Assembly: GCA_958439205.1 (NCBI GenBank)
Contig: OY288189.1
Location: 4,355,001-4,419,000, forward strand
Reading direction: 5' to 3'
Length of the DNA stretch: 64,000 nucleotides
Source of the DNA: an uncultured Allorhizobium sp.
Lineage (GTDB): Bacteria > Pseudomonadota > Alphaproteobacteria > Rhizobiales > Rhizobiaceae
Shown: positions 1 to 64,000 of the stretch, piece by piece
How the letters are laid out: every line of letters begins with the position of its first letter
How positions within the stretch are numbered: the stretch's first letter is position 1
Translations under genes and position numbers: made by a program
The notes under the pieces: generated by a model
What the model was told of the DNA's origin: nothing
The model's input: the letters and a program-made list of their open reading frames with translations, nothing else
The model's database searches: none

Positions 1-1139
1 TGATGCATCGCAGCCTGCAAGGCTGGGGCTGGCGCAAGCGGGGTGCTGCCCTGATCGAGAGCAAATTGCAGGAAATCTTCCCGGGCCATTCGATCGACTG
101 CCACGAGGCCGTCGGCACGCTCACCATCGCGGAACGCCAGATGGTCGAGATCGCCATCACCTTCTGCGAGATCGGCAGTCCCGTCCGTCTCGTCATTTTG
201 GACGAACCGACGTCGTCGCTCGATGCGCGGCTTGCCGAGCAACTGCTTGCCTATGTCGAACGCTTTGTCCGCGATGGCGGCTCGATCCTCTTTATCTCCC
301 ACATTCTCGGCGAGATCCTGTCGGTCTCCAGCCGCATCGTCGTCATGAAGGACGGAAGGGTGGTCAGCCAGAGGCCGGCCGAGGAATTTTCAGAACATGG
401 CCTGATCGAGGCCATGGGCAGCGTGGTGAAGACGCGCGAGGCCCGCACGAACCTGCAGAAGGCGAACACAGCAAGTGTGCTGACCGCAGCACCAGTGCGC
501 GGGCGCGGCCTCCCCTTCCAGGCCATGAAGGGCGAGATCGTCGGTTTCGCGGGTCTCGGCGGCCATGGCCAGACGGACATGCTGGTCGGCCTGTTCGAAT
601 CCCGAACCGGCAACTGGCTGCGGGCTGATGACCCCGAGGTCGCCTTCGTTGCCGGCGACCGGGCGGTGAATGGCACCTTCACGCTGTGGAGCATTCTTCG
701 AAACCTCAGCATCGGCATCCTGCCGGATTTGTCACGGCTGCAGACCCTGGATTTCAATCGGGAAGAGACGCTGGGCCAGACCTGGAAGGACCGGATCGGC
801 ATCCGCACCCCCGACATGGACAATCCGATCCTGTCGCTCTCGGGCGGAAACCAGCAGAAGGTTCTCTTCGCCCGGGCGCTCGCCAGCCGCGCACCCGTGG
901 TTCTGATGGACGACCCGATGCGCGGCGTCGACTTCGGCACCAAGCAGGAGGTCTATGCGATCCTGCGCCAGGAGGCAGACGCCGGGCGGACCTTTGTCTG
1001 GTACTCGACCGAAATGGACGAAGTCTGCCTCTGCGACCGCGTCTATGTCTTCAACAACGGCATGATCGTTGCCGAACTGAAGGGCGACGAGGTGACGGAA
1101 GAAAACATCCTCTCCGCGTCCTTCCAGGAGGCCGCATGA
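1..1139 (+). CDS. Sugar ABC transporter ATP-binding protein, ribose type (5' end cut by window edge)
   Basis: This is the C-terminal part of a double-ATPase subunit of the RbsA/XylG class, which powers import of a monosaccharide. The visible part starts late in the first nucleotide-binding domain, with a signature-like LTIAERQ and Walker B LVILDEPTSS. The second domain follows, with a degenerate P-loop (GLGGHGQT, where the usual K is Q), a canonical LSGGNQQK signature and Walker B VVLMDDPMRGVD. The first domain's Walker A lies upstream of the window. The stop codon overlaps the next start (ATGA), so it is in an operon with the two permeases. A weak second P-loop is common in this family. The substrate cannot be told from sequence; the downstream lactonase gene suggests an aldose. 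Confidence 0.88.
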   Translation, partial: MHRSLQGWGWRKRGAALIESKLQEIFPGHSIDCHEAVGTLTIAERQMVEIAITFCEIGSPVRLVILDEPTSSLDARLAEQLLAYVERFVRDGGSILFISHILGEILSVSSRIVVMKDGRVVSQRPAEEFSEHGLIEAMGSVVKTREARTNLQKANTASVLTAAPVRGRGLPFQAMKGEIVGFAGLGGHGQTDMLVGLFESRTGNWLRADDPEVAFVAGDRAVNGTFTLWSILRNLSIGILPDLSRLQTLDFNREETLGQTWKDRIGIRTPDMDNPILSLSGGNQQKVLFARALASRAPVVLMDDPMRGVDFGTKQEVYAILRQEADAGRTFVWYSTEMDEVCLCDRVYVFNNGMIVAELKGDEVTEENILSASFQEAA

Positions 1140-2083
1140 CGAAGTTCTTCTCAGCCGACGGGTTGCGCCTGCTGATCCCGGCCCTTTCGCTGGTCGGGCT
1201 GCTGGCCGCGGTCTTCTATCTCCAGCCGCGAGCCATGAGCTATACGGGGCTCAACCTGCTGTTCAATCTGGCCGTCCCGATCGCACTCGCCACCATCGCC
1301 CAGATGCTGATCATGACGGTCAACGACCTTGATCTGTCGATGGGCACCTTCGTCAGCTTCGTAGCCTGCGTGACGGCAACCTTCCTGCAGTCCTCGCCTC
1401 TGCTGGGTGTCCTCATTCTAATGGCAGCGATCGGCGTCTACGCGCTGATAGGTGTGATGATCCACCTTCGGGATCTGCCGTCGATTGTCGTGACGCTCGG
1501 CATGAGCTTCGTCTGGGGCGGGCTTGCAGTGCTGATCCTGCCGGCACCCGGCGGCGAGGCGCCCGGCTGGATCCGCGCGATCATGACGGTCAAGCCGCCG
1601 CTGCTTCCGATGGCGATTGTGGCCAGCATCCTGATCGCCGTTGTCAGCCACTATGTCATCATGCGCTCGTCCTTCGGCGTGGTGTTGCGCGGGGTGGGCG
1701 GCAATAGCCGCTCGGTTGCCCGGGCCGGATGGTCGATCATCGGAGCACGGGCGGCCGTCTATGGTCTCGCCGGGTTCTTTGCAGTGCTCGCCGGCATGGC
1801 ACTGGTGGGGCTAACCACCTCAGCCGACGCCAATATCGCGCTGCGCTACACGCTGCTCTCGATCGCCGGTGTCATTCTCGGCGGCGGTGAATTCGTCGGC
1901 GGGCGCGTTTCGCCGATCGGTGCTGTGATCGGGGCGCTCACCCTGACACTGGCCGGCTCTTTCCTGTCGTTCCTGCGGATCTCGCCGGACTGGCAGATCG
2001 GCGCGCAGGGCGCGATCCTGATCCTTGTCTTGACGCTGCGTCTTGCCCTCAATCGCGCCGAAGGCCGGAAGGGGAAAGCATGA
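1136..2083 (+). CDS. Sugar ABC transporter permease (RbsC/XylH type), first of two
   Basis: A 315-residue inner-membrane permease with about eight to ten hydrophobic segments, beginning MTKFFSADGLRLLIPALSL. The conserved permease stretch NDLDLSMGTFVSF follows the third hydrophobic segment. The reading frame is open well upstream, but the ATG at 1136 is chosen because it overlaps the ATPase stop by four bases and starts directly before the first membrane segment. The gene overlaps the second permease by four bases (ATGA), so the two permeases probably form a heterodimer in one transporter. No solute-binding protein is visible in the window; it is probably upstream. Confidence 0.87.
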   Translation: MTKFFSADGLRLLIPALSLVGLLAAVFYLQPRAMSYTGLNLLFNLAVPIALATIAQMLIMTVNDLDLSMGTFVSFVACVTATFLQSSPLLGVLILMAAIGVYALIGVMIHLRDLPSIVVTLGMSFVWGGLAVLILPAPGGEAPGWIRAIMTVKPPLLPMAIVASILIAVVSHYVIMRSSFGVVLRGVGGNSRSVARAGWSIIGARAAVYGLAGFFAVLAGMALVGLTTSADANIALRYTLLSIAGVILGGGEFVGGRVSPIGAVIGALTLTLAGSFLSFLRISPDWQIGAQGAILILVLTLRLALNRAEGRKGKA

Positions 2084-3033
2084 CCCAGGCACTCTCCACA
2101 CTCTTCTCCCGGACCTGGATCTGGTCCTTTATCGCAGCCGCCAGCGTCTTCCTCGTCACCATCGTCTTCACGGGCGGGGCAAGCACCGTCGGGCTCGCTC
2201 AGGCGGCTCTCACCTTCGGGGCCTTCTCGGTGCTGGTCGGTCTCGGCCAGATGCTGGTGATCACGCTCGGTCCCGGCAATATCGACCTCTCGGTTCCCGC
2301 CAATATGACGCTTGCAGCGACGGTCTCGCTGAAGGTGATGAATGTCGAGAACAGCATGATCCTGACCGGGCTTGTCGTTGCCATCGGCGTCGGGATCGCG
2401 ATCGGTATCGGCAACTATGCGCTGATCAAGCTGCTCCGCATTCCGCCGATCATCGCAACGCTGTCGATGAGCTTCATCGTGCAATCGACAGCGATCTGGA
2501 CGAACCGGGGCTTGCGCATCAAGCCGCCGAGCTGGCTTGCGGACTTCACCACCTCCTCGACGGCAGGCATCCCGAATGTCGCGCTCGTGGCATTGGTGCT
2601 CTCCGCGCTCGTCTGGTACGTGATCAATCGTACCGTCTATGGGCGCTCGATTGCCGCGATCGGCCAGAGCATCCGCGCCGCCCGCATGGCCGGGATCCCG
2701 ATCGATGGCACGCGGCTAGTCACCTACCTGCTTTGCGCCGTGCTCGCTTCCCTCTGCGGCTACCTGCTCGCCAGCTTCTCCGGCGGCGCGGCGCTCAACA
2801 TGGGCACGGAATATCTTCTGATGTCGATCGCCGTCGTCGTGATCGGCGGCACGGCGGTTGCCGGTGGCAATTCGAATGTTCCGGGGATATGGGGCGCCTC
2901 GCTCTTCATGTTCCTTGTCGTTTCGATGCTGAATACCTACGGTTTTGGCGCCGGCATCCGCCTCATTCTCACCGGTCTCATCATCATCGCCGTCATCATG
3001 CTGCCGACCACGCGCAGCGCCGGCAAAACCTGA
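2080..3033 (+). CDS. Sugar ABC transporter permease (RbsC/XylH type), second of two
   Basis: A 317-residue multi-spanning membrane protein, MTQALSTLFSRTWIWSF. It carries the family motif GPGNIDLSVPANM, matching NDLDLSMGTF in the preceding permease, and a late glycine-rich loop VVIGGTAVAGGNSNV. It is homologous in layout to its upstream neighbour, as expected for paired permeases of a carbohydrate uptake transporter. The start overlaps the previous stop by four bases. The lactonase gene follows after about 20 bases, so one transcript is likely. Confidence 0.87.
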   Translation: MTQALSTLFSRTWIWSFIAAASVFLVTIVFTGGASTVGLAQAALTFGAFSVLVGLGQMLVITLGPGNIDLSVPANMTLAATVSLKVMNVENSMILTGLVVAIGVGIAIGIGNYALIKLLRIPPIIATLSMSFIVQSTAIWTNRGLRIKPPSWLADFTTSSTAGIPNVALVALVLSALVWYVINRTVYGRSIAAIGQSIRAARMAGIPIDGTRLVTYLLCAVLASLCGYLLASFSGGAALNMGTEYLLMSIAVVVIGGTAVAGGNSNVPGIWGASLFMFLVVSMLNTYGFGAGIRLILTGLIIIAVIMLPTTRSAGKT

Positions 3034-3053
3034 AGCCCTGCCAGGATCGTCCC

Positions 3054-3965
3054 ATGGAAAACCCGCATTACGAGATCCGTGACCCCCGCTTCTGCGACCT
3101 GCTCGTTTCCAGCGCCAGCCTGGACGAGCTTTACACCGGCTGCCGATGGGCCGAGGGTCCCGTCTGGTTCAATGATGGCGGCTATCTGCTGTTCAGCGAT
3201 ATTCCGAACGAACGCGTGCTGCGCTGGATCGAGGGGGCTGGCACCTCCGTCTATCGCGCGCCGTCGCATTTCATCAACGGCAATACCCGCGACCGCGAGG
3301 GGCGGCTCGTCTCCTGCGAGCACGGCGGGCGCCGCGTTATCCGCACCGAAATCGACGGCACGATCACGACGCTTGCCGATCGCTACCAGGGCAAGCGTCT
3401 GAACTCACCCAACGACGTGGTGGTCAAGTCCGACGGCAGCGTCTGGTTCAGCGATCCGTCCTACGGCATTCTCTCGGATTACGAGGGCTACAAGGCCGAC
3501 GAGGAACAGGCGAGCCGGAATATCTACCGGCTCGATCCGGCAACAGGCGAACTCACCGTCGCGGTCGACGATTTCCTGCAGCCGAACGGGCTTTGCTTCT
3601 CGCCGGACGAGCGCCTGCTCTACGTCGCGGATTCCGGCGCAAGCCACAAGCCGGACGCCCCGAGATACATCCGCGTCTTCGATGTGACGGATGGCAAGCG
3701 GCTGACAAACGGGCGCGTCTTCGCCCATATCGACAAGGGCATCCCCGACGGGATGCGGACGGATGTCGACGGGAACCTCTGGTCGAGTGCTGCCGACGGC
3801 GTGCACTGCTTCCATCCCGACGGCACGCTGCTCGGCAAGATCCTCGTGCCCCAGGCGGTCGCCAACCTGACCTTCGGCGGCCCGCGCAAGAATCGCCTGT
3901 TCATCACGGCGTCGACCTCGCTTTATGCGATCTACACGGCAACGCGCGGCGCGCAGGTTCCCTGA
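3054..3965 (+). CDS. SMP-30/gluconolactonase family protein
   Basis: A 303-residue six-bladed beta-propeller protein that probably hydrolyses a sugar lactone, opening the ring after sugar oxidation. Family landmarks are GCRWAEGPVWFNDGGYLLFSDIPNER near the N-terminus (its glutamate is a metal ligand in the family), LNSPNDVVVKSDGSVWFSDPSYG in the middle (metal-binding Asn/Asp) and QPNGLCFSPDERLLYVADSG. The length fits the family. The start at 3054 is chosen because homology begins there, though the frame is open much further upstream. It is the last gene of the sugar ABC operon, which suggests the imported sugar is catabolised by an oxidative route. Confidence 0.86.
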   Translation: MENPHYEIRDPRFCDLLVSSASLDELYTGCRWAEGPVWFNDGGYLLFSDIPNERVLRWIEGAGTSVYRAPSHFINGNTRDREGRLVSCEHGGRRVIRTEIDGTITTLADRYQGKRLNSPNDVVVKSDGSVWFSDPSYGILSDYEGYKADEEQASRNIYRLDPATGELTVAVDDFLQPNGLCFSPDERLLYVADSGASHKPDAPRYIRVFDVTDGKRLTNGRVFAHIDKGIPDGMRTDVDGNLWSSAADGVHCFHPDGTLLGKILVPQAVANLTFGGPRKNRLFITASTSLYAIYTATRGAQVP

Positions 3966-3984
3966 GGGGTACCTAGCTGAAAGG

Positions 3985-4395
3985 TCACGGCGCGCTTGTT
4001 GCCCAGTCTTCGACGCGAAGCCCCGGGACACGGTTGAATTCCCGACGGTTGTTGGTCACGATGATCAGCCCGCGCGATCGGGCATGGCCCGCGATCATCT
4101 GGTCATAAGGGCCAATCGGTGTGCCGGACTTCGCCAGTTCTGCTCGCAATTGGCCAGTGTGACTGGCGGCGATCTCATCGTATGGGAGAACATCGAGGCG
4201 GGCCGCGAAACCCTCGACAACAGCCAGATTGCGCTCCGGTGAGGCGGATTTCTCCGCCCCATAAATCAGCTCCATCAGGCTCACGGCACTGATGCACATC
4301 TGACCGTGATGCCGGTTGAACACCTCTCGCATATGAGCGGGACGGTTCTTCACCGTGAAGATGCAGATGTTCGTATCGAGCATGTATTTGAGCAT
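3985..4395 (-). CDS. vapC: VapC family PIN-domain toxin ribonuclease
   Basis: A 136-residue PIN-domain protein and the toxin half of a type II toxin-antitoxin pair. VapC toxins cut RNA with a metal ion held by a cluster of acidic residues. Visible here are D7 (MLDTNI), E42 (SLMELIYG), D98 (PIGPYDQMIAGHA) and the conserved TNNRREF near the C-terminus. Size and motif spacing match the VapC/FitB family. Its ATG overlaps the last base of the antitoxin stop codon (TGATG), so translation is coupled to vapB. It is convergent with the lactonase gene. The target RNA cannot be inferred. Confidence 0.92.
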   Translation of the reverse strand: MLKYMLDTNICIFTVKNRPAHMREVFNRHHGQMCISAVSLMELIYGAEKSASPERNLAVVEGFAARLDVLPYDEIAASHTGQLRAELAKSGTPIGPYDQMIAGHARSRGLIIVTNNRREFNRVPGLRVEDWATSAP

Positions 4396-4628
4396 CAGAG
4401 CGCTTCCCGCTCCTGCTCTCCTGGCTGATCTCGATCGGTCAAGTAGTCGTCCGTCGTCGTGGTTTTGTCTTCGAACCAGCTGTCCCAGATTTCTCCCGCC
4501 GGTGCGATGATCCGGGTGCGTCCCACGGCGACGATGTCGACGCGCTTCACATCATCCGGCAAGGCGACCGCCTTCGGCAGCCGGATCGCCTGGCTGCGAT
4601 TGCTCTGAAAGACTGCACCCTTTTCCAT
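4395..4628 (-). CDS. vapB: VapB family antitoxin
   Basis: A 77-residue protein starting MEKGAVFQSNRSQAIRLPK, the characteristic AbrB/SpoVT-like DNA-binding start of VapB antitoxins. The acidic C-terminal half (DSWFEDKTTTTDDYL) would wrap the toxin. It lies directly upstream of vapC and is translationally coupled to it. In this family the antitoxin, alone or with toxin, represses its own promoter. Four copies of an 8-bp motif, two in each orientation, surround the start region (see the operator entry). Confidence 0.92.
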   Translation of the reverse strand: MEKGAVFQSNRSQAIRLPKAVALPDDVKRVDIVAVGRTRIIAPAGEIWDSWFEDKTTTTDDYLTDRDQPGEQEREAL

Positions 4629-4703
4629 ATCCCGACATCCTCGCCATATACTGCGGACATATCCCGCATCCTGGCATGGGCGCGGGATATGTCAACGGGA
4701 TAT
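4627..4703 (-). promoter_or_regulatory. Probable VapBC operator, paired ATATCCCG/CGGGATAT half-sites
   Basis: The octamer ATATCCCG occurs at 4627-4634 and 4659-4666, and its reverse complement CGGGATAT at 4683-4690 and 4696-4703. The middle two belong to a perfect 12-bp inverted repeat, GACATATCCCGC (4656-4667) and GCGGGATATGTC (4682-4693), with a 14-bp spacer. The leftmost copy overlaps the vapB start codon. Position and symmetry fit an autoregulatory toxin-antitoxin operator; binding is inferred. Confidence 0.7.
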
Positions 4704-4728
4704 ACGCTGATCGCCAGAAGGCTGCCAA

Positions 4729-6528
4729 TCACTTCCTCGAGGCGATATATGCGCGCCAACCGCCGAGATCGGTGACTTCCTGCGCACCCTGGATGGCATA
4801 GGGTTCGCAGAGGAAACCCGACACCTGACTGCCGTCATCGAGCGTGACCTTGCCGATGCCAAGCGGTGCGGGGATGTTCTGGACGAAGCGGCCGAAGGCT
4901 GATGGCGTTACCTTCCACACCTCGACCTCAAGCCCCTTGCCGGCAAAACCCGGCTCGCGGATCAGGCCCGGCTTGGGTGGCGTGGTGTTGGGCAGGACAA
5001 AGAGACGATAGTCGCCGGCCGTGCGGCAGGTCTTCACCAGCTTACCGCCGGGGCCTGTCAGTTCGTGGTTCAGCGGCATGCCGGTCAGATGCGCACCGAC
5101 GACCATGATGGTGACGAGGCCGTCATCGGGCTCGGAAACCTTCGAGGCTTCCGGCAAGGCTGCAGTCTTGTCCTTGCCCATGCCGGACTGGGCAGCGCGG
5201 TGCATAGCATCGGCAAAGGGCGCCAGCGCATCGTCGGAGAAGGAGGGGCCAAAGAAGGTCACGCCACTCGGCAGACCATCCGAGCCGAAGCCGCCCGGCA
5301 CGGCGATGGCCGCATAGCCGAAGAGATTGGCGAAATTGGTGTAGCGACCGAAATGGCTGTTCTTGACGATCGGGTCTGCCAGCATCGCCTCGACCGTATA
5401 GGTCGTAGGCGACGTCGGCAGCATCAGGACGTCGAGCTTTTCCCATTCGACAAGCGTCTTCTGGCGGAGATGGCCGAGCTTGTACTGGCCCTCGAACGCC
5501 GCGACGGCATCGTAACCCTTGGCACCCTCGATAATGGTGCGCACGGTCAGATCGAAATCATCGGCATTGGTGCCGATGAACTCCTTCACCGCCGCGAGAC
5601 GTTCGGCGACCCAGGGGCCGTTATAGAGCAGTTCGGCAGCCTGTCGGAACGGCGCGTAGTCGAAGGGGACGATAACAGCGCCGAGCGACTTTGCCCGCTC
5701 GATTGCCTGATCGTAGAGGGCTTCAACGGCCGCGTTGCCGAAGAACTCGCGCTCGGCGCCGTCAAGGACGCCGATGCGCAGGCCTGATACAGGCAGGGCG
5801 ACTGGCGACGCCTTGCGGGAATAAGGATCGCCCGCATCGAGACCGTCCATGACCTTGCGGATCGCGACGCCATCGCCGACGGTCGCGGCAAAGACCGTGA
5901 CGACGTCAACACTGCGGCAGGCCGGCACGACGCCGACATTCGGCACCAGGCCGGGCGTCGGCTTGATGCCGACGAGGTTGTTGAAGGCGGCGGGCACGCG
6001 GCCGGAACCGGCGGTGTCCGTGCCGAGCGCAAAGCTTGCGAGGCCAGCCGCGACTGTGACCGCCGAACCGGACGAGGAGCCTCCGGAGACATAGGCCTTA
6101 TCGAATAACGAGCGCGGGGCGCCATAGGGAGACCGCGTGCCGTTGAGGCCTGTCGCGAACTGGTCCAGGTTCGTCTTGCCGATGACGAGGGCACCCGCAG
6201 TCTTCAGTCTCACAACGACCGTTGCGTCCTTCTCCGGCTGGTAGGCAAAGGCCGGGCAGGCTGCGGTGGTCGGCAGGCCTGATACGTCGATATTGTCCTT
6301 CACGGCAAAGGGCACGCCCCAGAGCGGCAGACTGTTCGGCTCTGGCGCGCGCTCCATCAGAGCCTTCGCGGCGGCCCTCAAGTCATCATCCGGCGTCTGC
6401 GTGATGAACACCGCCGGATCGTCGGAGGCCTTGCGGCGGGCGATCACCTCCTCGACGAGGTCGAGCGGCGTCAGCCCGCTGGCATAGGCGGCCTGCAGCG
6501 ATGCGAGATCGAGAATAGTCGGCAGCAT
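4729..6528 (-). CDS. atzF: Allophanate hydrolase
   Basis: A 599-residue amidase-signature enzyme that hydrolyses allophanate to ammonia and carbon dioxide, the last step of this nitrogen pathway. The N-terminal amidase domain has the catalytic lysine K77 (PFAVKDN), the serine-rich loop GGSSSGSA at 149-156 and the nucleophile region GTDTAGSGR with S175. A C-terminal domain (about 480-599, VVGAHLTGMPLNHEL and AFGRFVQNIPAPLGIG) is typical of AtzF rather than a plain amidase. Its ATG overlaps the end of the carboxylase gene by one base. Within this operon the substrate would be allophanate made from carboxyguanidine. Confidence 0.93.
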   Translation of the reverse strand: MLPTILDLASLQAAYASGLTPLDLVEEVIARRKASDDPAVFITQTPDDDLRAAAKALMERAPEPNSLPLWGVPFAVKDNIDVSGLPTTAACPAFAYQPEKDATVVVRLKTAGALVIGKTNLDQFATGLNGTRSPYGAPRSLFDKAYVSGGSSSGSAVTVAAGLASFALGTDTAGSGRVPAAFNNLVGIKPTPGLVPNVGVVPACRSVDVVTVFAATVGDGVAIRKVMDGLDAGDPYSRKASPVALPVSGLRIGVLDGAEREFFGNAAVEALYDQAIERAKSLGAVIVPFDYAPFRQAAELLYNGPWVAERLAAVKEFIGTNADDFDLTVRTIIEGAKGYDAVAAFEGQYKLGHLRQKTLVEWEKLDVLMLPTSPTTYTVEAMLADPIVKNSHFGRYTNFANLFGYAAIAVPGGFGSDGLPSGVTFFGPSFSDDALAPFADAMHRAAQSGMGKDKTAALPEASKVSEPDDGLVTIMVVGAHLTGMPLNHELTGPGGKLVKTCRTAGDYRLFVLPNTTPPKPGLIREPGFAGKGLEVEVWKVTPSAFGRFVQNIPAPLGIGKVTLDDGSQVSGFLCEPYAIQGAQEVTDLGGWRAYIASRK

Positions 6529-9500
6529 TACAGATCCTCCAAAACGACCAGGACATCGCCGGCCTTGACGTTGCGACCCGGCCCGGCACGCAGATCCCGG
6601 ACTTTGCCGGCGGCATGGGCGGTGACGGTGATTTCCATTTTCATCGACTCGATGATGGCAAGCGTATCGCCAGCCTGCACGGACTGGCCTTCCTCGACCA
6701 GCAGTTTCCAGACATTGCCGGGCACGGCGCTTTCCACCCCGAAGCAGCCTTCGGGGATATCGCCGCCGAGGCTGACGCCGGCGCCGTCATCGACCTGGAA
6801 CGAGTCGAGCCCCTCGTCCTTCCAGCGCTTCCGCTCCGCCTCGAAGGCCGCCTGCTGTCCCTGCTTGAAGGCGCCGATGCTCTCTGCATTGCGAGCCATC
6901 TCCGCCTCGTAGTCGGCATAGGAGAAGGTGCCCTCCTCGATGCGGATGGGATAGCCGCCATGCGGGAAGGCGGCGCGGGCTTCCGTGAGTTCCTTGTGGC
7001 TCACGGGGAAGAAGCGGATCTGGTCGAAGAAGTCGAGCAGCCAGGGCTTGTCCTTGGCAAAGACATCCGTTTGCCGCCAGGTATTCCAGACCTGGATCGT
7101 GCGGCCGAAGAGCTGATAGCCGCCCGGCCCTTCCATACCGTAGATGCACATATAGGCCCCGCCAATGCCGACGGCGTTTTCCGGCGTCCAGGTACGGGCC
7201 GGATTGTACTTCGTCGTTACCAGCCGGTGGCGCGGATCGATGGGGGTTGCGACCGGGGCGCCGAGATAGACGTCGCCGAGGCCCATCACGAGATAGGAGG
7301 AGTTGAAGATCGTGTCCTTCACCGCCTGCTCGTCGGCAAGCCCGTTGATGCGGCGGATGAACTCGATGTTGGACGGGCACCAGGGGGCGTTGGGACGCAC
7401 GAGTTCCTGGTACTTGCGCATGGCCAATTCCGCATCCGGATCGTTCCAGGAGAGCGGCAGCCAGACGGTCCGGCTCGGCACCTTGACGGCGGAGACCGGG
7501 GGGAGGCTTTTGTCGATCTCGGCGAGGGCGTCCAAGAGTTTCGAGCGCGACAGCGCGGTGCTGTCATAATGGATCTGCAGCGAGCGGATGCCCGGCGTCA
7601 GATCGATCAGGCCCTGAAGCCTCGCCTCCTTCACCGCCTGCATCAGCAGGTGCACGCGCATGCGGATGCCGATGTCGAGCTGCATCGGGCCGTATTCGAC
7701 CAGCAGATTGTCATCGCCCTGTCGGCGATAGACGACGGGGATGGGGCCGGTATCGTTGGAGGCGAGGATGGGGGAGTTCTGACGGATCGCTGGCGCTGCG
7801 GCTCCCTGGTTACCCCCCTCTGCCCTGCCGGGCATCTCCCCCACAAGGGGGGAGAGCGGGGAGGCGACCGTCTCTCCTGCCGCATCCGTTGAATTGGACG
7901 TGAGCTCTTTTGCCGTCTTGGGCGAGGCCGGCGATGGGCCACTCTCCCTCCTTGTGGGGGAGATGTCCGGCAGGACAGAGGGGGGTAAACCGGGCACGGA
8001 ACCTGCGGAAAGGACATCCTCCTCCCGCGTCACCGCATGAAACCGTATTTTATCCCCCGGCTTGAACTGCCCCATCTTCCACTGCTCGTCCCGCGCGATG
8101 ACCGCCGGGCAGACGAAGCCGCCGAGGCTGGGGCCATCGGGGCCGAGGATGATCGGCATATCGCCGGTGAAATCGATGGCGCCGATGGCATAGGCGTTGT
8201 CATGCAGGTTGGAAGGGTGGAGCCCCGCCTCGCCGCCATCGGTGCGCGCCCATTTGGGGGCCGGGCCGATTAGCCGCACACCCGTGCGCGCCGAGTTGAA
8301 ATGCACCTCGTAAAGCGTCGAGAACAGGGTCTCGATATCCTCCTCAAGGAAAAAATCGGGCGCGCCATGCGGACCGTAGAGCACGCCGACGGACCATTCG
8401 CGGGTCAGTTCCGCAGGCTCGGCTGCCTGCAGGACATCGGTTTGGCTGCTGCGGGCCAGCCGCAGCACATGGCCTGCACGAAGCGTACCGGTGGCATTGC
8501 CGCCGAACTGGCCGAGGCCGAAGGTGGCGCGGGAGCCCATGACCAAGGGCGCGTCGAAGCCGCCCGATACCGCCAGATAGGCGCGCTGACCCGCACCGGT
8601 GATGCTGCCTATGGCAAGTGTCTGGCCGGCCTTGACCTCGACCGCCTGATTATGGGGCAGTTCAACGCCGTCGAGCTTCATGGGCATTGCGGCTCCGGCA
8701 AGCGCGATCACGGAGTCGCAGAAGAATTTCAGCACTGGCCCCGAGACGGTGAGTTCCAGGGCGGCTGTATGATCGTGGTTGCCGACCAGCCGGTTGGCGT
8801 GGCGGAAGGAGCGTTCGTCCATCGGACCCGATGGCGGCACGCCGACATGCCAGAGGCCGAGGCGGCCCGGCAGCTCCTGCAGGCTCGACTGCGCGCCGGG
8901 GGCGATCACCTCGACGACATCCGGCACGAAGGCGAAATCCTTGAGCGCCGTGGTCGCGACATCGCCGCTTTGGAACAGGTTGGAGGCGGCGATGGCCTTC
9001 AGGTATTCGAGATTGGTCTCGATGCCTGCAAGCGAGGTTTTTTCCAGCGCGGAGGAGAGCGCCGCAATGGCTGCGTTCCGATCAGCACCAGACACGATCA
9101 CCTTGGCCAGCATCGGATCGTAGAAGGGCGTGACCTCGGTTCCCCTCTCCACCCAGCCATCGACACGGACGCCTTCGGGAAAGATCACTTCGGTCAGCAG
9201 CCCGGCACTTGGGCGGAAACCGGCATGGGGCATTTCGGCATAGACGCGCGCCTCGATCGCAGCCCCCCTCGGCGCGAGATTTTCCTTGCCCGTCAGCACA
9301 TCTTCGCCGGCAGCCTGGCGGATCATCCATTCGACCAGATCCACACCGAAGACGGCTTCCGTGACCGGATGCTCGACCTGCAGTCGGGTGTTCACTTCAA
9401 GGAAATAGAATTCCTCGCGGGCGGGATCATAGATGAATTCGACGGTACCGGCAGAGGCGTAGGCGACCTGCTGGCCGAGCGACACGGCTGCCGCATGCAG

Positions 9501-10259
9501 GCGCTGGCGCACCGCATCGGAAAGCCCTGGGGCCGGCGTTTCTTCGATGACCTTCTGGTTCCGGCGCTGCAGGGAGCAGTCGCGTTCGCCGAGCGCGATC
9601 ACCCTCCCCTTGCCGTCGCCGAAGATCTGCACTTCGACATGGCGGGCCTTGGAGACGAAGCGTTCGAGATAGACGCGGGCGTCACCGAAGCTGGATTTCG
9701 CCGTGCGCTGGACGGTGTCGAAGGCTGCGGCAAGCGCCTCCGCATTGTCGCAGAGCTGCATGCCGATCCCGCCGCCGCCGGCTGTCGACTTCAGCATCAC
9801 CGGATAGCCAATCTGCTCAGCTGCGGAGAGCGCCTCTTCCCGGCTGTCGAGCAGGCCGGAGCCGGGGAGCAGGGGCACACCGCTCGCCTTGGCCAGTTCG
9901 CGGGCCGTGTGTTTCAGGCCGAATGCGGAGATATTGTCCGGCGTCGGACCGATAAAGGTGATACCTTCCGCCTTCAGGCGCTCGGCAAAGCCGATGTTCT
10001 CCGAGAGGAAGCCGTAGCCGGGATGCACGGCTTGCGCACCCGTCTGGCGGCAGGCGGTAATCACGGCATCGACGTTCAGGTAGCTTTCGCTGGCGGGTGC
10101 GGGTCCGAGGCGCACCGCCTCGTCGGCCATCAGCACGGGTTTCGAAAACTGGTCGGCATCGGAATAGACCGCAACGCTTGCGATCCCCATTTTTTGCAGC
10201 GTCTTGACGACGCGCACGGCGATTTCGCCGCGATTGGCAATCAGAACCTTTGTGAACAT
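6528..10259 (-). CDS. Biotin-dependent guanidine carboxylase (urea carboxylase family)
   Basis: A 1243-residue enzyme. An N-terminal biotin carboxylase domain starts [18 protein letters not shown], with an ATP-grasp loop GGGGIGM. KipA/AHS2-like ([21 protein letters not shown]) and KipI/AHS1-like (DDNLLVEYG) carboxyltransferase parts follow. A C-terminal biotinyl domain has ESMKME, with K1207 as the biotin attachment site. Such enzymes are often annotated urea carboxylase. The guanidine-I riboswitch and the two DUF1989 genes in the operon point to guanidine as the real substrate (established for riboswitch-linked homologues; inference here). The start at 10259 overlaps the upstream stop by one base; the frame extends 27 codons further without homology. 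Residues about 757-817 are encoded by an inserted palindromic repeat. Confidence 0.92.
7810..7988. repeat. Palindromic RIME-like element inserted inside the carboxylase gene
   Basis: Two 48-bp arms, 7810-7857 and 7941-7988, are inverted repeats of each other with 44 of 48 positions matching by eye. About 83 bp lie between them. The arms contain a pyrimidine-rich core (CATCTCCCCCACAAGG) that I associate with intergenic palindromic repeats of Rhizobium genomes. Here the element is inside a coding frame and is read through without a stop, giving a low-complexity Pro/Ser/Ala/Gly segment between the two carboxyltransferase subdomains. The family name is from memory and was not checked. Confidence 0.8.
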
Positions 10260-10912
10260 CAGGCCGCCTCGTCGTCCCAGACGAGCACCCGGATCGGCGT
10301 GGGATCGAAGCCGTTGCAGGGGTTGTTGATCTGCGGGCAATTGGAGATGACGAGGAGCACGTCCATCTCCGCCTTTAGCTCGACATAGTCGCCGGGGGCG
10401 GAAATGCCGTCGACGATGGTCATTTCGCCTGAGGGTTCGATCGGCACGTTCATGAAGAAGTTGATGTTCGGCACTACGTCGCGCTTGCTCATGCCGTGTT
10501 TGGAAACCTCGATGACGAAGTTGTCGCGGCAGGCATGCAGATATTTCGTGTAGTGGCCGAAGCGGACGGTGTTGCTCTCGCAGGAGCAGGCGCCGGCGGA
10601 GGTATCGTGTCGGCCGCAGCTGTCGGCGGTCACCGTCAGCATCACCCGGCCTTCGTTGGAGATCACCTTGGTGCCGGTCGAGATATAGGCCGCCCCCTGC
10701 TCCCGCATGGTATCCTGGCTCGAATAGCGCTCGGAGAAATCATGGGCGTTGTAGAACAGCGTATCGACGGCCTGCTGGCCATAGGTGTCCTCTATGCGCA
10801 CCACCTGACCCTTTTTGATGAAGGTCGAGAAGGGCGCTTCGGCAGCGATGTAGTGATCCTGCGCGGTGTTGGAGAGTTTGCGGGCGGGAGAGGTCTGGAT
10901 AAAACTGGTCAT
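10259..10912 (-). CDS. DUF1989 protein UAAP2, carboxyguanidine deiminase subunit
   Basis: A 217-residue DUF1989 protein of the type called urea-amidolyase-associated protein 2. Family landmarks include [19 protein letters not shown], the cysteine/histidine cluster [18 protein letters not shown] (likely metal ligands) and CRDNF. In guanidine pathways the UAAP1/UAAP2 pair forms carboxyguanidine deiminase (CgdAB), which converts carboxyguanidine to allophanate and ammonia. The ATG at 10912 is chosen over an in-frame GTG at 10930 because AGAGGAGAGG lies just before it. Its stop overlaps the carboxylase start by one base. Confidence 0.88.
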
Positions 10913-10926
10913 GGACGCCTCTCCTC

Positions 10927-11760
10927 TCACAGGGTCGCAAAAGCGTTGTTTTCAAAGCCACGGATGGCTTCTGCCGTCGCGGTTCGGCACAGATCCTCCG
11001 CCGCCGGCGCGATTGCGGCGATGCGGGTGATGCTGACAGCATTCGGGGCGTAGACCGGGTTCGGGTCGAGCGGGTGCGGGCAATTGGAGAAGCCGACGAT
11101 CATGTCCATCTCGGCACGCAGATCGACATAGTCGCCATCGGACACGAGATCCGGTTTCCACGCGAATTTGCCATCGGCATCGACGCGGACGGGTGCGAAA
11201 AGGGCGAGAGCCGCCGGAATGTCGCGCTTGTCGAGGCCTGATTTGGTGGCGATGAGCACGAAGTTGTCGCGGGTGTTGCGCAGTGCCGGGCCGTTCTGGC
11301 CGGCATATTTCTTCGCGTTCGAGGAGGCTGTCGAGCCGCCCATCAGAACGTCATGAGCGCCGGAGCTGTCCTCGGTGATCGAGAACATGACCTTACCCAT
11401 GTCGGAGAAGATGACACGACCCTTTCCAAGCCCGGTGGTCCACTGCACCTTGACGGTGTCCGGCAGGTTCATGCGCTCGGTCGGGTCCTCGGCATTCCAG
11501 GCGACGACCGATACGGTCGAAAAACCGTCGTTGAGCGCGATGCGCAGGGTCTCGTTGGCCTTGACGCGGGTCCACCAATACCAGCCGCCGGGCAGCTTTT
11601 CCTGGTGTACGATCTTATCGGCAGCAATTGCCGGCGCGGGCTTCTCGCTCTTGGCCGGCAATGCCTTCGGCGCGAATTCCAGCCCCTTCTTCTGATGCTC
11701 CTCGTAGCGCGCCCGGTTGGCGGCGATCTCTTCGGGGGAACGTCGGATATGCATTGTCAT
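10927..11760 (-). CDS. DUF1989 protein UAAP1, carboxyguanidine deiminase subunit
   Basis: A 277-residue DUF1989 protein of the UAAP1 type, a paralogue of the next gene. The core begins at LPGGWYWWTRVKANETLRIAL and continues with FSDMGKVMFSITEDSSGAHD and TRDNF. It has fewer cysteines than its partner (EDSSGAHD against ADSCGRHD), so metal-ligand duties may differ between the subunits. The first 50 residues are a charged extension rich in Lys, Ala and Glu. It lies between the ABC transporter genes and UAAP2 in the same minus-strand operon. The pair is expected to act as a heteromer. Confidence 0.87.
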   Translation of the reverse strand: MTMHIRRSPEEIAANRARYEEHQKKGLEFAPKALPAKSEKPAPAIAADKIVHQEKLPGGWYWWTRVKANETLRIALNDGFSTVSVVAWNAEDPTERMNLPDTVKVQWTTGLGKGRVIFSDMGKVMFSITEDSSGAHDVLMGGSTASSNAKKYAGQNGPALRNTRDNFVLIATKSGLDKRDIPAALALFAPVRVDADGKFAWKPDLVSDGDYVDLRAEMDMIVGFSNCPHPLDPNPVYAPNAVSITRIAAIAPAAEDLCRTATAEAIRGFENNAFATL

Positions 11761-11792
11761 CTCCAGTGGTTTCGTTGGCCGGGTCGTCCCGG

Positions 11793-12581
11793 CTATTGAC
11801 CCTTTGAAGAGACCGGGCCGTCCCGGTCGGGGCGAAAGAGGGAGGCCTCGCCCGCCTTGCGGGGCGGCCAGATGGCGATGTCGCGGGTGATCGTCGCGCC
11901 GTAGCGCAGCTTTTCCTCCGGACGGTCTCGGGGACGCTCGAAGGCAACGACGCGGGTGGCAAGCGTGAAGGCTTCGCGCATGTCATGGGTGACCATGACG
12001 ACGGTCATCGGCGCCTCGTGCCAGAGCTTCTTCATCAGCGTGTGGATTTCAGCCCGAATGCCGGGATCAAGCGCGCCGAAGGGTTCGTCGAGCAGCAGCA
12101 CCTTGGGCCGCATGATCAGCGCCTGGGCGAGTGCCAACCGCTGCTGCATGCCACCGGAGAGCTGGGCCGGGTACTTGTCTTCGGAACCTGACAGCCCGAC
12201 CGCGGCGATCATGGCGCGGGCCTCATCCTCCACAGCGCGCTTCGCGGCGCCGAACAGGCGGGCGGCGAAGCGCGAGGCCTTCAGCTCCTTGCCGAGCATG
12301 ACATTGCCGAGCACGGTCAGGTGCGGAAAAACGGAGTAGCGCTGGAAGACGACGCCGCGGTCCGGCCCTGGCTCTTTCGGTAGTGGTGTTCCATCGAGCA
12401 GGATCTCACCCTTCGTCTGGCGCTCCTGACCGAGCAGCAGGCGCAGGAAGGTGGACTTGCCGCAGCCGGAGGGGCCGACCAGCGCGACGAAGGCTCTGGA
12501 CTCGATCTCGATCGAGACGTTTTCGAGCACGATCTGGTCGCCATATTCCTTCCAGAGGTTCTTGACGGAGAGCGCGCTCAT
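11793..12581 (-). CDS. ABC transporter ATP-binding protein, nitrate/taurine type (probable guanidine importer)
   Basis: A 262-residue single ATPase domain with Walker A GPSGCGKST at residues 36-44, signature LSGGMQQRLALAQAL, Walker B VLLLDEPFGALD and the switch histidine in VTHDMREA. It resembles TauB/SsuB/NrtD ATPases, which pair with a TauC-type permease. The start overlaps the permease stop by four bases. Because the operon is under a guanidine riboswitch and carries the degradation enzymes, the transported solute is probably guanidine or a related compound; this is inference from context. Confidence 0.88.
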   Translation of the reverse strand: MSALSVKNLWKEYGDQIVLENVSIEIESRAFVALVGPSGCGKSTFLRLLLGQERQTKGEILLDGTPLPKEPGPDRGVVFQRYSVFPHLTVLGNVMLGKELKASRFAARLFGAAKRAVEDEARAMIAAVGLSGSEDKYPAQLSGGMQQRLALAQALIMRPKVLLLDEPFGALDPGIRAEIHTLMKKLWHEAPMTVVMVTHDMREAFTLATRVVAFERPRDRPEEKLRYGATITRDIAIWPPRKAGEASLFRPDRDGPVSSKGQ

Positions 12582-13396
12582 TTGCCCTTCTCCAGTTCGG
12601 ACCAGGGGAAGACCGCGATGCGCAGGCGATCGAGCAGGATGTCGGTGAGGATTGCGAGCAGCGTGATCCAGAGGACATAAGGGAAGATGACGTCCATCGA
12701 CAGATAGCGGCGGACGAGGAAAATGCGGTAGCCAAGACCACTGTCGGAGGAGATTGCCTCTGCCGCGATCAGGAAGAGCCAGGCGGGCCCGAGCTGCAGG
12801 CGGAGCGTGGTGATCAGGCGCGGCAGGATTTGCGGCAGCACGACGCGCAACGCGATCTGCCAGGACGAGGCCGAGAGGGTTTCGGCTTTGACGATCATTT
12901 CACGCGGCAGGGATGTCGCCGTCAGCGCCAGATCGCGGATCATGATCGGTGCGACACCGATGACGATCAGCGCAATCTTCGACGCCTCGCCGAGCCCCAT
13001 GACGATGAAGAGGATTGGCAGGAGCGCCAGCGGCGGGACCATGGAGATGGCACCGACAAAGGGGGAGAGGGCTGCCCGTGCATAGGGCAGGATGCCGATG
13101 ACGAGGCCGAGGAGCAGCGCAATCGCGGTGGCGATGCCAAGCCCGGCAAAGAGGCGCCCCAAGCTCGCCCAAGTATCCGACCAGAGCAGGTACTCGCCGG
13201 TTCTGACGTCAGCCGTGAAGGCCATGCGGCTGATACCCTCCCAGAGGGCAGCGAAACCGGGCAGCAGCTTGTCATTCGGGTTTTCAGCCAGCCGCTCCGC
13301 CGAGCCGATCATGTAGGCGCCAAGCACCAGCACGAAGGGCAGAAGCACCAGCGTCAGGCGCGCGCCATTTCCGGGATGAGCATTGATCCAGCGCAT
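12578..13396 (-). CDS. ABC transporter permease, nitrate/taurine type (probable guanidine importer)
   Basis: A 272-residue inner-membrane protein with about six hydrophobic segments. The permease contact loop is ALTATSLPREMIVKAETLSASSWQIALRVVLPQ, containing an EAA-like motif of the TauC/SsuC/NrtB family. It lies between the binding protein gene and the ATPase gene on one transcript, with the standard order binding protein, permease, ATPase. The substrate is inferred from the operon to be guanidine or a close analogue. Confidence 0.87.
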   Translation of the reverse strand: MRWINAHPGNGARLTLVLLPFVLVLGAYMIGSAERLAENPNDKLLPGFAALWEGISRMAFTADVRTGEYLLWSDTWASLGRLFAGLGIATAIALLLGLVIGILPYARAALSPFVGAISMVPPLALLPILFIVMGLGEASKIALIVIGVAPIMIRDLALTATSLPREMIVKAETLSASSWQIALRVVLPQILPRLITTLRLQLGPAWLFLIAAEAISSDSGLGYRIFLVRRYLSMDVIFPYVLWITLLAILTDILLDRLRIAVFPWSELEKGK

Positions 13397-13468
13397 CGAC
13401 CACTCCAGGATTTCAGGGAGGCGGGAGCCGCCCGGACGACAGGGTCAACCGGGCGGCATGGATCTGCC

Positions 13469-14542
13469 TCAGAGCGCGCCCTTGGCGGCCGCGTCCATGT
13501 AGGTGGTGGTGAAGCGGAACTTGACGTTCTCCTTGTCGCCAAGAACCGAGCCGTCTGCCAGTTCGATACCGATGACATCGGCAGACGGCGCGCCGCTGCC
13601 AAGAAGGCCCTTGTCGAAGAGGAAGGTACGCACGAGATCCATGGTCTTGGACAGATCCGGGGAGGCGGTGAAGGCCACCGCATCAGCCGGCTTGTCGAAG
13701 AGCTTGGTGGCGGCCATCTGGGCTTCGAAGCCGGCGAGATCCGTGCCGGAAGCCGTTCCCATCGCGGTCCGGGCTGCCTTGCCCTCTTCGGTATCGGCCG
13801 TCATGACGGCCATCGTGTCGTACCAGATCCCGGCCAGCGCCTTTCCGAAATCCGGGTTGTCCTTGAGCACGTCGGTATTGGCGACCATCAGGTCGATGAT
13901 CTCGCCCGGGATCTGCGAGCTATCGAAGACCTTCTTGGCGGAGGCATCTTCGAGAATGGAGGAAACCAGCGGGTTCCAGGTTACGACCGCCGTCACATCA
14001 GACGTCTGGTAGGCGGCAACCATGTCGGCATCCGAGGTATTGACCACCTTCACGTCGCGCTCGGAGGAGCCGATGCTTTCGAGCGCGCGGGCGAGCAGAT
14101 AGTGGGAGACCGAGAACTCGACGAGATTGACGTTCTGGCCCTTCACGTCCTCGAGCTTGTCCTTGTCCTTCAGGATGAGGGCGTCATTGCCGTTCGAAAA
14201 GTCCCCGACGATGACGGCGGTCGTGTCGACGCCACCGGCGGCAGGGATCGACAGGCCATCCATGTTGGTGAGCGTCACTGCGTCAAAGGCACCGGCGGTA
14301 TACTGGTTCATCGATTCCACGTAGTCGTTGAACTGCGTGACCTCGATGTTGATGCCGTATTTGTCGGCCCACTTCTTCACGATGCCGGTGTCGTTGGCAT
14401 AGCCCCAGGGCATCCAGCCGACATAGATCGACCAGGCGACCTTGAAATCCTTTTTCGGCGCGGCCTCGGCCGGTGTCATCTGGCTGAAGGCGAGAGCGCC
14501 GGCCAGCGCCGTGATCGACAGGAGTGTCTTGACAGTCTGCAT
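13469..14542 (-). CDS. ABC transporter periplasmic substrate-binding protein (probable guanidine importer)
   Basis: A 357-residue exported protein. A signal peptide (MQTVKTLLSITALAGALAF, then an Ala-X-Ala-like site near PAEAA) precedes the mature start KKDFKVAWSIYVGWMPWGYA, typical of the TauA/SsuA/NrtA group. ATG 14542 is preferred over an upstream ATG at 14590 because it starts the signal peptide and has GGGGA before it. That ribosome site lies in a predicted hairpin downstream of the riboswitch. This is the first gene of the guanidine operon. Confidence 0.88.
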   Translation of the reverse strand: MQTVKTLLSITALAGALAFSQMTPAEAAPKKDFKVAWSIYVGWMPWGYANDTGIVKKWADKYGINIEVTQFNDYVESMNQYTAGAFDAVTLTNMDGLSIPAAGGVDTTAVIVGDFSNGNDALILKDKDKLEDVKGQNVNLVEFSVSHYLLARALESIGSSERDVKVVNTSDADMVAAYQTSDVTAVVTWNPLVSSILEDASAKKVFDSSQIPGEIIDLMVANTDVLKDNPDFGKALAGIWYDTMAVMTADTEEGKAARTAMGTASGTDLAGFEAQMAATKLFDKPADAVAFTASPDLSKTMDLVRTFLFDKGLLGSGAPSADVIGIELADGSVLGDKENVKFRFTTTYMDAAAKGAL

Positions 14543-14551
14543 GTAGAAATT

Positions 14552-14607
14552 CCCCTTTTGCGTCTTCGAAAAGGGATCGGCATGGACCATCGCGCCGCCA
14601 ATCCCTT
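14552..14607 (-). promoter_or_regulatory. Predicted expression platform of the riboswitch: two exclusive hairpins at the first ribosome site
   Basis: Between the riboswitch and the first ATG, the segment 14569-14575 (aaaaggg on the plus strand) can pair with 14553-14559 and bury the Shine-Dalgarno sequence. Its neighbour 14571-14577 can instead pair with 14601-14607 (atccctt). The two pairings share bases 14571-14575 and exclude each other. This is the layout expected of translational on/off control. It was found by eye; no folding energies were calculated. Confidence 0.55.
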
Positions 14608-14611
14608 GGCT

Positions 14612-14716
14612 TACGAGGTCTCCCGGGCTTTTGTCCCGCCGTGCACCCGATGGGATGTCTCTCCATCGGGAGCCGCTCTCGGACCAGCCACGCCCTGCGG
14701 CGCCGGAACCCTAGCG
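14612..14716 (-). ncRNA. Guanidine-I riboswitch (ykkC motif)
   Basis: Read on the minus strand, the conserved ykkC blocks occur in order and spacing: CTAGGGTTCC (14705-14714), CTGGTCCGAGAG (14676-14687), a variable hairpin CCCGATGG/CCATCGGG-like, then ACGGCGGGACAAAAGCCC (14625-14642) followed by GGGAGA (14619-14624). This RNA binds guanidinium and in known cases switches on guanidine export or degradation genes. It precedes the ABC importer and carboxylase operon, which matches the best-known genetic setting of this class. Confidence 0.95.
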
Positions 14717-14780
14717 GCTAACTCTGCCAGTAGAGGAGCAAGGGGCGTGCCAAGTCTGCATCTGGCTTTAGACACGGCAA

Positions 14781-14800
14781 AACCGGCACTCCAGCCGGTT
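14781..14800 (-). terminator. Terminator-like hairpin upstream of the riboswitch
   Basis: AACCGGC (14781-14787) and GCCGGTT (14794-14800) form a 7-bp stem with a 6-base loop. On the minus strand it is followed by a run of T. It may stop read-through from the qorB-like gene into the guanidine operon. Confidence 0.4.
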
Positions 14801-14910
14801 CTGATCATCGCCGATGCATGTGTTGAAGGCAGCCATGCCTGAGAAAGAGGCAGAACGAACGTTTGCTCCAATCAGGAGGAATTCGCCTGCAATACTTGAA
14901 CCATGCGAAA

Positions 14911-14937
14911 ACCGCCCGTCCAGGGGGGACGAGCGGT
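14911..14937 (-). terminator. Rho-independent terminator after the qorB-like gene
   Basis: An 11-bp stem, 14911-14921 with 14927-14937 (one G-U pair), has a 5-base loop. On the minus strand it is followed by TTTTCGC. It lies about 65 bases beyond the stop codon of the reductase gene. The rest of 14723-15003 holds no gene that I can support and should contain the guanidine operon promoter. Confidence 0.6.
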
Positions 14938-15003
14938 CCTCGGTCATGCCACGTGTGGGATATGACATGTCCGGATCGGCCCGGCGGAGGCCGATAGGGA
15001 ATG

Positions 15004-15903
15004 TCAGGCGACCATGGATTTGAAAGCGCCGGACTGGCTCTCGACCCATGCCTCGAAGCTCTGGGGTTCAACGCCCGTCAATGCCTTGAAGTCACCGGTG
15101 ATGTGCGCCAGACCGCCATGGCCGACCATGGTATCGATCGAGGCGAAAACGCGTGCAACAGGTTCCGGCAGGCCTGCACCGACCATGCCCTGCACGAGCC
15201 CTTCGACCGGGACATCGATGACTGCGATTTCCTTGCCGGCGGCAGCAGAGATCAGCGAAGCCATCTCGCGATGCGTATAGGACGTGGAGCCCGTCAGCGT
15301 GTAGATCTTCTTTTCGCTGCCGGCTGCAACGAGTGCTGCGGCGATGGCGCGGGCGATATCATCGCGAAGGATGTGGGCAACCTTGCCTTCGCCGGCCGCC
15401 GAGTACCAGTGGCCCGAGGCGAGTGCCGGACCGGCGCTCATCATCACGTTTTCGAAGTACCAGTTGTTGCGTAGGATCGTCCAGGCCGGCAGAGCGCTCG
15501 CCTCGATGGCAGCTTCGGTGCCTTCATGGTCGGGTGCGAAGAGCAGCGGCGAGTTCTTGGGCTCGGGCATCGAGGTGTAGAGCAGATGCTGGACGCCAGC
15601 CTTTTCGGCAGCGGCGACAGCTGCACGGTGCTGCACCAGACGATGGCCCGGGCGATCGAGCGTGTCCGTGCTGATGATCAGTACGCGCTGGGCGTCTGCG
15701 AAAGCGGTCTGCATCGAGGCTGTGTCGTCGAAATCCACGCGACGTGTCTGAACGCCCTTGGCGGCGAGTTCTGCCAGCTGCTCGGGCTTGCGGCTTGCTG
15801 CGATGATGTCGGAGGCCGAGACGCCTTCCGTGGCCAGGAGGTGATGAAGAACGCGCTGGCCGAGCTGGCCGGATGCGCCGGTGACGAGATACTTGGCTGT
15901 CAT
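15004..15903 (-). CDS. NAD(P)H-binding reductase, QorB/NmrA-like
   Basis: A 299-residue atypical short-chain reductase starting MTAKYLVTGASGQLGQRVL, with the nucleotide-binding glycine motif GASGQLG. It resembles NAD(P)H:quinone oxidoreductase 2 (QorB) and NmrA-like proteins, which reduce quinones or sense redox state. ATG 15903 is chosen because the glycine motif normally begins within ten residues of the start. It is divergent from an HxlR regulator, a common arrangement in which the regulator responds to electrophiles or quinones and controls the reductase. Confidence 0.82.
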   Translation of the reverse strand: MTAKYLVTGASGQLGQRVLHHLLATEGVSASDIIAASRKPEQLAELAAKGVQTRRVDFDDTASMQTAFADAQRVLIISTDTLDRPGHRLVQHRAAVAAAEKAGVQHLLYTSMPEPKNSPLLFAPDHEGTEAAIEASALPAWTILRNNWYFENVMMSAGPALASGHWYSAAGEGKVAHILRDDIARAIAAALVAAGSEKKIYTLTGSTSYTHREMASLISAAAGKEIAVIDVPVEGLVQGMVGAGLPEPVARVFASIDTMVGHGGLAHITGDFKALTGVEPQSFEAWVESQSGAFKSMVA

Positions 15904-16031
15904 GTCAGGTCCGTTCGATGCGCCCATGAATTTTAGGGCTGGTTTAAATTTCAGAGTAGGTCTAAATTACAGATCAAGATTCTGCCGTAAAGTAGGCAGT
16001 TTTTTAGAACCAGGTTCTGAGGACGATACCC
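15904..16031. promoter_or_regulatory. Divergent promoter region, qorB-like gene and HxlR regulator
   Basis: A 128-bp AT-rich gap between two divergent starts. It holds two related stretches (gtttaaatttcagagtagg and tctaaattacagatcaag) that could be repeated regulator sites. HxlR regulators usually bind such divergent regions. No promoter boxes are assigned. Confidence 0.4.
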
Positions 16032-16493
16032 ATGACCGCACATGCCAAGACACAGCCCGATTTCACGGCGGCGATCGGAACGGCGATGGCCATGATGAGA
16101 GAACCGATCAATACGGTCTTCGACGCGGCGAACTGCCCGGTGCGCGATGTCTTCTCTCACATCGGCGACAAGTGGGCGTCGCTCATCCTGCAAACACTCG
16201 GCTTGAAGCCGCATCGCTTCGGGGAACTGAAGCGGGCGATACCGGACATCTCTCAGGCGATGCTGACCGGCACCTTGCGGAGCCTGCAGCGTGATGGGCT
16301 TGTCCACCGCGAGGTGTTTCCGACACAGCCGCCGAGCGTCGAGTACCGATTGACGGAACTTGGACAATCCCTGCTGGGGCCGGTGGCGACGCTGGTCGTG
16401 TGGACGGCAGAACACCACGGACGCATCCGCGAAGCGCGCGCCACCTACGACGCGGAGAACCCGCCTGCGAAGAAAAAGGTGACGGCAGCCTGA
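16032..16493 (+). CDS. HxlR family transcriptional regulator
   Basis: A 153-residue winged-helix protein. The HxlR core begins at [22 protein letters not shown] and continues with [51 protein letters not shown] cysteine at the start of the core is where several family members sense reactive compounds. An N-terminal extension of about 35 residues precedes it. It is divergent from the qorB-like reductase gene, its likely target. Confidence 0.92.
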
Positions 16494-16557
16494 GCGAACA
16501 GGGCCGATAGCATTTCCGTAACCATGCCAATGAACGAAATCGACACAAGACGCCTCT

Positions 16558-16587
16558 AAATTACCCGTAACTTTATGGGGGTAATTT
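16558..16587 (+). promoter_or_regulatory. Hairpin enclosing the ribosome site of the TadG-like gene
   Basis: AAATTACCC (16558-16566) and GGGTAATTT (16579-16587) are perfect inverted repeats with a 12-base loop, ending exactly before the ATG at 16588. The G-rich Shine-Dalgarno lies in the right arm and loop, so the folded RNA would hide it. Whether this regulates translation is unknown. Confidence 0.5.
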
Positions 16588-17880
16588 ATGCTAGGGCGTT
16601 TTTTCCGTGACCGCAGCGGCAACTTTGGTGTGATGACGGCGCTGATGCTGGTGCCGGTCATCGGCGTTGCCGGTTTCGCGATCGATATCAGCAATGCACT
16701 TATGGTGCGAAGCACGCTGCAGGCTGCCGCCGATGCAGCGGCGATTGCTGCCGTCGCGGAAACTTCTGCCGGTGTCATGCAGGCGATGCAGATGAAGTCG
16801 GATGGGCAATTGTCCGCGGCCATAGAGGACGCCAAGAAGGTGTTCATCGGCCACGCCAAGATGTCTGAAGATTACGAACTCAAGAACTTCGATGTGGATG
16901 TGGTGAAAACCGGCACGCAGGTGAAGGCGATCTTCACCTTCGATGCGACGGTTCCCACGTCGCTTGCCCGCATCCTTGGCCAGGCCGATGTCACCGTGGG
17001 CGGCAGGGCGGAAGCCGTCTTCCAGACGGACACGTTCCGCGATTTCTACCTTCTTCTCGACAACACGCCATCCATGGGCGTCGGAGCCACCCCGGCCGAC
17101 GTGACCAAGATGGTCAACAACACGAGGGACAAGTGCGCCTTCGCCTGCCATATTGTCAAAGACGGCGTGGAGGACAAGAACAGCTATTATTACCTCGCCA
17201 AGAGGTTGGGCGTCACCATCCGCATCGATGTCGTGGCCAAGGCGACCGCGGCCTTGATGGAGACGGCAAAAAGCTCGCGCAAGAGCTCCAATCAGTACCG
17301 CATGGCGGTCTATACCTTCGGCGAGAAGGCCGAGGACACAAAGCTGCTGCAGGTGGCCTCCCTCACCGACAATCTCGATCAGGTAAAGGCAAGCGCATCC
17401 GGGATCGGGCTTATGTCGATCCCGTACCAGGGATATGACAACGACCAGCAGACCGATTTCGACCGGGCGCTGAAGAACATCGGCGAGCTTATGGGGACGG
17501 CCGGAACCGGCTCTTCAGCCGGTAATCCGGAGAAGATCCTGTTCTTCGTCTCCGACGGCGTGGGCGATGCCTACAAGCCCAGCAGCTGCACCAAGAAGAC
17601 GACCAACGGGCGCTGTCAGGAACCGATCGACACCACGCAATGCGAGGTGTTGAAGAGCAAGGGCTACCGGATCGCCGTTCTTTACACGACCTATCTGCCG
17701 CTGCCGACCAATGATTGGTACAACAAGTGGATCAGCCCGTTCCAGAGCCAGATCCCGACACGCATGCAATCCTGTGCATCGCCGGGGCTCTTCTTCGAAG
17801 TCAGCCCGAGCCAGGGGATCACCGAGGCGATGAACGCGCTCTTCCTCAAGATCGTGACGACACCGCGCCTTGCGAGCTGA
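16588..17880 (+). CDS. TadG-like pilus-assembly protein with von Willebrand A domain
   Basis: A 430-residue protein. The N-terminus (GNFGVMTALMLVPVIGVAGFAIDISNALMVRSTLQAAADAAA) is the TadE/TadG-type membrane segment plus helix, which anchors the protein in the inner membrane with the rest outside. A von Willebrand A domain follows from about residue 150, with the metal-site variant DNTPSM in place of DxSxS and FFVSDGVGDA further on. TadG helps assemble Flp-type pili. No other tad/cpa genes are nearby, so it is an orphan copy. It is convergent with the PAS-XRE gene. Confidence 0.82.
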   Translation: MLGRFFRDRSGNFGVMTALMLVPVIGVAGFAIDISNALMVRSTLQAAADAAAIAAVAETSAGVMQAMQMKSDGQLSAAIEDAKKVFIGHAKMSEDYELKNFDVDVVKTGTQVKAIFTFDATVPTSLARILGQADVTVGGRAEAVFQTDTFRDFYLLLDNTPSMGVGATPADVTKMVNNTRDKCAFACHIVKDGVEDKNSYYYLAKRLGVTIRIDVVAKATAALMETAKSSRKSSNQYRMAVYTFGEKAEDTKLLQVASLTDNLDQVKASASGIGLMSIPYQGYDNDQQTDFDRALKNIGELMGTAGTGSSAGNPEKILFFVSDGVGDAYKPSSCTKKTTNGRCQEPIDTTQCEVLKSKGYRIAVLYTTYLPLPTNDWYNKWISPFQSQIPTRMQSCASPGLFFEVSPSQGITEAMNALFLKIVTTPRLAS

Positions 17881-17907
17881 GGGTCGCCGTCCTGTTTATG
17901 TGAATGG

Positions 17908-18987
17908 TCAGGCCGGGCCCATCGAAATGCCATTGCCATCCGAAAAGATCAGGCCGTGGCGTTCGAGCGCCTGGCGGATCGCCGAAAGCGAAGTGGGGCG
18001 AGTGGAGCGCTCCCCTTCGCCCTCGATGCGGCGGATCGATGACACAGATACGCCGGATTCCCGGGAGAGATCGTCCAGCGTCCATTGCAGCATGGCGCGA
18101 CCGGCACGGATCTGCATCGGTGTCAGTGTTGCGCCGACGGCGGGTTTTCCATTCGCCATTCTTTTGAATTCGCGGTGGTCGATGATCATGCCCAGCCACT
18201 CGTGCGGGCGCCCGCTCTTGTGCAGGATCGGCACTGCGCGGGCGTGAAACCACTCATACTCGCCATCGGCCTTGCGTATCCGCTGGTCGGCCTCATAGGG
18301 CGTGAGATTGGCCACAGCATATTGCCATGCCGCCATCATCGGCTCCCGATCGTCTGGATGGATGGCGCTTAGCCAGTTGCCGTTCAAAAACTCGGATTCC
18401 CGCTGGCCCGTCAGTGCCGTCCAACCATTCGAAAACACGGGTTCGCCGCTCGCTGTTGCCCGCCATTCCATGGTTGCGACAGCGCTGATCAGTGCCCGGT
18501 AACGTCCGAGGCTCTCATCCAGCGCCTGGCTGTTCTCATGCTCCTGGGAGACATCCTGCAGCAGACCGATGGCCCGCACGGGGCGCTGGTCGGCATCGAG
18601 CACGACTTCCGAACGGAACTCGACCCAGCGGACCGTTCGATCGCCACGAATGATCCGGAAATTGCGGTTGACCGGCACGCCTGAACGAATGAGGGGCCAG
18701 AGGTCCTCGCAGCGCGATCTGTCTTCGGGGTGAACCTGATCGAGAAGATCCTGCATTCGGAAGGGTTGCGGCGTCTCCAGGCCCATCACCCGCAAGAGCC
18801 CAGGGCTGCTGGTGCATTGCCCCGTGAGCAGATCGCAGGTCCAAAATCCGGTGGTGCCGCGCTCTTCCAGCAGTTTCAGGAAGTGAGCTGATGAGACGCC
18901 GGAAACTCTGCGAGCCGTCGCATACAGATCCCCATCCTGGCCTTGGTTCGCTTCAGCCTGGGCGGAAGGTTCAAGAAAGCTTCTCAT
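17908..18987 (-). CDS. PAS-PAS-XRE sensor/regulator
   Basis: A 359-residue soluble protein. Two PAS-like domains occur, roughly 45-150 (GFWTCDLLTGQ..., with HPEDRSR) and 165-285 (ATMEWRATASGEPVFSNGWTALTG, with HPDDRE). A C-terminal helix-turn-helix of the XRE class follows at about 295-355 (MQIRAGRAMLQWTLDDLSRESGVSVSSIRRIE). Unlike most PAS proteins it has no kinase or GGDEF module, so it probably couples a small ligand or redox signal directly to DNA binding. The target is unknown. Confidence 0.82.
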   Translation of the reverse strand: MRSFLEPSAQAEANQGQDGDLYATARRVSGVSSAHFLKLLEERGTTGFWTCDLLTGQCTSSPGLLRVMGLETPQPFRMQDLLDQVHPEDRSRCEDLWPLIRSGVPVNRNFRIIRGDRTVRWVEFRSEVVLDADQRPVRAIGLLQDVSQEHENSQALDESLGRYRALISAVATMEWRATASGEPVFSNGWTALTGQRESEFLNGNWLSAIHPDDREPMMAAWQYAVANLTPYEADQRIRKADGEYEWFHARAVPILHKSGRPHEWLGMIIDHREFKRMANGKPAVGATLTPMQIRAGRAMLQWTLDDLSRESGVSVSSIRRIEGEGERSTRPTSLSAIRQALERHGLIFSDGNGISMGPA

Positions 18988-19296
18988 GTCAGTCTAGTCG
19001 CGTCCATCATGCCGTCTGCGAAGGGCTATCGACGTCTGGGCCGTAACGCCTTCTTCGCCTGCCAAAGAACGCTAAAGGCGCCAGAGGCGGTCGACAAGTG
19101 CCAATTGACACATTGGTATTAGACAGGCGCAACCCTGCGGCAAGTCACCACAGCTGGTGCCTGCGAGGGCGTGTACCGCCGTCGAATTGTGCTTTATGCA
19201 GAGAACGGTGGCGGCCGATTGAGCAGACTTGTCGCGGCCCCGCGATCATGGCAGGAAGCTGATGAAGCGCCCGAAAGCAGCATGAGAGAAACCTGA
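18988..19296. other. Intergenic region, no gene recognised
   Basis: About 310 bases between the PAS-XRE start and a small plus-strand ORF. No convincing coding frame, RNA or repeat is seen. It presumably carries the promoters of both flanking genes. Confidence 0.4.
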
Positions 19297-19464
19297 ATGT
19301 CGAATGTCATCAAATTCGAGCGTCCACCCGAGGAAAAGCCGCCGAAGCCGAAAATGACGGTCTCGCCGACGGCCCGGAAAGCCCTCACCTGGGTCGGCAT
19401 AGCCGCAGCCCTCGTCGCTGCCTGGGGCTATTTCACGCTGTTCGGCGGTGGAGCCCCGATCTGA
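19297..19464 (+). CDS. Small single-pass membrane protein, 55 aa
   Basis: A short frame coding MSNVIKFERPPEEKPPKPK, a basic linker, one hydrophobic helix (LTWVGIAAALVAAWGYFTLF) and a short glycine-rich end. The proline/lysine-rich cytoplasmic start plus one membrane span is a layout often seen in small conserved proteins of Rhizobiaceae. The start is weakly supported. It is convergent with kdgK. The function is unknown. Confidence 0.6.
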   Translation: MSNVIKFERPPEEKPPKPKMTVSPTARKALTWVGIAAALVAAWGYFTLFGGGAPI

Positions 19465-19479
19465 CGCATCGCCGGGCCA

Positions 19480-20394
19480 TTACAACGGCCTGACTGCGTC
19501 AGGGACCAAAGCGCCGCGCGCGCCGATGACGTTCGCTGCCAATCTCGCCCCGGCCGCAATCGCCTCCGTGACCGACCCGCCGGCGAGTTCAGCAGCCAGA
19601 TAGCCCGCATTGAAGCTGTCGCCAGCCGCCGTCGTGTCGACAACCTGCTCGACGGGCGGGATGGCAGATGTCGATATTTCGCCATTGCTGCCCGCATAGG
19701 TCACGTCACCAGCACCATTCTTCACGACCACACGCCGCGCGCCCTCCGCCAGATAGCGTTTAATCGTGGCTTGAGGATCGGCATCGCCGAACCAGGTCGC
19801 CTCATCTTCGAAGGAGGGAAGGCAAAGGTCGCTCACTGCGGCTGCGCGATGGATCCAGCCGCGCATGCTCTCCGGGTTGTCCCAAAGCCGCGGCCGCAGA
19901 TTGGGATCGAATACGACTGTGCCCCCGCGACCAGCGAACTGGCTTAGAGCCTCGATCAGGGCGAGGCGATCCTGGTTTGACAGGATGGCCAGCGTGATGC
20001 CCGACCAGTAGGCCAGATCTGCCCCTTCCAGAGCGCGGGCAAGGGCGGCGGGATCGCTCGCAAGCTTCTTCGCGGCGCTGTCGCTCCGCCAATAAGTGAA
20101 GCTGCGCTCACCGTCCTTCAAGGTGATGTAGTAGAGGCCGATCGTCTTGTCGGCGAGCTGGGCGATATGGTGGGTGCCGATATCTTCGGCCTTCAGAAAG
20201 TCCAGCATACGCTGAGAGAGACCGTCGGTACCGACGGCGGTGACATAATCCACCTGCCAATCCGGCCCCAGGCTGCGGCGAAGATAATAGGCCGTATTCA
20301 GCGTGTCACCGGCAAAGCCCATGTTGAGGGTTCCGGGCGTGCCGGTTTCCGACAGCTCCCCCATGCATTCGCCAATCGATACGATCCGTCCCAT
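19480..20394 (-). CDS. kdgK: 2-keto-3-deoxygluconate kinase (PfkB family)
   Basis: A 304-residue sugar kinase. PfkB features are MGRIVSIGECMGELSETG at the N-terminus, the substrate-side glycines GFAGDTLNTAYYLRR and the C-terminal signature VDTTAAGDSFNAGYLAA with the catalytic aspartate in AAGDS. It phosphorylates 2-keto-3-deoxygluconate for cleavage to pyruvate and glyceraldehyde 3-phosphate. It follows kduD and a GntR gene on the same strand, which supports this assignment over other PfkB kinases. It is probably the last gene of the operon. Confidence 0.87.
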   Translation of the reverse strand: MGRIVSIGECMGELSETGTPGTLNMGFAGDTLNTAYYLRRSLGPDWQVDYVTAVGTDGLSQRMLDFLKAEDIGTHHIAQLADKTIGLYYITLKDGERSFTYWRSDSAAKKLASDPAALARALEGADLAYWSGITLAILSNQDRLALIEALSQFAGRGGTVVFDPNLRPRLWDNPESMRGWIHRAAAVSDLCLPSFEDEATWFGDADPQATIKRYLAEGARRVVVKNGAGDVTYAGSNGEISTSAIPPVEQVVDTTAAGDSFNAGYLAAELAGGSVTEAIAAGARLAANVIGARGALVPDAVRPL

Positions 20395-20424
20395 GCCTTC
20401 CCCCTCCTGTCCTTCTGATTCTGC

Positions 20425-21180
20425 TTAGCGCGCCAGCCAGCCGCCGTCGACGGGCAGGATCGTGCCATGAACATATGCAGCTGCATCCGATGCCAGGAAG
20501 ACGGCCGCGCCGCCCAGTTCCTGCGGATCGCCCCAGCGGCCGGCGGGAATTCGTGCGAGGATGTCGCTCGAGCGCTTGGCATCCTCGCGCAGGGCCGTCG
20601 TGTTGTTCGTGATAAAATAGCCGGGGGCAATCGCGTTCACATTGATGCCCCTGCCCGCCCATTCGCAGGCAAGCAGACGGGTCAAACCCGCAAGGCCACT
20701 CTTGGAGGCGGTGTACGACGGAATCCGGATGCCGCCCTGGAAGGACAGCATGGATGCGATGTTGATGATCTTGCCGCGACCGTTCGGGATCATGCGCTTC
20801 GCCACGGCTTGGGACAGGAAAAACGCGGTCTTGAGATTGACGTCCATGACCGCATCCCAATCCGCCTCGGTGAAATCGATGGCATCGGCACGGCGGATGA
20901 TACCGGCATTGTTGACCAGGATGTCCACGGATCCGAACGCGGCGACAGCAGCGTCAACGATGGCGTCGACAGGCTCGATGGTCGAGAGATCGGCGGAGAA
21001 GGACGCGAAGCGCCCACCGGCATCAGCGATCTGTTCCTCCGTTTCAGCCATGCTCGATCGACCCACACCAAGAACTGCCGCTCCGGCGCTTGCCAGTGCC
21101 ACGGCAATGGCCTGACCGATGCCGGTATTGGCACCGGTGACGATGGCCGTGCGGCCGGAAAGGTCGAAGTTTGGCTTCAT
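20425..21180 (-). CDS. kduD: 2-dehydro-3-deoxy-D-gluconate 5-dehydrogenase (SDR)
   Basis: A 251-residue classical short-chain dehydrogenase, MKPNFDLSGRTAIVTGANTGIG. It has the cofactor motif TGANTGIG, NNAG in ILVNNAGIIRRA, and the catalytic YTASKSG. In pectin and uronate breakdown KduD interconverts 2,5-diketo-3-deoxygluconate and 2-keto-3-deoxygluconate, which feeds KdgK, the next gene. ATG 21180 is chosen because homology begins there; the open frame runs 36 codons further upstream. General SDR annotation remains possible, but the neighbour makes KduD likely. Confidence 0.85.
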   Translation of the reverse strand: MKPNFDLSGRTAIVTGANTGIGQAIAVALASAGAAVLGVGRSSMAETEEQIADAGGRFASFSADLSTIEPVDAIVDAAVAAFGSVDILVNNAGIIRRADAIDFTEADWDAVMDVNLKTAFFLSQAVAKRMIPNGRGKIINIASMLSFQGGIRIPSYTASKSGLAGLTRLLACEWAGRGINVNAIAPGYFITNNTTALREDAKRSSDILARIPAGRWGDPQELGGAAVFLASDAAAYVHGTILPVDGGWLAR

Positions 21181-21217
21181 GGGTGCAGCTCCCGGAATAT
21201 GTCGCAAGGTGTGCGCT

Positions 21218-21952
21218 CTAGAGGTCGAGAAAGAGGTTGGGGTCGAGGTGCTCGATGTCTTCAAGCTCCTCGGTGAGGCGTCCGACATGCTGGCTCATCG
21301 CCAGAACGGCCGCACCATCATCCCGGCGACGGATGCCATCGATGATCGCCGCATGCTCGGCGATCACGATGCCGATGCGCCCCTTCTGCGGCAGGGTAAA
21401 ATAGCGATAGCGGTCGATCTGGACCTTGACCTGCGCGACGACTGCCCAGATCCCGGGATAGCCCGCGATTTCGGCGATTAGCTGATGGAATTCGGTATCG
21501 ATCTGATGGAAGCCCGCGATGTCGTTGACTTCCGCCGCCTTCACCAGGGATGCCTGATTGTCCTCAAGCTCTGCTAACCGGTCATTCTCCTTCATCGCAA
21601 CGATTGCGAGGGACACCGTGGTCGCCTCGAGCGCCCGACGGATGAGGATCGCCTCGTAAAGCGCCCGGCGCGGGATGCGCGACACAAAGGTTCCCGACTG
21701 GGGATAGATCTCCACCAAGCCCTCGTCTGCCAGACGAAGAAGAGCCTCGCGCACCGGTGTGCGACTGACGCCGAAGCGTTGCCCGAGCTGCTTTTCGTTC
21801 AGCATGTCGAGCGGCTTGAATTTCATGCTGACGATTTCGTCGCGCAATGTCGCATGGATTTGCGTAGCAGCCCTGCCGGCGCGGGTCCTGCCGCGCTGGT
21901 GCTCTGCCGGAACCGCCCTGGTTTTCAAGCCTCTGACATCCTGTTCCGACAT
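21218..21952 (-). CDS. GntR family regulator, FCD subfamily (probable regulator of kduD-kdgK)
   Basis: A 244-residue repressor. The winged helix is at about 35-95 (LNEKQLGQRFGVSRTPVREALLRLADEGLVE), followed by an all-helical FCD ligand domain (DTEFHQLIAEIAG, with later histidines that bind metal in the family). It is the first gene of the kduD-kdgK operon, so its ligand is probably a hexuronate breakdown product. A long palindrome directly upstream, which includes its own ribosome site, is the likely autoregulatory operator. Confidence 0.88.
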   Translation of the reverse strand: MSEQDVRGLKTRAVPAEHQRGRTRAGRAATQIHATLRDEIVSMKFKPLDMLNEKQLGQRFGVSRTPVREALLRLADEGLVEIYPQSGTFVSRIPRRALYEAILIRRALEATTVSLAIVAMKENDRLAELEDNQASLVKAAEVNDIAGFHQIDTEFHQLIAEIAGYPGIWAVVAQVKVQIDRYRYFTLPQKGRIGIVIAEHAAIIDGIRRRDDGAAVLAMSQHVGRLTEELEDIEHLDPNLFLDL

Positions 21953-21957
21953 GCGTC

Positions 21958-21995
21958 CTCCCGCAACTGAAATACTAGTATATCAGTTGCGGGAG
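21958..21995 (-). promoter_or_regulatory. 38-bp palindromic operator at the gntR start
   Basis: Perfect 13-bp arms, ctcccgcaactga (21958-21970) and tcagttgcgggag (21983-21995), surround a 12-base centre that itself contains the palindrome ATACTAGTAT. The left arm holds the GGGAGGA ribosome site of gntR, whose ATG is at 21952. It may be both a DNA operator and an RNA hairpin. Confidence 0.65.
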
Positions 21996-22026
21996 CGTGT
22001 AAATCCACGTGTCGGCAGGCACCGGC

Positions 22027-22044
22027 GCCTACGCCTACGCCTAC
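22027..22044. repeat. Three tandem GCCTAC hexamers
   Basis: GCCTAC is repeated three times without gaps, flanked by CCGGC on the left and GCCGG on the right. It lies between the gntR operator and the end of the methyltransferase gene. The role is unknown; the copy number may vary by slippage. Confidence 0.6.
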
Positions 22045-22096
22045 GCCGGGGCGACCATGAAAATCTACCGTCGGTCGAAGGCACTCAAGGTGCCGA

Positions 22097-22900
22097 TCAC
22101 TTCTCCGCGCAGATCGCGTAGCGATGCTGCGTGCCGCGCTCCAGCCCCTTGAAGAAGGAGAAGTTCTTGCGTTGGGCTTTATGGATCGCCCGCATGTCCT
22201 GATCGATCGTGACCTTGGAGAAGCCGGCTTCCTTGAGCAGATCTGCGACGGCATCGGCATGGGCACCGCCGGAGAAATGCACCCGGGACAGGATCCGGTT
22301 GTGTGTCTCTGCCATATCGGCATTGGGCGCGCCATGCATGGCATCGCGGGCAGGGCCGATACGGCTTGCGAACCTCGTCGCTGCTTTGAGCAAGCGCGTG
22401 AGCCTGGACGTGTTGACGAAGTCACCGTCGACGATCAACAGCTTGCCGCCGGGCTTCAACACGCGGTGCCATTCCCGGAAGCAAGCGAGGGGGTCGACGA
22501 GCGTCCAGACAAGGTGGCGATTGGTGATCACGTCATAGGAGCCATCCGCCTCCATCGTGCGCTCTGCGTCGCCCATGAGAAAGCGGATGTTTCGCCCGCG
22601 AGCCACAGCCTTCATACGTGCCCGCTCCAGCATGGGCTCTGCCCAATCGAGGCCAGTCACCTTGAAGCCGAGGTCATCGAGCAGATGGGAGATGACGGCC
22701 GTGCCACAGGCGAGGTCGAGTGCAGCTCGGGACTTTCCCTCTCCCAAATGCTTGCGGAACAGGGTGTGCCAGGCAGCCCTCTCCTCTTCGGAAAAGATCT
22801 CATGACCTGGCTGGGTGTCGAATGTCTCGGCGCGGAGTGACCAGTAGGCTTTGATTTCGTCGCGAAGGTCATGGTTGGAAAGGGAGCTAACGGCCTGCAT
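22097..22900 (-). CDS. Class I SAM-dependent methyltransferase
   Basis: A 267-residue methyltransferase with motif I ALDLACGTAVISHLL, acidic motif II VTGLDWAEPMLERAR, DAERTM, and a post-core hydrophobic strand GGKLLIVDGDFV. The N-terminal YWSLRAETFDTQPGHE is typical of small-molecule methyltransferases of this fold. The substrate is not evident. It is divergent from an iron-siderophore ABC operon with about 116 bases between starts, so a link to chelator modification or release is possible but unproven. Confidence 0.85.
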   Translation of the reverse strand: MQAVSSLSNHDLRDEIKAYWSLRAETFDTQPGHEIFSEEERAAWHTLFRKHLGEGKSRAALDLACGTAVISHLLDDLGFKVTGLDWAEPMLERARMKAVARGRNIRFLMGDAERTMEADGSYDVITNRHLVWTLVDPLACFREWHRVLKPGGKLLIVDGDFVNTSRLTRLLKAATRFASRIGPARDAMHGAPNADMAETHNRILSRVHFSGGAHADAVADLLKEAGFSKVTIDQDMRAIHKAQRKNFSFFKGLERGTQHRYAICAEK

Positions 22901-23016
22901 TTTCGTGTTCTTTCAGATCGGGGCGGAGAGGCTGGAACACTTCTAAAAGATAATTCTTGACTGTTAAAGTCATAAAAATCTAGATCACGTCATAATCACA
23001 AGCAGGAGAACTGATC

Positions 23017-24156
23017 GTGTTCAAAATGGAGAAGGTGGCGTCTGCCGCCGCGATTTCGCTCGCCCTTTTTTCAGGCGTCGCGCTGGCCGGCGAGACGGTG
23101 AAGATCAAGGACATCACCGGTCGTGAAGTCGAAGTGAGCGTTCCGGTGGAACGCGTCATCCTGGGTGAAGGTCGTCAGATCTATTTCACCGCAGCGCTCG
23201 ATACCGACAATCCGTTCGGCCGCGTCATCGGCTGGCGCGACGACTTCAAGAAGGCCGATCTCGACGGCTACAACATCTATCTGAAGAAGTACCCGGAGAT
23301 GGAGAAGATCCCGACCTTCGGCGGGATGAAGGACGGCACCTTCGACATCGAGCAGGCGGTCGCGCTGAAGCCTGACGTCATCATCATGAACACGGAAGCG
23401 AAGTCCGCGACCGAGGAAAGCGGCTATATCGAGAAGCTCGCCGCGGTCGGCATTCCGCTCGTCTATATCGACTTCCGCGAGAAGCCGATGGAGAACACCG
23501 ACGATTCCATGCGGATCATCGGCAAGCTGTTCGGCGAGGAAGAACGCGCCGAGGAATTCGTGAAGTTCCATGACGAGCAGATCGCCAAGGTCACCGACGT
23601 TCTGGCCAGGCAGTCTGACCTGAAGAAGCCCGTCGTCTTCATGGAACGCGCCGGTGGCTATTCCGACGATTGCTGCATGTCCTTCGGCAACGAGAACTTC
23701 GGCAAGATGGTCGAACTCGCCGGTGGCGTGAACATGGCCAAGGACTTCATCCCGGGCACCTTCGGCACGGTCAATCCTGAGCAGATCATCGCCTCCAATC
23801 CCGACCAGGTTATCGTCACCGGTTCCAACTGGGAGCTTTACGTTCCGGGCGGCAAGTGGATCGGCGTGGGTCCGGGCGCTGACAAGGCAGAGGCTGAACG
23901 CAAGCTCGCCGAACTGATGAAGCGCCCCGGCTTTACCGACATCAAGGCGGTGAAGGACGGCAATGTGCATGCCATCTGGCACCAGTTCTACAACAGCCCC
24001 TACCAGTTCGTCGCCGTGCAGCAGATCGCAAAGTGGCTGCACCCGGATCTCTTCAAGGATCTCGATGCCGACGCCACCTTCAAGGAAATGCATGAGCGCT
24101 TCCTGCCGGTGGACTACCAGCCCGGCTACTTTGCCTCGCTGAAGGCAGGCTCCTGA
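23017..24156 (+). CDS. Iron-siderophore type ABC transporter substrate-binding protein
   Basis: A 379-residue periplasmic protein with a signal peptide (VASAAAISLALFSGVALAGE). The FecB/FhuD-type fold is shown by ITGREVEVSVPVERVILGEG, a central LKPDVIIMNTE and later PGYFASL. The GTG at 23017 is chosen because AGGAG lies 8 bases upstream; an ATG at 23026 would be too far from it. A TTGACT box at 22957-22962 could be the -35 element. It precedes a permease and an ATPase of the same system. The ligand could be a ferric siderophore or another metal chelate. Confidence 0.87.
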   Translation: MFKMEKVASAAAISLALFSGVALAGETVKIKDITGREVEVSVPVERVILGEGRQIYFTAALDTDNPFGRVIGWRDDFKKADLDGYNIYLKKYPEMEKIPTFGGMKDGTFDIEQAVALKPDVIIMNTEAKSATEESGYIEKLAAVGIPLVYIDFREKPMENTDDSMRIIGKLFGEEERAEEFVKFHDEQIAKVTDVLARQSDLKKPVVFMERAGGYSDDCCMSFGNENFGKMVELAGGVNMAKDFIPGTFGTVNPEQIIASNPDQVIVTGSNWELYVPGGKWIGVGPGADKAEAERKLAELMKRPGFTDIKAVKDGNVHAIWHQFYNSPYQFVAVQQIAKWLHPDLFKDLDADATFKEMHERFLPVDYQPGYFASLKAGS

Positions 24157-24224
24157 TACCCATCCGGCCGGCGGGCAACCGCCGGCCGCTTGCCCTTGAG
24201 GGCACGAAAGACAGGAATAGATTT

Positions 24225-25289
24225 ATGGCTACCACCGTCGAAACGGCCCTTCCGGCCTCGAGCGACACCTATCGCAGCCTGACGGCGAAACGCCTGGCAA
24301 TCCTTGCCGGGCTTTCACTCTGTCTGGTGCTGTCGATTGCAGTCGACATGGCCTATGGCCCTGCACGCTATACGCTGTCCGAAGTCGTTTCGACGATCTG
24401 GGACCCCGCCTCGGCCGGCAATCAGCTGCGCGTCGTCATCTGGGATATCCGCATGCCGATTGCGCTGATGGCAGTGACGGTAGGCGCCTGCCTGTCGCTT
24501 GCGGGCGCCCAGATGCAGACGATCCTTGCCAATCCGCTTGCTTCGCCGTTTACGCTCGGCATTTCGGCTGCAGCCGGCTTCGGCGCGGCGCTCGGTCTGG
24601 TCGCAGGCGTCGCCGTGTTTCCGGCTGCTGTGCAGTACATGGTGCCGATCAACGCCTTCCTGATGGCGATGCTCGCCTCGATGTTCATCTATGGCGTCTC
24701 GACCATGCGCGGGGTGACGGTGGAAACGATCGTGCTGCTCGGTATCGCACTGGTCTTCACCTTCAATGCGCTGCTGTCGTTGCTCGAATATCTCGCCTCC
24801 GAACAGGCGCTCGCCGCCGTCGTCTTCTGGACCATGGGGTCGCTGACGAAGGCGACCTGGGGCAAGGTCGCGGTCACCTTTGCCGTGCTTGTCTTCTGCG
24901 TGCCGCTCTTTGCCCGCCGCGCCTGGGCGCTGACGGCGCTTCGGCTGGGTGACGACAAGGCCGCCTCCTTCGGCGTCAATGTCCGGGCGCTCCGGCTCGA
25001 AACCATGCTGCTCGTCAGCCTGCTTGCCGCCATCCCCGTTTCCTTCGTTGGCACCATCGGCTTCATCGGTCTTGTCGGCCCGCATATTGCCCGCATGCTG
25101 CTGGGCGAAGATCAGCGCTTCTTCCTGCCCGGCTCGGTCCTTTGCGGCGCGCTGCTGCTTTCGACGACATCAGTCGTATCAAAGATGCTGATCCCCGGCG
25201 CCATCCTGCCGATCGGCGTCATCACCGCACTTGTCGGTGTGCCCTTCTTCTTCTCCCTTATCTTCACCAACAGGAGGCGCGCATGGTAG
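24225..25289 (+). CDS. FecCD-family iron-siderophore ABC permease
   Basis: A 354-residue membrane protein with about nine to ten hydrophobic segments. FecCD landmarks include RMPIALMAVTVGACLSLAGAQMQTILANPLASP, FTLGISAAAGFGAALG and GTIGFIGLVGPHIARML near the C-terminus. It lies 68 bases after the binding protein gene and overlaps the ATPase gene by seven bases. One permease gene implies a homodimer. Confidence 0.9.
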   Translation: MATTVETALPASSDTYRSLTAKRLAILAGLSLCLVLSIAVDMAYGPARYTLSEVVSTIWDPASAGNQLRVVIWDIRMPIALMAVTVGACLSLAGAQMQTILANPLASPFTLGISAAAGFGAALGLVAGVAVFPAAVQYMVPINAFLMAMLASMFIYGVSTMRGVTVETIVLLGIALVFTFNALLSLLEYLASEQALAAVVFWTMGSLTKATWGKVAVTFAVLVFCVPLFARRAWALTALRLGDDKAASFGVNVRALRLETMLLVSLLAAIPVSFVGTIGFIGLVGPHIARMLLGEDQRFFLPGSVLCGALLLSTTSVVSKMLIPGAILPIGVITALVGVPFFFSLIFTNRRRAW

Positions 25290-26035
25290 CCCTCAGGCTC
25301 GAAGCAGTCGGCGCACAGTATGGCCGGCACCGCGTCTTTGCCGACATCACCACGGGCGACATCACAGGCGGCGTGCTGACGGCGGTCATCGGCCCGAACG
25401 CAGCCGGCAAATCGACGCTGTTCAAGCGGATTGCCGGATTACTGAAAGGCGAAGGGGTCGTGCATCTCACCGGCGAGGAAAGCCTGCGGCCGATCTGTTA
25501 CATGCCGCAGGACACCGGCGCGAATGCCGTGCTCACCGTCTATGAGAGCGTGTTGCTCGCTTCCAAGCAGGGTTCCGGCTGGAAGGTCGCCGACAACGAA
25601 CTTCTGGAGATCGACCGAATCCTTGCGTCACTGCGGATTTCGGACCTCGCATTCCGGGATCTCGGCGAACTCTCAGGCGGTCAGCGGCAGCTGGTCGCGA
25701 TCGCCCAGGCGCTCGTTCGCAAGCCGGAAGTGCTGTTGATGGACGAGCCGACTTCAGCGCTCGATCTCTTCCGCCAGATCGAGGTGTTGCAGTTCATGCG
25801 CAAGCTCGCGGAGGAAAGTGGGATCGCCGTCCTCATCGCTCTCCACGACCTGAACCATGCGATGCGCTATTGCGATCAGTCGCTGGTGGTGGCGGATGGC
25901 CGGATGATTGCGAGCGGGTCAACCACCGAGGTGATCACCCCTGCCCTGCTGCGAGACGTCTACCACGTAGACGCCCGTATCGAAGCCTGCACGCAAGGGC
26001 GCCCACTCGTCATCGTGGACGCGGCACTGGCGTAG
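25283..26035 (+). CDS. Iron-siderophore ABC transporter ATP-binding protein
   Basis: A 250-residue FecE/FhuC-type ATPase with Walker A GPNAAGKST, signature LSGGQRQLVAIAQAL, Walker B VLLMDEPTSALD and switch histidine ALHDLNHA. ATG 25283 has AGGAGG just upstream and overlaps the permease stop. It completes the binding protein-permease-ATPase operon. A YitT-like gene on the opposite strand ends 15 bases away. Confidence 0.91.
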   Translation: MVALRLEAVGAQYGRHRVFADITTGDITGGVLTAVIGPNAAGKSTLFKRIAGLLKGEGVVHLTGEESLRPICYMPQDTGANAVLTVYESVLLASKQGSGWKVADNELLEIDRILASLRISDLAFRDLGELSGGQRQLVAIAQALVRKPEVLLMDEPTSALDLFRQIEVLQFMRKLAEESGIAVLIALHDLNHAMRYCDQSLVVADGRMIASGSTTEVITPALLRDVYHVDARIEACTQGRPLVIVDAALA

Positions 26036-26050
26036 ACCTGAAGCGAGCGC

Positions 26051-26677
26051 TCAGCTGAGCCCCATGTAACGGCCGGGCTTGTGGTTGATCGCCAGGATCA
26101 GGTTGGCGATCGCTGCGCCGAGGACCGAAAGCGCTAAGCGATCGGCCGGCAGCACGAAGAAGGCTATGGCGAGGATCGTTAGATCCACGCCGAGCTGGAA
26201 GTAACCGGCTCGCAGGCCTGTCTTTTCCTGCAGATACATGGCGAGGATATTGATGCCGCCGAGGCCGGTGCGGTGGCGGAAGAGCATCAGCAAGCCCGTG
26301 CCGATCAGCCCGCCACCGATGACGGTGGCATAAAGTGGATCCAGATGGGAAAAGTCGATCCACTGGCTGTTCAGCTTCGACAGCACTGACACCAGAGCAA
26401 CGGCCGTGAAGGTTCTGAACGTGAAGGCCCATCCCATGCGCTTTACGGCGAGGATGTAGAAGGGCAGATTGACGACGAAGAAGATCACACCGAAGCCCCA
26501 GCCACTGACATAGGACAGAAGTAGGGCTAGGCCGGCGCTTGATCCGACCGTCAGCATGGTTTCGGTATAGATCAGCGTGCCGAGCGAGACGAACATTGTG
26601 CCCGAGATCATCGCAAGCACGTCTTCATAGAGGCGATGGCGCTCGGCGCCCGCCTGGTTCACGGTGGTGGTCGTCAT
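26051..26677 (-). CDS. YitT/YczE-like integral membrane protein
   Basis: A 208-residue protein with about five hydrophobic segments, including MISGTMFVSLGTLIYTE, SAGLALLLSYVSGWGFGVIFFVVNLPFYILAV and a glycine-rich GGGLIGTGLLMLFRHRTGLGGINILAMYLQ. The pattern fits the YitT/DUF161-type family, some members of which affect export of small molecules. Function here is unknown. It lies 4 bases after the aminotransferase gene on the same strand, so they are probably co-transcribed. Confidence 0.72.
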   Translation of the reverse strand: MTTTTVNQAGAERHRLYEDVLAMISGTMFVSLGTLIYTETMLTVGSSAGLALLLSYVSGWGFGVIFFVVNLPFYILAVKRMGWAFTFRTFTAVALVSVLSKLNSQWIDFSHLDPLYATVIGGGLIGTGLLMLFRHRTGLGGINILAMYLQEKTGLRAGYFQLGVDLTILAIAFFVLPADRLALSVLGAAIANLILAINHKPGRYMGLS

Positions 26678-26681
26678 GATC

Positions 26682-27854
26682 TCAGCCCAGAAGCGGTTTC
26701 AGCACATTGGCGACGCGCGGGATGTCAGCGCTTTTCAGGCCCGCAATGTTGATGCGCCCGGAAGTCGGCATGTAGATGCCGTGATGCTTGCGCAATGACA
26801 GGACATCGGCCTCCTTGAGAGGCAGCAGCGAGAACATGCCCTGCTGTTCGGCGATCTGCGGCGCAAGCTGCCACCCGTCGCCGAGGGCTGCCGCCAGCTC
26901 GCGGCGCAGGCCGTTCAGGCGGTCGCGCATGCTGTTCAGCTCGTCGATCCAATCCTGGCGCAGGCTCTCCGTCGAGAGGATCGTGCGGACGACGGCGGCG
27001 CCATGGTCAGGCGGCATGGAGTAGCTGGTGCGGGCCATGGTCACGAGATTGGAGCGGGCGGTATCGGCCGCTTCCTGGGTTTCCGCGACGGCGAAGATCG
27101 CGCCCGTGCGCTCGCGGTAGATGCCGAAAGACTTGGAGCAGGAGACTGCGATCAGCGCTTCGGGTGCGGCCGTAATGATCGTGCGCAGGCCGGCTACGTC
27201 TTCCTCGATACCGACGCCGAAGCCTTGATAGGCTGAATCGATCAGCGGCACGAGACGCCGCTCCGCGATCACAGCGGCAAGTTCTTCCCATTGCGCCACG
27301 GTCAGGGCAGCACCGGTCGGGTTGTGGCAGCTCGCATGGATGAGTACGGCGTCGCCACGGGGCGCGCTGCTGAGCGCCTTCATCATGCTGGCAAAACGCA
27401 CATCCTGGGTCGGAACATCGAAGTAGGGATAGGTTTCGACGGCAAGGCCGGTTGCGCCGAAGATGCCGGCATGGTTCGGCCAGCTCGGCAGACCCAGATG
27501 AAGACGGCCGCTGCCGGCGCGCGCAATGAGGTCCGAAGCGAGGCGCAGCGCGCCGGAGCCGCCGGGCGTCTGCACACCGGCTGCAAACTTGCCATGACCC
27601 TTGCCGCCAACGAGATCCCAGAGCAGCTCAAGAAACACCCGGTCGCCTTCCGGCGCCACGTAGGACTTACTTTCCTGTTTCTCCAGGAGCTCCTTCTCCG
27701 CAGCCTTGACCGACCGCATCACCGGCGTGCGGCCGAGATCGTCGCGATATACGCCGACGCCGAGGTCGATCTTGTCGCTGCGCTCATCGGCATTGTAGAG
27801 CCCGATCAGGGCAAGCAGCGGGTCATTGGGCTGGGAGGCGAGCTTGTCGAACAT
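26682..27854 (-). CDS. Aromatic/aspartate aminotransferase (class I)
   Basis: A 390-residue PLP enzyme of the AspC/TyrB subgroup, shown by the N-terminal DPLLALIGLYNADERSDKIDLGVGVYRD. The PLP lysine is K241 in SCSKSFGIYRERTG; HNPTG at 177-181 and DSAYQGF hold the cofactor. It transfers amino groups between aromatic or acidic amino acids and 2-oxoglutarate. It is divergent from an Lrp-type regulator, which suggests amino-acid-responsive control and a catabolic role. TyrB and AspC cannot be separated by eye. Confidence 0.88.
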   Translation of the reverse strand: MFDKLASQPNDPLLALIGLYNADERSDKIDLGVGVYRDDLGRTPVMRSVKAAEKELLEKQESKSYVAPEGDRVFLELLWDLVGGKGHGKFAAGVQTPGGSGALRLASDLIARAGSGRLHLGLPSWPNHAGIFGATGLAVETYPYFDVPTQDVRFASMMKALSSAPRGDAVLIHASCHNPTGAALTVAQWEELAAVIAERRLVPLIDSAYQGFGVGIEEDVAGLRTIITAAPEALIAVSCSKSFGIYRERTGAIFAVAETQEAADTARSNLVTMARTSYSMPPDHGAAVVRTILSTESLRQDWIDELNSMRDRLNGLRRELAAALGDGWQLAPQIAEQQGMFSLLPLKEADVLSLRKHHGIYMPTSGRINIAGLKSADIPRVANVLKPLLG

Positions 27855-28008
27855 CGGGAACCTTCATCGAAGAGCGATTGTGCTCGGATAGAGATATCAA
27901 TAATTGCGCGCAAAGTCTCTGCGGATTTCGGCATCGGGCAGATGCCGACGCTTACGATATTGCGGCTATTCGTTATTATGCGATAGAAATTTGCGTACAT
28001 CCGTTCAA

Positions 28009-28491
28009 ATGAGAGAGATGATGGAAGCCGGCGCTATCACATTGGACAAGATCGATCGCAGGATCATTGCCTGCCTGCTCGATGATGCGAGCCTGAACAA
28101 TGCGGAGCTGTCGGAGAAGGTCGGCCTTACAGCTGCACCCCTGTCACGACGCCTCGCACGGCTCTATTCGAGTGGCATCATTCGCCAGGCGGTGATCATC
28201 GAGCCTTCGCGCGTGGGGCTCGGCTTGCAGGCCTATGTGGAAATCACGCTCGACCGTACCACGCCTCAGGTTGGCGAGCGCTTCATCGAGCATGTCGGCA
28301 AGCTTTCGGAAGTCGTCGAGATCCATGCGGTGGCGGGAGATTTCGATTTTCTGCTGAAGATCTCCGTGCGCGACATGGCCGACTTCAAGCGGCTGATCTG
28401 GCAGGAATTCGATCGGCTGGCGGAGATCAAGACCATCCGGTCGACCATGGTCTTCGACAGCCCGAAAATCTCGCATGGCTACCTGCCCTGA
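28009..28491 (+). CDS. Lrp/AsnC family transcriptional regulator
   Basis: A 160-residue regulator. The helix-turn-helix (LDKIDRRIIACLLDDASLNNAELSEKVGLTAAPLSRRLARL) is followed by the RAM ligand domain (AYVEITLDR, VHAVAGDFDFLLKISVRDMADF). Starts at 28009, 28018 or 28021 are possible; a purine-rich GAGAGAG sits between the first two and fits best for 28021. It is divergent from the aromatic aminotransferase gene, its most likely target. Confidence 0.9.
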   Translation: MREMMEAGAITLDKIDRRIIACLLDDASLNNAELSEKVGLTAAPLSRRLARLYSSGIIRQAVIIEPSRVGLGLQAYVEITLDRTTPQVGERFIEHVGKLSEVVEIHAVAGDFDFLLKISVRDMADFKRLIWQEFDRLAEIKTIRSTMVFDSPKISHGYLP

Positions 28492-28572
28492 AATAGCGCA
28501 ATGCCGCGATCTGGCAGCGTTGAGGTACGAGTTTCCGCTCGGGCTTTGCTAATGTGTTAAGGGGTTTTGTCC

Positions 28573-30408
28573 ATGGTGGGCGCTGGTACGAGCGCGCTCG
28601 TTTCTGACATCAGACCCATGGTAGCCTCCTTGACGCAATCTGACCTCGCACGCGGAAATCCAGGCCTCTTGCACGGCACCGGACCATCTCCTGCCATGGC
28701 GGTGACGATGGACGGCGTGATGGGGCATTTGCATCATGCGTCGGGTTCCACAGGGGTCGTGTTCTGCTCGCCGTGGGGCTTCGATGCGCTGTGTACGGTC
28801 AAGTTTCATCGACTGATCGCAGACGACCTAGCCCGCCGGGGATTTCCCTCGATCCGGTTCGACTATCCCGGCGAAGGCGATTCACTGCCGGTCGAAGAGG
28901 GAGCGACTTTTGCGACCTGGGTCAACGCCGCAGTCCAAGCAGCGGCGGAACTGCGCAGCCGGACCGGCTGCACGCAGATCCTCTATTACGGCATGGGCAT
29001 TGGTGCGGCGGTCGCGCTCCAGGCCGGACGGCAAGACGAGAGACTGGCCGGCTATATGCTTGCGGCCTCCGCCCTCAGCGGACGGCGCTATCTTCGCGAG
29101 GTGGCACTTCGGGAAAAGGTCATCGAGGACGGTATTGGCATCGACTTCGACTATCCGCCGGGCTCGACCGTGCTTGCTTCCTTCATCATGGACCCTCGCC
29201 TGGCGGCCGACCTGAAGGCCGTCACTGTGGCTGTCGATACCGTTTCGCCCAACCTGCCTGTGCTCGTTCTGGCCAGGCCGGAAAATGCCGCCGACCGGGA
29301 ACTCGCGGAGACGCTGGGTGCTGCCGGAGCTTCCGTCATCTGCACGGACTTCACCGGCTATGGTGCCATGCTGGATGGTGTCGTTACATCGCCGATGCCG
29401 ACGGCGCTCATAGAGACGATCGGCGACTGGTTCAGCCGGACAATACCGGCCGTGGCCGTTTCAAGACCTTCCGATGCTGTGGAGGCTGAGCCTACGGTAC
29501 TCAGTACAGCCTCATTTCGTGAGCGGGCGGAGATCGTCGACTCACGCCTCTTCGGTGTTTTGTGCCAGCCTGCAGCTGTTACCGAAAACGCCGTGATCAT
29601 TCTGCTCAACATGGCTTATGCGCCGCATAACGGCTGGGGCAATATCTGGGTCGACACCGCACGGACGCTTGCGCATCAGGGCCTCGCAACGTTCCGGGTC
29701 GATCTCTCCAATATCGGCGAAAGTCCGGCCGACCCGCGCGAGCCCGATCAGGTCGTCTATTCCGAGACGCAATTGAACGACGTGCAGGCCGTCATCCGCC
29801 ATATCCGCAGCATGAGCAAGGCGCCCATCCTTCTCGCCGGCATTTGCAGTGGAGCGCATTCGGCTCTGTATGCCGGTGCAGCCAATTCGGATGTGGCGGG
29901 CATCGTCTCGATCAATCAGCTGCGGCTCGTGCTCGATCCCGACGAGGACGTGGAATCGCTGCTGATGGCAGGCGCGCGGCCGCTCAGCGACTACAAGCGA
30001 CGTGCCTTCAGCCTCGGCACCTACAAACGTGTTCTGAGCGGTGACGTGGACGTTCCCAAGGCGGCCCGAAACATTGCCAGCCACGCCAAGGACAGGCTTT
30101 CGCGCGGGGTCTCCCCATATCTCGGCGGACTGACCAAACTCGGACGTTTGCGCGGCCAGTTGTTCGGCATCCTGAGACGGCTGGAGGAGCGGAAGGTCCC
30201 GGTCACCTTCATTTCATGCCGCACCGATGGCAGCCTCGACCAACAACAGCTCTATTTCGGCAAGTCGCTATCCGGGCAGCGTGCCTTTTCGGGCCTAAAA
30301 CATATTCTCTTGGAAAACGCCGACCATACGCTGAGCCCACCCGCCATCCGTCGGCAGCTCATCGACATCCTCGCTCAGGCGGCGGAGGAGTCGTCAAGGC
30401 GGGCTTGA
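28573..30408 (+). CDS. Tandem alpha/beta-hydrolase protein
   Basis: A 611-residue protein made of two alpha/beta-hydrolase-like halves. The first half has FCSPWGFDALCTVKFHRLIADDLARRGFPSIRFDYPGEGDS and an altered nucleophile elbow GMGIGA (Gly where Ser is usual). The second half has LLNMAYAPHNGWGNIWVDTARTLAHQGLATFRVDLSNIGES, a more typical elbow GICSGAH and a late ENADHTLS that could give the catalytic histidine. So only the second half looks catalytic, perhaps an acyl transferase or esterase. ATG 28573 has AAGGGG 8 bases upstream. Substrate unknown. Confidence 0.75.
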   Translation: MVGAGTSALVSDIRPMVASLTQSDLARGNPGLLHGTGPSPAMAVTMDGVMGHLHHASGSTGVVFCSPWGFDALCTVKFHRLIADDLARRGFPSIRFDYPGEGDSLPVEEGATFATWVNAAVQAAAELRSRTGCTQILYYGMGIGAAVALQAGRQDERLAGYMLAASALSGRRYLREVALREKVIEDGIGIDFDYPPGSTVLASFIMDPRLAADLKAVTVAVDTVSPNLPVLVLARPENAADRELAETLGAAGASVICTDFTGYGAMLDGVVTSPMPTALIETIGDWFSRTIPAVAVSRPSDAVEAEPTVLSTASFRERAEIVDSRLFGVLCQPAAVTENAVIILLNMAYAPHNGWGNIWVDTARTLAHQGLATFRVDLSNIGESPADPREPDQVVYSETQLNDVQAVIRHIRSMSKAPILLAGICSGAHSALYAGAANSDVAGIVSINQLRLVLDPDEDVESLLMAGARPLSDYKRRAFSLGTYKRVLSGDVDVPKAARNIASHAKDRLSRGVSPYLGGLTKLGRLRGQLFGILRRLEERKVPVTFISCRTDGSLDQQQLYFGKSLSGQRAFSGLKHILLENADHTLSPPAIRRQLIDILAQAAEESSRRA

Positions 30409-30414
30409 TGGCGA

Positions 30415-30451
30415 GAGGGAGCCGTCTCGAAGACGCTCCCTCCGGCCTTTT
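30415..30451. terminator. Terminator between the hydrolase gene and dppF
   Basis: GAGGGAG...CTCCCTC (30415-30442) forms a stem of about 12 bp with one bulged base and a short loop, followed on the plus strand by CGGCCTTTT. It lies between two convergent genes and can serve the plus-strand hydrolase gene. Confidence 0.65.
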
Positions 30452-30459
30452 CATTTCAA

Positions 30460-31311
30460 TCAGCCGGCTACGACCAGCTTGCGCTTTGCCATGCGGGCGC
30501 GGATCGATTCCACGTCTGCACGCGGCGTCGCGGTGAACAGCGTGCGGGTGTAGTCGTGCTGCGGGTCGGAGAAGACCGCATCCCGCGTGCCGTATTCAAC
30601 CGCCTCGCCGTAATACATCACCATCACCTCGTCGGCGATGTAGCGAACGACCGAGAGGTCGTGGCTGATGAAGACATAAGTGAGGCCGAACTCTTCCTGC
30701 AGGTCGGCGAGCAGGTTGAGCACCTGAGCCTGGACCGAGAGGTCGAGTGCCGAGACAGGCTCGTCGAGCACCAGCAGCTTCGGATTGAGCATCAGGGCGC
30801 GAGCAATGGCAATGCGCTGGCGCTGTCCGCCGGAGAACATGTGCGGGTAGCGGTTGTAGTGCTCCGGACCGAGGCCAACCTTGACCAGCATCTCGGTTGC
30901 CCGTTCGCGTCGTTCGGCAGCGCTCATCTTGGTGTTGATGAGCAGTGGCTCGCCGAGCACGTCACCGATCTTCTGGCGCGGGTTGAGCGAGCCATAGGGG
31001 TTCTGGAAGACGATCTGCACCTTCTGGCGCATGTCGGCTGTCAGGTGGCCCGGACGGGTATCAACCTTCTGGCCATCGATCAGCAGTTCACCTGCCGTCG
31101 GTTCGTCGATGAAGGTCAGGATGCGGGCAAGCGTGGACTTGCCGCAGCCACTTTCGCCGACGATGGCGAGCGTCTTGCCCTTGTCGAGCTTGAAGGAGAC
31201 GCCCTTCACCGCATGGACGATCTTGTCCTGCTTGAACATGCCCTGCGGCACGCTGTAGTCGCGCTTGATGTCGCGGATCTCGAGCATCGGGGTCTGGGTT
31301 GCGGCGGTCAT
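30460..31311 (-). CDS. dppF: Dipeptide ABC transporter ATP-binding protein DppF
   Basis: A 283-residue ATPase of the oligopeptide group, with Walker A GESGCGKST, FQNPYGSLNPRQKIGDVLGEP (a hallmark of DppF/OppF), signature FSGGQRQRIAIARAL, Walker B LLVLDEPVSALDLSVQ and switch ISHDLSV. It is the last gene of dppABCDF and overlaps dppD by four bases (ATGA). It works as a heterodimer with DppD to drive peptide import. Confidence 0.93.
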   Translation of the reverse strand: MTAATQTPMLEIRDIKRDYSVPQGMFKQDKIVHAVKGVSFKLDKGKTLAIVGESGCGKSTLARILTFIDEPTAGELLIDGQKVDTRPGHLTADMRQKVQIVFQNPYGSLNPRQKIGDVLGEPLLINTKMSAAERRERATEMLVKVGLGPEHYNRYPHMFSGGQRQRIAIARALMLNPKLLVLDEPVSALDLSVQAQVLNLLADLQEEFGLTYVFISHDLSVVRYIADEVMVMYYGEAVEYGTRDAVFSDPQHDYTRTLFTATPRADVESIRARMAKRKLVVAG

Positions 31312-32156
31312 GCGGCACCTCCCGTTTCAGCGGCGGCCAGGAAGTCGGAGACCGTGGTCAGGCGGTCGCCGGTGGCGTTTTCCGGAAGTGCGGAAAGCAG
31401 CGCGCGGGTGTAGGGGTTCTTCGGGTTTTCGAAGAGCGAGAGCACGTCGGCTTCCTCCATCTTCTTGCCCTTGTACTGGACGATGACGCGGTCGGCGGTC
31501 TCGGCCACCACGCCCATGTCGTGGGTGATCATGATGAGGCCCATGCCGGTCTCGGCCTGAAGCTTCATCAGGAGATCGAGGATCTGCTTCTGGATCGTCA
31601 CATCGAGCGCGGTCGTCGGTTCGTCGGCGATCAGGAGCTTCGGATTGCAGGCGATTGCGATTGCGATCATCACGCGCTGGCACTGGCCACCCGACATCTG
31701 GTGCGGGAAGTGGTTGAGGCGCTCCGCCGGATCGGGCAGACCGACCAGCTTGAACAGCTCGATGGCGCGCTCGTGTCGCTCCTTCTTGCCGAGGCCCATA
31801 TGCAGGCGCAGGACTTCCTCGATCTGGAAGCCGACGGTGAAGCAAGGATTGAGGCTAGCGACCGGCTCCTGGAAGATCATGGCGACATCCTTGCCGATCA
31901 GCTTGCGCCGTTCGGCGGCCGAGATCTTCTGGATGTCGCGCCCCTGGAATTCCATCTTGTCGGCGGTGATCTTCGCCGTCCAGGGCAGAAGGCCCATGAC
32001 CGCGAGCATGGCGACCGACTTGCCGGAGCCGCTTTCGCCGACGATGGCGAGAACTTCGCCCGGCTCGACCGACAGCGAAACGCCGTCGACCGCCTTGAAC
32101 CAACCGCTGGCCGTCTCGAACTGGACGGTGAGGTTCTGGATATCGAGAAGTGCCAT
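31308..32156 (-). CDS. dppD: Dipeptide ABC transporter ATP-binding protein DppD
   Basis: A 282-residue ATPase with Walker A GESGSGKSV, IFQEPVASLNPCFTVGFQIEE (the DppD/OppD form of the peptide-transporter motif), signature MSGGQCQRVMIAIAIA and Walker B LLIADEPTTALDVTIQ. The cysteine-containing C-terminal extension common in peptide ATPases is short here. It starts 2 bases after dppC and overlaps dppF. Confidence 0.93.
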   Translation of the reverse strand: MALLDIQNLTVQFETASGWFKAVDGVSLSVEPGEVLAIVGESGSGKSVAMLAVMGLLPWTAKITADKMEFQGRDIQKISAAERRKLIGKDVAMIFQEPVASLNPCFTVGFQIEEVLRLHMGLGKKERHERAIELFKLVGLPDPAERLNHFPHQMSGGQCQRVMIAIAIACNPKLLIADEPTTALDVTIQKQILDLLMKLQAETGMGLIMITHDMGVVAETADRVIVQYKGKKMEEADVLSLFENPKNPYTRALLSALPENATGDRLTTVSDFLAAAETGGAA

Positions 32157-32158
32157 GA

Positions 32159-33067
32159 TCAGGACCTCTTCAGTTTGGGATCGAGCGCATCGCGCAGGCC
32201 GTCACCCATGAGGTTGATGGCGAGAACGGTGATCAGGATGGCAAGACCCGGGAAGGTGACGACCCACCAGGCACGCAAGATGAACTCGCGCGCTTCGGCG
32301 AGCATCGTGCCCCATTCCGGAGCCGGCGGCTGGGCGCCCATCCCGAGGAAGCCGAGGGCGGCTGCGTCGAGGATGGCGTTGGAGAAGGACAGCGTCGCCT
32401 GGACGATCAGCGGTGCCATGCAGTTCGGCAGGATCGTCTTGAACATCAGGCGAAGCGGGCTTGCACCGGCAAGCCGTGCCGCCGTCACATAGTCACGCGT
32501 CTTTTCCGACATCACCGCAGCACGGGTCAGGCGGACGAAATGCGGCTGCAGGACGAGCGCGATCGCGATCATGCCGTTGGTCAGGCCGGGGCCGAGGATC
32601 GCGACGAGCACGAGGGCCAGCAGCAGCGACGGGAAGGCCAGGATGATGTCCATCAGGCGCATGATCGCCGTGTCGAGCCAGCCACCGTAATAGCCGGCGA
32701 TAACGCCGATCGCGATGCCAGTCGTCAGCGACAGGGTCGTGACGAAGACGCCGATGAAGAGCGAGTACTGGGACCCGTAGATCAGGCGCGAGAGAATGTC
32801 GCGGCCGACCGGATCGGTGCCGAGCACGAAGCTCCAATTGCCGCCCTCGAGCCAGGCCGGCGGAAGCAGAACGGCTTCACGATACTGCTCGAAGGGCGAA
32901 TGAGGTGCGATCACGTCGGCAAAGACGGCGATCAGCACGAGGGCGACGAAGACGACGAGGCCGATCACGGCACCGCGGTTTTCGGAGAAGTAGAACCAGA
33001 ATTCGGCCAGCATCTGGCGGCGCATCTGAGCGCTCGAAACCGGCTGGCTGGTTGGTGTCTCTGCCAT
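32159..33067 (-). CDS. dppC: Dipeptide ABC transporter permease DppC
   Basis: A 302-residue permease with an N-terminal cytoplasmic region, then about six membrane segments. DppC landmarks are VIAPHSPFEQY, LGTDPVGRDILSRLIYGSQYSLFIG and the EAA loop DYVTAARLAGASPLRLMFKTILPN. It is 14 bases after dppB on the same strand. It pairs with DppB to form the channel. Confidence 0.94.
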   Translation of the reverse strand: MAETPTSQPVSSAQMRRQMLAEFWFYFSENRGAVIGLVVFVALVLIAVFADVIAPHSPFEQYREAVLLPPAWLEGGNWSFVLGTDPVGRDILSRLIYGSQYSLFIGVFVTTLSLTTGIAIGVIAGYYGGWLDTAIMRLMDIILAFPSLLLALVLVAILGPGLTNGMIAIALVLQPHFVRLTRAAVMSEKTRDYVTAARLAGASPLRLMFKTILPNCMAPLIVQATLSFSNAILDAAALGFLGMGAQPPAPEWGTMLAEAREFILRAWWVVTFPGLAILITVLAINLMGDGLRDALDPKLKRS

Positions 33068-33081
33068 GGGACTTTATCCTT

Positions 33082-34086
33082 CTAGTGGCGGATGCGCGGG
33101 TTGATCAGGCCGTAGAGCAGGTCGACGATGAGGTTCACGACCATGATGATGCCGGCAATCAGGAGGAGGCCTCCCTGGATGACCGGGTAGTCACGGCGGA
33201 ACACACTGTCGACCATCCACTTGCCGATGCCCGGCCAGGAGAAGATCGTCTCGGTGAGGATGGCGCCTGCGAGCATGACGCCGATCTGCAGACCGATCGT
33301 CGTGATGACCGGGATCATGGCGTTGCGCAGTGCGTGCAGACCGACGACGCGGAAGGGCGAAAGGCCCTTGGCCCGTGCTGTGCGGATATAGTCTTCCGAC
33401 AGCACCTCGAGCATGGCCGAGCGGGTCTGGCGCGCGATGACGGCGAGCGGGATGGTGGCGAGCACGATCGAGGGCAGGATCAGGTGGCTGACGGCCGAGC
33501 CGAAGGCGCCCTTCTGGCCCGACAGCAGGCTGTCGATCAGCATGAAGCCTGTGACCGGCGGGAAGAAGAACATCAGCGAGATACGACCCGATACCGGTGT
33601 CCATTGCAGGATGCCGGAGAACAGGATCATCAACAGAAGGCCCCACCAGAAGATCGGCATGGAATAGCCGACAAGGGCAATGCCCATCATGGTCTGGTCG
33701 AAGACGGAGCCACGCTTGATGGCGGCGATGATGCCGGCGGGAACGCCGATCGCGACGGCCAGCAGGATCGCACAGAGCGACAATTCAACGGTGGCCGGAA
33801 ACAGCGCGAAGAACTGGTCGATGATCGGGCTCTTCGAGACGATCGAAGTGCCGAAGTCACCGGTCAGGACGCCGCCGAGATAATCGAAATATTGGACCAC
33901 GAGCGGACGGTCGAGGCCGAGCTGGGCGCTGATCTGCGCGTGGCGCTCGGGCGACATGACGCGCTCGCCGGAGAGCAGCGCGACGGGATCGCCCGGCAGA
34001 AGCCGGATGAAGGCGAAGGCAATGATCGAGACGCCGATAAAGGTCGGGATCAAGACGGCGAGCCGTCGCAGGAGAAAGCCAAACAT
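33082..34086 (-). CDS. dppB: Dipeptide ABC transporter permease DppB
   Basis: A 334-residue permease starting MFGFLLRRLAVLIPTFIGVSIIAFAFIRLLPGDP, the typical DppB/OppB N-terminus. The EAA loop DYIRTARAKGLSPFRVVGLHALRNA and the C-terminal TIFSWPGIGKWMVDSVFRRDYPVIQG are both standard. It follows dppA after a 160-base gap that carries a strong hairpin, which may set the ratio of binding protein to membrane parts. Confidence 0.94.
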   Translation of the reverse strand: MFGFLLRRLAVLIPTFIGVSIIAFAFIRLLPGDPVALLSGERVMSPERHAQISAQLGLDRPLVVQYFDYLGGVLTGDFGTSIVSKSPIIDQFFALFPATVELSLCAILLAVAIGVPAGIIAAIKRGSVFDQTMMGIALVGYSMPIFWWGLLLMILFSGILQWTPVSGRISLMFFFPPVTGFMLIDSLLSGQKGAFGSAVSHLILPSIVLATIPLAVIARQTRSAMLEVLSEDYIRTARAKGLSPFRVVGLHALRNAMIPVITTIGLQIGVMLAGAILTETIFSWPGIGKWMVDSVFRRDYPVIQGGLLLIAGIIMVVNLIVDLLYGLINPRIRH

Positions 34087-34206
34087 GTGTGAGACCTGTT
34101 GTTTAAGGGAGGTCGAACCACGGCACCAAGGCCGTCTGTGGTTACCCGAAATGCTTCACCTGAGCTTTCGAGCATGACGCGAGATTGGTCTTGCATCAAC
34201 GACAAA

Positions 34207-34230
34207 CGCCGCGGGCCAAGGCCCGCGGCG
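34207..34230 (-). terminator. Hairpin between dppA and dppB, probable partial terminator
   Basis: A perfect 11-bp stem CGCCGCGGGCC/GGCCCGCGGCG with a 2-base loop lies just after the dppA stop. On the minus strand it is followed by TTTGTCGTT. Such hairpins often stabilise and limit read-through of binding-protein messages. Confidence 0.65.
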
Positions 34231-34248
34231 AAAGATTGCGTGTTTCGA

Positions 34249-35847
34249 TTACTCGGCGATGTCGACGTTTTCGAAGGTGAAGTCGCCAAGCGGGCTCTGG
34301 ACGAAGCCAGAGACTTCCTTGCGCATCGGGACGATCGAGAGCGAATGGTCGATCGTGGCCCAAGGCGCTTCGCGCTTGAAGACGACCTGTGCTTCTTCGT
34401 AGAGCTTGGTGCGCTCGGCCTGGTCAGAGGTGACCTTGGCCTTCTTCACCAGGGCGTTGAACTCCTCGTTGCACCACTGAGCGCGGTTGTTGCCGCCAAC
34501 GGCTTCGCAGCCGAGCAGCGTGTCGAGGAAGTTGTCCGGGTCGCCGTTGTCGCCGGTCCAGCCGAGCATGACTGCGCCATCACGATCCTTGGCCTTCGAA
34601 CGGTCGAGATATTCGGCCCATTCGTAGGAAACGATCTCGACGGTGACGCCGATCTTGGCGAAGTCGTCCTGCATGATTTCAGCGGCGCGACGTGCATTCA
34701 GCATGTACGGACGAGAAACCGGCATGGCCCAGATCTTCATCGACAGACCGGTAACGCCGGCTGCTTCGAGTTCCTTCTTGGCAGCATCCAGGTCGTATGC
34801 ATCGTCCTGGGTGGCCTGGTTGTAGGACCACATTGTCGGCGGGATCGGATTCTTAGCCGGTGTCGCCATGCCCTGGAATACGGCGTCGACGATGGCTTCC
34901 TTGTTGATCGCCTTGTTCAGAGCCTTGCGGACTTCCGGCTTGTCGAACGGAGCCTGGGTCGTGTTGTAGGCGAGGTAAGCCACGTTCAGGCCTTCCTGCT
35001 CCATGACCGTCAGAGCCGGGTCGGACTTCATGGTCTCAACGTCGGCAGCGTTCGGGAACGGCATCAGGTGGCATTCGCCAGCCTTGAGCTTCTGGTAACG
35101 AACGGCGGCGTCCGTGGTGATTGCGAAGACGAGATCGTCGATCTTCGGCGCGCCACCCCAGTAGTCGGCGTTCTTCTTGTAGCGGATGACGGCGTCCTGC
35201 TGGTAGCCGACGAAGGAGAACGGACCCGTGCCGACCGGCATCTGGTTCAGCTGTTCCTTCTTGCCTTCAGCTTCGAGCTTGTCGGCGTATTCCTTCGACA
35301 CGATCGATGCGAACGGCATTGCGAGGTTCGCGAGGAACGGCGCTTCCGGCTTGTTGAGCGTGATCTTGACCGTCATGTCGTCGACCTTTTCGATCGACTT
35401 GATCAGCTCGGGGAAGCCCATGCCTGCAGCATATTCCCAGGAGGTTCCAGCAACATACTGGTTCCACGGATGATCAGCCTTCAGCTGACGCTCCAGCGAG
35501 AACACGACGTCGTCAGCGTTGAATTCGCGCGACGGGGTGAAGAACTCGGTGGTGTGGAACTTGACGCCCGAACGCAGCTTGAAGGTGTATTCGGTGCCTT
35601 CAGCGTTGACTTCGTAGCTCTCGGCGAGGCCGGCTTCAGCTTCGGTCGTGCCAGGCTTGAATTCCATCAGGCGGCTGTAGATCGGATGCGCAGAGGCATC
35701 GAAGGTGGTGCCGGCGGTGTACATGCCGGGGTCGAAGCCCTCAGGCGAACCTTCCGAGCAGTAGACAAAGGTCTTGGCGCTGGCAGCGCCCGACAGGAAG
35801 GTGGCCGCGGCAAGTGCTGCGGCGGCAAGTGCGAACTTGGTTTTCAT
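34249..35847 (-). CDS. dppA: Dipeptide-binding protein DppA
   Basis: A 532-residue periplasmic protein. A signal peptide (MKTKFALAAAALAAATFLSG, cleavage after ASA) is followed by KTFVYCSEGSPEGFDPGMYTAGTT, nearly identical in pattern to enterobacterial DppA. MGWTGDNGDPDNF and IPPTMWSYN are further family marks. ATG 35847 is chosen as the start of the signal peptide; the frame is open further upstream. It heads the dpp operon. Family members bind dipeptides, and some also bind heme or 5-aminolevulinate. Confidence 0.94.
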   Translation of the reverse strand: MKTKFALAAAALAAATFLSGAASAKTFVYCSEGSPEGFDPGMYTAGTTFDASAHPIYSRLMEFKPGTTEAEAGLAESYEVNAEGTEYTFKLRSGVKFHTTEFFTPSREFNADDVVFSLERQLKADHPWNQYVAGTSWEYAAGMGFPELIKSIEKVDDMTVKITLNKPEAPFLANLAMPFASIVSKEYADKLEAEGKKEQLNQMPVGTGPFSFVGYQQDAVIRYKKNADYWGGAPKIDDLVFAITTDAAVRYQKLKAGECHLMPFPNAADVETMKSDPALTVMEQEGLNVAYLAYNTTQAPFDKPEVRKALNKAINKEAIVDAVFQGMATPAKNPIPPTMWSYNQATQDDAYDLDAAKKELEAAGVTGLSMKIWAMPVSRPYMLNARRAAEIMQDDFAKIGVTVEIVSYEWAEYLDRSKAKDRDGAVMLGWTGDNGDPDNFLDTLLGCEAVGGNNRAQWCNEEFNALVKKAKVTSDQAERTKLYEEAQVVFKREAPWATIDHSLSIVPMRKEVSGFVQSPLGDFTFENVDIAE

Positions 35848-36338
35848 GAGCAGTCTCCCAAAGGCGAAAGGCAGATGCCTTCGCCGGTTCTTTTGGTCCC
35901 GCGGCGCGTGGATCGCGCCCGTGTTTTGAGAAGGTCGGGTTTCAACCGGTCTTCCGGCGATCGAAGGGACGGCAGTCGCGCGTCGTAAACTGACAAGCGG
36001 CAAAGACTATCCATCTGATCACTGACGCAGTGTCTTATCGCCTTCGGAAACGTTGTAAAGAGAGATTCGGCTCAATTCCGTCACAGAATTGGTCTGGTTT
36101 TCGCCACAATAGCTTCGATGCAGTGCGGAAATTTTGTCGGAATGGCGATCAGCTAATGAAGCCATCAAAAGTTAGAGATTCAAGATAGTGCCGCAGAATC
36201 AAGGCCTCACGCTTTGCGAGTCGCAAAAAGAAAACTCATGAATGCCTGACGATGCCGATGTAGCAACGCGACAAAAATTTATCAACCGATCAAAAAAAAG
36301 AACACATCGGACGGGTGTCCGCCCTGTGAATCAAGGGG
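35848..36338. other. Intergenic region upstream of dppA, no gene recognised
   Basis: About 490 bases, AT-rich from 36000 on. It should hold the dppA promoter and leader. A short inverted repeat, tttgcgagtcgcaaa, is near 36213-36227. No coding frame or known RNA is supported. Confidence 0.4.
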
Positions 36339-36375
36339 GAGAGGAGGAGGGACTTGGGGAACCCCTCCTCCTCTC
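36339..36375 (-). terminator. Terminator-like hairpin after the RND pump gene
   Basis: GAGAGGAGGAGGG (36339-36351) and CCCTCCTCCTCTC (36363-36375) make a perfect 13-bp stem with an 11-base loop, directly after the pump gene stop. There is no clear T-run on either side, so the termination role is likely but not certain. Confidence 0.55.
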
Positions 36376-36381
36376 TTTCGG

Positions 36382-39300
36382 TCACGCTGTGTGGGGAGAG
36401 CGACCGAAGAAGAAGGCATAGGCGGCCGGCAGCACCAGAATGGTGAGCACAGTCGCAACCAGGATACCGCCCATCATCGCGTAGGCGAGCGGCCCCCAGA
36501 AGATGCCGCGAGAGATCGGGATGAGCGCGAGCACCGCCGTGAGTGCCGTGAGCATGATCGGGCGGAAGCGGCGCACGGCCGAGCCAATGATCGCTTCTCG
36601 CCGGTCCATGCCGGCCGCGATGTCCTGGTCGATCTGGTCGATCAGGATGATCGAGTTGCGGATGATGATCCCGAGTAGAGCGATGACCCCGAGGATCGCG
36701 ACGAAGCCGAAGGGGGAGCCTGAGATCAGCAAGGCAGCGGCAGCACCGATGATCCCGAGCGGACCGGTGGCGAGCACCAGCATCGCCTTGCCGAAATGCT
36801 GCAGCTGAACCATCAGCAGCACGACAATGACGAGCAACATGATCGGGGCCTTGGCCGCAATCGAGTTCTGGCTCTCGGCACTGTCTTCTGCACCACCCTG
36901 GATCTCGATGGAATAGCCGGCGGGCAGGCTGTCACGCAGCGGCTGCATTTCCATGAACATCTTCAGGGTCACGTCGTTCGACTGGACGCCATCCGGCAGC
37001 GTTGCGCGAACAGTGATCGTCGGCAGACGGTTGCGCCGCCATTCGATGCCCTGCTCGAGCGTCGGCACGACCCTGGCGATCTGCGACAGCGGAATGAACG
37101 CGCCCAGATCCGTCGGAACATAGATCGAGTTCACAGCGGTCAACAGGCGACGGCTCTCCTCCGGCTCGCGCGCCACGATCGAGATCGTTTCTTCACCCGC
37201 GCGGACATCGGCCAGCGGCGCGCCGCTCATTGTCGCCTGCAGCATCTGGCGCAGGCGCTGCGAGGACACGCCGAGTGCACGGGCCCGATCCTGATCGACG
37301 ACCAGCGTCATCGACGGAACCGGCTCCAGCCAGTCGTCATGCACGGCTTGCAGCAGTTCGTTCTGGTTGAACCGCGCCTTCACCTGATCGGCGATGCGGC
37401 GCACCTCCTCACGCTCGGGACCGCTCACGCGCATCTGGACGGCCCATCCCGTCGGCGGGCCGAGGAAGAGGCGGTCGACCTTGCCACGCACCGAGGGGAA
37501 TTCTTCGGCCAGCATCATCCGGAGCTTGGTAATCAGCCTTTCACGGGCCTCTTCATCCCTCGCCATGACCAGAAGCTGGGCATAGTTCGGATTGCGCAGC
37601 TGCTGGTCGAGCGGCAGGAAGAAGCGCGGTGCGCCCTCCCCGACATAGGTCGCGACAAAACGCTGGTCCTCATCGGCAAGGATTGCAGTTTCCAGGCGTT
37701 TCGCCTCGGCTTCGACCTCCTTGATCGAGGTTCCCTCCGGCAGCCACATGTCGACCAGGATTTCCGGGCGCGAGGACTGCGGGAAGAAGTTCTTCGGAAT
37801 GAACTGGAAGGACCACAGACTGACCGCAAAGATTGCGAGCGTGGAGCCGATGACGATGATCCGATGCTCGACGGCCCAGGACACGACCGAGCGCAGGCGG
37901 CGGTAAAAGGCCGTATCGAAAGCGTCGTGATGGTCGCCGGTATGCGTCCTCTGCTTGAGGATCATGTAGCCGAGCCAGGGCGTGAAATAGACCGCGACGA
38001 ACCAGGAGATGACCAGCGATATGCCGACCACGTAGAAGAGCGAGCGGACATACTCACCGGCGGTGGATTCCGCGAAGCCCACGGGAATGAAGCCCGCCGT
38101 GGTGATCAACGTACCTGTCAGCATCGGGAAGGCTGTCGAGGAATAGGCGAAACTCGCTGCATCGAGCTTATTGAGCCCCTCCTCCAGCTTTCGCTCCATC
38201 ATCTCGACAACGATCATGGCGTCATCGACGAGCAACCCAAGCGCAATGATCAGCGCGCCGAGCGAGATGCGTTGCAGATCGAGGCCGAATTCGTACATCA
38301 CGGCGAAGGTGGCCGCGAGCACCAGCGGAATGGCGATCGCGATCACCAGGCCCGAGCGCCAGCCGATCGACACGAAGGAGACGACGAGGACGATCAGAAG
38401 CGCCTCGCCAAGCGCCTTCATGAACTCGCCAATCGCTTCGCGCACGACTTCGGGCTGATTGGAAATCTGCGAGACTTCGAGGCCGATCGGCAGGGTGCCC
38501 TCGAAACGCTCCAGAGTCTGCTCCACGGCATCGCCAACGTCGGTGACCTTGAAGCCCTTGGCCATGACCACGCCGACCTGGACGGAATCCTTGCCGTTGA
38601 ACCGGAATTTGCGTTGATAGGGATCTTCCAGACCTTCGGTCACTGTCGCGATGTCGCCGAGGCGCGTGACCTGGCTGCCGGAATTCAGCCGAAGTTCGCG
38701 AATGTCCTCCGCCGCCGAGAAGCCACCGTCGACCGAGATGCGCACCGAGCGCGATCCGGTGTCGATGGATCCTGTCGCATCGATGGCATTTTGCCCGGCC
38801 AGCGCGTTCTGCAGGTCGGCGAAGGTGAGGCCGCGCTCGGCCAGCGCCTTGGACGAGACCTCGATGAAGATCTTCTGTGGCTGGTCGCCCAGGATGACGG
38901 CCTTTTCGACACCCTGGGTCGAGAGCAGCACGTCGCGAGCCTGGATGGCATATTGCTTCAGCTCCGGATAGCTGTAGCCATCGCCGGTCAGGGCATAGAG
39001 CGTGATATAGGTATCGCCGAATTCATCATTGAAGTAAGGGCCGAGCAGGCCTTCCGGCAACTCGTTCTCGATATCACCGACCTTCTTGCGGACCTGGTAG
39101 AAGGCATCCGCCACATCATTGGCATCCGTGTTGCCCTTGACCTGCAGGGTGATGATCGCAGAGCCCGGGCGCGTGTAGGACTTTACCCAGTCGAGATAGG
39201 GCGTTTCCTGCAGCTTGCGCTCGATCTTGTTGACCACCTGGTCCTGCATGTCGGTCAGCGAAGCGCCTGGCCAGAAGGCCTGAACCACCATCACACGGAA

Positions 39301-39453
39301 GGTGAAATCGGGATCTTCCTTCTGCCCCATGCGCATCAGCCCGAACAGGCCGGTCACCAGGATCAGGCCGAAGAGGAAGCGCGCGATGCTCGGATGGCCG
39401 ATCGCCCAGCGGGACAGGTTGAACGAGCCCGGCTCTGCAGGAGAGTGTGTCAT
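36382..39453 (-). CDS. RND efflux transporter permease
   Basis: A 1023-residue inner-membrane pump of the AcrB/HAE1 type, with a first membrane helix (RFLFGLILVTGLFGLMRMGQKEDPDF), two large periplasmic loops and about twelve membrane spans. The proton-relay region is ALGLLVDDAMIVVEMMERKLEEG, with paired aspartates. It probably expels hydrophobic drugs, detergents or plant compounds. ATG 39453 is chosen because it precedes the first helix closely; the frame is open 32 codons upstream. Its fusion protein and a TetR regulator lie upstream in the same direction. No outer-membrane channel gene is nearby. Confidence 0.92.
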   Translation of the reverse strand: MTHSPAEPGSFNLSRWAIGHPSIARFLFGLILVTGLFGLMRMGQKEDPDFTFRVMVVQAFWPGASLTDMQDQVVNKIERKLQETPYLDWVKSYTRPGSAIITLQVKGNTDANDVADAFYQVRKKVGDIENELPEGLLGPYFNDEFGDTYITLYALTGDGYSYPELKQYAIQARDVLLSTQGVEKAVILGDQPQKIFIEVSSKALAERGLTFADLQNALAGQNAIDATGSIDTGSRSVRISVDGGFSAAEDIRELRLNSGSQVTRLGDIATVTEGLEDPYQRKFRFNGKDSVQVGVVMAKGFKVTDVGDAVEQTLERFEGTLPIGLEVSQISNQPEVVREAIGEFMKALGEALLIVLVVSFVSIGWRSGLVIAIAIPLVLAATFAVMYEFGLDLQRISLGALIIALGLLVDDAMIVVEMMERKLEEGLNKLDAASFAYSSTAFPMLTGTLITTAGFIPVGFAESTAGEYVRSLFYVVGISLVISWFVAVYFTPWLGYMILKQRTHTGDHHDAFDTAFYRRLRSVVSWAVEHRIIVIGSTLAIFAVSLWSFQFIPKNFFPQSSRPEILVDMWLPEGTSIKEVEAEAKRLETAILADEDQRFVATYVGEGAPRFFLPLDQQLRNPNYAQLLVMARDEEARERLITKLRMMLAEEFPSVRGKVDRLFLGPPTGWAVQMRVSGPEREEVRRIADQVKARFNQNELLQAVHDDWLEPVPSMTLVVDQDRARALGVSSQRLRQMLQATMSGAPLADVRAGEETISIVAREPEESRRLLTAVNSIYVPTDLGAFIPLSQIARVVPTLEQGIEWRRNRLPTITVRATLPDGVQSNDVTLKMFMEMQPLRDSLPAGYSIEIQGGAEDSAESQNSIAAKAPIMLLVIVVLLMVQLQHFGKAMLVLATGPLGIIGAAAALLISGSPFGFVAILGVIALLGIIIRNSIILIDQIDQDIAAGMDRREAIIGSAVRRFRPIMLTALTAVLALIPISRGIFWGPLAYAMMGGILVATVLTILVLPAAYAFFFGRSPHTA

Positions 39454-39487
39454 GATATCTGGATCCAGAAGGTAAAGGTCGCTGGGC

Positions 39488-40627
39488 TCAGCGGGTGGCG
39501 GCGTCAGGCTTTGCTGCCTCGGCTGCCTGCGGCAGGTTTTCATCGGCAAGCCGCACCTTCATGTCTTCCGTCATGAACTGCGTACCGGCCACGACCACGA
39601 GATCACCCGGATTGAGGCCTTCGGAGACCTGGATTCCCGCGTCCGAGAAGGTGTCAATGGTGACCGGGCGGGCATGCACGGTGGCTGCCATTTTGTCGAC
39701 AGTCCAGACGATGGTCTGATTGGACCCATCGCGGGTCAGCGCTGAGAGCGGCAGCTCGAAGAAGCTCTTGTCCGAGGGTGCAGTCGCGGTCACGCGCGCC
39801 GTCATGCCCAGCAGGATCTGCGGATTGTCGGACAGCGAGATACGGACCGCAAAGGTGCGCGACGTGGCATCGGCACTGCCGGCGACCTCGCGGACGGTGC
39901 CATCGAGGGCAAGCCCATCCTTCGACCAGAAACCGACCTCGACCTTCTTGCCCGGGGCAAAGGCGAATATCTCGTTTTCCGGCACGGCGATCAGCACTTC
40001 CTTCTCGCCGTCGGCAGCGACTGTGACCACCGGGCTGCCGGCAGCGACCACCTGGCCGGCATCCGCGCCAATGGTCGTGACGATGCCGGGTTTGTCTGCC
40101 TTCAGCTCGCCATAGGCGACCTGGTTGCGGGCCTGTTCCAGAGAGGAACGCTGGCTGTCACGCGTCGCAAGTGCCTGATTGTAGGTGAGTTGCGCCTGTT
40201 CCAGCTGTGCCTTGGTGGTGACCTGCTGGCGGTAGAGCGCATCGGCCCGCTTCAGGGCGAAATCTGCTGTCTCCAGCTGCCGTTCGGCGGCCGCGAGGCT
40301 TGCCTCGGCGCTGCGCATCTGGAGCTGATAGTCGGTAACATCGAGGCGCGCGAGCACGTCACCTGGCGCGACGCGATCACCGATGTCGACAAGGCGTTCG
40401 ATGATCTTGCCGGCAACCCGGAAGCCGGCGGCAGCTTCGCTGCGGGCCTTAACCGTGCCGGAATACTTGAGCTCCCGATCCGTCGACGGGGCATGAACCT
40501 CAACCACCTTCACCGGCCTCAGGCTCGGTTCCTGGACAACTTCGGCCCCTCCTTCGGTACAGGATGTGAGACCGAGGGCGAGCAGAACAGGCAGGGAAAT
40601 CAACGAAAGGCGGACGCTGGCGGACAT
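39488..40627 (-). CDS. RND efflux periplasmic adaptor (membrane fusion) lipoprotein
   Basis: A 379-residue adaptor. The N-terminal lipobox SLPVLLALGLTSC implies a lipid-anchored protein. Barrel-sandwich halves (GTVKARSEAAAGFRVAGKI and KADKPGIVTTIGADAGQVV) flank a helical hairpin (SAEASLAAAERQLETADFALKRADALY...). The protein joins the RND pump to an outer-membrane channel. It lies 34 bases before the pump gene on the same strand and 22 bases after tetR. Confidence 0.91.
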   Translation of the reverse strand: MSASVRLSLISLPVLLALGLTSCTEGGAEVVQEPSLRPVKVVEVHAPSTDRELKYSGTVKARSEAAAGFRVAGKIIERLVDIGDRVAPGDVLARLDVTDYQLQMRSAEASLAAAERQLETADFALKRADALYRQQVTTKAQLEQAQLTYNQALATRDSQRSSLEQARNQVAYGELKADKPGIVTTIGADAGQVVAAGSPVVTVAADGEKEVLIAVPENEIFAFAPGKKVEVGFWSKDGLALDGTVREVAGSADATSRTFAVRISLSDNPQILLGMTARVTATAPSDKSFFELPLSALTRDGSNQTIVWTVDKMAATVHARPVTIDTFSDAGIQVSEGLNPGDLVVVAGTQFMTEDMKVRLADENLPQAAEAAKPDAATR

Positions 40628-40649
40628 GGTGGTTCCTCCCCGGAGGGGC

Positions 40650-41252
40650 TCAGACTTTGAGGGCTCGGATGGCGAATTCGGTCAGGTCTTCAGGGGCGGC
40701 CCGATTGCTCTTGCCGATGCATTGGGCCACCATCTGGGGATGGTGGAGAGGCGAGGTTGCGGCGCCGAAGCAACGGGCGACATGGGCCGGATCGCCCTTG
40801 ACGAACTCGCCGTTTTCCATGCCGTCGGCGATGATGCCGGTGAGGATGGCCTGGATTTCATCGATGTGCTTGTCGATGACGCCCCAGCTCTGCTCAATGG
40901 CAACCACGACCATTTCATGCACCTTGCGCTCATCAAGCATGGTCGACACGGTGAACTCGAAGTGGTTCATGGAGTAGCGACGCAGCCTCTCCTCGGCACT
41001 GACGGGGAGCTCGGCCGCGGCCTTGGCGATCATCAGGCTCTGCTGCAGCATGCGGGCGCAAACGCCCTCCAGCAGCTCACCCTTGGAGCCGAAGAAGCGG
41101 TAGATGTTCGCTGGCGACATGCCGAGTTCCTTCGCCACATCGGCGACGGTCGTCTTGCTGTAACCATAGTGACGAAACTGCGCCTCCGCAGCCTCAAGGA
41201 TGCGGGTGGACGTATCGGCTATATCGGGTAACGGCGAAGCATTTTGGGTCAT
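40650..41252 (-). CDS. TetR family regulator of the RND pump
   Basis: A 200-residue repressor with a standard TetR helix-turn-helix (STRILEAAEAQFRHYGYSKTTVADVAKELGMSPANIYRFFGSKGELLEGV) and a variable ligand-binding C-terminal domain. It is the first gene of the tetR-adaptor-pump operon. A perfect palindrome begins 3 bases upstream of its start codon and is the likely operator. No Shine-Dalgarno is visible, so the message may be leaderless or the palindrome may overlap the promoter. Confidence 0.9.
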   Translation of the reverse strand: MTQNASPLPDIADTSTRILEAAEAQFRHYGYSKTTVADVAKELGMSPANIYRFFGSKGELLEGVCARMLQQSLMIAKAAAELPVSAEERLRRYSMNHFEFTVSTMLDERKVHEMVVVAIEQSWGVIDKHIDEIQAILTGIIADGMENGEFVKGDPAHVARCFGAATSPLHHPQMVAQCIGKSNRAAPEDLTEFAIRALKV

Positions 41253-41255
41253 GGC

Positions 41256-41297
41256 GATTTACGACTGACGAATTTTGAATTTCGTCAGTCGTAAATC
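41256..41297 (-). promoter_or_regulatory. Perfect 17-bp inverted repeat, probable TetR operator
   Basis: Arms gatttacgactgacgaa (41256-41272) and ttcgtcagtcgtaaatc (41281-41297) are exact inverted repeats with an 8-base AT-rich spacer. The site is directly upstream of the tetR start, as expected for autorepression. Confidence 0.75.
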
Positions 41298-41553
41298 ATA
41301 AATCAGGATCGGTCAATATGTTCGGATTGGCGAATGGCGATTTTCGAGCCGCTCGCACGACCAGAAGTCGTATCCATGTAGCGCCTAACACGCCCGGCCT
41401 TACCGAAAGCTAAAGTGGCATAACGCACCACTCACGCACCTCTCCGTGCGCCTACAGCCTCGCACAAGCTCTTTGCCACAGAAGAATAGGTGGTGTGAGG
41501 TAAGTAAACTTCCTCGGCGCACGAGCGTCTGAGGGACAGAGGGATGCAACGCT
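41298..41553. other. Intergenic region between the tetR operator and the polysaccharide locus
   Basis: About 255 bases between divergent units. It should carry the promoter of the polysaccharide genes. A GAGGGA-like ribosome site lies near 41541. Nothing else is recognised. Confidence 0.4.
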
Positions 41554-42690
41554 ATGACTACTGCAGCTGCTGCAGATTTTGCTTATCCTCCAATCTCCAC
41601 TTTACGGCTGGATGATATGACAATTCAAAACGATGAGCTTATTCATCAGACTTGGGCCTTTTCGCGGGAAAACGGCGAAGTCATTGCTCCAGTCGTGCGC
41701 TTGCTGCCGAACGGCATCGTCGGCGGCTATATCCATCCCTTCGAGCGTTGCTGGGCGCTGGTCGACGGCGCTCTTCGTTTTCAGAGTATTACCGGCCAGA
41801 CCACGACCATATTTGACGAAAGCGAGCGGGATGAGCACGGCCTCCTGCGTCTGACCGGGCGCTCCAAGGTCGACCCGAATATCGTGCATGTGCTGAAACG
41901 CGTTCATATGCCGACGGCGCGGGACTTCGGCCAGAGTGCGTCAGACGACGTGCCCGAACTTCGGCAGGCAGAAGGCCTGCCAGGCCGCAAGCGCCGAAAC
42001 CTCGTCGTTCTGCGAGCCAATGCGCAATCTCTCCATATTCACTGGGCACGCAACATCCCGGAAGAGGACCGCAACTGGGATCTCTGCATCAGCTGGTATG
42101 GCAAAGAGGTACCGTCGGACTTGAAGGAGTGGGAGTATTTCACCCACCAGCCGAACGACCGGAAGTTTTCGGCGATCTACAAGCTCTTCTTAGAGGGTAG
42201 CCCGCTGCTCGATTATGAGAACGTCTACATGCCGGATGACGACCTCATGATGACCTGGGCCGACATCAACAAGCTCTTCAACATTTTCCGTATCGGCGGG
42301 TTCGATCTTGCGCAGCCTTCGCTGGTTGCGACCTCATACGTGACCCATCCGGTCACGGCACAGAACCCCGAATACCTGGTGCGCTACACCAACTTCGTCG
42401 AACTGATGTGCCCGGTTTTCAGCCGTTCGTTTCTGCAGATCTGCCTTCCGACCTTCGAGGCGTCGTTCAGCGGCTTCGGGCTGGACCATATCTGGTCTCA
42501 GCTGGGCGGTCGCGTGCCAGGACGCATTGCAATCATCGACGATATCGCCGTGGCGCATACCCGGCCGCCGAACAAGAACTACGATGTCTTGGCCGCGATC
42601 ATGGAAGAGCGCTCCATGGCCGAGCTCTACCGCTCTTCGAAAACCTACGAAAACTATGGCGGCGTAATCCGGAAGTATGCGTTCGGATAA
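41554..42690 (+). CDS. DUF707-like protein of the polysaccharide locus
   Basis: A 378-residue soluble protein. From about residue 150 it resembles DUF707 glycosyltransferase-like proteins, with [19 protein letters not shown], then [10 protein letters not shown]-like text, the acidic motif [18 protein letters not shown] (a DDD metal-binding-type motif), and [12 protein letters not shown] with [11 protein letters not shown]. The N-terminal 140 residues look like a separate beta-rich domain. Its place before CDP-sugar genes suggests a glycosyl transfer role. The start has a plausible AGAGGGA about 10 bases upstream. Activity is not established. Confidence 0.7.
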
Positions 42691-42712
42691 GATGGCCCTC
42701 CAGGAGCTCAGC

Positions 42713-43495
42713 ATGCAATTCAAGCCTAAAGCGATCATTCTTGCCGGAGGGCTTGGCACCCGCCTGGCGGAGGAGACCTCGACAAAGCCCAAGCCCATGG
42801 TGGAAATCGGCGGGCGGCCGATCCTGTGGCACATCATGAAGATCTACAGCGCGCATGGCATCAATGATTTCATCATCTGCCTTGGCTACAAGGGTCACGT
42901 GATCAAGGAATATTTCGCGAACTATTTCCTGCACATGTCCGACATCACCATCGATCTGCAGAACAACCGTGTGGAAACCCATGCGGCGAAAGCGGAGCCG
43001 TGGCGGGTTACCCTGGTCGATACCGGCGAAACCACGATGACAGGCGGCCGGCTGAAGCGCGTTATCCCCTACGTCCAGAACGATCCATACTTCTGCCTCA
43101 CCTATGGGGACGGTGTCGGTGATGTCGACATCACCCAGCTGGTCGAGTTCCATAAATCCCACGGCCTTCGGGCGACGGTCACCGGAGCCCAGCCTCCCGG
43201 TCGCTTCGGCGCCCTGAAGCTGGAGGACGACAAGGTCGTTTCCTTCATGGAAAAGCCCGTTGGCGACGGCAACTGGATCAATGGCGGCTTCTTTGTCCTG
43301 ACGCCCGATGTCGCCGGCCTCATCGCAGGGGACGAAACGACCTGGGAGCAGGAGCCGCTCGAAAGTCTCGCCCGCGATGGACAGCTTGCCATCTATCGCC
43401 ACTACAATTTCTGGCAACCGATGGACAGCCTGCGCGACAAGACGCAGCTGGAGAAGCACTGGGAAAGCGGCAAAGCGCCCTGGAAGATCTGGTAG
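42713..43495 (+). CDS. rfbF: Glucose-1-phosphate cytidylyltransferase
   Basis: A 260-residue nucleotidyltransferase. [43 protein letters not shown] is the classic RfbF start, with the GGxGTR loop and the KPMV lysine; [12 protein letters not shown] holds the metal aspartates. It makes CDP-glucose from CTP and glucose 1-phosphate, the entry to CDP-deoxysugars. ATG 42713 has AGGAG 6 bases upstream; earlier in-frame starts lack this. rfbG follows after 72 bases. Confidence 0.94.
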
Positions 43496-43567
43496 GTCGC
43501 TGCCGGCGGCCTTAGCGCTGAATCCGTACAACAATGATCAGGGCAGCCCTGCCCGAACCGACAAGAG

Positions 43568-44683
43568 ATGACAGTGAGCCTTGAGACTACATTTTCCAAC
43601 GCACGCGTCCTGATCACAGGACATACCGGTTTCAAGGGAGCCTGGCTCAGCGCCTGGCTGATCAGTCTGGGTGCGAAGGTTTGCGGCTATTCGCGCGATA
43701 TTCCAACCACGCCCTCTCTGTTTGAACTCTCAGGCCTGGCAGGCGAGATCGAGCACCATATCGGCGATGTGCGGGATCTCGAGAAGTTGTCCGGCGTCAT
43801 CCAGTCCTTCCGTCCTGATTTCGTCTTTCATCTGGCCGCTCAGGCGATCGTTTCCGTCTCCTATGACGATCCGCTGGAAACCATCACGAGCAACGTGATT
43901 GGCACGGCGCACGTGATGGAAGCTCTGCGCAAGGTCGACTGGCCCTGCCATGCCGTCATCATCACGTCCGACAAGTGCTATGACAATGTGGAATGGGTCT
44001 GGGGCTATCGCGAAACGGATGCCCTTGGTGGCAAGGACATCTATTCCGGATCCAAGGGCGCAGCAGAGCTGATCTTCCGCTCCTATTTCCACTCCTTCTT
44101 CCAGGGCAAGAACCATCCCGTGCGGCTTGCCACCGCCCGCGCCGGCAATGTGATCGGCGGAGGAGATTGGGCGGCCAATCGCATTGTTGCCGATTGCATT
44201 CGCGCCTGGGGAGACGGGAAGACAGTCGAGATCCGCTCGCCTGCCGCAACGCGCCCGTGGCAGCATGTGCTGGAGCCGCTCAGTGGTTATCTGACACTTG
44301 CGCAGGCACTCTCCTTGTCGGACCGGCTGAACGGGCAATCCTACAATTTCGGCCCGAGGGCGGAGCAGAACCGAACCGTGGTCGATCTGATCGGCAGCCT
44401 TGGCAAGATCTGGCAGCTGGAGGAAGGTCTCGCGCCTTACGAGGTCACGGGCAATATTCCATTCCATGAGGCAAGCCTGCTCAAGCTCAGTTGTGACAAG
44501 GCCCTGCTCGACCTGAACTGGGAAGCAAACCTGAAATACGAGGAATGTGCCGATATGACCGGCTCCTGGTACAGGCGGGTTCTCAAGGGCAAGGAACAGG
44601 CGCTTTCGGTTACCCTGGAGCAGATCGTAAGCTTTACGAAGCTTGCGCGCGATCGCGAACTCGTCTGGACGGCCGACCGCTGA
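43568..44683 (+). CDS. rfbG: CDP-glucose 4,6-dehydratase
   Basis: A 371-residue SDR-type dehydratase with the NAD motif GHTGFKGAW and catalytic YSGSKGAAE, plus CDP-glucose dehydratase text such as DLEKLSGVIQSFRPDFVFHLAAQAIVS and ITSDKCYDNVEW. It converts CDP-glucose to CDP-4-keto-6-deoxyglucose. It follows rfbF and is followed after 1 base by a cupin gene that may epimerise the product. This fixes the locus as CDP-sugar synthesis. Confidence 0.94.
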   Translation: MTVSLETTFSNARVLITGHTGFKGAWLSAWLISLGAKVCGYSRDIPTTPSLFELSGLAGEIEHHIGDVRDLEKLSGVIQSFRPDFVFHLAAQAIVSVSYDDPLETITSNVIGTAHVMEALRKVDWPCHAVIITSDKCYDNVEWVWGYRETDALGGKDIYSGSKGAAELIFRSYFHSFFQGKNHPVRLATARAGNVIGGGDWAANRIVADCIRAWGDGKTVEIRSPAATRPWQHVLEPLSGYLTLAQALSLSDRLNGQSYNFGPRAEQNRTVVDLIGSLGKIWQLEEGLAPYEVTGNIPFHEASLLKLSCDKALLDLNWEANLKYEECADMTGSWYRRVLKGKEQALSVTLEQIVSFTKLARDRELVWTADR

Positions 44684-44684
44684 C

Positions 44685-45104
44685 ATGAAAGTCCCATTCC
44701 TCACGGCGCTGAAGCGGATTTCAACCCCCAAAGGAGATGTGCTTCACGGGATGAAGGCCAGCGATCCGGGCTATGAGGGTTTTGGCGAGGCCTACTTCTC
44801 GCAGGTCTTTTCAGGCGACACGAAGGGATGGAAACGACACCTTCGCATGACGCTCAACCTCGTCTGCGTCGCAGGCGCGATCCGGGTCATGGTGCGCGAG
44901 GGAAATGGCCGCATGGTTCTCGATACCCAACTCTCGCCCGATATGCCGGATCTCTATAACCGATTGACTGTGCCACCCGGGTACTTTGTCGCGTTCCAGG
45001 GTGTGTCACCGCAGACCTCGATGCTTATGAACGTGGCCTCTATTCACCATGATCCTGAGGAGGCGGAGACACGTCCGCTGGATGCCTTTGGAGATCTCCC
45101 GTGA
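44685..45104 (+). CDS. RmlC-like cupin (dTDP-4-dehydrorhamnose 3,5-epimerase-related)
   Basis: A 139-residue cupin, MKVPFLTALKRISTPKGDVLHGMKASDPGYEGFGEAYFSQV. It is shorter than true RmlC (about 180) and resembles sugar 3,5-epimerase-like proteins in polysaccharide loci (RHLRMTLN, then PPGYFVAFQGVSP). It may epimerise the CDP-4-keto-6-deoxy sugar made by RfbG. The next gene starts with GTG and overlaps its stop by four bases. Confidence 0.76.
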   Translation: MKVPFLTALKRISTPKGDVLHGMKASDPGYEGFGEAYFSQVFSGDTKGWKRHLRMTLNLVCVAGAIRVMVREGNGRMVLDTQLSPDMPDLYNRLTVPPGYFVAFQGVSPQTSMLMNVASIHHDPEEAETRPLDAFGDLP

Positions 45105-45973
45105 GGCCGGCGCGGATCCTGCTGCTTGGCGCGAGCGGCATGCTGGGCAGCCGTTTCGCGACGCAGTTCCTCGGCCGCGACGTCGTCACTCTAGACCGCG
45201 CTCTGCTGGATGTTACGCAACCGCGACAGCTGATCGAAGCGGTCATGCAGACTCAGGCGTCCATCATCATCAATTGCGTGGCCGACACGGATGTCGAGCG
45301 GGCGGAAAGCGAGCCGGATCGCGCCTTTGCCGTCAATGCGCTGCTTCCGGGCCTCGTCGGCCAGGCAGCGCAGCGCATGGATGCGCTTCTGGTGCATTTC
45401 TCCTCGACCGGCTGCTATGGACTTTCGGAAGCCGGCACCGAGCCGCATTCAGACTTCGCGCCCCTTCATCCCACGACCGCGCATCACCGAAGCAAGGCCC
45501 AGGGCGAGGCTGCCGTTCTCGCCAGTGGTTGCCGGCATCTGATCCTTCGGCTCGGCTGGCTCTATGGCGGCAGCCTTGCCCATCGCAAGAATTTCGTCTG
45601 GGCCCGAATTGCTGAAGCCCGTGAGAAGACCGAGATCCATTCGGACCCCTATCAGATCGGCTCTCCGACAAATGTCGAAGACGTCGTCAGCCAGACTGAG
45701 ATCTTGATCGAAGAGGGCATCGAGGGAAGTTTCAATTGCGTGGCAGGCGGCGCAGTCTCTCGGTTTGATTACGTTCGCCACATTCTGCTTGCCGCTGGGC
45801 TTTCACCTGTTCTTCTGCCGAAGCGGTTTGTCCGTCGGGCACCCGTCTCGCCCAACGAGGCCGCGCAGAACAGCAAGCTCACTCTCCTTGGCCTGAACCG
45901 CATGCCGAGCTGGGATCTGGCCCTGAGCGCTTACGTGCAGACACTGCTGGAACAGGAAAAGGCGGCTCCATGA
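45101..45973 (+). CDS. RmlD-like NAD(P)-dependent sugar reductase
   Basis: A 290-residue SDR with the cofactor motif GASGMLG and the RmlD-type INCVADTDVERAESEPDRAFAVNA and LRLGWLYGG. The YxxxK site is altered (AHHRSKAQGE; the tyrosine position reads H), which is unusual and may affect catalysis. It would reduce a 4-keto sugar. It starts at GTG 45101, overlapping the previous stop (GTGA), and overlaps the next gene start by four bases. Confidence 0.78.
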   Translation: MRPARILLLGASGMLGSRFATQFLGRDVVTLDRALLDVTQPRQLIEAVMQTQASIIINCVADTDVERAESEPDRAFAVNALLPGLVGQAAQRMDALLVHFSSTGCYGLSEAGTEPHSDFAPLHPTTAHHRSKAQGEAAVLASGCRHLILRLGWLYGGSLAHRKNFVWARIAEAREKTEIHSDPYQIGSPTNVEDVVSQTEILIEEGIEGSFNCVAGGAVSRFDYVRHILLAAGLSPVLLPKRFVRRAPVSPNEAAQNSKLTLLGLNRMPSWDLALSAYVQTLLEQEKAAP

Positions 45974-47277
45974 AGCCTGACCACGAGGTGATCATTCTAG
46001 GCGCCGGAATTGCCGGGCTGGCTGCGTCTGCGCGCCTGCGGGAGCATGGTGTCAAGGCTCCACTGTTCGAGGCAGCGTCTCGTCCGGGTGGCCTGCTGGA
46101 CAGTTTCACGCTTGAAACCGCGGAGGGAAGCTGGACCTTCGACAATGCCGTGCATCTGTCCTTTGCGTCCGAGCCGGACGTGCGCGAAGTATTTGACCGC
46201 ACGCCCTATCTCAACCATGAGGCGCGTTCGCTAAACTGGGATGGGGGATTGTGGATCCCGCATCCCGTGCAGAACAACATGTATCCCCTGGCCGCTGAGG
46301 ACAAGACCGACCTCGTGGTCGATCTCGCCCATCATCTGGCGCAGGTTCCAGCGGACGCGCCAATCGAAAGCTATCGCGACTGGCTCTACAACCAATACGG
46401 CGCCAAGATCGCCGAGCGCTGGCCTTTGCGATACACAAGGAAGTACTGGACCCTTGACGCGGCAGAGCTCGGAACCGGCTGGATCGGCAACCGCATGCGC
46501 CGCGCGGATCTGCGCGAGGTCGTGCTGGGAGCGGTCTCCGAAAACCCGCCCAACACCTATTACGTCTCCACGATGCGGTATCCGGAACGGGGTGGCTACC
46601 GGGCATTCCTTGCGCCGCTTCTCGAAACGGTTGACATCAGGACAGGCATGAGAGCGGTCGAGATCGACAATCGGAGCCGAAGCGTCCGCTTCAAAAATGG
46701 CGAGGTGCAGAGTTACGGGCGGATGATCTCAACCATGCCTCTGCCCCTGCTGATCCAGATCATGACGGATGTGCCGCCGGACATCCGCGCGCTTGCGGAT
46801 ACGCTGTTTGCCACGTCAATCGACATCGTCTCGATCGGCTTTCGGAAACCACGCGTCTCGCCGAGCCTGTGGTTCTACATCTACGACACCGACATTCTCG
46901 CGTCCCGGGCCTATTCGCCGAGCATCAAGTCCCCGCACAATGCGCCGGAAGGCCATTCCTCGCTGCAGTTCGAGATCTATTCCTCACAGCGGATGCAGCA
47001 TGGCCTGTCCCCCGAGGCGCTGGTCGAACACTGCTTGCAGACGGTGGAGACCATGGGGCTTGCGGAACGTGACGAGATCGTTCTCACCCATCACAAGCAC
47101 CTTCCCTTCGGCAATGTCGTCTTCGATCTTGGGATGGAGGAACGCCGCAATACCGTCCGCGAGTGGGTAGAAAGTCAGGGAATTGCGCTCGCTGGGCGCT
47201 TCGGCGAGTGGGATTACCTGTGGTCCAACCAGGCCTTCATGTCCGGCAGAGCCGCCGCTGATGCAATAGCCAAGTGA
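45970..47277 (+). CDS. FAD-dependent oxidoreductase, protoporphyrinogen-oxidase/UDP-galactopyranose-mutase-like
   Basis: A 435-residue flavoprotein. The FAD-binding start is HEVIILGAGIAGLAASARLREHG, with a second ribose-binding glycine pair in RPGGLL and a late HHKHLPFGNVVFDLG. The size and N-terminus fit the amine-oxidase/UGM-like superfamily found in polysaccharide loci. A substrate cannot be named. It overlaps the reductase stop by four bases, so it is part of the rfbF operon. Confidence 0.78.
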   Translation: MKPDHEVIILGAGIAGLAASARLREHGVKAPLFEAASRPGGLLDSFTLETAEGSWTFDNAVHLSFASEPDVREVFDRTPYLNHEARSLNWDGGLWIPHPVQNNMYPLAAEDKTDLVVDLAHHLAQVPADAPIESYRDWLYNQYGAKIAERWPLRYTRKYWTLDAAELGTGWIGNRMRRADLREVVLGAVSENPPNTYYVSTMRYPERGGYRAFLAPLLETVDIRTGMRAVEIDNRSRSVRFKNGEVQSYGRMISTMPLPLLIQIMTDVPPDIRALADTLFATSIDIVSIGFRKPRVSPSLWFYIYDTDILASRAYSPSIKSPHNAPEGHSSLQFEIYSSQRMQHGLSPEALVEHCLQTVETMGLAERDEIVLTHHKHLPFGNVVFDLGMEERRNTVREWVESQGIALAGRFGEWDYLWSNQAFMSGRAAADAIAK

Positions 47278-47419
47278 AAGCCTCGGCAGTCGCTCAACCG
47301 TTCAAGCCACGCACAAGATTGCTGATGCACTACGGCTGTTGGGGACTGAAAGGGCTGCTATCCGCGCAGTTGGGCTAGAGAAGCTTCCGCTCAGGTGCCT
47401 CGATAACCGGAGGCCTTCC

Positions 47420-48199
47420 ATGAATCGCGTGATACTCGCCCGCTACTCGGAACCGTTGGAGTGGATCAAGCTGATCCCGGACGACTTCGAAGTCGTGATC
47501 TACAACAAAGGCGAACCGATAACCTCTCCGGAGATCATCCAGCGTGCCACGCGGATCATCGACCGTCCGAATGTGGGCCGGGAGTCGGAGACCTATCTCA
47601 ATCACATGTTGAATGAGACCGAGGATAACGACGATTTCACCGTCTATGCGCAGGGCGACCCCTTCGAGCACAGCCCTGACTTCATCAATCTTCTGCATAC
47701 CTGGAAGCATTGGCAGGACTTGCAGCCCATGTCCTGGCAGTGGCTTGAGGACAAAATGGTCCCGCCGACCACGCTTCTGGCCGAATACCAGCGCGGCCTG
47801 TTCGGACGCCCTCGCGTCAGGGTGGAGCGCTTCTCGCTGTTGACATGGGGCCCGATCGATTTCGTCGACCAGGGAGCCTGGGGCATGGGCAATGTCTACC
47901 GCGTCATTCACGGCGGACTGCCTGACGGCACCAACATCGCGGCACACTTCCTGCGCCTTGCAAAGCTCGAAGAGCTGGCTACCAAGGCAGACCAGCACTC
48001 GATTGGCGTCTTCTCCTACGGCGCCATCTTCGCAGTGCGCAACAAGCGCGTGGCCGCGATATCGCCTGAGGCACTCAGCACCATGCTGAAATACACCGTG
48101 TCCGGCGTTACGGTCTATGGTTACATCCTGGAGCGCCTGTGGCTGCACCTGCTCGGCGAAGACTTCGTCTTGCCAAAGATCTCGCCGCCACCACTCTGA
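47420..48199 (+). CDS. DUF3431-like protein of the polysaccharide locus
   Basis: A 259-residue protein, MNRVILARYSEPLEWIKLIPDDFEVVIYNKGEP, followed by NVGRESETYLNHMLNETEDNDDFTVYAQGDPFEHSPDF. This start is typical of DUF3431, a family with a glycosyltransferase-like layout (position-specific NxGREsetYL and QGdPF). ATG 47420 has GGAGG 6 bases upstream. It is 142 bases after the flavoprotein and may have its own promoter. A terminator follows. Function unknown. Confidence 0.75.
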   Translation: MNRVILARYSEPLEWIKLIPDDFEVVIYNKGEPITSPEIIQRATRIIDRPNVGRESETYLNHMLNETEDNDDFTVYAQGDPFEHSPDFINLLHTWKHWQDLQPMSWQWLEDKMVPPTTLLAEYQRGLFGRPRVRVERFSLLTWGPIDFVDQGAWGMGNVYRVIHGGLPDGTNIAAHFLRLAKLEELATKADQHSIGVFSYGAIFAVRNKRVAAISPEALSTMLKYTVSGVTVYGYILERLWLHLLGEDFVLPKISPPPL

Positions 48200-48222
48200 G
48201 CGGCCAAAGCTCTCAGCGCCAG

Positions 48223-48267
48223 ACCACCAGGCCGGTTTGCTCACGCAGATCGGCCTGGTTGTTTTTG
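48223..48267 (+). terminator. Rho-independent terminator of the polysaccharide locus
   Basis: A 12-bp stem with one mismatch, 48223-48234 with 48251-48262, is followed by a T-run (TGTTTTT). It lies 24 bases after the DUF3431 gene and before tRNA-Phe on the other strand. Confidence 0.75.
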
Positions 48268-48366
48268 GAGTCGAGAGTGACCGCATCACGCGTTGACGCG
48301 AACAACGGCGAGGCATCGGTGCCAATCGCCGAAAACATCATGCATTGATTTCTTGCCGAAGAAGAA

Positions 48367-48442
48367 TGGTGCCCGGAGGCGGATTTGAACCACCGACACG
48401 CGGATTTTCAATCCGCTGCTCTACCAACTGAGCTATCCGGGC
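48367..48442 (-). tRNA. tRNA-Phe (GAA)
   Basis: A 76-base cloverleaf on the minus strand starting GCCCGGATAGCTCAG, with anticodon loop TTGAAAA giving GAA, TTCAAAT in the T arm, and an encoded CCA end. Acceptor arms GCCCGGA and TCCGGGC pair fully. It borders the conserved housekeeping block. Confidence 0.97.
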
Positions 48443-48648
48443 ATCTCGGCTTTTTTCGAAGCCTGCCGGTCTTTGTTTCAAGACCGCCGGGGTATTTCCC
48501 CGGGAGCGAGCGGGGTTATAACATCTTGTTCGGCCATGTCCAGCGCCTTCAGCCACTTTTTTGAAGAAGATGTGAAAATCGCAGAAAGGTGAGCGGGAAC
48601 AAGGGGATCGCAGAGGATGGACGACCGGCATTCCGGGCGCCAGAGCCG

Positions 48649-48861
48649 TCAGTCGCGATAGTCGTCGTCGGCCTTGGCTTCGTCGTCTGCCACGGGAATG
48701 GCATAGGAGCCCTTCAGCCAGCGCGACAGGTCGAGATTGCGGCAGCGGTCCGAGCAGAATGGATAGTTCTCGCGCGTCGAGGGGCGACGGCATTCGGGGC
48801 AAGGCAGTGCCTTGCGCAGCGGCTCGACCTTGGCGGTCCGCTGTTCGTCTCCTTCCGCCAT
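48649..48861 (-). CDS. yacG: DNA gyrase inhibitor YacG, zinc-binding
   Basis: A 70-residue protein with two cysteine pairs, CPEC and CSDRC, binding one zinc, then LDLSRWLKGSYAIP. YacG binds GyrB and blocks gyrase. The gene lies 2 bases after maf, as in related genomes, and near tRNA-Phe. The acidic C-terminal tail is usual. Confidence 0.92.
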   Translation of the reverse strand: MAEGDEQRTAKVEPLRKALPCPECRRPSTRENYPFCSDRCRNLDLSRWLKGSYAIPVADDEAKADDDYRD

Positions 48862-48863
48862 GG

Positions 48864-49484
48864 TCAGCCCTCCGTCCAGCCCGTATGCACGTCATAGCCC
48901 TCGCCCGAGAGCATCTGTAGCGTCTCGAAGAGTGGCAGGCCGACGACATTGGTGTAGGAGCCCACGATCTTCTGGACGAAGCTGCCGGCGATGCCCTGGA
49001 TGGCATAGGCACCAGCCTTGCCACGCCATTCGCCAGAGGCGAGGTAGCATTCGATGTCGTAGCCGGAGAGGCGCTTGAAGCGGACCTTGGTCTCGACGAT
49101 CTTCTGGCGCAGCTTGCCATCAGGGGCGATCAGGCAGACGCCGGTGAAGACCCAGTGGCTGCGGCCCGACAGAAGATGCAGCGCCGAGGAGGCCTCCTGC
49201 ATTAATTCTGCCTTGGGCAGAATGCGGCGCCCGACCGCGACAACGGTGTCGGCGGCGATGATGTAGCTTCCGCCCCAGGTCAGATCCTTGCGGACCTGCT
49301 GATAGGCAGCGCCTGCCTTGTCTGCGGACAGGCGGCGGGCGAGCGTGCGCGGATGTTCTGATTTCTTCGGCGTCTCGTCGAGATCCATCGGCATCAGGCG
49401 TGCGGGCTCGATGCCCGCCTGCTTGAGGAGATCCACGCGGCGCGGCGACCCGGAGGCCAAAATCAGCTTCTGTCTCAATTCCAT
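48864..49484 (-). CDS. maf: Maf family nucleoside triphosphate pyrophosphatase
   Basis: A 206-residue house-cleaning enzyme that hydrolyses non-canonical or selected nucleoside triphosphates. The start [25 protein letters not shown] carries the Maf SxSPRR motif; [18 protein letters not shown] is the second conserved block and [24 protein letters not shown] the third. It lies between infA and yacG. Confidence 0.94.
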
Positions 49485-49523
49485 CCGAACGCGCTCCTCA
49501 AGCCTCAGCTTTTGGCCTAAGGC

Positions 49524-49742
49524 TTACTTGAAGCGGTAGGTGATACGGCCCTTGGTCAGGTCGTAAGGGGTCATTTCGACCAGGACCTTATCGCCGGCGA
49601 GAACGCGGATACGGTTCTTGCGCATGCGGCCGGCGGTGTGGGCAATGATTTCGTGTTCGTTTTCGAGCTTTACGCGGAAGGTGGCGTTCGGCAGCAATTC
49701 GGTAACGACGCCGGGGAATTCGAGGACTTCTTCTTTTGCCAT
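49524..49742 (-). CDS. infA: Translation initiation factor IF-1
   Basis: A 72-residue OB-fold protein, [22 protein letters not shown], with [34 protein letters not shown] at the end, matching IF-1 along its full length. It binds the 30S A site during initiation. A hairpin overlaps its stop codon (about 49500-49525) and may reduce read-through into maf. Confidence 0.97.
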
Positions 49743-49885
49743 AGAGCGGTTGTCTTTCCTGGGGTTTTAAAGCGGGGCGCGCGAAGGGCCCCGAAAATGT
49801 GGGCGGAAACTACACAATCGCCCGGCATTTGTGAACCTTGTAGATTCGGCTTTTGGAATTTGTTTCAAGAGGGGCAAAACCGCCG

Positions 49886-50347
49886 CTAATCCGGGGCGAG
49901 AACCAACCTGTCGCGGATCAGCTTTGTCAGGCGATCCCGCACGTCTCGATAGGCGGAAAGCCGCTGCTCGCGGCTGCCGGTCTCGACCGTCGGATCCGGC
50001 ATCGGCCAGTATTCCACCTCGACCGCGGATGACCGTGTCAATTCGAGCGCTGCGTGATGAGCTTCGGGCGTGAGAGTAATCACGAGGTCGAAGTAGTCGT
50101 CTTCCATATCTTCCAGCGTCTGCGGCTGGCGGCGGCCGAGCGACAGGCCGATCTCGTCGAGCGCGACATCGACGAAGGGATCGCGCTCGCCCTTCTTCAC
50201 CCCGGCAGAGGCGACCCAGGTGCCGGACGGCAGGGCCTGTCTTGCAATCGCCTCGGCCATCGGGCTGCGGATGACGTTCTGGCCGCACATGAAGAGGATC
50301 GCGCCGGGCCGCGACGGACGGCGGCTGTCGTCTGCGCCCTCGCTCAT
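49886..50347 (-). CDS. Low-molecular-weight tyrosine phosphatase/arsenate reductase-like
   Basis: A 153-residue protein. The active-site loop CGQNVIRS is the C-X5-R-S motif, with C21 as nucleophile and R27; the general acid is in MPDPT. It removes phosphate from tyrosine or, less likely, reduces arsenate. ATG 50347 is chosen over 50365, which would overlap the upstream stop. Its place between the UPF0262 gene and infA is conserved in rhizobia. Confidence 0.86.
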   Translation of the reverse strand: MSEGADDSRRPSRPGAILFMCGQNVIRSPMAEAIARQALPSGTWVASAGVKKGERDPFVDVALDEIGLSLGRRQPQTLEDMEDDYFDLVITLTPEAHHAALELTRSSAVEVEYWPMPDPTVETGSREQRLSAYRDVRDRLTKLIRDRLVLAPD

Positions 50348-50352
50348 CGATC

Positions 50353-50826
50353 CTAGCCCCGCCAATAGAGAACGCAGACCAGGGTAAAGAGGCGGCGTGC
50401 CGTGTCGAAGTCGATCTTGATCTTGCCAGAGAGCCTATCCATCAGCGTCTGGGAGCCGTCGTTGTGGATGCCGCGGCGGCCCATGTCGATCGCCTCGATC
50501 TGCGACGGCGTCGAGGAGCGGATCGCCTCGTAATAGCTTTCGCAGATCATGAAGTAGTCTTTGATGATCCGCTGCAAGGGCGTCAGCGACAGGATGTGTA
50601 CGGCGACATCCTCGCCGGCTTCCGTCTTGATCGAGAAGACGAGCTTGCGATCCATCAGTGACAGAAAGAGGTGATAAGGCCCGCCGGGATGGCCGGCGGG
50701 TTCGAACGTGTTTTCCTCGATCAGATCGAAGATGGCGACCGCCCGCTCATGCTCGACATCGGGGGTCGAGCGCCCGATGGTCTCGTCCAGCACGACATCT
50801 GAGAGCCGGAAGTCGCCCGCCGCCAT
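50353..50826 (-). CDS. UPF0262 family protein
   Basis: A 157-residue uncharacterised alphaproteobacterial protein, with the start [34 protein letters not shown]. It lies 3 bases after hisD and just before the phosphatase gene, an order I recognise from Rhizobiaceae. No catalytic motif is seen. Confidence 0.87.
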
Positions 50827-50829
50827 GTA

Positions 50830-52128
50830 CTAGTCCCCGAGATTGAGGCGAATGGCGACGGAGCGGGCATGGGCTTCGAGCCCTTCCGATTTCGCGAGCG
50901 CTATCGCCGCCGGTGCCAGCTTGCGCAACTGCTCCGGCCCGAGCCGCAGGATCGAGGTGCGCTTGACATAGTCCAGCACCCCCAGCCCCGAGGAGAAGCG
51001 GGCTGAGCGCGCCGTCGGCAGGACATGGTTCGAACCGCCGACATAGTCGCCGATCACTTCCGGCGTATGGCGACCGACGAAGATTGCGCCGGCATTTCGG
51101 ATGCCTTCGATCAGGGGTTCCGGATCATCGACGGCCAGTTCCAGATGTTCGGCGGCGATGCGGTTGGCCAGAGGTATCGAATCCGCGAGCTTCTCGACCA
51201 TGATGATCGCGCCGAAATCGCGCCAGCTGGCCGACGCCGTCTCGGCACGCGGCAGGGATTTCAGTTGCCGTTCAACGGCCGCCTCCACCGCCTCGCCGAG
51301 GGCGCGGTCATCGGTGATGACAATTGACTGAGCGCCGGGATCGTGTTCAGCCTGGGCGAGAAGGTCGGCCGCGAGCCAATCCGGATCATTGTCCTTGTCG
51401 GCAATGATGAGAACTTCGGAGGGACCTGCGATCATGTCGATGCCGACGGTGCCGAAGACGTGGCGCTTGGCCGCCGCGACATAGGCATTGCCCGGGCCAA
51501 CGATCTTGGCAACCGGCGCGATCGTCTCGGTGCCATAGGCGAGGGCTGCCACGGCCTGAGCGCCGCCGATACGATAGATCTCTGTGACGCCGGCAATGCT
51601 GGCTGCAGCCAAAACCGTCGGGTTAATGGCGCCGCCGGTGGCCGGCACGACCATGACAACGCGCGGAACGCCTGCCACCTTGGCCGGCAGCGCATTCATC
51701 AGCACCGAGCTCGGATAGCTTGCCGTACCACCCGGCACGTAGAGGCCGACGGCATCGATCGCCGTCCAGCGCGAACCGAGGCCAACGCCGATCGCGTCTT
51801 CGTAGATGTCATCCTTCGGCATCTGGCGGGCGTGATGGCGCTCGATGCGCTCGGCGGCAAGCTTCAGGGCGTCGATCAGTTCGGGCGTGGTGGAGGCGAG
51901 TGCTGCTGCGATCTCTTCATCCGTCACCCGCATGGAAACGGTCGAAAAATCCACGCCGTCGAAACGTTTGGAATAGTCGGCGAGTGCCGCATCGCCACGC
52001 GCGCGCACATCATCGATGATCTTGCGCACGACATCGTTCACGTCGTCGGAGACTTCACGCTTGGTCGTCAGGAAGGCCGCAAAATGCGCCTCGAAATCTC
52101 CCGATGCCTGATCCAGCCAGATTGCCAC
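50830..52128 (-). CDS. hisD: Histidinol dehydrogenase
   Basis: A 432-residue enzyme that carries out the last two steps of histidine synthesis, oxidising histidinol to histidine with NAD and zinc. Marks include [42 protein letters not shown], zinc ligands in QAEHDPGAQ and [10 protein letters not shown], and the catalytic EH in AAEHLEL. The length is standard. It is detached from other his genes, as in related genomes. Confidence 0.97.
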
Positions 52129-52196
52129 GCCCCGTATTCCCTCTCAAGCAGTCTCAATTCAATCAAGCCGCGACGATTGCGCGCCGCTCGGCCTCA

Positions 52197-52634
52197 TCAG
52201 CCAGCCTCGTGTTCCGGCCGTGTCGTCGTTTCCCAGGCACCGCCGGTATCTGCCAACTGGGCCTCGATGCATTCCACTTCAAGCGCGATCGTGCCGCCAC
52301 CGGCGAGCAGCAGTTCGACCACACCATCAGGCCCCTCGCCCTTCGGTACGTAACGGATCGCGAGAAGGCTCATCACTTCGTCGGCCTTGCTGCGATCAAA
52401 ACCGATCGAGCGAACCGCCTCGACGCGCTTGAAGCTCAGAGCCGCACGACGGCGCTCGAAGCTCTTCGAGGCACGTGCCGCCTTTTCCCAGACGAAGCGA
52501 TTGGCCGCGAGCGAGAAAAGACCCGAGCGGGCCGAGAAGTTCAGATCGCCGACCTTGAACACGGCATCCTGCATATGGGCCGAGATGATCGAGAGATCAT
52601 CGGCATCGAGCGCCAGCAGTTTCAAGTCCGTCAT
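52197..52634 (-). CDS. DUF2948 family protein
   Basis: A 145-residue protein, MTDLKLLALDADDLSIISAHMQDAVFKVGDLNF, matching DUF2948 in its start and middle (RRRAALSFKRVEAVRSIGFDR). The family is conserved next to hisD and murA in alphaproteobacteria. Function unknown. Confidence 0.87.
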   Translation of the reverse strand: MTDLKLLALDADDLSIISAHMQDAVFKVGDLNFSARSGLFSLAANRFVWEKAARASKSFERRRAALSFKRVEAVRSIGFDRSKADEVMSLLAIRYVPKGEGPDGVVELLLAGGGTIALEVECIEAQLADTGGAWETTTRPEHEAG

Positions 52635-52714
52635 GTCACCTCACAGTATCGCCTTTCGGCGGTGCCCGTCGAATTTCATGTTTTCGACATAGGTTGCGGC
52701 TTGTCCAGTGGCAA

Positions 52715-52739
52715 CGGGGCAAAAAGACTTTTCGCCCCG
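52715..52739 (-). terminator. Hairpin after murA
   Basis: CGGGGC...GCCCCG with an inner AAAAG/CTTTT pairing gives a stem of about 12 bp with one G-U pair. It lies 34 bases beyond the murA stop on the minus strand. No clear T-run follows, so termination is only likely. Confidence 0.45.
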
Positions 52740-52772
52740 CATCGCTGCGAAAGAGTGGGACCGAGCCGAGGC

Positions 52773-54065
52773 TCAGTCGCTGATGCGCTCAACAATCGCG
52801 CCGCAGCGGGTGAGCTTTTCTTCAAGCCGCTCGAAACCGCGATCAAGGTGATAGACGCGGCTGACCATGGTCTCGCCTTCGGCGGCAAGGCCGGCGATGA
52901 CCAGAGACACCGAGGCACGCAGATCGGTTGCCATGACCGGGGCGCCACGCAGGCGGGTCACGCCTTCGATGCGGGCGGTCTGGCCCGACAGCGTGATCTT
53001 GGCGCCGAGGCGGGCCAGTTCCTGCACATGCATGAAGCGGTTTTCGAAGATCGTCTCGGTGACATGCGAGACGCCGTTCGCACGGGTCATCAGACCCATG
53101 AACTGCGCCTGCAGATCGGTCGGGAAGCCCGGGAAAGGTTCGGTCACGATATCGACCGGGCGGATCTGATCGCCATGGCCGATGACGCGGATGCCGCCCT
53201 CGACGGCCGAAACTTCGGCGCCGGCGCGACGGATTGCCTCAATGGCCGTGTCGAGGAGCGTAATGTCGGTGCCCGACAGCGTCACGTCGCCGCCGGTCAT
53301 GGCGACAGCCATGGCATAGGTGCCGGTCTCGATGCGGTCGGGCAGAACACGGTGACGCGCGCCGGAGAGGCTGGTGACGCCCTCGATCGTGATGGTGGAG
53401 GTGCCGGCGCCTGAAATCTTGGCGCCCATGGCGTTCAGGCAGTTGGCGAGATCGACGACCTCAGGCTCGCGGGCGGCGTTGCCGATCACGGTCGTGCCGC
53501 GGGCGAGCGAAGCCGCCATCAGCATGACATGGGTCGCGCCGACCGAGACCTTGGGGAAGGTGTAGCGGGCACCGATCAGGCCGCCCTTCGGCGCCTTGGC
53601 GTTGATGTAGCCGCCGTCGATTTCCATCTCTGCGCCGAGCGCCGTCAGGCCCTCGATGAAGAGGTCGACCGGACGCGTGCCGATGGCGCAGCCGCCCGGC
53701 AGCGAGACGCGCGCCTGGCCTTCGCGGGCAAGCAACGGGCCGATGACCCAGAAGCTGGCACGCATCTTCGAAACCAGCTCGTAAGGTGCGGTGGTATCGG
53801 CCACGGTGCGGCAAGTGAAATGTACGGTGCGCGAATAGGAACCGTCCTGATGTTCGCGGCGACCGTTGACGGCGATATCAACGCCATGGTTGCCGAGAAT
53901 GCGGATCAGGCCTTCGACATCTGCCAGATGCGGCACGTTTTCGAGCGTCAGCGTATCGGACGTCAAAAGCGAGGCGATCATCAGGGGAAGCGCTGCGTTC
54001 TTGGCGCCCGAGATCGGGATGATCCCGTTCAACGCATTGCCACCAACAATCCTGATGCGATCCAT
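52773..54065 (-). CDS. murA: UDP-N-acetylglucosamine 1-carboxyvinyltransferase
   Basis: A 430-residue enzyme of the first committed step of peptidoglycan synthesis. [34 protein letters not shown] holds the conserved KNA region; [19 protein letters not shown] follows. The catalytic Cys that fosfomycin attacks should lie in this region, and I read GGCAIGTRP as that site. ATG 54065 begins the homology; the frame is open 21 codons further upstream. Confidence 0.97.
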
Positions 54066-54191
54066 GAGAGCCTGCGATACGGGCGAGAAATGCCCGCCTT
54101 TCCTTGAGAAGGTGTGAGGGGAAGCCAATCCGGCGAGGCTGGCTCTTTAGACGAAAAGTACAGAGGGTTCAATTGACGCTGCAACGCTCGG

Positions 54192-54506
54192 TTAATCACC
54201 GGGTTTGGACGAATTTGCGGCAGGATCGGCATTGTTCACATCCCGATCACCGCCCTCGCCTTCCGCAGCGGGCTCCACCGAAGTCGCCTGCGCGGCCGGC
54301 AGCCCCACGCCGTCTTCGGCCTCACCGGCCCGCCGCGCCCGCGACTGCTGCTTGCGACGGGCGAGATTTTCCCGAAGTTTTGCCGCCGCGCGTTCACGTC
54401 GCCGCTGTTCCGCATCGGAGAGCACACGTTTTCCACGATCGGCGAGCGGCACGCCTTCGAGCCGGCCTTCGTCCGCTTCGCCCTTGTTTTCCGGGTCATT
54501 TGTCAT
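54192..54506 (-). CDS. Hypothetical small charged protein next to murA
   Basis: A 104-residue, very hydrophilic protein, MTNDPENKGEADEGRLEG, with a basic helical middle (VLSDAEQRRRERAAAKLRENLARRKQQSRARR) and an acidic tail. Probably partly disordered. Its position between murA and tRNA-Thr resembles other rhizobial genomes. No function can be given. Confidence 0.65.
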   Translation of the reverse strand: MTNDPENKGEADEGRLEGVPLADRGKRVLSDAEQRRRERAAAKLRENLARRKQQSRARRAGEAEDGVGLPAAQATSVEPAAEGEGGDRDVNNADPAANSSKPGD

Positions 54507-54660
54507 GAGCGCGTGATATCCGATCGGAGGAAAATCGAAAAGTCCCTTCCGCCCCCGTCACAAAACTTGGCCGTACAAACGCTTTACGGCTTGCGCTGCC
54601 CGAAACTCTATGGCAATAGGCGCCTCGTTCCGGGCCGACCACATGCGTCGCCCGCCAGAT

Positions 54661-54735
54661 GCTGCTATAGCTCAGGGGTAGAGCACTCCCTTGGTAAGGG
54701 AGAGGCCGAGAGTTCAAATCTCTCTAGCAGCACCA
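54661..54735 (+). tRNA. tRNA-Thr (GGT), island attachment site
   Basis: A 75-base cloverleaf GCTGCTATAGCTCAGGGG with anticodon loop TTGGTAA giving GGT, T-arm TTCAAAT and encoded CCA. Acceptor arms GCTGCTA and TAGCAGC pair. A tyrosine integrase starts 78 bases downstream in the same direction, so its 3' end is the likely attachment site. No second copy of the tRNA end is seen in the rest of the window. Confidence 0.96.
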
Positions 54736-54812
54736 TTTTCCTGTTTGATTTTCAAATAGTTGACTGTTATCAGGGCTTTGAAAGCACCTCGGTGGTACAC
54801 AGAGGTGGCCAC

Positions 54813-56324
54813 ATGGTCTTGCAAATGCCCCGTCCCTTCAAGCATCCGAAAACCGGCGTCTATTATTTCCGCGTTCGCGTTCCCGTCGATCTGGTAACGC
54901 AATTCGGGAAGACTGAGGAGAAGATATCGCTGAGGACCAAAGAGCCCACTTTGGCCAAACAGCTATTCTCGGAAAAAGAACGAGAATTCGAAGCGCGCTG
55001 CAAAGCGTTCCGGGCGAAGCCTGAACCCCTGCCCCACCGTCAGATTGTCGCCCTCGCGGGAAAACTCTATCTCCAGTTCATGGCACCGCTAGAGGACGAA
55101 CCGGGCGAGCCTGAGCTTTGGCATCGGGTCCTTGAGATCGGTGAGGCCGTGTATGCCAACGAAGACAAGATGGAGCGCTGGTACGGCCCGGCTATCGATG
55201 AACTTCTGCAGCGCGAGGGCTTGGCCGTCGATGCATCGTCCCGATCACGGCTTTTGCATGAGGGGCATAGCGCGCTGAGGCAAGCCGCAGAACAGCAACT
55301 CAAGCGCTCGCAAGGCGACTACAGCCCTGACCCAAATGCTCAGAGATTTCCGCAGCTGGCACCATCGGCGAAAGACGACGGGGTTACCTTGCATGACCTC
55401 TTCAAACTTTGGGAACGCGATCACGTTGCGGAGGGAAAAACGCTTCGGACGGTCGAGGACTTCCGGCATAAGATCGAGGATTTCATCAAGTTCCTTGGTC
55501 ACGGCGCGGCTACTCGCGTGACCCCCAAGGACGTAGCAAACTACACTGAGTATCTTCGACATGAGCGCGGCCTAACCGCCCGCACTGTCAGCGCCAAGTA
55601 CCTCGCTGCAATCCGTACCATTTACAGAACGGCGATCTCGAAAATAGTTGTCGCGGAAGACCCGACAGCGCCAGTGCGGGTCCGTGTACCGAAAACAATC
55701 CATGAACGACCACAAGGCTTCACAGATGCTGAGGCGGCCAAAATCCTCCAGTGCGCCCTTCGTGATCCATCCACACTTGGCAAAATGTCTGAACTGAACA
55801 AGCTTGCGATCCGATGGGTGCCGTGGATTTGCGCCTACACTGGCTCCCGCGTGGGCGAAGTCACCCAACTCCGTCGAGAAGATTTCGTTGATGAGGTTGG
55901 CATCCAATGCGTCCGGATTACGCCAGAAGCGGGCACAGTGAAGACGAAAAGATACCGGATGGTGCCGCTGCATCCTCACCTGATTGAGATGGGCCTTTTA
56001 GACTTCTTGAAGGGGATGCCAGCAGGACCCCTCTTCTACCGGCCAAGCAAAAAGAAGACGCGACCCGGCTACAATCCATGGGACAGCGTTACGGGCAAGG
56101 TCAGCACATGGGTACGAGGGACTGCAGGGGTCAAAGACCCAAGGGTGCAGCCCAATCATGCCTGGCGCCATCGTTTCAAAACTATTGCCCGCGACGTTGA
56201 TATCGCTCAGCGCTACATGGATGCCATACAAGGACACGATGATGGTAGTGCGAGCACCGACTACGGCGAATACACCATGAAAGCGCTCTATCGTGAAATT
56301 CTCAAGCTTCCGCGCCACGGGTGA
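54813..56324 (+). CDS. Tyrosine integrase at tRNA-Thr
   Basis: A 503-residue phage-type site-specific recombinase. The N-terminal region, MPRPFKHPKTGVYYFRVRVPVDL, resembles integrases with a DUF6538-type domain; a SAM-like core-binding domain and a C-terminal catalytic domain follow. Catalytic residues are R346 (TGSRVGE), H449 and R452 (HAWRHR), a histidine in IQGHDDGS and the nucleophile Y484 (TDYGE). ATG 54813 or 54825 may be the start; the frame is open back through the tRNA. It probably integrated the island that begins here. Confidence 0.93.
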   Translation: MVLQMPRPFKHPKTGVYYFRVRVPVDLVTQFGKTEEKISLRTKEPTLAKQLFSEKEREFEARCKAFRAKPEPLPHRQIVALAGKLYLQFMAPLEDEPGEPELWHRVLEIGEAVYANEDKMERWYGPAIDELLQREGLAVDASSRSRLLHEGHSALRQAAEQQLKRSQGDYSPDPNAQRFPQLAPSAKDDGVTLHDLFKLWERDHVAEGKTLRTVEDFRHKIEDFIKFLGHGAATRVTPKDVANYTEYLRHERGLTARTVSAKYLAAIRTIYRTAISKIVVAEDPTAPVRVRVPKTIHERPQGFTDAEAAKILQCALRDPSTLGKMSELNKLAIRWVPWICAYTGSRVGEVTQLRREDFVDEVGIQCVRITPEAGTVKTKRYRMVPLHPHLIEMGLLDFLKGMPAGPLFYRPSKKKTRPGYNPWDSVTGKVSTWVRGTAGVKDPRVQPNHAWRHRFKTIARDVDIAQRYMDAIQGHDDGSASTDYGEYTMKALYREILKLPRHG

Positions 56325-56819
56325 TCACCCCCCCTCAATCGCCACCTCAGGCCTGACGCATGGGCGTACTATCCGGCAACTTGTTGATGGCCAACGGGGG
56401 ACACATTGGGGGCTAAAACAGATGCCCATCGACCAAAGACACAGATGGCTATCTGGACATGCCTTTCCTTCGGACCTCCGTCCTCCGTCGTCTACAATGA
56501 GACAACCTAGACCGAGATACAGAGGGGGCATGTGCAGGTGATCGTTCTGAACCTTCCTATACTAATAGGTATATGCACAGGGGGGCCCATCCTAGTGTGC
56601 GGGGTAATCCATCAGGGGGACATCGAGGGCCCCAATCGGTTCGGCAAGGTGGACGGAATGCCGACGACGTAGGACGGAGGTCCGAAGTAAATTAACCCCG
56701 CCACAGCGCCACCTAGAAGACACACAGGCAGCAGGAGGATCGGGCCTTGTTGTGATGGCCCCAACAGATGGACAACGCCACGCATAGGCCTCCTACGCAC
56801 GTAGTGGCAGCTGCAACGG
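56325..56819. other. Gap between two convergent integrases, with a 25-bp inverted repeat pair
   Basis: About 495 bases with no supported gene. Two 25-bp segments, 56468-56492 and 56663-56687, are inverted repeats of each other with one mismatch, enclosing 170 bases. They start CTTCGGACCTCCGTCCT and end with its complement. This could be a miniature inverted-repeat element, a recombinase target or a large stem-loop. No target duplication is evident. Confidence 0.55.
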
Positions 56820-57869
56820 CTACTCCCGCTTCCGCTTGGGCTTCTGAGGCGTCCCCTCCAGAACGTGAAGGATATCCTCCAGCCCCCTCGGCTTCATCTG
56901 CATGTAGCGCATGGTGGTGACGATGGCCGAATGGCCCATCCACTCCATGACGCGCTTGATATCGACACCAGCCAGCACCAGACGGGTGCAGCAGGTATGC
57001 CGGAGGACGTGCGGGGTGACGTCATGGAAGTCCAAGACCGCCCGCATGGTGTCCCACCGTGACCGCATCTTGTGTTCGTTCTGGCTCGTGAACGGCCCCT
57101 TATTGCCCCGTGCTTCCAGCCTTTGACGGCGGGCGAGCATTTCCCTCACGCGCTTCGTCAGGGGGACTGTGCGGGGCCGTTTGGTCTTCGTCTTCCAGAA
57201 CGTCACGGTCGAGAACTGAGGGCCGAAGTCCTCCCATGCCACCGTCATCATTTCCGCGAAGCAGCGCGCCCCGGTGTCGATGAGGGCAATGGTCAGGTCA
57301 AAGTTGTCCTGATCGTTCTGCGCCGACCAGTAGGCCAGCAAGACGCGCTCCTCCTGCTCATCCAAGAACCGGAAGCGGGTCTTCTCGACAGCGTTCCACT
57401 TGATCGAGGGCATCTTGTCGATGGCCCCGGCGTCGTGTGCTGTCTTGAGGATTTTGGAGAGGGCGGCGATCTTCTTGTTGACGTAGGAGGGCGACAGGCC
57501 CTCGTCAGCGAGATCGGACTTCCAGTCGGCAATGTCTGCGGAGGTGATCTCGTTCAGGGGCTTATTGCGCCCCCAGTAGTCCACTGCGGTCTGACCGTTG
57601 CGGATTTGGGCGGCACCTCCACGGGCCTGAGAGGACCAGACGGTGCGCTTCACGAAGTCGAAGCATGGTCCGAGGATGGACAGGTCACGGGTCTTGGAGC
57701 CGCTGATGTGAATGCTGACAGGCGGGAGCGGCTTGCCCATCTCTATCGCGTCACGGGCGGCGACCTCCCATTTGATTGCATGTTCTTCTGTTGGGAATGT
57801 GGGCCGGAAGCGATTGCCGTCCTCAAGGGTGACGTCGGCTTGCCACTTGTTGCCTCTTTGGCGGGCCAT
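56820..57869 (-). CDS. Second tyrosine recombinase
   Basis: A 349-residue site-specific recombinase. MARQRGNKWQADVTLEDGNRFRPTF is a typical arm-binding start; the catalytic domain has TGARCFAE (first Arg), HVLRHTCCTRL (His-x-x-Arg), MGHSAIVTTMRYMQM (second His and Tyr nucleophile). ATG 57869 follows GGGAGG and is the start of homology; the frame runs 24 codons further. It follows a 78-aa gene with a 1-base gap. It is unlike the first integrase, so the island probably accumulated more than one element. Confidence 0.93.
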   Translation of the reverse strand: MARQRGNKWQADVTLEDGNRFRPTFPTEEHAIKWEVAARDAIEMGKPLPPVSIHISGSKTRDLSILGPCFDFVKRTVWSSQARGGAAQIRNGQTAVDYWGRNKPLNEITSADIADWKSDLADEGLSPSYVNKKIAALSKILKTAHDAGAIDKMPSIKWNAVEKTRFRFLDEQEERVLLAYWSAQNDQDNFDLTIALIDTGARCFAEMMTVAWEDFGPQFSTVTFWKTKTKRPRTVPLTKRVREMLARRQRLEARGNKGPFTSQNEHKMRSRWDTMRAVLDFHDVTPHVLRHTCCTRLVLAGVDIKRVMEWMGHSAIVTTMRYMQMKPRGLEDILHVLEGTPQKPKRKRE

Positions 57870-57870
57870 A

Positions 57871-58107
57871 TCACGCCTCCCGACTGGTGAGAGGAACGAC
57901 GGCGACGGCTGAGGCTTCTGCTTGTGCCAAGACTTCATCAATCTTGGACCGTGCCCATTTCAGCGGTCGCACCACGTCGGCGCTCGCTAACGGATGCCCG
58001 TTCACTGCCGCCCGCATGGCCGTCATGATGACCTCTGTGGCGATGGTCATGTCCGACACGCTGTAGTCGAGCGGGGTGGCGGATTTCTGCTGTCTGCTGG
58101 TTTGCAT
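57871..58107 (-). CDS. Small protein coupled to the second recombinase, 78 aa
   Basis: A 78-residue hydrophilic protein, MQTSRQQKSATPLDYSVSDMTIATEVIMTAM, with two predicted helices and a Lys/Arg-rich middle (VVRPLKWARSKIDEVLAQ). Its stop is one base before the recombinase start, so they are translated together. The position fits a recombination directionality factor or regulator, but no helix-turn-helix motif of Xis type is evident. Unknown function. Confidence 0.5.
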   Translation of the reverse strand: MQTSRQQKSATPLDYSVSDMTIATEVIMTAMRAAVNGHPLASADVVRPLKWARSKIDEVLAQAEASAVAVVPLTSREA

Positions 58108-58203
58108 TGGAAGCCCCTGTTGAGAAACGAGGCCCCCTTAATAGCCAGGAAAACAACCGGCACAACAAGGGATAAGGACACCCGAAGGTGGCGGTTCGGG
58201 GTA

Positions 58204-58219
58204 GTCACTCGGGGGTGAC
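58204..58219. promoter_or_regulatory. Short inverted repeat upstream of the 78-aa gene
   Basis: GTCAC and GTGAC flank TCGGGG within gtagtcactcgggggtgac. It lies about 100 bases upstream of the 78-aa gene start and could be an operator of the recombinase unit. Weak evidence. Confidence 0.3.
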
Positions 58220-58306
58220 GATTGGGGGCAGATGGGACCGCAGCCGGATGCGCATTTTGTGCCAAGGCAGTCACCCGAAAGCGACGACACGCCAAATCGT
58301 CGCACT

Positions 58307-58408
58307 CTAGCGACCAAACAGACTATTCAGGACAGACCAGATGCCGCCCACGGCCAAAGCGCCGATCACCAGCCAACTGCCGACAACAATAACCGTATCC
58401 ATCGTCAT
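58307..58408 (-). CDS. 33-residue membrane microprotein coupled to the serine recombinase
   Basis: A 33-codon frame, MTMDTVIVVGSWLVIGALAV then GGIWSVLNSLFGR. It is almost entirely one hydrophobic helix with a short polar end. Its ATG overlaps the recombinase stop by four bases (ATGA), the same coupling seen in true operons. Below the size cut-off of most gene finders. A tiny membrane protein (toxin-like, holin-like or structural) is possible; none can be claimed. Confidence 0.55.
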   Translation of the reverse strand: MTMDTVIVVGSWLVIGALAVGGIWSVLNSLFGR

Positions 58409-58968
58409 GCCTCCCCCTTGGCGGCATCGAATACCTTCTGAACCGCCGACTTGCTGAAACCTACCTGTGCCGCGATCTGGCGAACACTCACGCCATCAGC
58501 CTTCATCTGGGTCATGACCGCCTTCACCTCCGGCGTGATCATCGCGGGACGTCCTCCGGTTCGACCCTCGGCTTTCGCCTTGGCAATACCTTCCAGTTGG
58601 CGCTCCTTGCGCAAGTCAGTCTCAAACTCTGCGATACTGGCGAGGATGCCGAAGACAAGCTTCCCGGTTCTGGTGGTGGTGTCGAGCGTTGCGTCGTCCA
58701 GCACTCGGAACCCAACGCCCTTCTCATTCAGGCCCTCTACGATCTGGTGGAGGTGCGATGCCGACCTTGCAAGGCGGTCCAGCTTCGTCACGAGCAACAC
58801 GTCGCCCTCTCGGACGAAGCGAAGGCACTCGTCCAAGGCGGGGCGCTCCCGGTCAAGGCCGGACTGTTTCTCGCTGTAGACCTTCTCGGCACCTGCCGCC
58901 TTGAGACGGTCGATCTGAGTTGCGTGATCTTGTCCCGTGGAACTCACCCTGGCGTATCCAACAATCAT
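58405..58968 (-). CDS. Serine recombinase, resolvase/invertase type
   Basis: A 187-residue small serine recombinase. MIVGYARVSSTGQDHATQIDRL contains the catalytic serine S9 (in RVSS) and R7; KLDRLARSASHLHQIV carries further active-site arginines. The long E helix and C-terminal helix-turn-helix (VSVRQIAAQVGFSKSAVQKVF) are standard. A repeat array of GTGGAC motifs just upstream of its start is the likely res/operator region. It is not joined to a transposase here. Confidence 0.93.
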   Translation of the reverse strand: MIVGYARVSSTGQDHATQIDRLKAAGAEKVYSEKQSGLDRERPALDECLRFVREGDVLLVTKLDRLARSASHLHQIVEGLNEKGVGFRVLDDATLDTTTRTGKLVFGILASIAEFETDLRKERQLEGIAKAKAEGRTGGRPAMITPEVKAVMTQMKADGVSVRQIAAQVGFSKSAVQKVFDAAKGEA

Positions 58969-58972
58969 GAAG

Positions 58973-59067
58973 CGTCCACTTTTCTCTAAATTAATGGTGG
59001 ACGAACAGATAGTGGACTAAAAGTGGACGGTCAATAGGCCGCGTCCATAAAGTGTACGTTTGTGGAC
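58973..59067. repeat. Res-like array of GTGGAC motifs before the serine recombinase
   Basis: GTGGAC or its complement occurs at 58974-58979, 58997-59002, 59012-59017, 59023-59028 and 59062-59067, with a near copy at 59042-59048. Two pairs form inverted repeats: 58973-59003 (31 bp, perfect 7-bp ends) and 59023-59048. Number, orientation and position resemble resolvase binding subsites. Confidence 0.65.
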
Positions 59068-59087
59068 AGATCGGCGCGGTGCAACGG

Positions 59088-59810
59088 TTAGTCAATTGCG
59101 CGATAATCCATTGCTCGGATTGGTGGCTTCGGGAGCGGATTGAACCCTTCTAGCGGGTCACCCTGCATGAAGTGATCAATGACGTTCTGTTTCGAGAACG
59201 GTGTGACGACAATGCGAAAGCTAGGGGCTTTGCTGATGCGCCAGAGTAGCGGCATGGGAGGTAGTCCCCAGCCAACGAAGTTCGTATTGCCGAAGTCCAA
59301 GTACACAGGATGGGTCGCAGATATCCAGTGATCAATGAGCGGGAAACGGCGTAAGGGCAATCGCCAGCCCCGCGCCGCGCCGTAGTCCGGAATATCGGCT
59401 GACAAAAAACTCCGGAATGTAATGACATCGCTCCCCTTTCTCATTCCATCGACAATCCATGCCATTGGACCATAGAAAGCCTCACGGGACCGCCGTTCGT
59501 CTCCCGGTAGGTGCGAATGCTGGAACTCAAGAACGGTCCTGTTGGGGGTCTGGACGTCAGCTATGTGAACGTCTCCTCCGGGGCCTTCAATCCGTATCTC
59601 TTGGCATTCTTGCGGGAACTCGTTCTTCCAATCACGATGCCAGGCAGTTTCCCGTTCCCACCATTTGTCACAGTTTGCCGTTCTGTGCGCCCAATGGTGA
59701 ACCCTTTGTTGGCCACAACGGGGCGTCATCGGTAGACCACATGCCTGACAGACACCTCGAAGCCCGACAGCAGCCTCATGGCGATGCCCATCAACCAGCG
59801 CGTACTTCAT
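59088..59810 (-). CDS. CoiA-like nuclease-domain protein
   Basis: A 240-residue protein with an N-terminal zinc knuckle (CQACG, then HHWAH at 38-42), as in competence protein CoiA, followed by a restriction-type nuclease core: D85 in HIADVQ and E95-x-Q97 in VLEFQHS. The C-terminal half is specific. CoiA-like proteins occur in competence loci and in mobile DNA. It stands alone on the minus strand, 120 bases from the serine recombinase start and 175 from the next operon. Host defence, DNA uptake or mobile-element processing are all possible. Confidence 0.78.
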   Translation of the reverse strand: MKYALVDGHRHEAAVGLRGVCQACGLPMTPRCGQQRVHHWAHRTANCDKWWERETAWHRDWKNEFPQECQEIRIEGPGGDVHIADVQTPNRTVLEFQHSHLPGDERRSREAFYGPMAWIVDGMRKGSDVITFRSFLSADIPDYGAARGWRLPLRRFPLIDHWISATHPVYLDFGNTNFVGWGLPPMPLLWRISKAPSFRIVVTPFSKQNVIDHFMQGDPLEGFNPLPKPPIRAMDYRAID

Positions 59811-59985
59811 TCACAACTCCCCGAGCCTCAGTCAGGGCGAAGGCTAATATGGGGCCTTGATGGGTGCAACCGGAGGGGCCGGGGGGTATCGCGGTTCCCC
59901 GATTGTCGAGTTCGCCCCCTCGGATTTTTGGGTCAGATTTAGGTTGACCCATGTGCAAACTTCACGAACGGATTAAGCCAGCCGT

Positions 59986-60906
59986 CTATTCATCAGCCCG
60001 CTTAATCACATATCCGGTGATTTCGCCGGAGGCATGTGCGTCACGCGCCATCGCAAGAGAATGACCACTAGCACGCCATATTGAAATCTCGTCGCCAAAC
60101 ATCCGCTGGGACACCAAGCACAAGCTGGAGAAAATCTTCGGCCCCATCGGAACCAACACTGTTCGCGCAACACCGCTTAGTGACAAAATCAGAGAACGCA
60201 TCTCCCAAAATGTTTGGTACGGTGAAAGAACCGGATATTTTATAATACGGTCAGCATTAATCAGTTCGAAAAATGAACGATTGGCCGTCTCAACCTGCTT
60301 TTCAAACTTCTCATCGCTTCCGATAGGGAAGAAGGCGAATGTCACGCTCGGATCTAAGAATTCAAGTGCGCCGACCGCGTGATCAGTCTCATAGCCCAAG
60401 CCGAGAACAAGCGCCGTAGGCCGCTCGGGATTGGAGGTCCAGCCGCCAAAATTATCCAATGGCGCAAAATCTAGAAAATCTAGCTCCTCAGAAGGCGGTG
60501 GCACGAAGACGGCTACTGAATAAAAAACCGTTATCTCTGCATTCTTGAAGAATTCCGAGTCCAGTAGTTCGGCGAGCAAAAAGGCCATCGCCCCGCGATT
60601 GAGCGAGGAAACATCAATGCAAATCTTACAGCCACAAAAGTCTGCGCGAGCATTCAGATTTTGAAGCCGGCTTTTGATGGACACACCGTCTTGCAGCTCG
60701 TGACCGCCACATTCCTTCAGGAATTTAAGATTGTTGTCGAAACTAAGTTGATGGCCGTCCGGAAACACATAGCCCAAGATCGTTTTCGCGCAGCGACAAT
60801 ACCGTTCAGCAACATGACGCGCACGAGCCTCATAACCAACAGCAAAGATCAGAAGGTCAAACTCAAAGTCGTCCTCCGGGTTGACGTTGAACAGGTCAAT
60901 TTTCAT
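59986..60906 (-). CDS. Unknown 306-residue protein with internal duplication, last gene of the candidate system
   Basis: I do not recognise this family. Two similar Rossmann-like strands and turns occur: LLIFAVGYEARARHV at 18-32 and ALVLGLGYETDHAVGAL at 165-181, with GYE at the same place in each, so the protein looks like two related halves. ICIDVSSLNR at 96-104 may be a nucleotide or catalytic site of the first half. No membrane helix or signal peptide is present. It overlaps the ATPase stop by 11 bases, so it is made with it. GC is lower than the chromosome. Confidence 0.75.
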   Translation of the reverse strand: MKIDLFNVNPEDDFEFDLLIFAVGYEARARHVAERYCRCAKTILGYVFPDGHQLSFDNNLKFLKECGGHELQDGVSIKSRLQNLNARADFCGCKICIDVSSLNRGAMAFLLAELLDSEFFKNAEITVFYSVAVFVPPPSEELDFLDFAPLDNFGGWTSNPERPTALVLGLGYETDHAVGALEFLDPSVTFAFFPIGSDEKFEKQVETANRSFFELINADRIIKYPVLSPYQTFWEMRSLILSLSGVARTVLVPMGPKIFSSLCLVSQRMFGDEISIWRASGHSLAMARDAHASGEITGYVIKRADE

Positions 60907-62767
60907 CGCTGAAATCCAACTTAGCTTGCCGATTTCCAGTTTGCGGGCTTAGCAGCGTTGTAAGGCTGATCTCTCTGTCGAGCGACAGCGGAAGCTTATA
61001 GTGTGCTGCGAGGAGATAGTTCAAACGAAAGCGATTACCCACAACGTTCGAAAGGATGTCTTCGGAGTCTTGATCGGGGACGTAAACAAGCGCTCCGATG
61101 TTCAGCGCCTTTCCGATAGCAGAAAGGTCGTCAGCGTTAACTCCGTGATCTACACGAAACGAAAGGGGAGGTTGATCACTAAATTTCGTTGACATAAGTC
61201 CGCGATGAAGCGCCGAGCCAATGGCATCTAAGAATGGTAGAAGTCCGCGTCCCTGATATTTCCGGCTACGATGCGGGACGGTTTTTAGAAGGGACCGCAT
61301 TACTCGGATGGCCTTCTGGATCTCATCCGCCTGTCTGGCTCCCGAAACGGTTTGCTTACCTTCCAACTGCTTGTATTCGGCGACGAGCGGAGCGAATAAA
61401 TTTATGAGGCTTCGAGGGTTCCCTTCCGTCAAGGCCAACATCGACGGATTACCAGAATAGAGTATGTAGCTTTTACGTGAGCGGCTGTTCAATTGTTCAA
61501 TTTGCAGTCCAGCTTTTGAGGGTCGAGAAAAATACTCCCTAAGAACGACAATATTTCGCACCTTTCGAAGTGTTTTTGCCGCTGATTTCTCATCAAGCTC
61601 TTCTATATTTGAAAGGTCAATTCCACGCAAATTAAGATATGCCTGAAAACTCGCATCCTTCTCGCTTAGAGACTGAAATATCCTTCCAAGTGGCTTTGTG
61701 CTGCTGTACTTTTTTACTGCTGAATTTTGATCGACGGCATCATCATCCTCGAATGCGAAATATGATGTACCAAGCATGGTCTCAACTTCGGCATTTATAC
61801 CGGCCTGAAGAAGCATTAAATTGCACAATCGCCGGGAAAAATCGTACCCGTTTTCCTTTCGCGCAAAACTCAAATCGATATGGCTATAGTCGTGAGTGTG
61901 GGAAGCGCCTCGGTCATCGAAAGACGAGCGGAAATTTTTGTTGAACGGGGCCAAAGCTAGTTTGTAATTTATCTTCAGCTTGTCGACTTCCCCTCTAAGA
62001 TCAGAGAAAAGCGACTCTTGGACAAATGAGGGAGCGACCTCCATTTCGTCAAAAAGGAAACTCCAACGCCTCGTCTCCAACCCCGAGACGTGATTGTGAA
62101 TATCCGCTGCACCGCGCATCCCTTCGCGATAGTCGACAAAGAGATACTTGTTGTCCTCGTTCGATAAGGGACTGTTGCCGAACTTTAGTTGGTTTCGCAA
62201 AATTCCGATCTGCGCCAACCGCTGCGACAATGCGGCCCGAGTTTCCGCGAATGTGTAGGCGCGCGGCTTGAGAAGCCACAGATCTGCAAGGTGAACACAA
62301 ATGTCCCGCTCTTTCCGCGAGTCCAACTTTGTCACCAAATTGGAATAAAATTGCCCCTCCGCTTGCGGAAGATTTTCCCAATCGATGAATGTTGCGGTGA
62401 TTGCCTTAAATATGTGGGTGGTGAAAGCGCTCATCCCGAGGAGTTCTGCGGCGCTTTCGTCAGGGACATCTTTGGTCAGGCCATTTAGCTGACCATGCCA
62501 ACTTCTGTCCGCCGCTACGAAAACGGATACAAAATCGATCTTCTGCTTTAAACTAGCAGCCTCATCGCCGCCCCACTTTTGAAGGGCGGGCAGGGTCAGC
62601 ATTTTCAGCAGGGTCGTTTTCCCTGAGCCTCGCGGCCCTGACAAAACTGTATGACCTTTCGCGATCAGACGCTCCAACGCGTTTGGCGGCGATACGAATG
62701 AACCGGCAATCTCGGCGTCGGTTTTATGCTTGGCGTTGAACGTATCGAAAAATGGATTTTCATGCAT
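60896..62767 (-). CDS. ORC/CDC6-like P-loop ATPase, middle gene of the candidate system
   Basis: A 623-residue ATPase. MHENPFFDTFNAKHKTDAEIAGSFV is typical of bacterial ATPases grouped with ORC/CDC6. Walker A GPRGSGKTT is at about 44-52 and Walker B WSFLFDEMEVAP at about 235-246. The long C-terminal part has no recognised domain. The ATG at 62767 overlaps the metallophosphoesterase stop by 8 bases; an ATG at 62797 (10 residues longer) would overlap by 38. It likely forms the sensor or motor of the unit. Sampled line 61741-61800 has 25 G+C of 60 bases. Confidence 0.85.
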   Translation of the reverse strand: MHENPFFDTFNAKHKTDAEIAGSFVSPPNALERLIAKGHTVLSGPRGSGKTTLLKMLTLPALQKWGGDEAASLKQKIDFVSVFVAADRSWHGQLNGLTKDVPDESAAELLGMSAFTTHIFKAITATFIDWENLPQAEGQFYSNLVTKLDSRKERDICVHLADLWLLKPRAYTFAETRAALSQRLAQIGILRNQLKFGNSPLSNEDNKYLFVDYREGMRGAADIHNHVSGLETRRWSFLFDEMEVAPSFVQESLFSDLRGEVDKLKINYKLALAPFNKNFRSSFDDRGASHTHDYSHIDLSFARKENGYDFSRRLCNLMLLQAGINAEVETMLGTSYFAFEDDDAVDQNSAVKKYSSTKPLGRIFQSLSEKDASFQAYLNLRGIDLSNIEELDEKSAAKTLRKVRNIVVLREYFSRPSKAGLQIEQLNSRSRKSYILYSGNPSMLALTEGNPRSLINLFAPLVAEYKQLEGKQTVSGARQADEIQKAIRVMRSLLKTVPHRSRKYQGRGLLPFLDAIGSALHRGLMSTKFSDQPPLSFRVDHGVNADDLSAIGKALNIGALVYVPDQDSEDILSNVVGNRFRLNYLLAAHYKLPLSLDREISLTTLLSPQTGNRQAKLDFSDEN

Positions 62768-63992
62768 TGACTGGTGCCAACTCTTTGATTTGTCCATCGG
62801 CTTCGGTGGCGATCACTCCGCTCGCTTCGAGCGCTTCAACTAGCGACGCATGGTCGGAAGGCATTAGACGCCGAAGATCGGGAAAGCTCGAAATCAAGTC
62901 TGTCCAGATCATCTTTCCAGAGGCCTTGACGGCTGCAGCCACACTTTTTGCAAGATCCGGTATGTACCCGCGATATCCGAAGCCCGAAATCACTGGCAGA
63001 CCGCCAGGAATGCTCGTCTTCGACTGCCATCCGATGCTTGGCGTCCAGTTCCACGCACGAACCGTGCCGGCAACACGAGCAATTTCCCCCGACTTAGCCT
63101 CCTCCAACTCGATGACATAGAATTGGTTCGGGCACGGATTATGCTCGTCCCCCGTCCTGGTTGCCGCAAAACTTGCACAGGAAAGGACAATTGGTGCCGA
63201 ATTGCCTCCGATACAAAACAAGTTAGAGCGATGCCTATGCCCGTGGATGATGAACCACTCACCAAGCGATGCTTTGCTGAGCATATCGGCCAGTCGCTCC
63301 GACCCTTTCATAGTGCTTGTATCGTCAAAAGCGTCAGTGGAGACGGGACGTATATGGTGATGAAAAAGGCAAATATTTTGCTTATGGGGTGCTGCCTTCA
63401 CCGCAGTCTTCAACTGCTCCTCAATACTGTCTAGCGTGATATCGCTGATGCGTCCCCGCTCCAACTCTGGTTCAGCGTCGGAACCAAAGCCGTGAAACGC
63501 ACAGGAATTGATGTTCAAGATCCGATACTGATCGTCTTCTAGTATGGAGAAATGGTTCGCCCAATATTCGAGCAGGTTGATCCGATGCTCGGCCGGATTG
63601 GGGAATGGAAATCCCGGCTCTAGCGTTCTTAAGAAGCCGCGTGGGTCGAATTTGTTTTGCTTGTGCCGCGTATCTAGATCGTGGTTTCCGCATGTTGCAA
63701 CCAGCTTGGTTCCAGAAAACTTTCCCGATAGTGAGGAAAGCTCCTTCCAGACAGATTGGATCGCGTGAGTATCAGCCTTGTCGCCCAGATCACCACCAAC
63801 GATCAGTAGATCGGGAGGGGCAATGTCGCCGCTCTCAAATAGCTTTATGAAGCCAGCAAGCGGATCAATGTTAGGCTTTCTCGTCGGCGCAGAAAAGTCG
63901 ATAAGAGACGGGGCTAATACAGCTTTGCCATCAGACGCCTTTCGAGCATCCGAGCAAAAGGCATGAAGATCGGAGAGAACTGCTATTCTCAT
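62760..63992 (-). CDS. Calcineurin-like metallophosphoesterase, first gene of the candidate system
   Basis: A 410-residue phosphoesterase with the full two-metal set: D8-x-H10 (SDLHAF), GGDLGD at 66-71, GNHD at 102-105, HHH at 211-213 and HGHRH at 250-254. It could cut a nucleic acid, a cyclic nucleotide or a phosphoprotein. About 60 C-terminal residues could form a winged helix. It overlaps the ATPase gene. ATG 63992 is 8 bases from the window edge and the frame has no stop before it, but MRIAVLSDLH is the normal family start. Confidence 0.88.
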   Translation of the reverse strand: MRIAVLSDLHAFCSDARKASDGKAVLAPSLIDFSAPTRKPNIDPLAGFIKLFESGDIAPPDLLIVGGDLGDKADTHAIQSVWKELSSLSGKFSGTKLVATCGNHDLDTRHKQNKFDPRGFLRTLEPGFPFPNPAEHRINLLEYWANHFSILEDDQYRILNINSCAFHGFGSDAEPELERGRISDITLDSIEEQLKTAVKAAPHKQNICLFHHHIRPVSTDAFDDTSTMKGSERLADMLSKASLGEWFIIHGHRHRSNLFCIGGNSAPIVLSCASFAATRTGDEHNPCPNQFYVIELEEAKSGEIARVAGTVRAWNWTPSIGWQSKTSIPGGLPVISGFGYRGYIPDLAKSVAAAVKASGKMIWTDLISSFPDLRRLMPSDHASLVEALEASGVIATEADGQIKELAPVNA

Positions 63993-64000
63993 GCTACCAA

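What the first reader, a model, noticed from the sequence alone, without database searches (positions are those of the whole stretch)
59986..63992. Candidate undescribed three-gene system: metallophosphoesterase, ORC/CDC6-like ATPase and a duplicated-fold unknown
Three minus-strand genes overlap by 8 (or 38) and 11 bases, so they are made as one unit. They sit in a recombinase-rich, AT-richer island at tRNA-Thr. The mix of a hydrolase with complete active site, a large P-loop ATPase that could sense a trigger, and a third soluble protein is the usual layout of phage defence operons. It does not match any named system I recall. Defence is inference from context; the motifs are seen directly.
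Basis: partly seen in the sequence, partly recalled or inferred. Interest (0 to 1): 0.88.

Follow-up and report, generated by a model that had tools for sequence, protein, structure and literature searches.

The report
Methylase-linked four-gene predicted defence operon
A small mobile island carries a conserved set of four genes (a DNA-marking enzyme cut off by the window edge, a phosphoesterase, an ATPase and a nucleotide-sensor-like protein) that is spread over many bacterial phyla and looks like an undescribed immune system in which the bacterium's own DNA is protected by a methyl mark.

Summary
The three genes are real, but the unit has four: a Dam-type DNA adenine methylase lies just beyond the window edge. 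The island is a 12.25-kb element in tRNA-Thr with 28-bp end repeats. The third protein is a tandem CARF protein (CARF6), not an unknown fold; the ATPase is ORC/Cdc6-STAND clade. An ATPase-only search found 57 GTDB loci; 54 carry the whole trio in the same order and the other 3 are cut by contig ends. Each trio protein alone hits the same 5 of 72,556 plasmids. No other neighbour family recurs in more than 4 of 58 loci. Of 55 genomes checked, 54 have a D12 methylase: in or beside the operon, or, in the 11 testable genomes whose operon lacks one, a strong Dam elsewhere. Four of those 11 came from a fresh search made to test this. I read it as a modification-linked defence system, like R-M or BREX in logic, with an unusual effector set. 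Defence activity, GATC specificity and effector chemistry are inferred. Searches of the held library showed no description of the operon; the 2020 CARF classification paper is not held.

The parts
54661..54735 (+). tRNA-Thr (GGT), integration target of the island
   Evidence: ARAGORN
54710..54737 (+). attL: 28-bp direct repeat; the second copy (attR) lies outside the window at L002:17965-17992 (genome C1:4421964-4421991), spacing 12,254
   Evidence: sequences
54813..56324 (+). tyrosine integrase of the island (ORF listed from 54513; start taken at the in-frame ATG after the tRNA)
   Evidence: DUF6538 and Phage_int_SAM over cut-off; Phage_integrase 0.052, below cut-off
56820..57941 (-). second tyrosine recombinase (cargo)
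   Evidence: PF00589 1.9e-17
58405..58968 (-). serine resolvase/invertase (cargo)
   Evidence: PF00239 2e-43
59986..60906 (-). gene 4 of the operon: tandem CARF protein (CARF6), 306 aa, no effector domain found
   Evidence: PADLOC CARF6 1.8e-52; AlphaFold2 pLDDT 93; first 30 VIA rows all CARF/SAVED proteins, best 6sce_A Z 12.8, rmsd 3.7, 224 residues
60896..62797 (-). gene 3: ORC/Cdc6-STAND clade AAA+ ATPase, 633 aa (likely start M11: 8-base overlap)
   Evidence: PF24389 413 bits; model pLDDT 87, Cdc6/MuB/BrxC/NLR matches; invariant G54, R56, G57, G59-T61, D250-E251, R268, R462 in 51 sequences
62760..63992 (-). gene 2: calcineurin-like metallophosphoesterase with C-terminal wHTH (PF24408), 410 aa
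   Evidence: metal/active-site residues D8, H10, D68, N103-H104, H211, H252, H254 invariant in 53 sequences
63994..64000 (-). gene 1, last bases only: D12-class DNA adenine methylase (Dam); continues outside the window to 64839 (L002:14995-15840, genome C1:4418994-4419839), 281 aa
   Evidence: PF02086 4e-43; closest solved relatives DpnII methylase 1 (2dpm) and Dam chains; only TIGR00571 match in the genome

Best explanation
It is a four-gene, horizontally moving, modification-linked defence module. The Dam-type enzyme puts N6-methyladenine on GATC and so labels the cell's own DNA. The other three proteins form the response side. The ORC/Cdc6-STAND clade ATPase is the ATP-driven DNA-bound or sensing platform. 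The metallophosphoesterase with its wHTH is the catalytic effector: it hydrolyses phosphodiester bonds, either of invading DNA or of nucleotides. The tandem CARF protein is a ligand-gated regulator of that effector. The response is held back when GATC is methylated, so it acts on incoming phage or plasmid DNA that lacks the mark. Shown: the four genes as a conserved unit, their families, intact catalytic motifs, mobility, and that in 54 of 55 genomes checked the trio comes with a D12 methylase in or beside the operon or a strong Dam elsewhere (the exception is one partial MAG). Inferred: GATC specificity (from conserved Dam residues), methylation as the restraint, anti-invader activity, the role of each trio protein and the MPE substrate.
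For: Unit: 54 of 57 loci found by the ATPase alone carry MPE>ATPase>CARF on one strand, and the other 3 (L011, L040, L066) are cut by contig ends. The ATPase, CARF and MPE queries each hit the same 5 of 72,556 plasmid records, one place each (two of the five are near-identical Sinorhizobium copies). Among 543 other neighbour ORFs in 58 loci no family recurs in more than 4 loci. Methylase: of the 57 loci, 41 have Dam directly upstream, 2 have Dam nearby (L056, L057), 5 have a different D12 methylase (L012-L014, L029 by Pfam; L032 same score as L029), 8 have none by either methylase HMM and 1 is cut. Complementarity: of 49 genomes searched, 35 have their only over-cut-off Dam in the locus, 7 only outside it (exactly the operons without D12 except L046), 1 both, 6 none (5 D12 variants and L046). 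Tree: operons without D12 lie in three separate lineages (support values not inspected). Fresh test: 394 genomes of the order of L038 gave 4 new operons, all without a D12 gene in the locus and all in hosts with a strong Dam (293-319 bits). Converse: 361 genomes of the order of L065 gave 1 new operon, with its own Dam and no other over the cut-off. Residues N131 and R135 (46 of 46) and P145 (45 of 46) of the Dam motif are conserved in Dam genes of the loci and in DpnII methylase and E. coli-type Dam. Mobility: tRNA island, plasmids, beside TniQ-Csy2-Csy3. Metallophosphatases DS-8 and DS-9 are validated in phage defence (PMC13092281 section 7), and this MPE matches the DS9_1 model at 4e-14.
Against: No defence activity is shown anywhere for this operon. 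When the methylase is swapped for another D12 type (L012-L014, L029), the conserved columns of the trio barely change, which gives no sign of a trio subunit that reads the target site. The MPE profile is closer to Lmo2642, Rv0805 and GpdQ-type phosphodiesterases than to Mre11/SbcD nucleases, so DNA cutting is uncertain. No nucleotide cyclase recurs next to the CARF gene, so its ligand is unknown. Operons without D12 come from few host clades, so the 1/C(42,7) = 3.7e-8 overstates independence. In L041 and L047 only 495 and 641 bases upstream of the MPE are held, so a methylase of the variant type further off is not excluded there. L046 has no Dam, but it is a 1.3-Mb MAG whose contig is 93% identical to L041.
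Confidence: 0.6

Rival explanations
1. Guard-type abortive infection: the trio does not restrict DNA but watches GATC methylation (or Dam itself). If a phage disturbs it, the ATPase switches and the phosphoesterase destroys nucleotides or a nucleotide signal sensed by CARF, stopping the cell.
For: ATPase fold matches include STAND/NLR switches. MPE is nearest to nucleotide phosphodiesterases and resembles DS-9A. CARF relatives bind cyclic nucleotides (titles). The same Dam dependence would be seen. Trio conserved columns do not follow the methylase type.
Against: The methylase travels with the trio into hosts without another Dam, as in restriction-modification modules. No toxicity is known.
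Confidence: 0.25
2. Regulatory or housekeeping role for Dam: the methylase controls operon expression or element replication (ORC-like ATPase plus Dam as a replication/partition control of the mobile element), not self-labelling.
For: ORC/Cdc6 clade ATPase; two GATC sites lie in the 150 bp upstream of the Dam gene in this island.
Against: GATC is not enriched in the 200 bp upstream of the Dam genes: 30 found, 26.3 expected from base composition, 42 loci. The carriers differ (tRNA island, plasmids, CAST-like neighbourhood, chromosomes), so the set is cargo. Five loci use a different D12 methylase.
Confidence: 0.08
3. The Dam gene is a loosely associated passenger; the trio alone is the system and needs no methylation.
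For: 8 of 57 loci have no D12 methylase found in the locus; nor do the 4 new ones.
Against: All of those that could be tested sit in hosts with a strong Dam elsewhere (11 of 11; the L046 MAG and plasmid-only L010 not counted).
Confidence: 0.07

Closest known systems
Type II restriction-modification (Dam-type methylase plus GATC endonuclease, e.g. DpnII)
   Same: self-labelling D12 adenine methylase beside the response genes; mobile; nearest solved methylase is DpnII methylase 1; best PADLOC match of the methylase is a Type II methylase model (1.2e-70)
   Different: no restriction endonuclease domain found in the trio; response side is an ATPase, a phosphoesterase and a CARF protein
BREX (PglX/BrxX methylase, BrxC ORC/Cdc6-clade ATPase, PglZ)
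   Same: a DNA methylase, an ORC/Cdc6-clade ATPase and (recalled for PglZ) a phosphatase-superfamily protein in one locus; the ATPase model aligns with BrxC 9zdx_C (Z 10.9, rmsd 4.5, 284 residues), among many ORC/STAND and other AAA+ rows; BREX make-up from PMC12839542 passages
   Different: D12 instead of PglX methylase, calcineurin-like instead of PglZ, a CARF protein not known in BREX; no BREX model matched
DS-9 / DS-8 metallophosphatase systems (DefensePredictor)
   Same: metallophosphatase whose catalytic residues are needed for defence; MPE matches DS9_1 model at 4.3e-14
   Different: DS-9 pairs it with a HAD phosphatase and DS-8 fuses it to NACHT; neither is described with a methylase, ORC ATPase or CARF protein; score 52 bits against a cut-off of 420
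CARF effectors and ring nucleases (Can1, Can2, Card1, Csm6); CARF6 clade of the 2020 classification (recalled, paper not held)
   Same: tandem CARF fold; PADLOC CARF6 models match this protein and 4 of 4 other CARF proteins scanned
   Different: no effector domain found; no CRISPR or cyclase genes recur beside it
MADS / Ssp / Dnd (modification-linked defence)
   Same: DNA modification plus ATPase logic (SspC is an ORC/Cdc6-clade ATPase, PMC10853773 passages); P-loop stretch resembles mad8 (7.8e-7)
   Different: match limited to residues 47-93; no other Mad, Ssp or Dnd model matched the three window proteins, apart from a weak P-loop match to mad3

Membership tests
Dam / D12 DNA adenine methylase | D12 domain, DPPY motif, GATC-contact motif N-G-x-x-R and FNVP | tested here: met
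   PF02086 4e-43; DPPY, N131 and R135 in 46 of 46 Dam genes of the loci. That these residues contact GATC is recalled from E. coli Dam studies; methylation itself not tested.
Type II restriction-modification | restriction endonuclease paired with the methylase | tested here: not met
   Pfam on the three partner proteins gives no endonuclease domain; nothing else recurs in the locus.
BREX | PglZ plus BrxC plus PglX core | tested here: not met
   No BREX model among the matches of the three window proteins (PADLOC, Pfam) or of the methylase; the ATPase shares only the broad ORC/STAND fold with BrxC.
CARF superfamily (CARF6) | CARF Rossmann domain(s), here two in one chain | tested here: met
   PADLOC CARF6 1.8e-52; predicted fold, first 30 VIA rows all CARF/SAVED proteins, 6sce_A Z 12.8 rmsd 3.7 over 224 residues. 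Foldseek alone was unspecific.
CARF superfamily (CARF6) | binds or cleaves cyclic oligonucleotide made by a partner cyclase | not testable with these tools
   No cyclase family recurs in the neighbourhoods; a PycC gene sits beside L045, the only locus where one was identified.
ORC/Cdc6-STAND clade AAA+ ATPases | Walker A and B and family profile over the whole length | tested here: met
   PF24389 412.8 bits, residues 16-612; Walker A G54, R56, G57, G59, K60, T61 and D250-E251 invariant in 51 sequences; structure rows also include other AAA+ proteins (RFC, ClpA, p97) at Z 9-10.
Calcineurin-like metallophosphoesterases | D-x-H, GD, GNH[DE], H, GHxH metal and active-site motifs | tested here: met
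   D8, H10, G67-D68, G102-D105, H211, G251-H252, H254 invariant in 53 sequences; motif list recalled.
DS-9 anti-phage phosphoesterase (NF053862) | score above the equivalog cut-off (420 bits) | tested here: not met
   52.2 bits: a distant relative only.
Any defence system | protects against phage or plasmid | not testable with these tools

The most novel reading that the evidence does not exclude
An undescribed class of modification-linked immunity: GATC methylation is the self mark, and the response is made not by a restriction endonuclease but by an ORC/Cdc6-STAND ATPase that controls a wHTH-bearing phosphoesterase through a tandem CARF protein. It would join restriction-modification logic with nucleotide-ligand sensing. 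The module drops its methylase when it enters hosts that already methylate GATC and can swap it for another D12 methylase.
Probability: 0.45. Interest if true: 0.87.

Novelty: new variant of a known kind. Interest (0 to 1): 0.74.

Why it matters
If true, it links two branches of bacterial immunity that are normally separate, self-marking by DNA methylation and CARF-type ligand sensing, in one compact four-gene module found in Proteobacteria, Actinobacteria, Bacteroidota, Planctomycetes, Verrucomicrobia, Acidobacteria, Gemmatimonadota and SAR324 (record titles). The dependence on host Dam gives a sharp, cheap test: the same trio in dam+ and dam- E. coli. It would also give a function and a target to two Pfam domains (PF24389, PF24408) and to the CARF6 clade.

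Tried and rejected
Viral contigs and phages: the ATPase query found no relative in 50,697 phage records nor, alone and as alignment, in viral contigs (pattern-based scans). E. coli: two ATPase genes from the order of L038 gave no match in 20,395 records at DNA level; more diverged copies would be missed. Co-evolution scan of the trio with methylase type: no signal. GATC enrichment upstream of the operon: none. Foldseek for the third protein: top hit is a transporter with TM 0.24 and the list is unspecific; the CARF reading rests on PADLOC and VIA-align. Foldseek for the ATPase: nothing below E 0.001. Solved-structure sequence search: two non-significant matches for the CARF protein and only short, mostly P-loop matches for the ATPase. 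The variant methylase L012 matched no solved structure. PF24389 relatives L005 and L006 are distant and their loci too short (3.9 and 4.2 kb) to judge neighbours. Gene 59088-59810 next to the operon was considered as a fifth member and rejected: no neighbour family recurs. The 614-aa gene before the MPE in L010 matches nothing above cut-offs. I first took the gene pair beside the trio in L051 for a second Pycsar pair; a PADLOC scan did not bear that out. Literature: the searches listed no paper that I could recognise as describing this gene set (seen as listings with abstract starts; passages read only in the six papers named in the report); the CARF classification paper of 2020 is not held, and I could not rule out that it mentions the neighbourhood.
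Full report
Observation. The three minus-strand genes are as described: MPE 62760-63992, ATPase 60896-62797, third gene 59986-60906, overlapping by 38 or 8 and by 11 bases. Homologues start near the second possible ATPase start, so the 8-base overlap is the likely one; in several homologous operons the same junction is a 4-base overlap. The region is AT-richer than the rest of the window.

The window edge cut off a fourth gene. The closed genome (4.53 Mb) continues with a 281-aa D12 DNA adenine methylase on the same strand, ending one base before the MPE start. It is the only TIGR00571 Dam of the genome. The whole unit sits in a 12.25-kb element: a 28-bp perfect direct repeat marks the tRNA-Thr 3' end and the far end, with a tyrosine integrase next to the tRNA. 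Two further ORFs (198 and 324 aa) lie between the methylase and the right end and match nothing in Pfam.

Parts. MPE: calcineurin-like phosphoesterase with a C-terminal wHTH (PF24408), all metal-site motifs invariant in 53 sequences. By sequence profile its nearest solved relatives are Lmo2642, Rv0805 and a GpdQ-type phosphohydrolase (name recalled), then Mre11/SbcD. ATPase: full-length PF24389; the model (pLDDT 87) aligns with archaeal ATPases, Cdc6, MuB, BrxC, NLRs and other AAA+ proteins at Z 9-13.5 in the 50 rows shown. Third protein: no Pfam match, but PADLOC CARF6 at 1.8e-52. The model (pLDDT 93) has two Rossmann halves; the first 30 rows of the VIA comparison are all CARF or SAVED proteins, led by 6sce_A (Can1, recalled to have two CARF domains itself), aligned over both halves. 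Invariant residues include D98, Y129, G171, G255 and K257, with E26, R28, E173 and N209 nearly invariant. The K in a P-x-G-P-K loop resembles, from memory, the lysine of the CARF ligand loop. The conserved acidic residues are unusual for a pocket that binds phosphates, and I have no explanation for them. Methylase: closest solved relatives are DpnII methylase 1 and Dam; in PADLOC it matches Type II and orphan methylase models.

The unit is real. HMMs for the four proteins, seeded with five loci (four for Dam) and iterated, found MPE>ATPase>CARF on one strand in 54 of 57; L011 and L066 end inside the ATPase and L040 begins just before it. Queried alone against 72,556 plasmids, ATPase, CARF and MPE each gave the same five records. 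In 385 genomes of the window's class, CARF and PF24408 occur only in the window's genome, PF24389 in that one and two distant members: rare and patchy. Of 543 other neighbouring ORFs in 58 loci no family recurs in more than four loci. Carriers include plasmids, a tRNA island and, in L047, a neighbourhood with TniQ, Csy2 and Csy3, the make-up of an I-F3 CRISPR-associated transposon (recalled).

The methylase. Of the 57 loci, 41 have Dam directly upstream, L056 and L057 have it nearby in another orientation, five have a larger D12 methylase that lacks the Dam contact motif (L012-L014 and L029 by Pfam, and sequence; L032 scores the same as L029, so these two are one case), eight have none and one is cut. 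For the eight, neither the Dam HMM (E up to 1) nor an HMM of the variants found anything in the locus, though L041, L046 and L047 hold under 650 bases upstream. I then asked where hosts keep other Dam genes. In 50 genomes or records (50 of 58 loci offered; one was a plasmid record only), 35 genomes have their one over-cut-off Dam inside the locus, 7 have it only outside (277-313 bits, against 175-260 for the Dam of the 35), 1 has both (L056), 6 have none: five D12-variant loci and L046. Several of the 35 have a second match below the cut-off. The 7 are exactly the operons without a D12 gene, apart from L046, a 1.3-Mb MAG contig 93% identical to L041. The chance of such a split with independent genomes is 1/C(42,7) = 3.7e-8, but hosts are related; on the trio tree the operons without D12 fall in three lineages, two of them beside Dam-bearing gammaproteobacterial operons (support values not inspected). 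As a fresh test I searched 394 genomes of the order of L038: besides L038 and L051, four new operons, none with a D12 gene in the locus, all four hosts with a strong Dam. In 361 genomes of the order of L065 one new operon appeared, with its own Dam and no other. In all, 54 of 55 genomes have a D12 methylase; 11 of 11 operons without D12 (L046 and plasmid-only L010 not counted) sit in hosts with a Dam. The control of the Dam model rings in E. coli and three other of 14 known genomes.

Mechanism. The simplest reading is that GATC methylation is required for the host to live with the trio, or for the trio to tell self from foreign DNA. That is the logic of restriction-modification and BREX. BREX also combines a methylase, an ORC/Cdc6-clade ATPase and PglZ (passages of PMC12839542), but the families differ. 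The phosphoesterase is the only clear hydrolase besides the ATPase and so the likely effector; DS-8 and DS-9 show that metallophosphatase activity can be needed for phage defence, with unknown substrates (PMC13092281 section 7). The ATPase is the likely sensor or DNA platform and the CARF protein a ligand-gated control. Whether DNA or nucleotides are cut I cannot tell; the profile leans to nucleotide phosphodiesterases. Against a simple site-reading model, the trio's conserved columns do not change when the methylase type changes, so the reader of the mark may lie in variable parts, or the trio may sense something downstream. The promoter-control rival found no support: GATC is not enriched upstream.

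Known or new. PADLOC holds CARF6 models that match the third protein, and Pfam already names both the ORC-CDC6-like family and a 'wHTH-Calcineurin_assc' domain, so curators have seen these proteins. No paper listed could be recognised as describing the gene set; passages of PMC10853773, PMC12839542, PMC7159879, PMC8195603 and PMC4012209 were read and describe other ORC, calcineurin or CARF associations. The 2020 CARF paper is not held. I therefore call it a new variant of modification-linked defence, with the defence role unproven.

Noticed in passing
L047:4813-8801 and L045:31-3263: The trio lies beside TniQ, Csy2 and Csy3 genes (L047 by Pfam; L045 by similarity to L047), as cargo of what looks like a CRISPR-associated transposon.
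   Followed up: partly
L045:3329-4705: A Pycsar cyclase gene (PycC, PADLOC 1.3e-143) next to the trio in Pseudoalteromonas rubra.
   Followed up: partly
L051:3052-4943: A gene pair beside the trio in Aliivibrio whose larger protein has weak helicase-like PADLOC matches (PbeA 1e-12); not a Pycsar pair.
   Followed up: partly
L009:9472-12944: Beside the operon on a Methylobacterium plasmid: a CHAT-domain gene next to a second metallophosphoesterase gene.
   Followed up: no
L007, L012, L014, L024: A flavin-oxidoreductase-like gene and a dCTP-deaminase-like gene lie near the operon in all four (with a MazG-like gene in L007, L014 and L024): perhaps another system. Pfam was run on the L007 copies only.
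   Followed up: no
L056:638-2795: A Dam gene next to a gene of DUF6996/DUF6997/DUF7226, about 3 kb from the trio; possibly a separate GATC restriction-modification pair.
   Followed up: no
L002:15991-17561 (window 64990-66560, outside the window): Two overlapping genes of unknown family (198 and 324 aa) between the methylase and the right end of the island; no relative among the neighbours in the other loci.
   Followed up: partly
window 59088-59810: Gene with a weak CoiA N-terminal match (2e-4, below cut-off) downstream of the operon; not conserved with it.
   Followed up: partly
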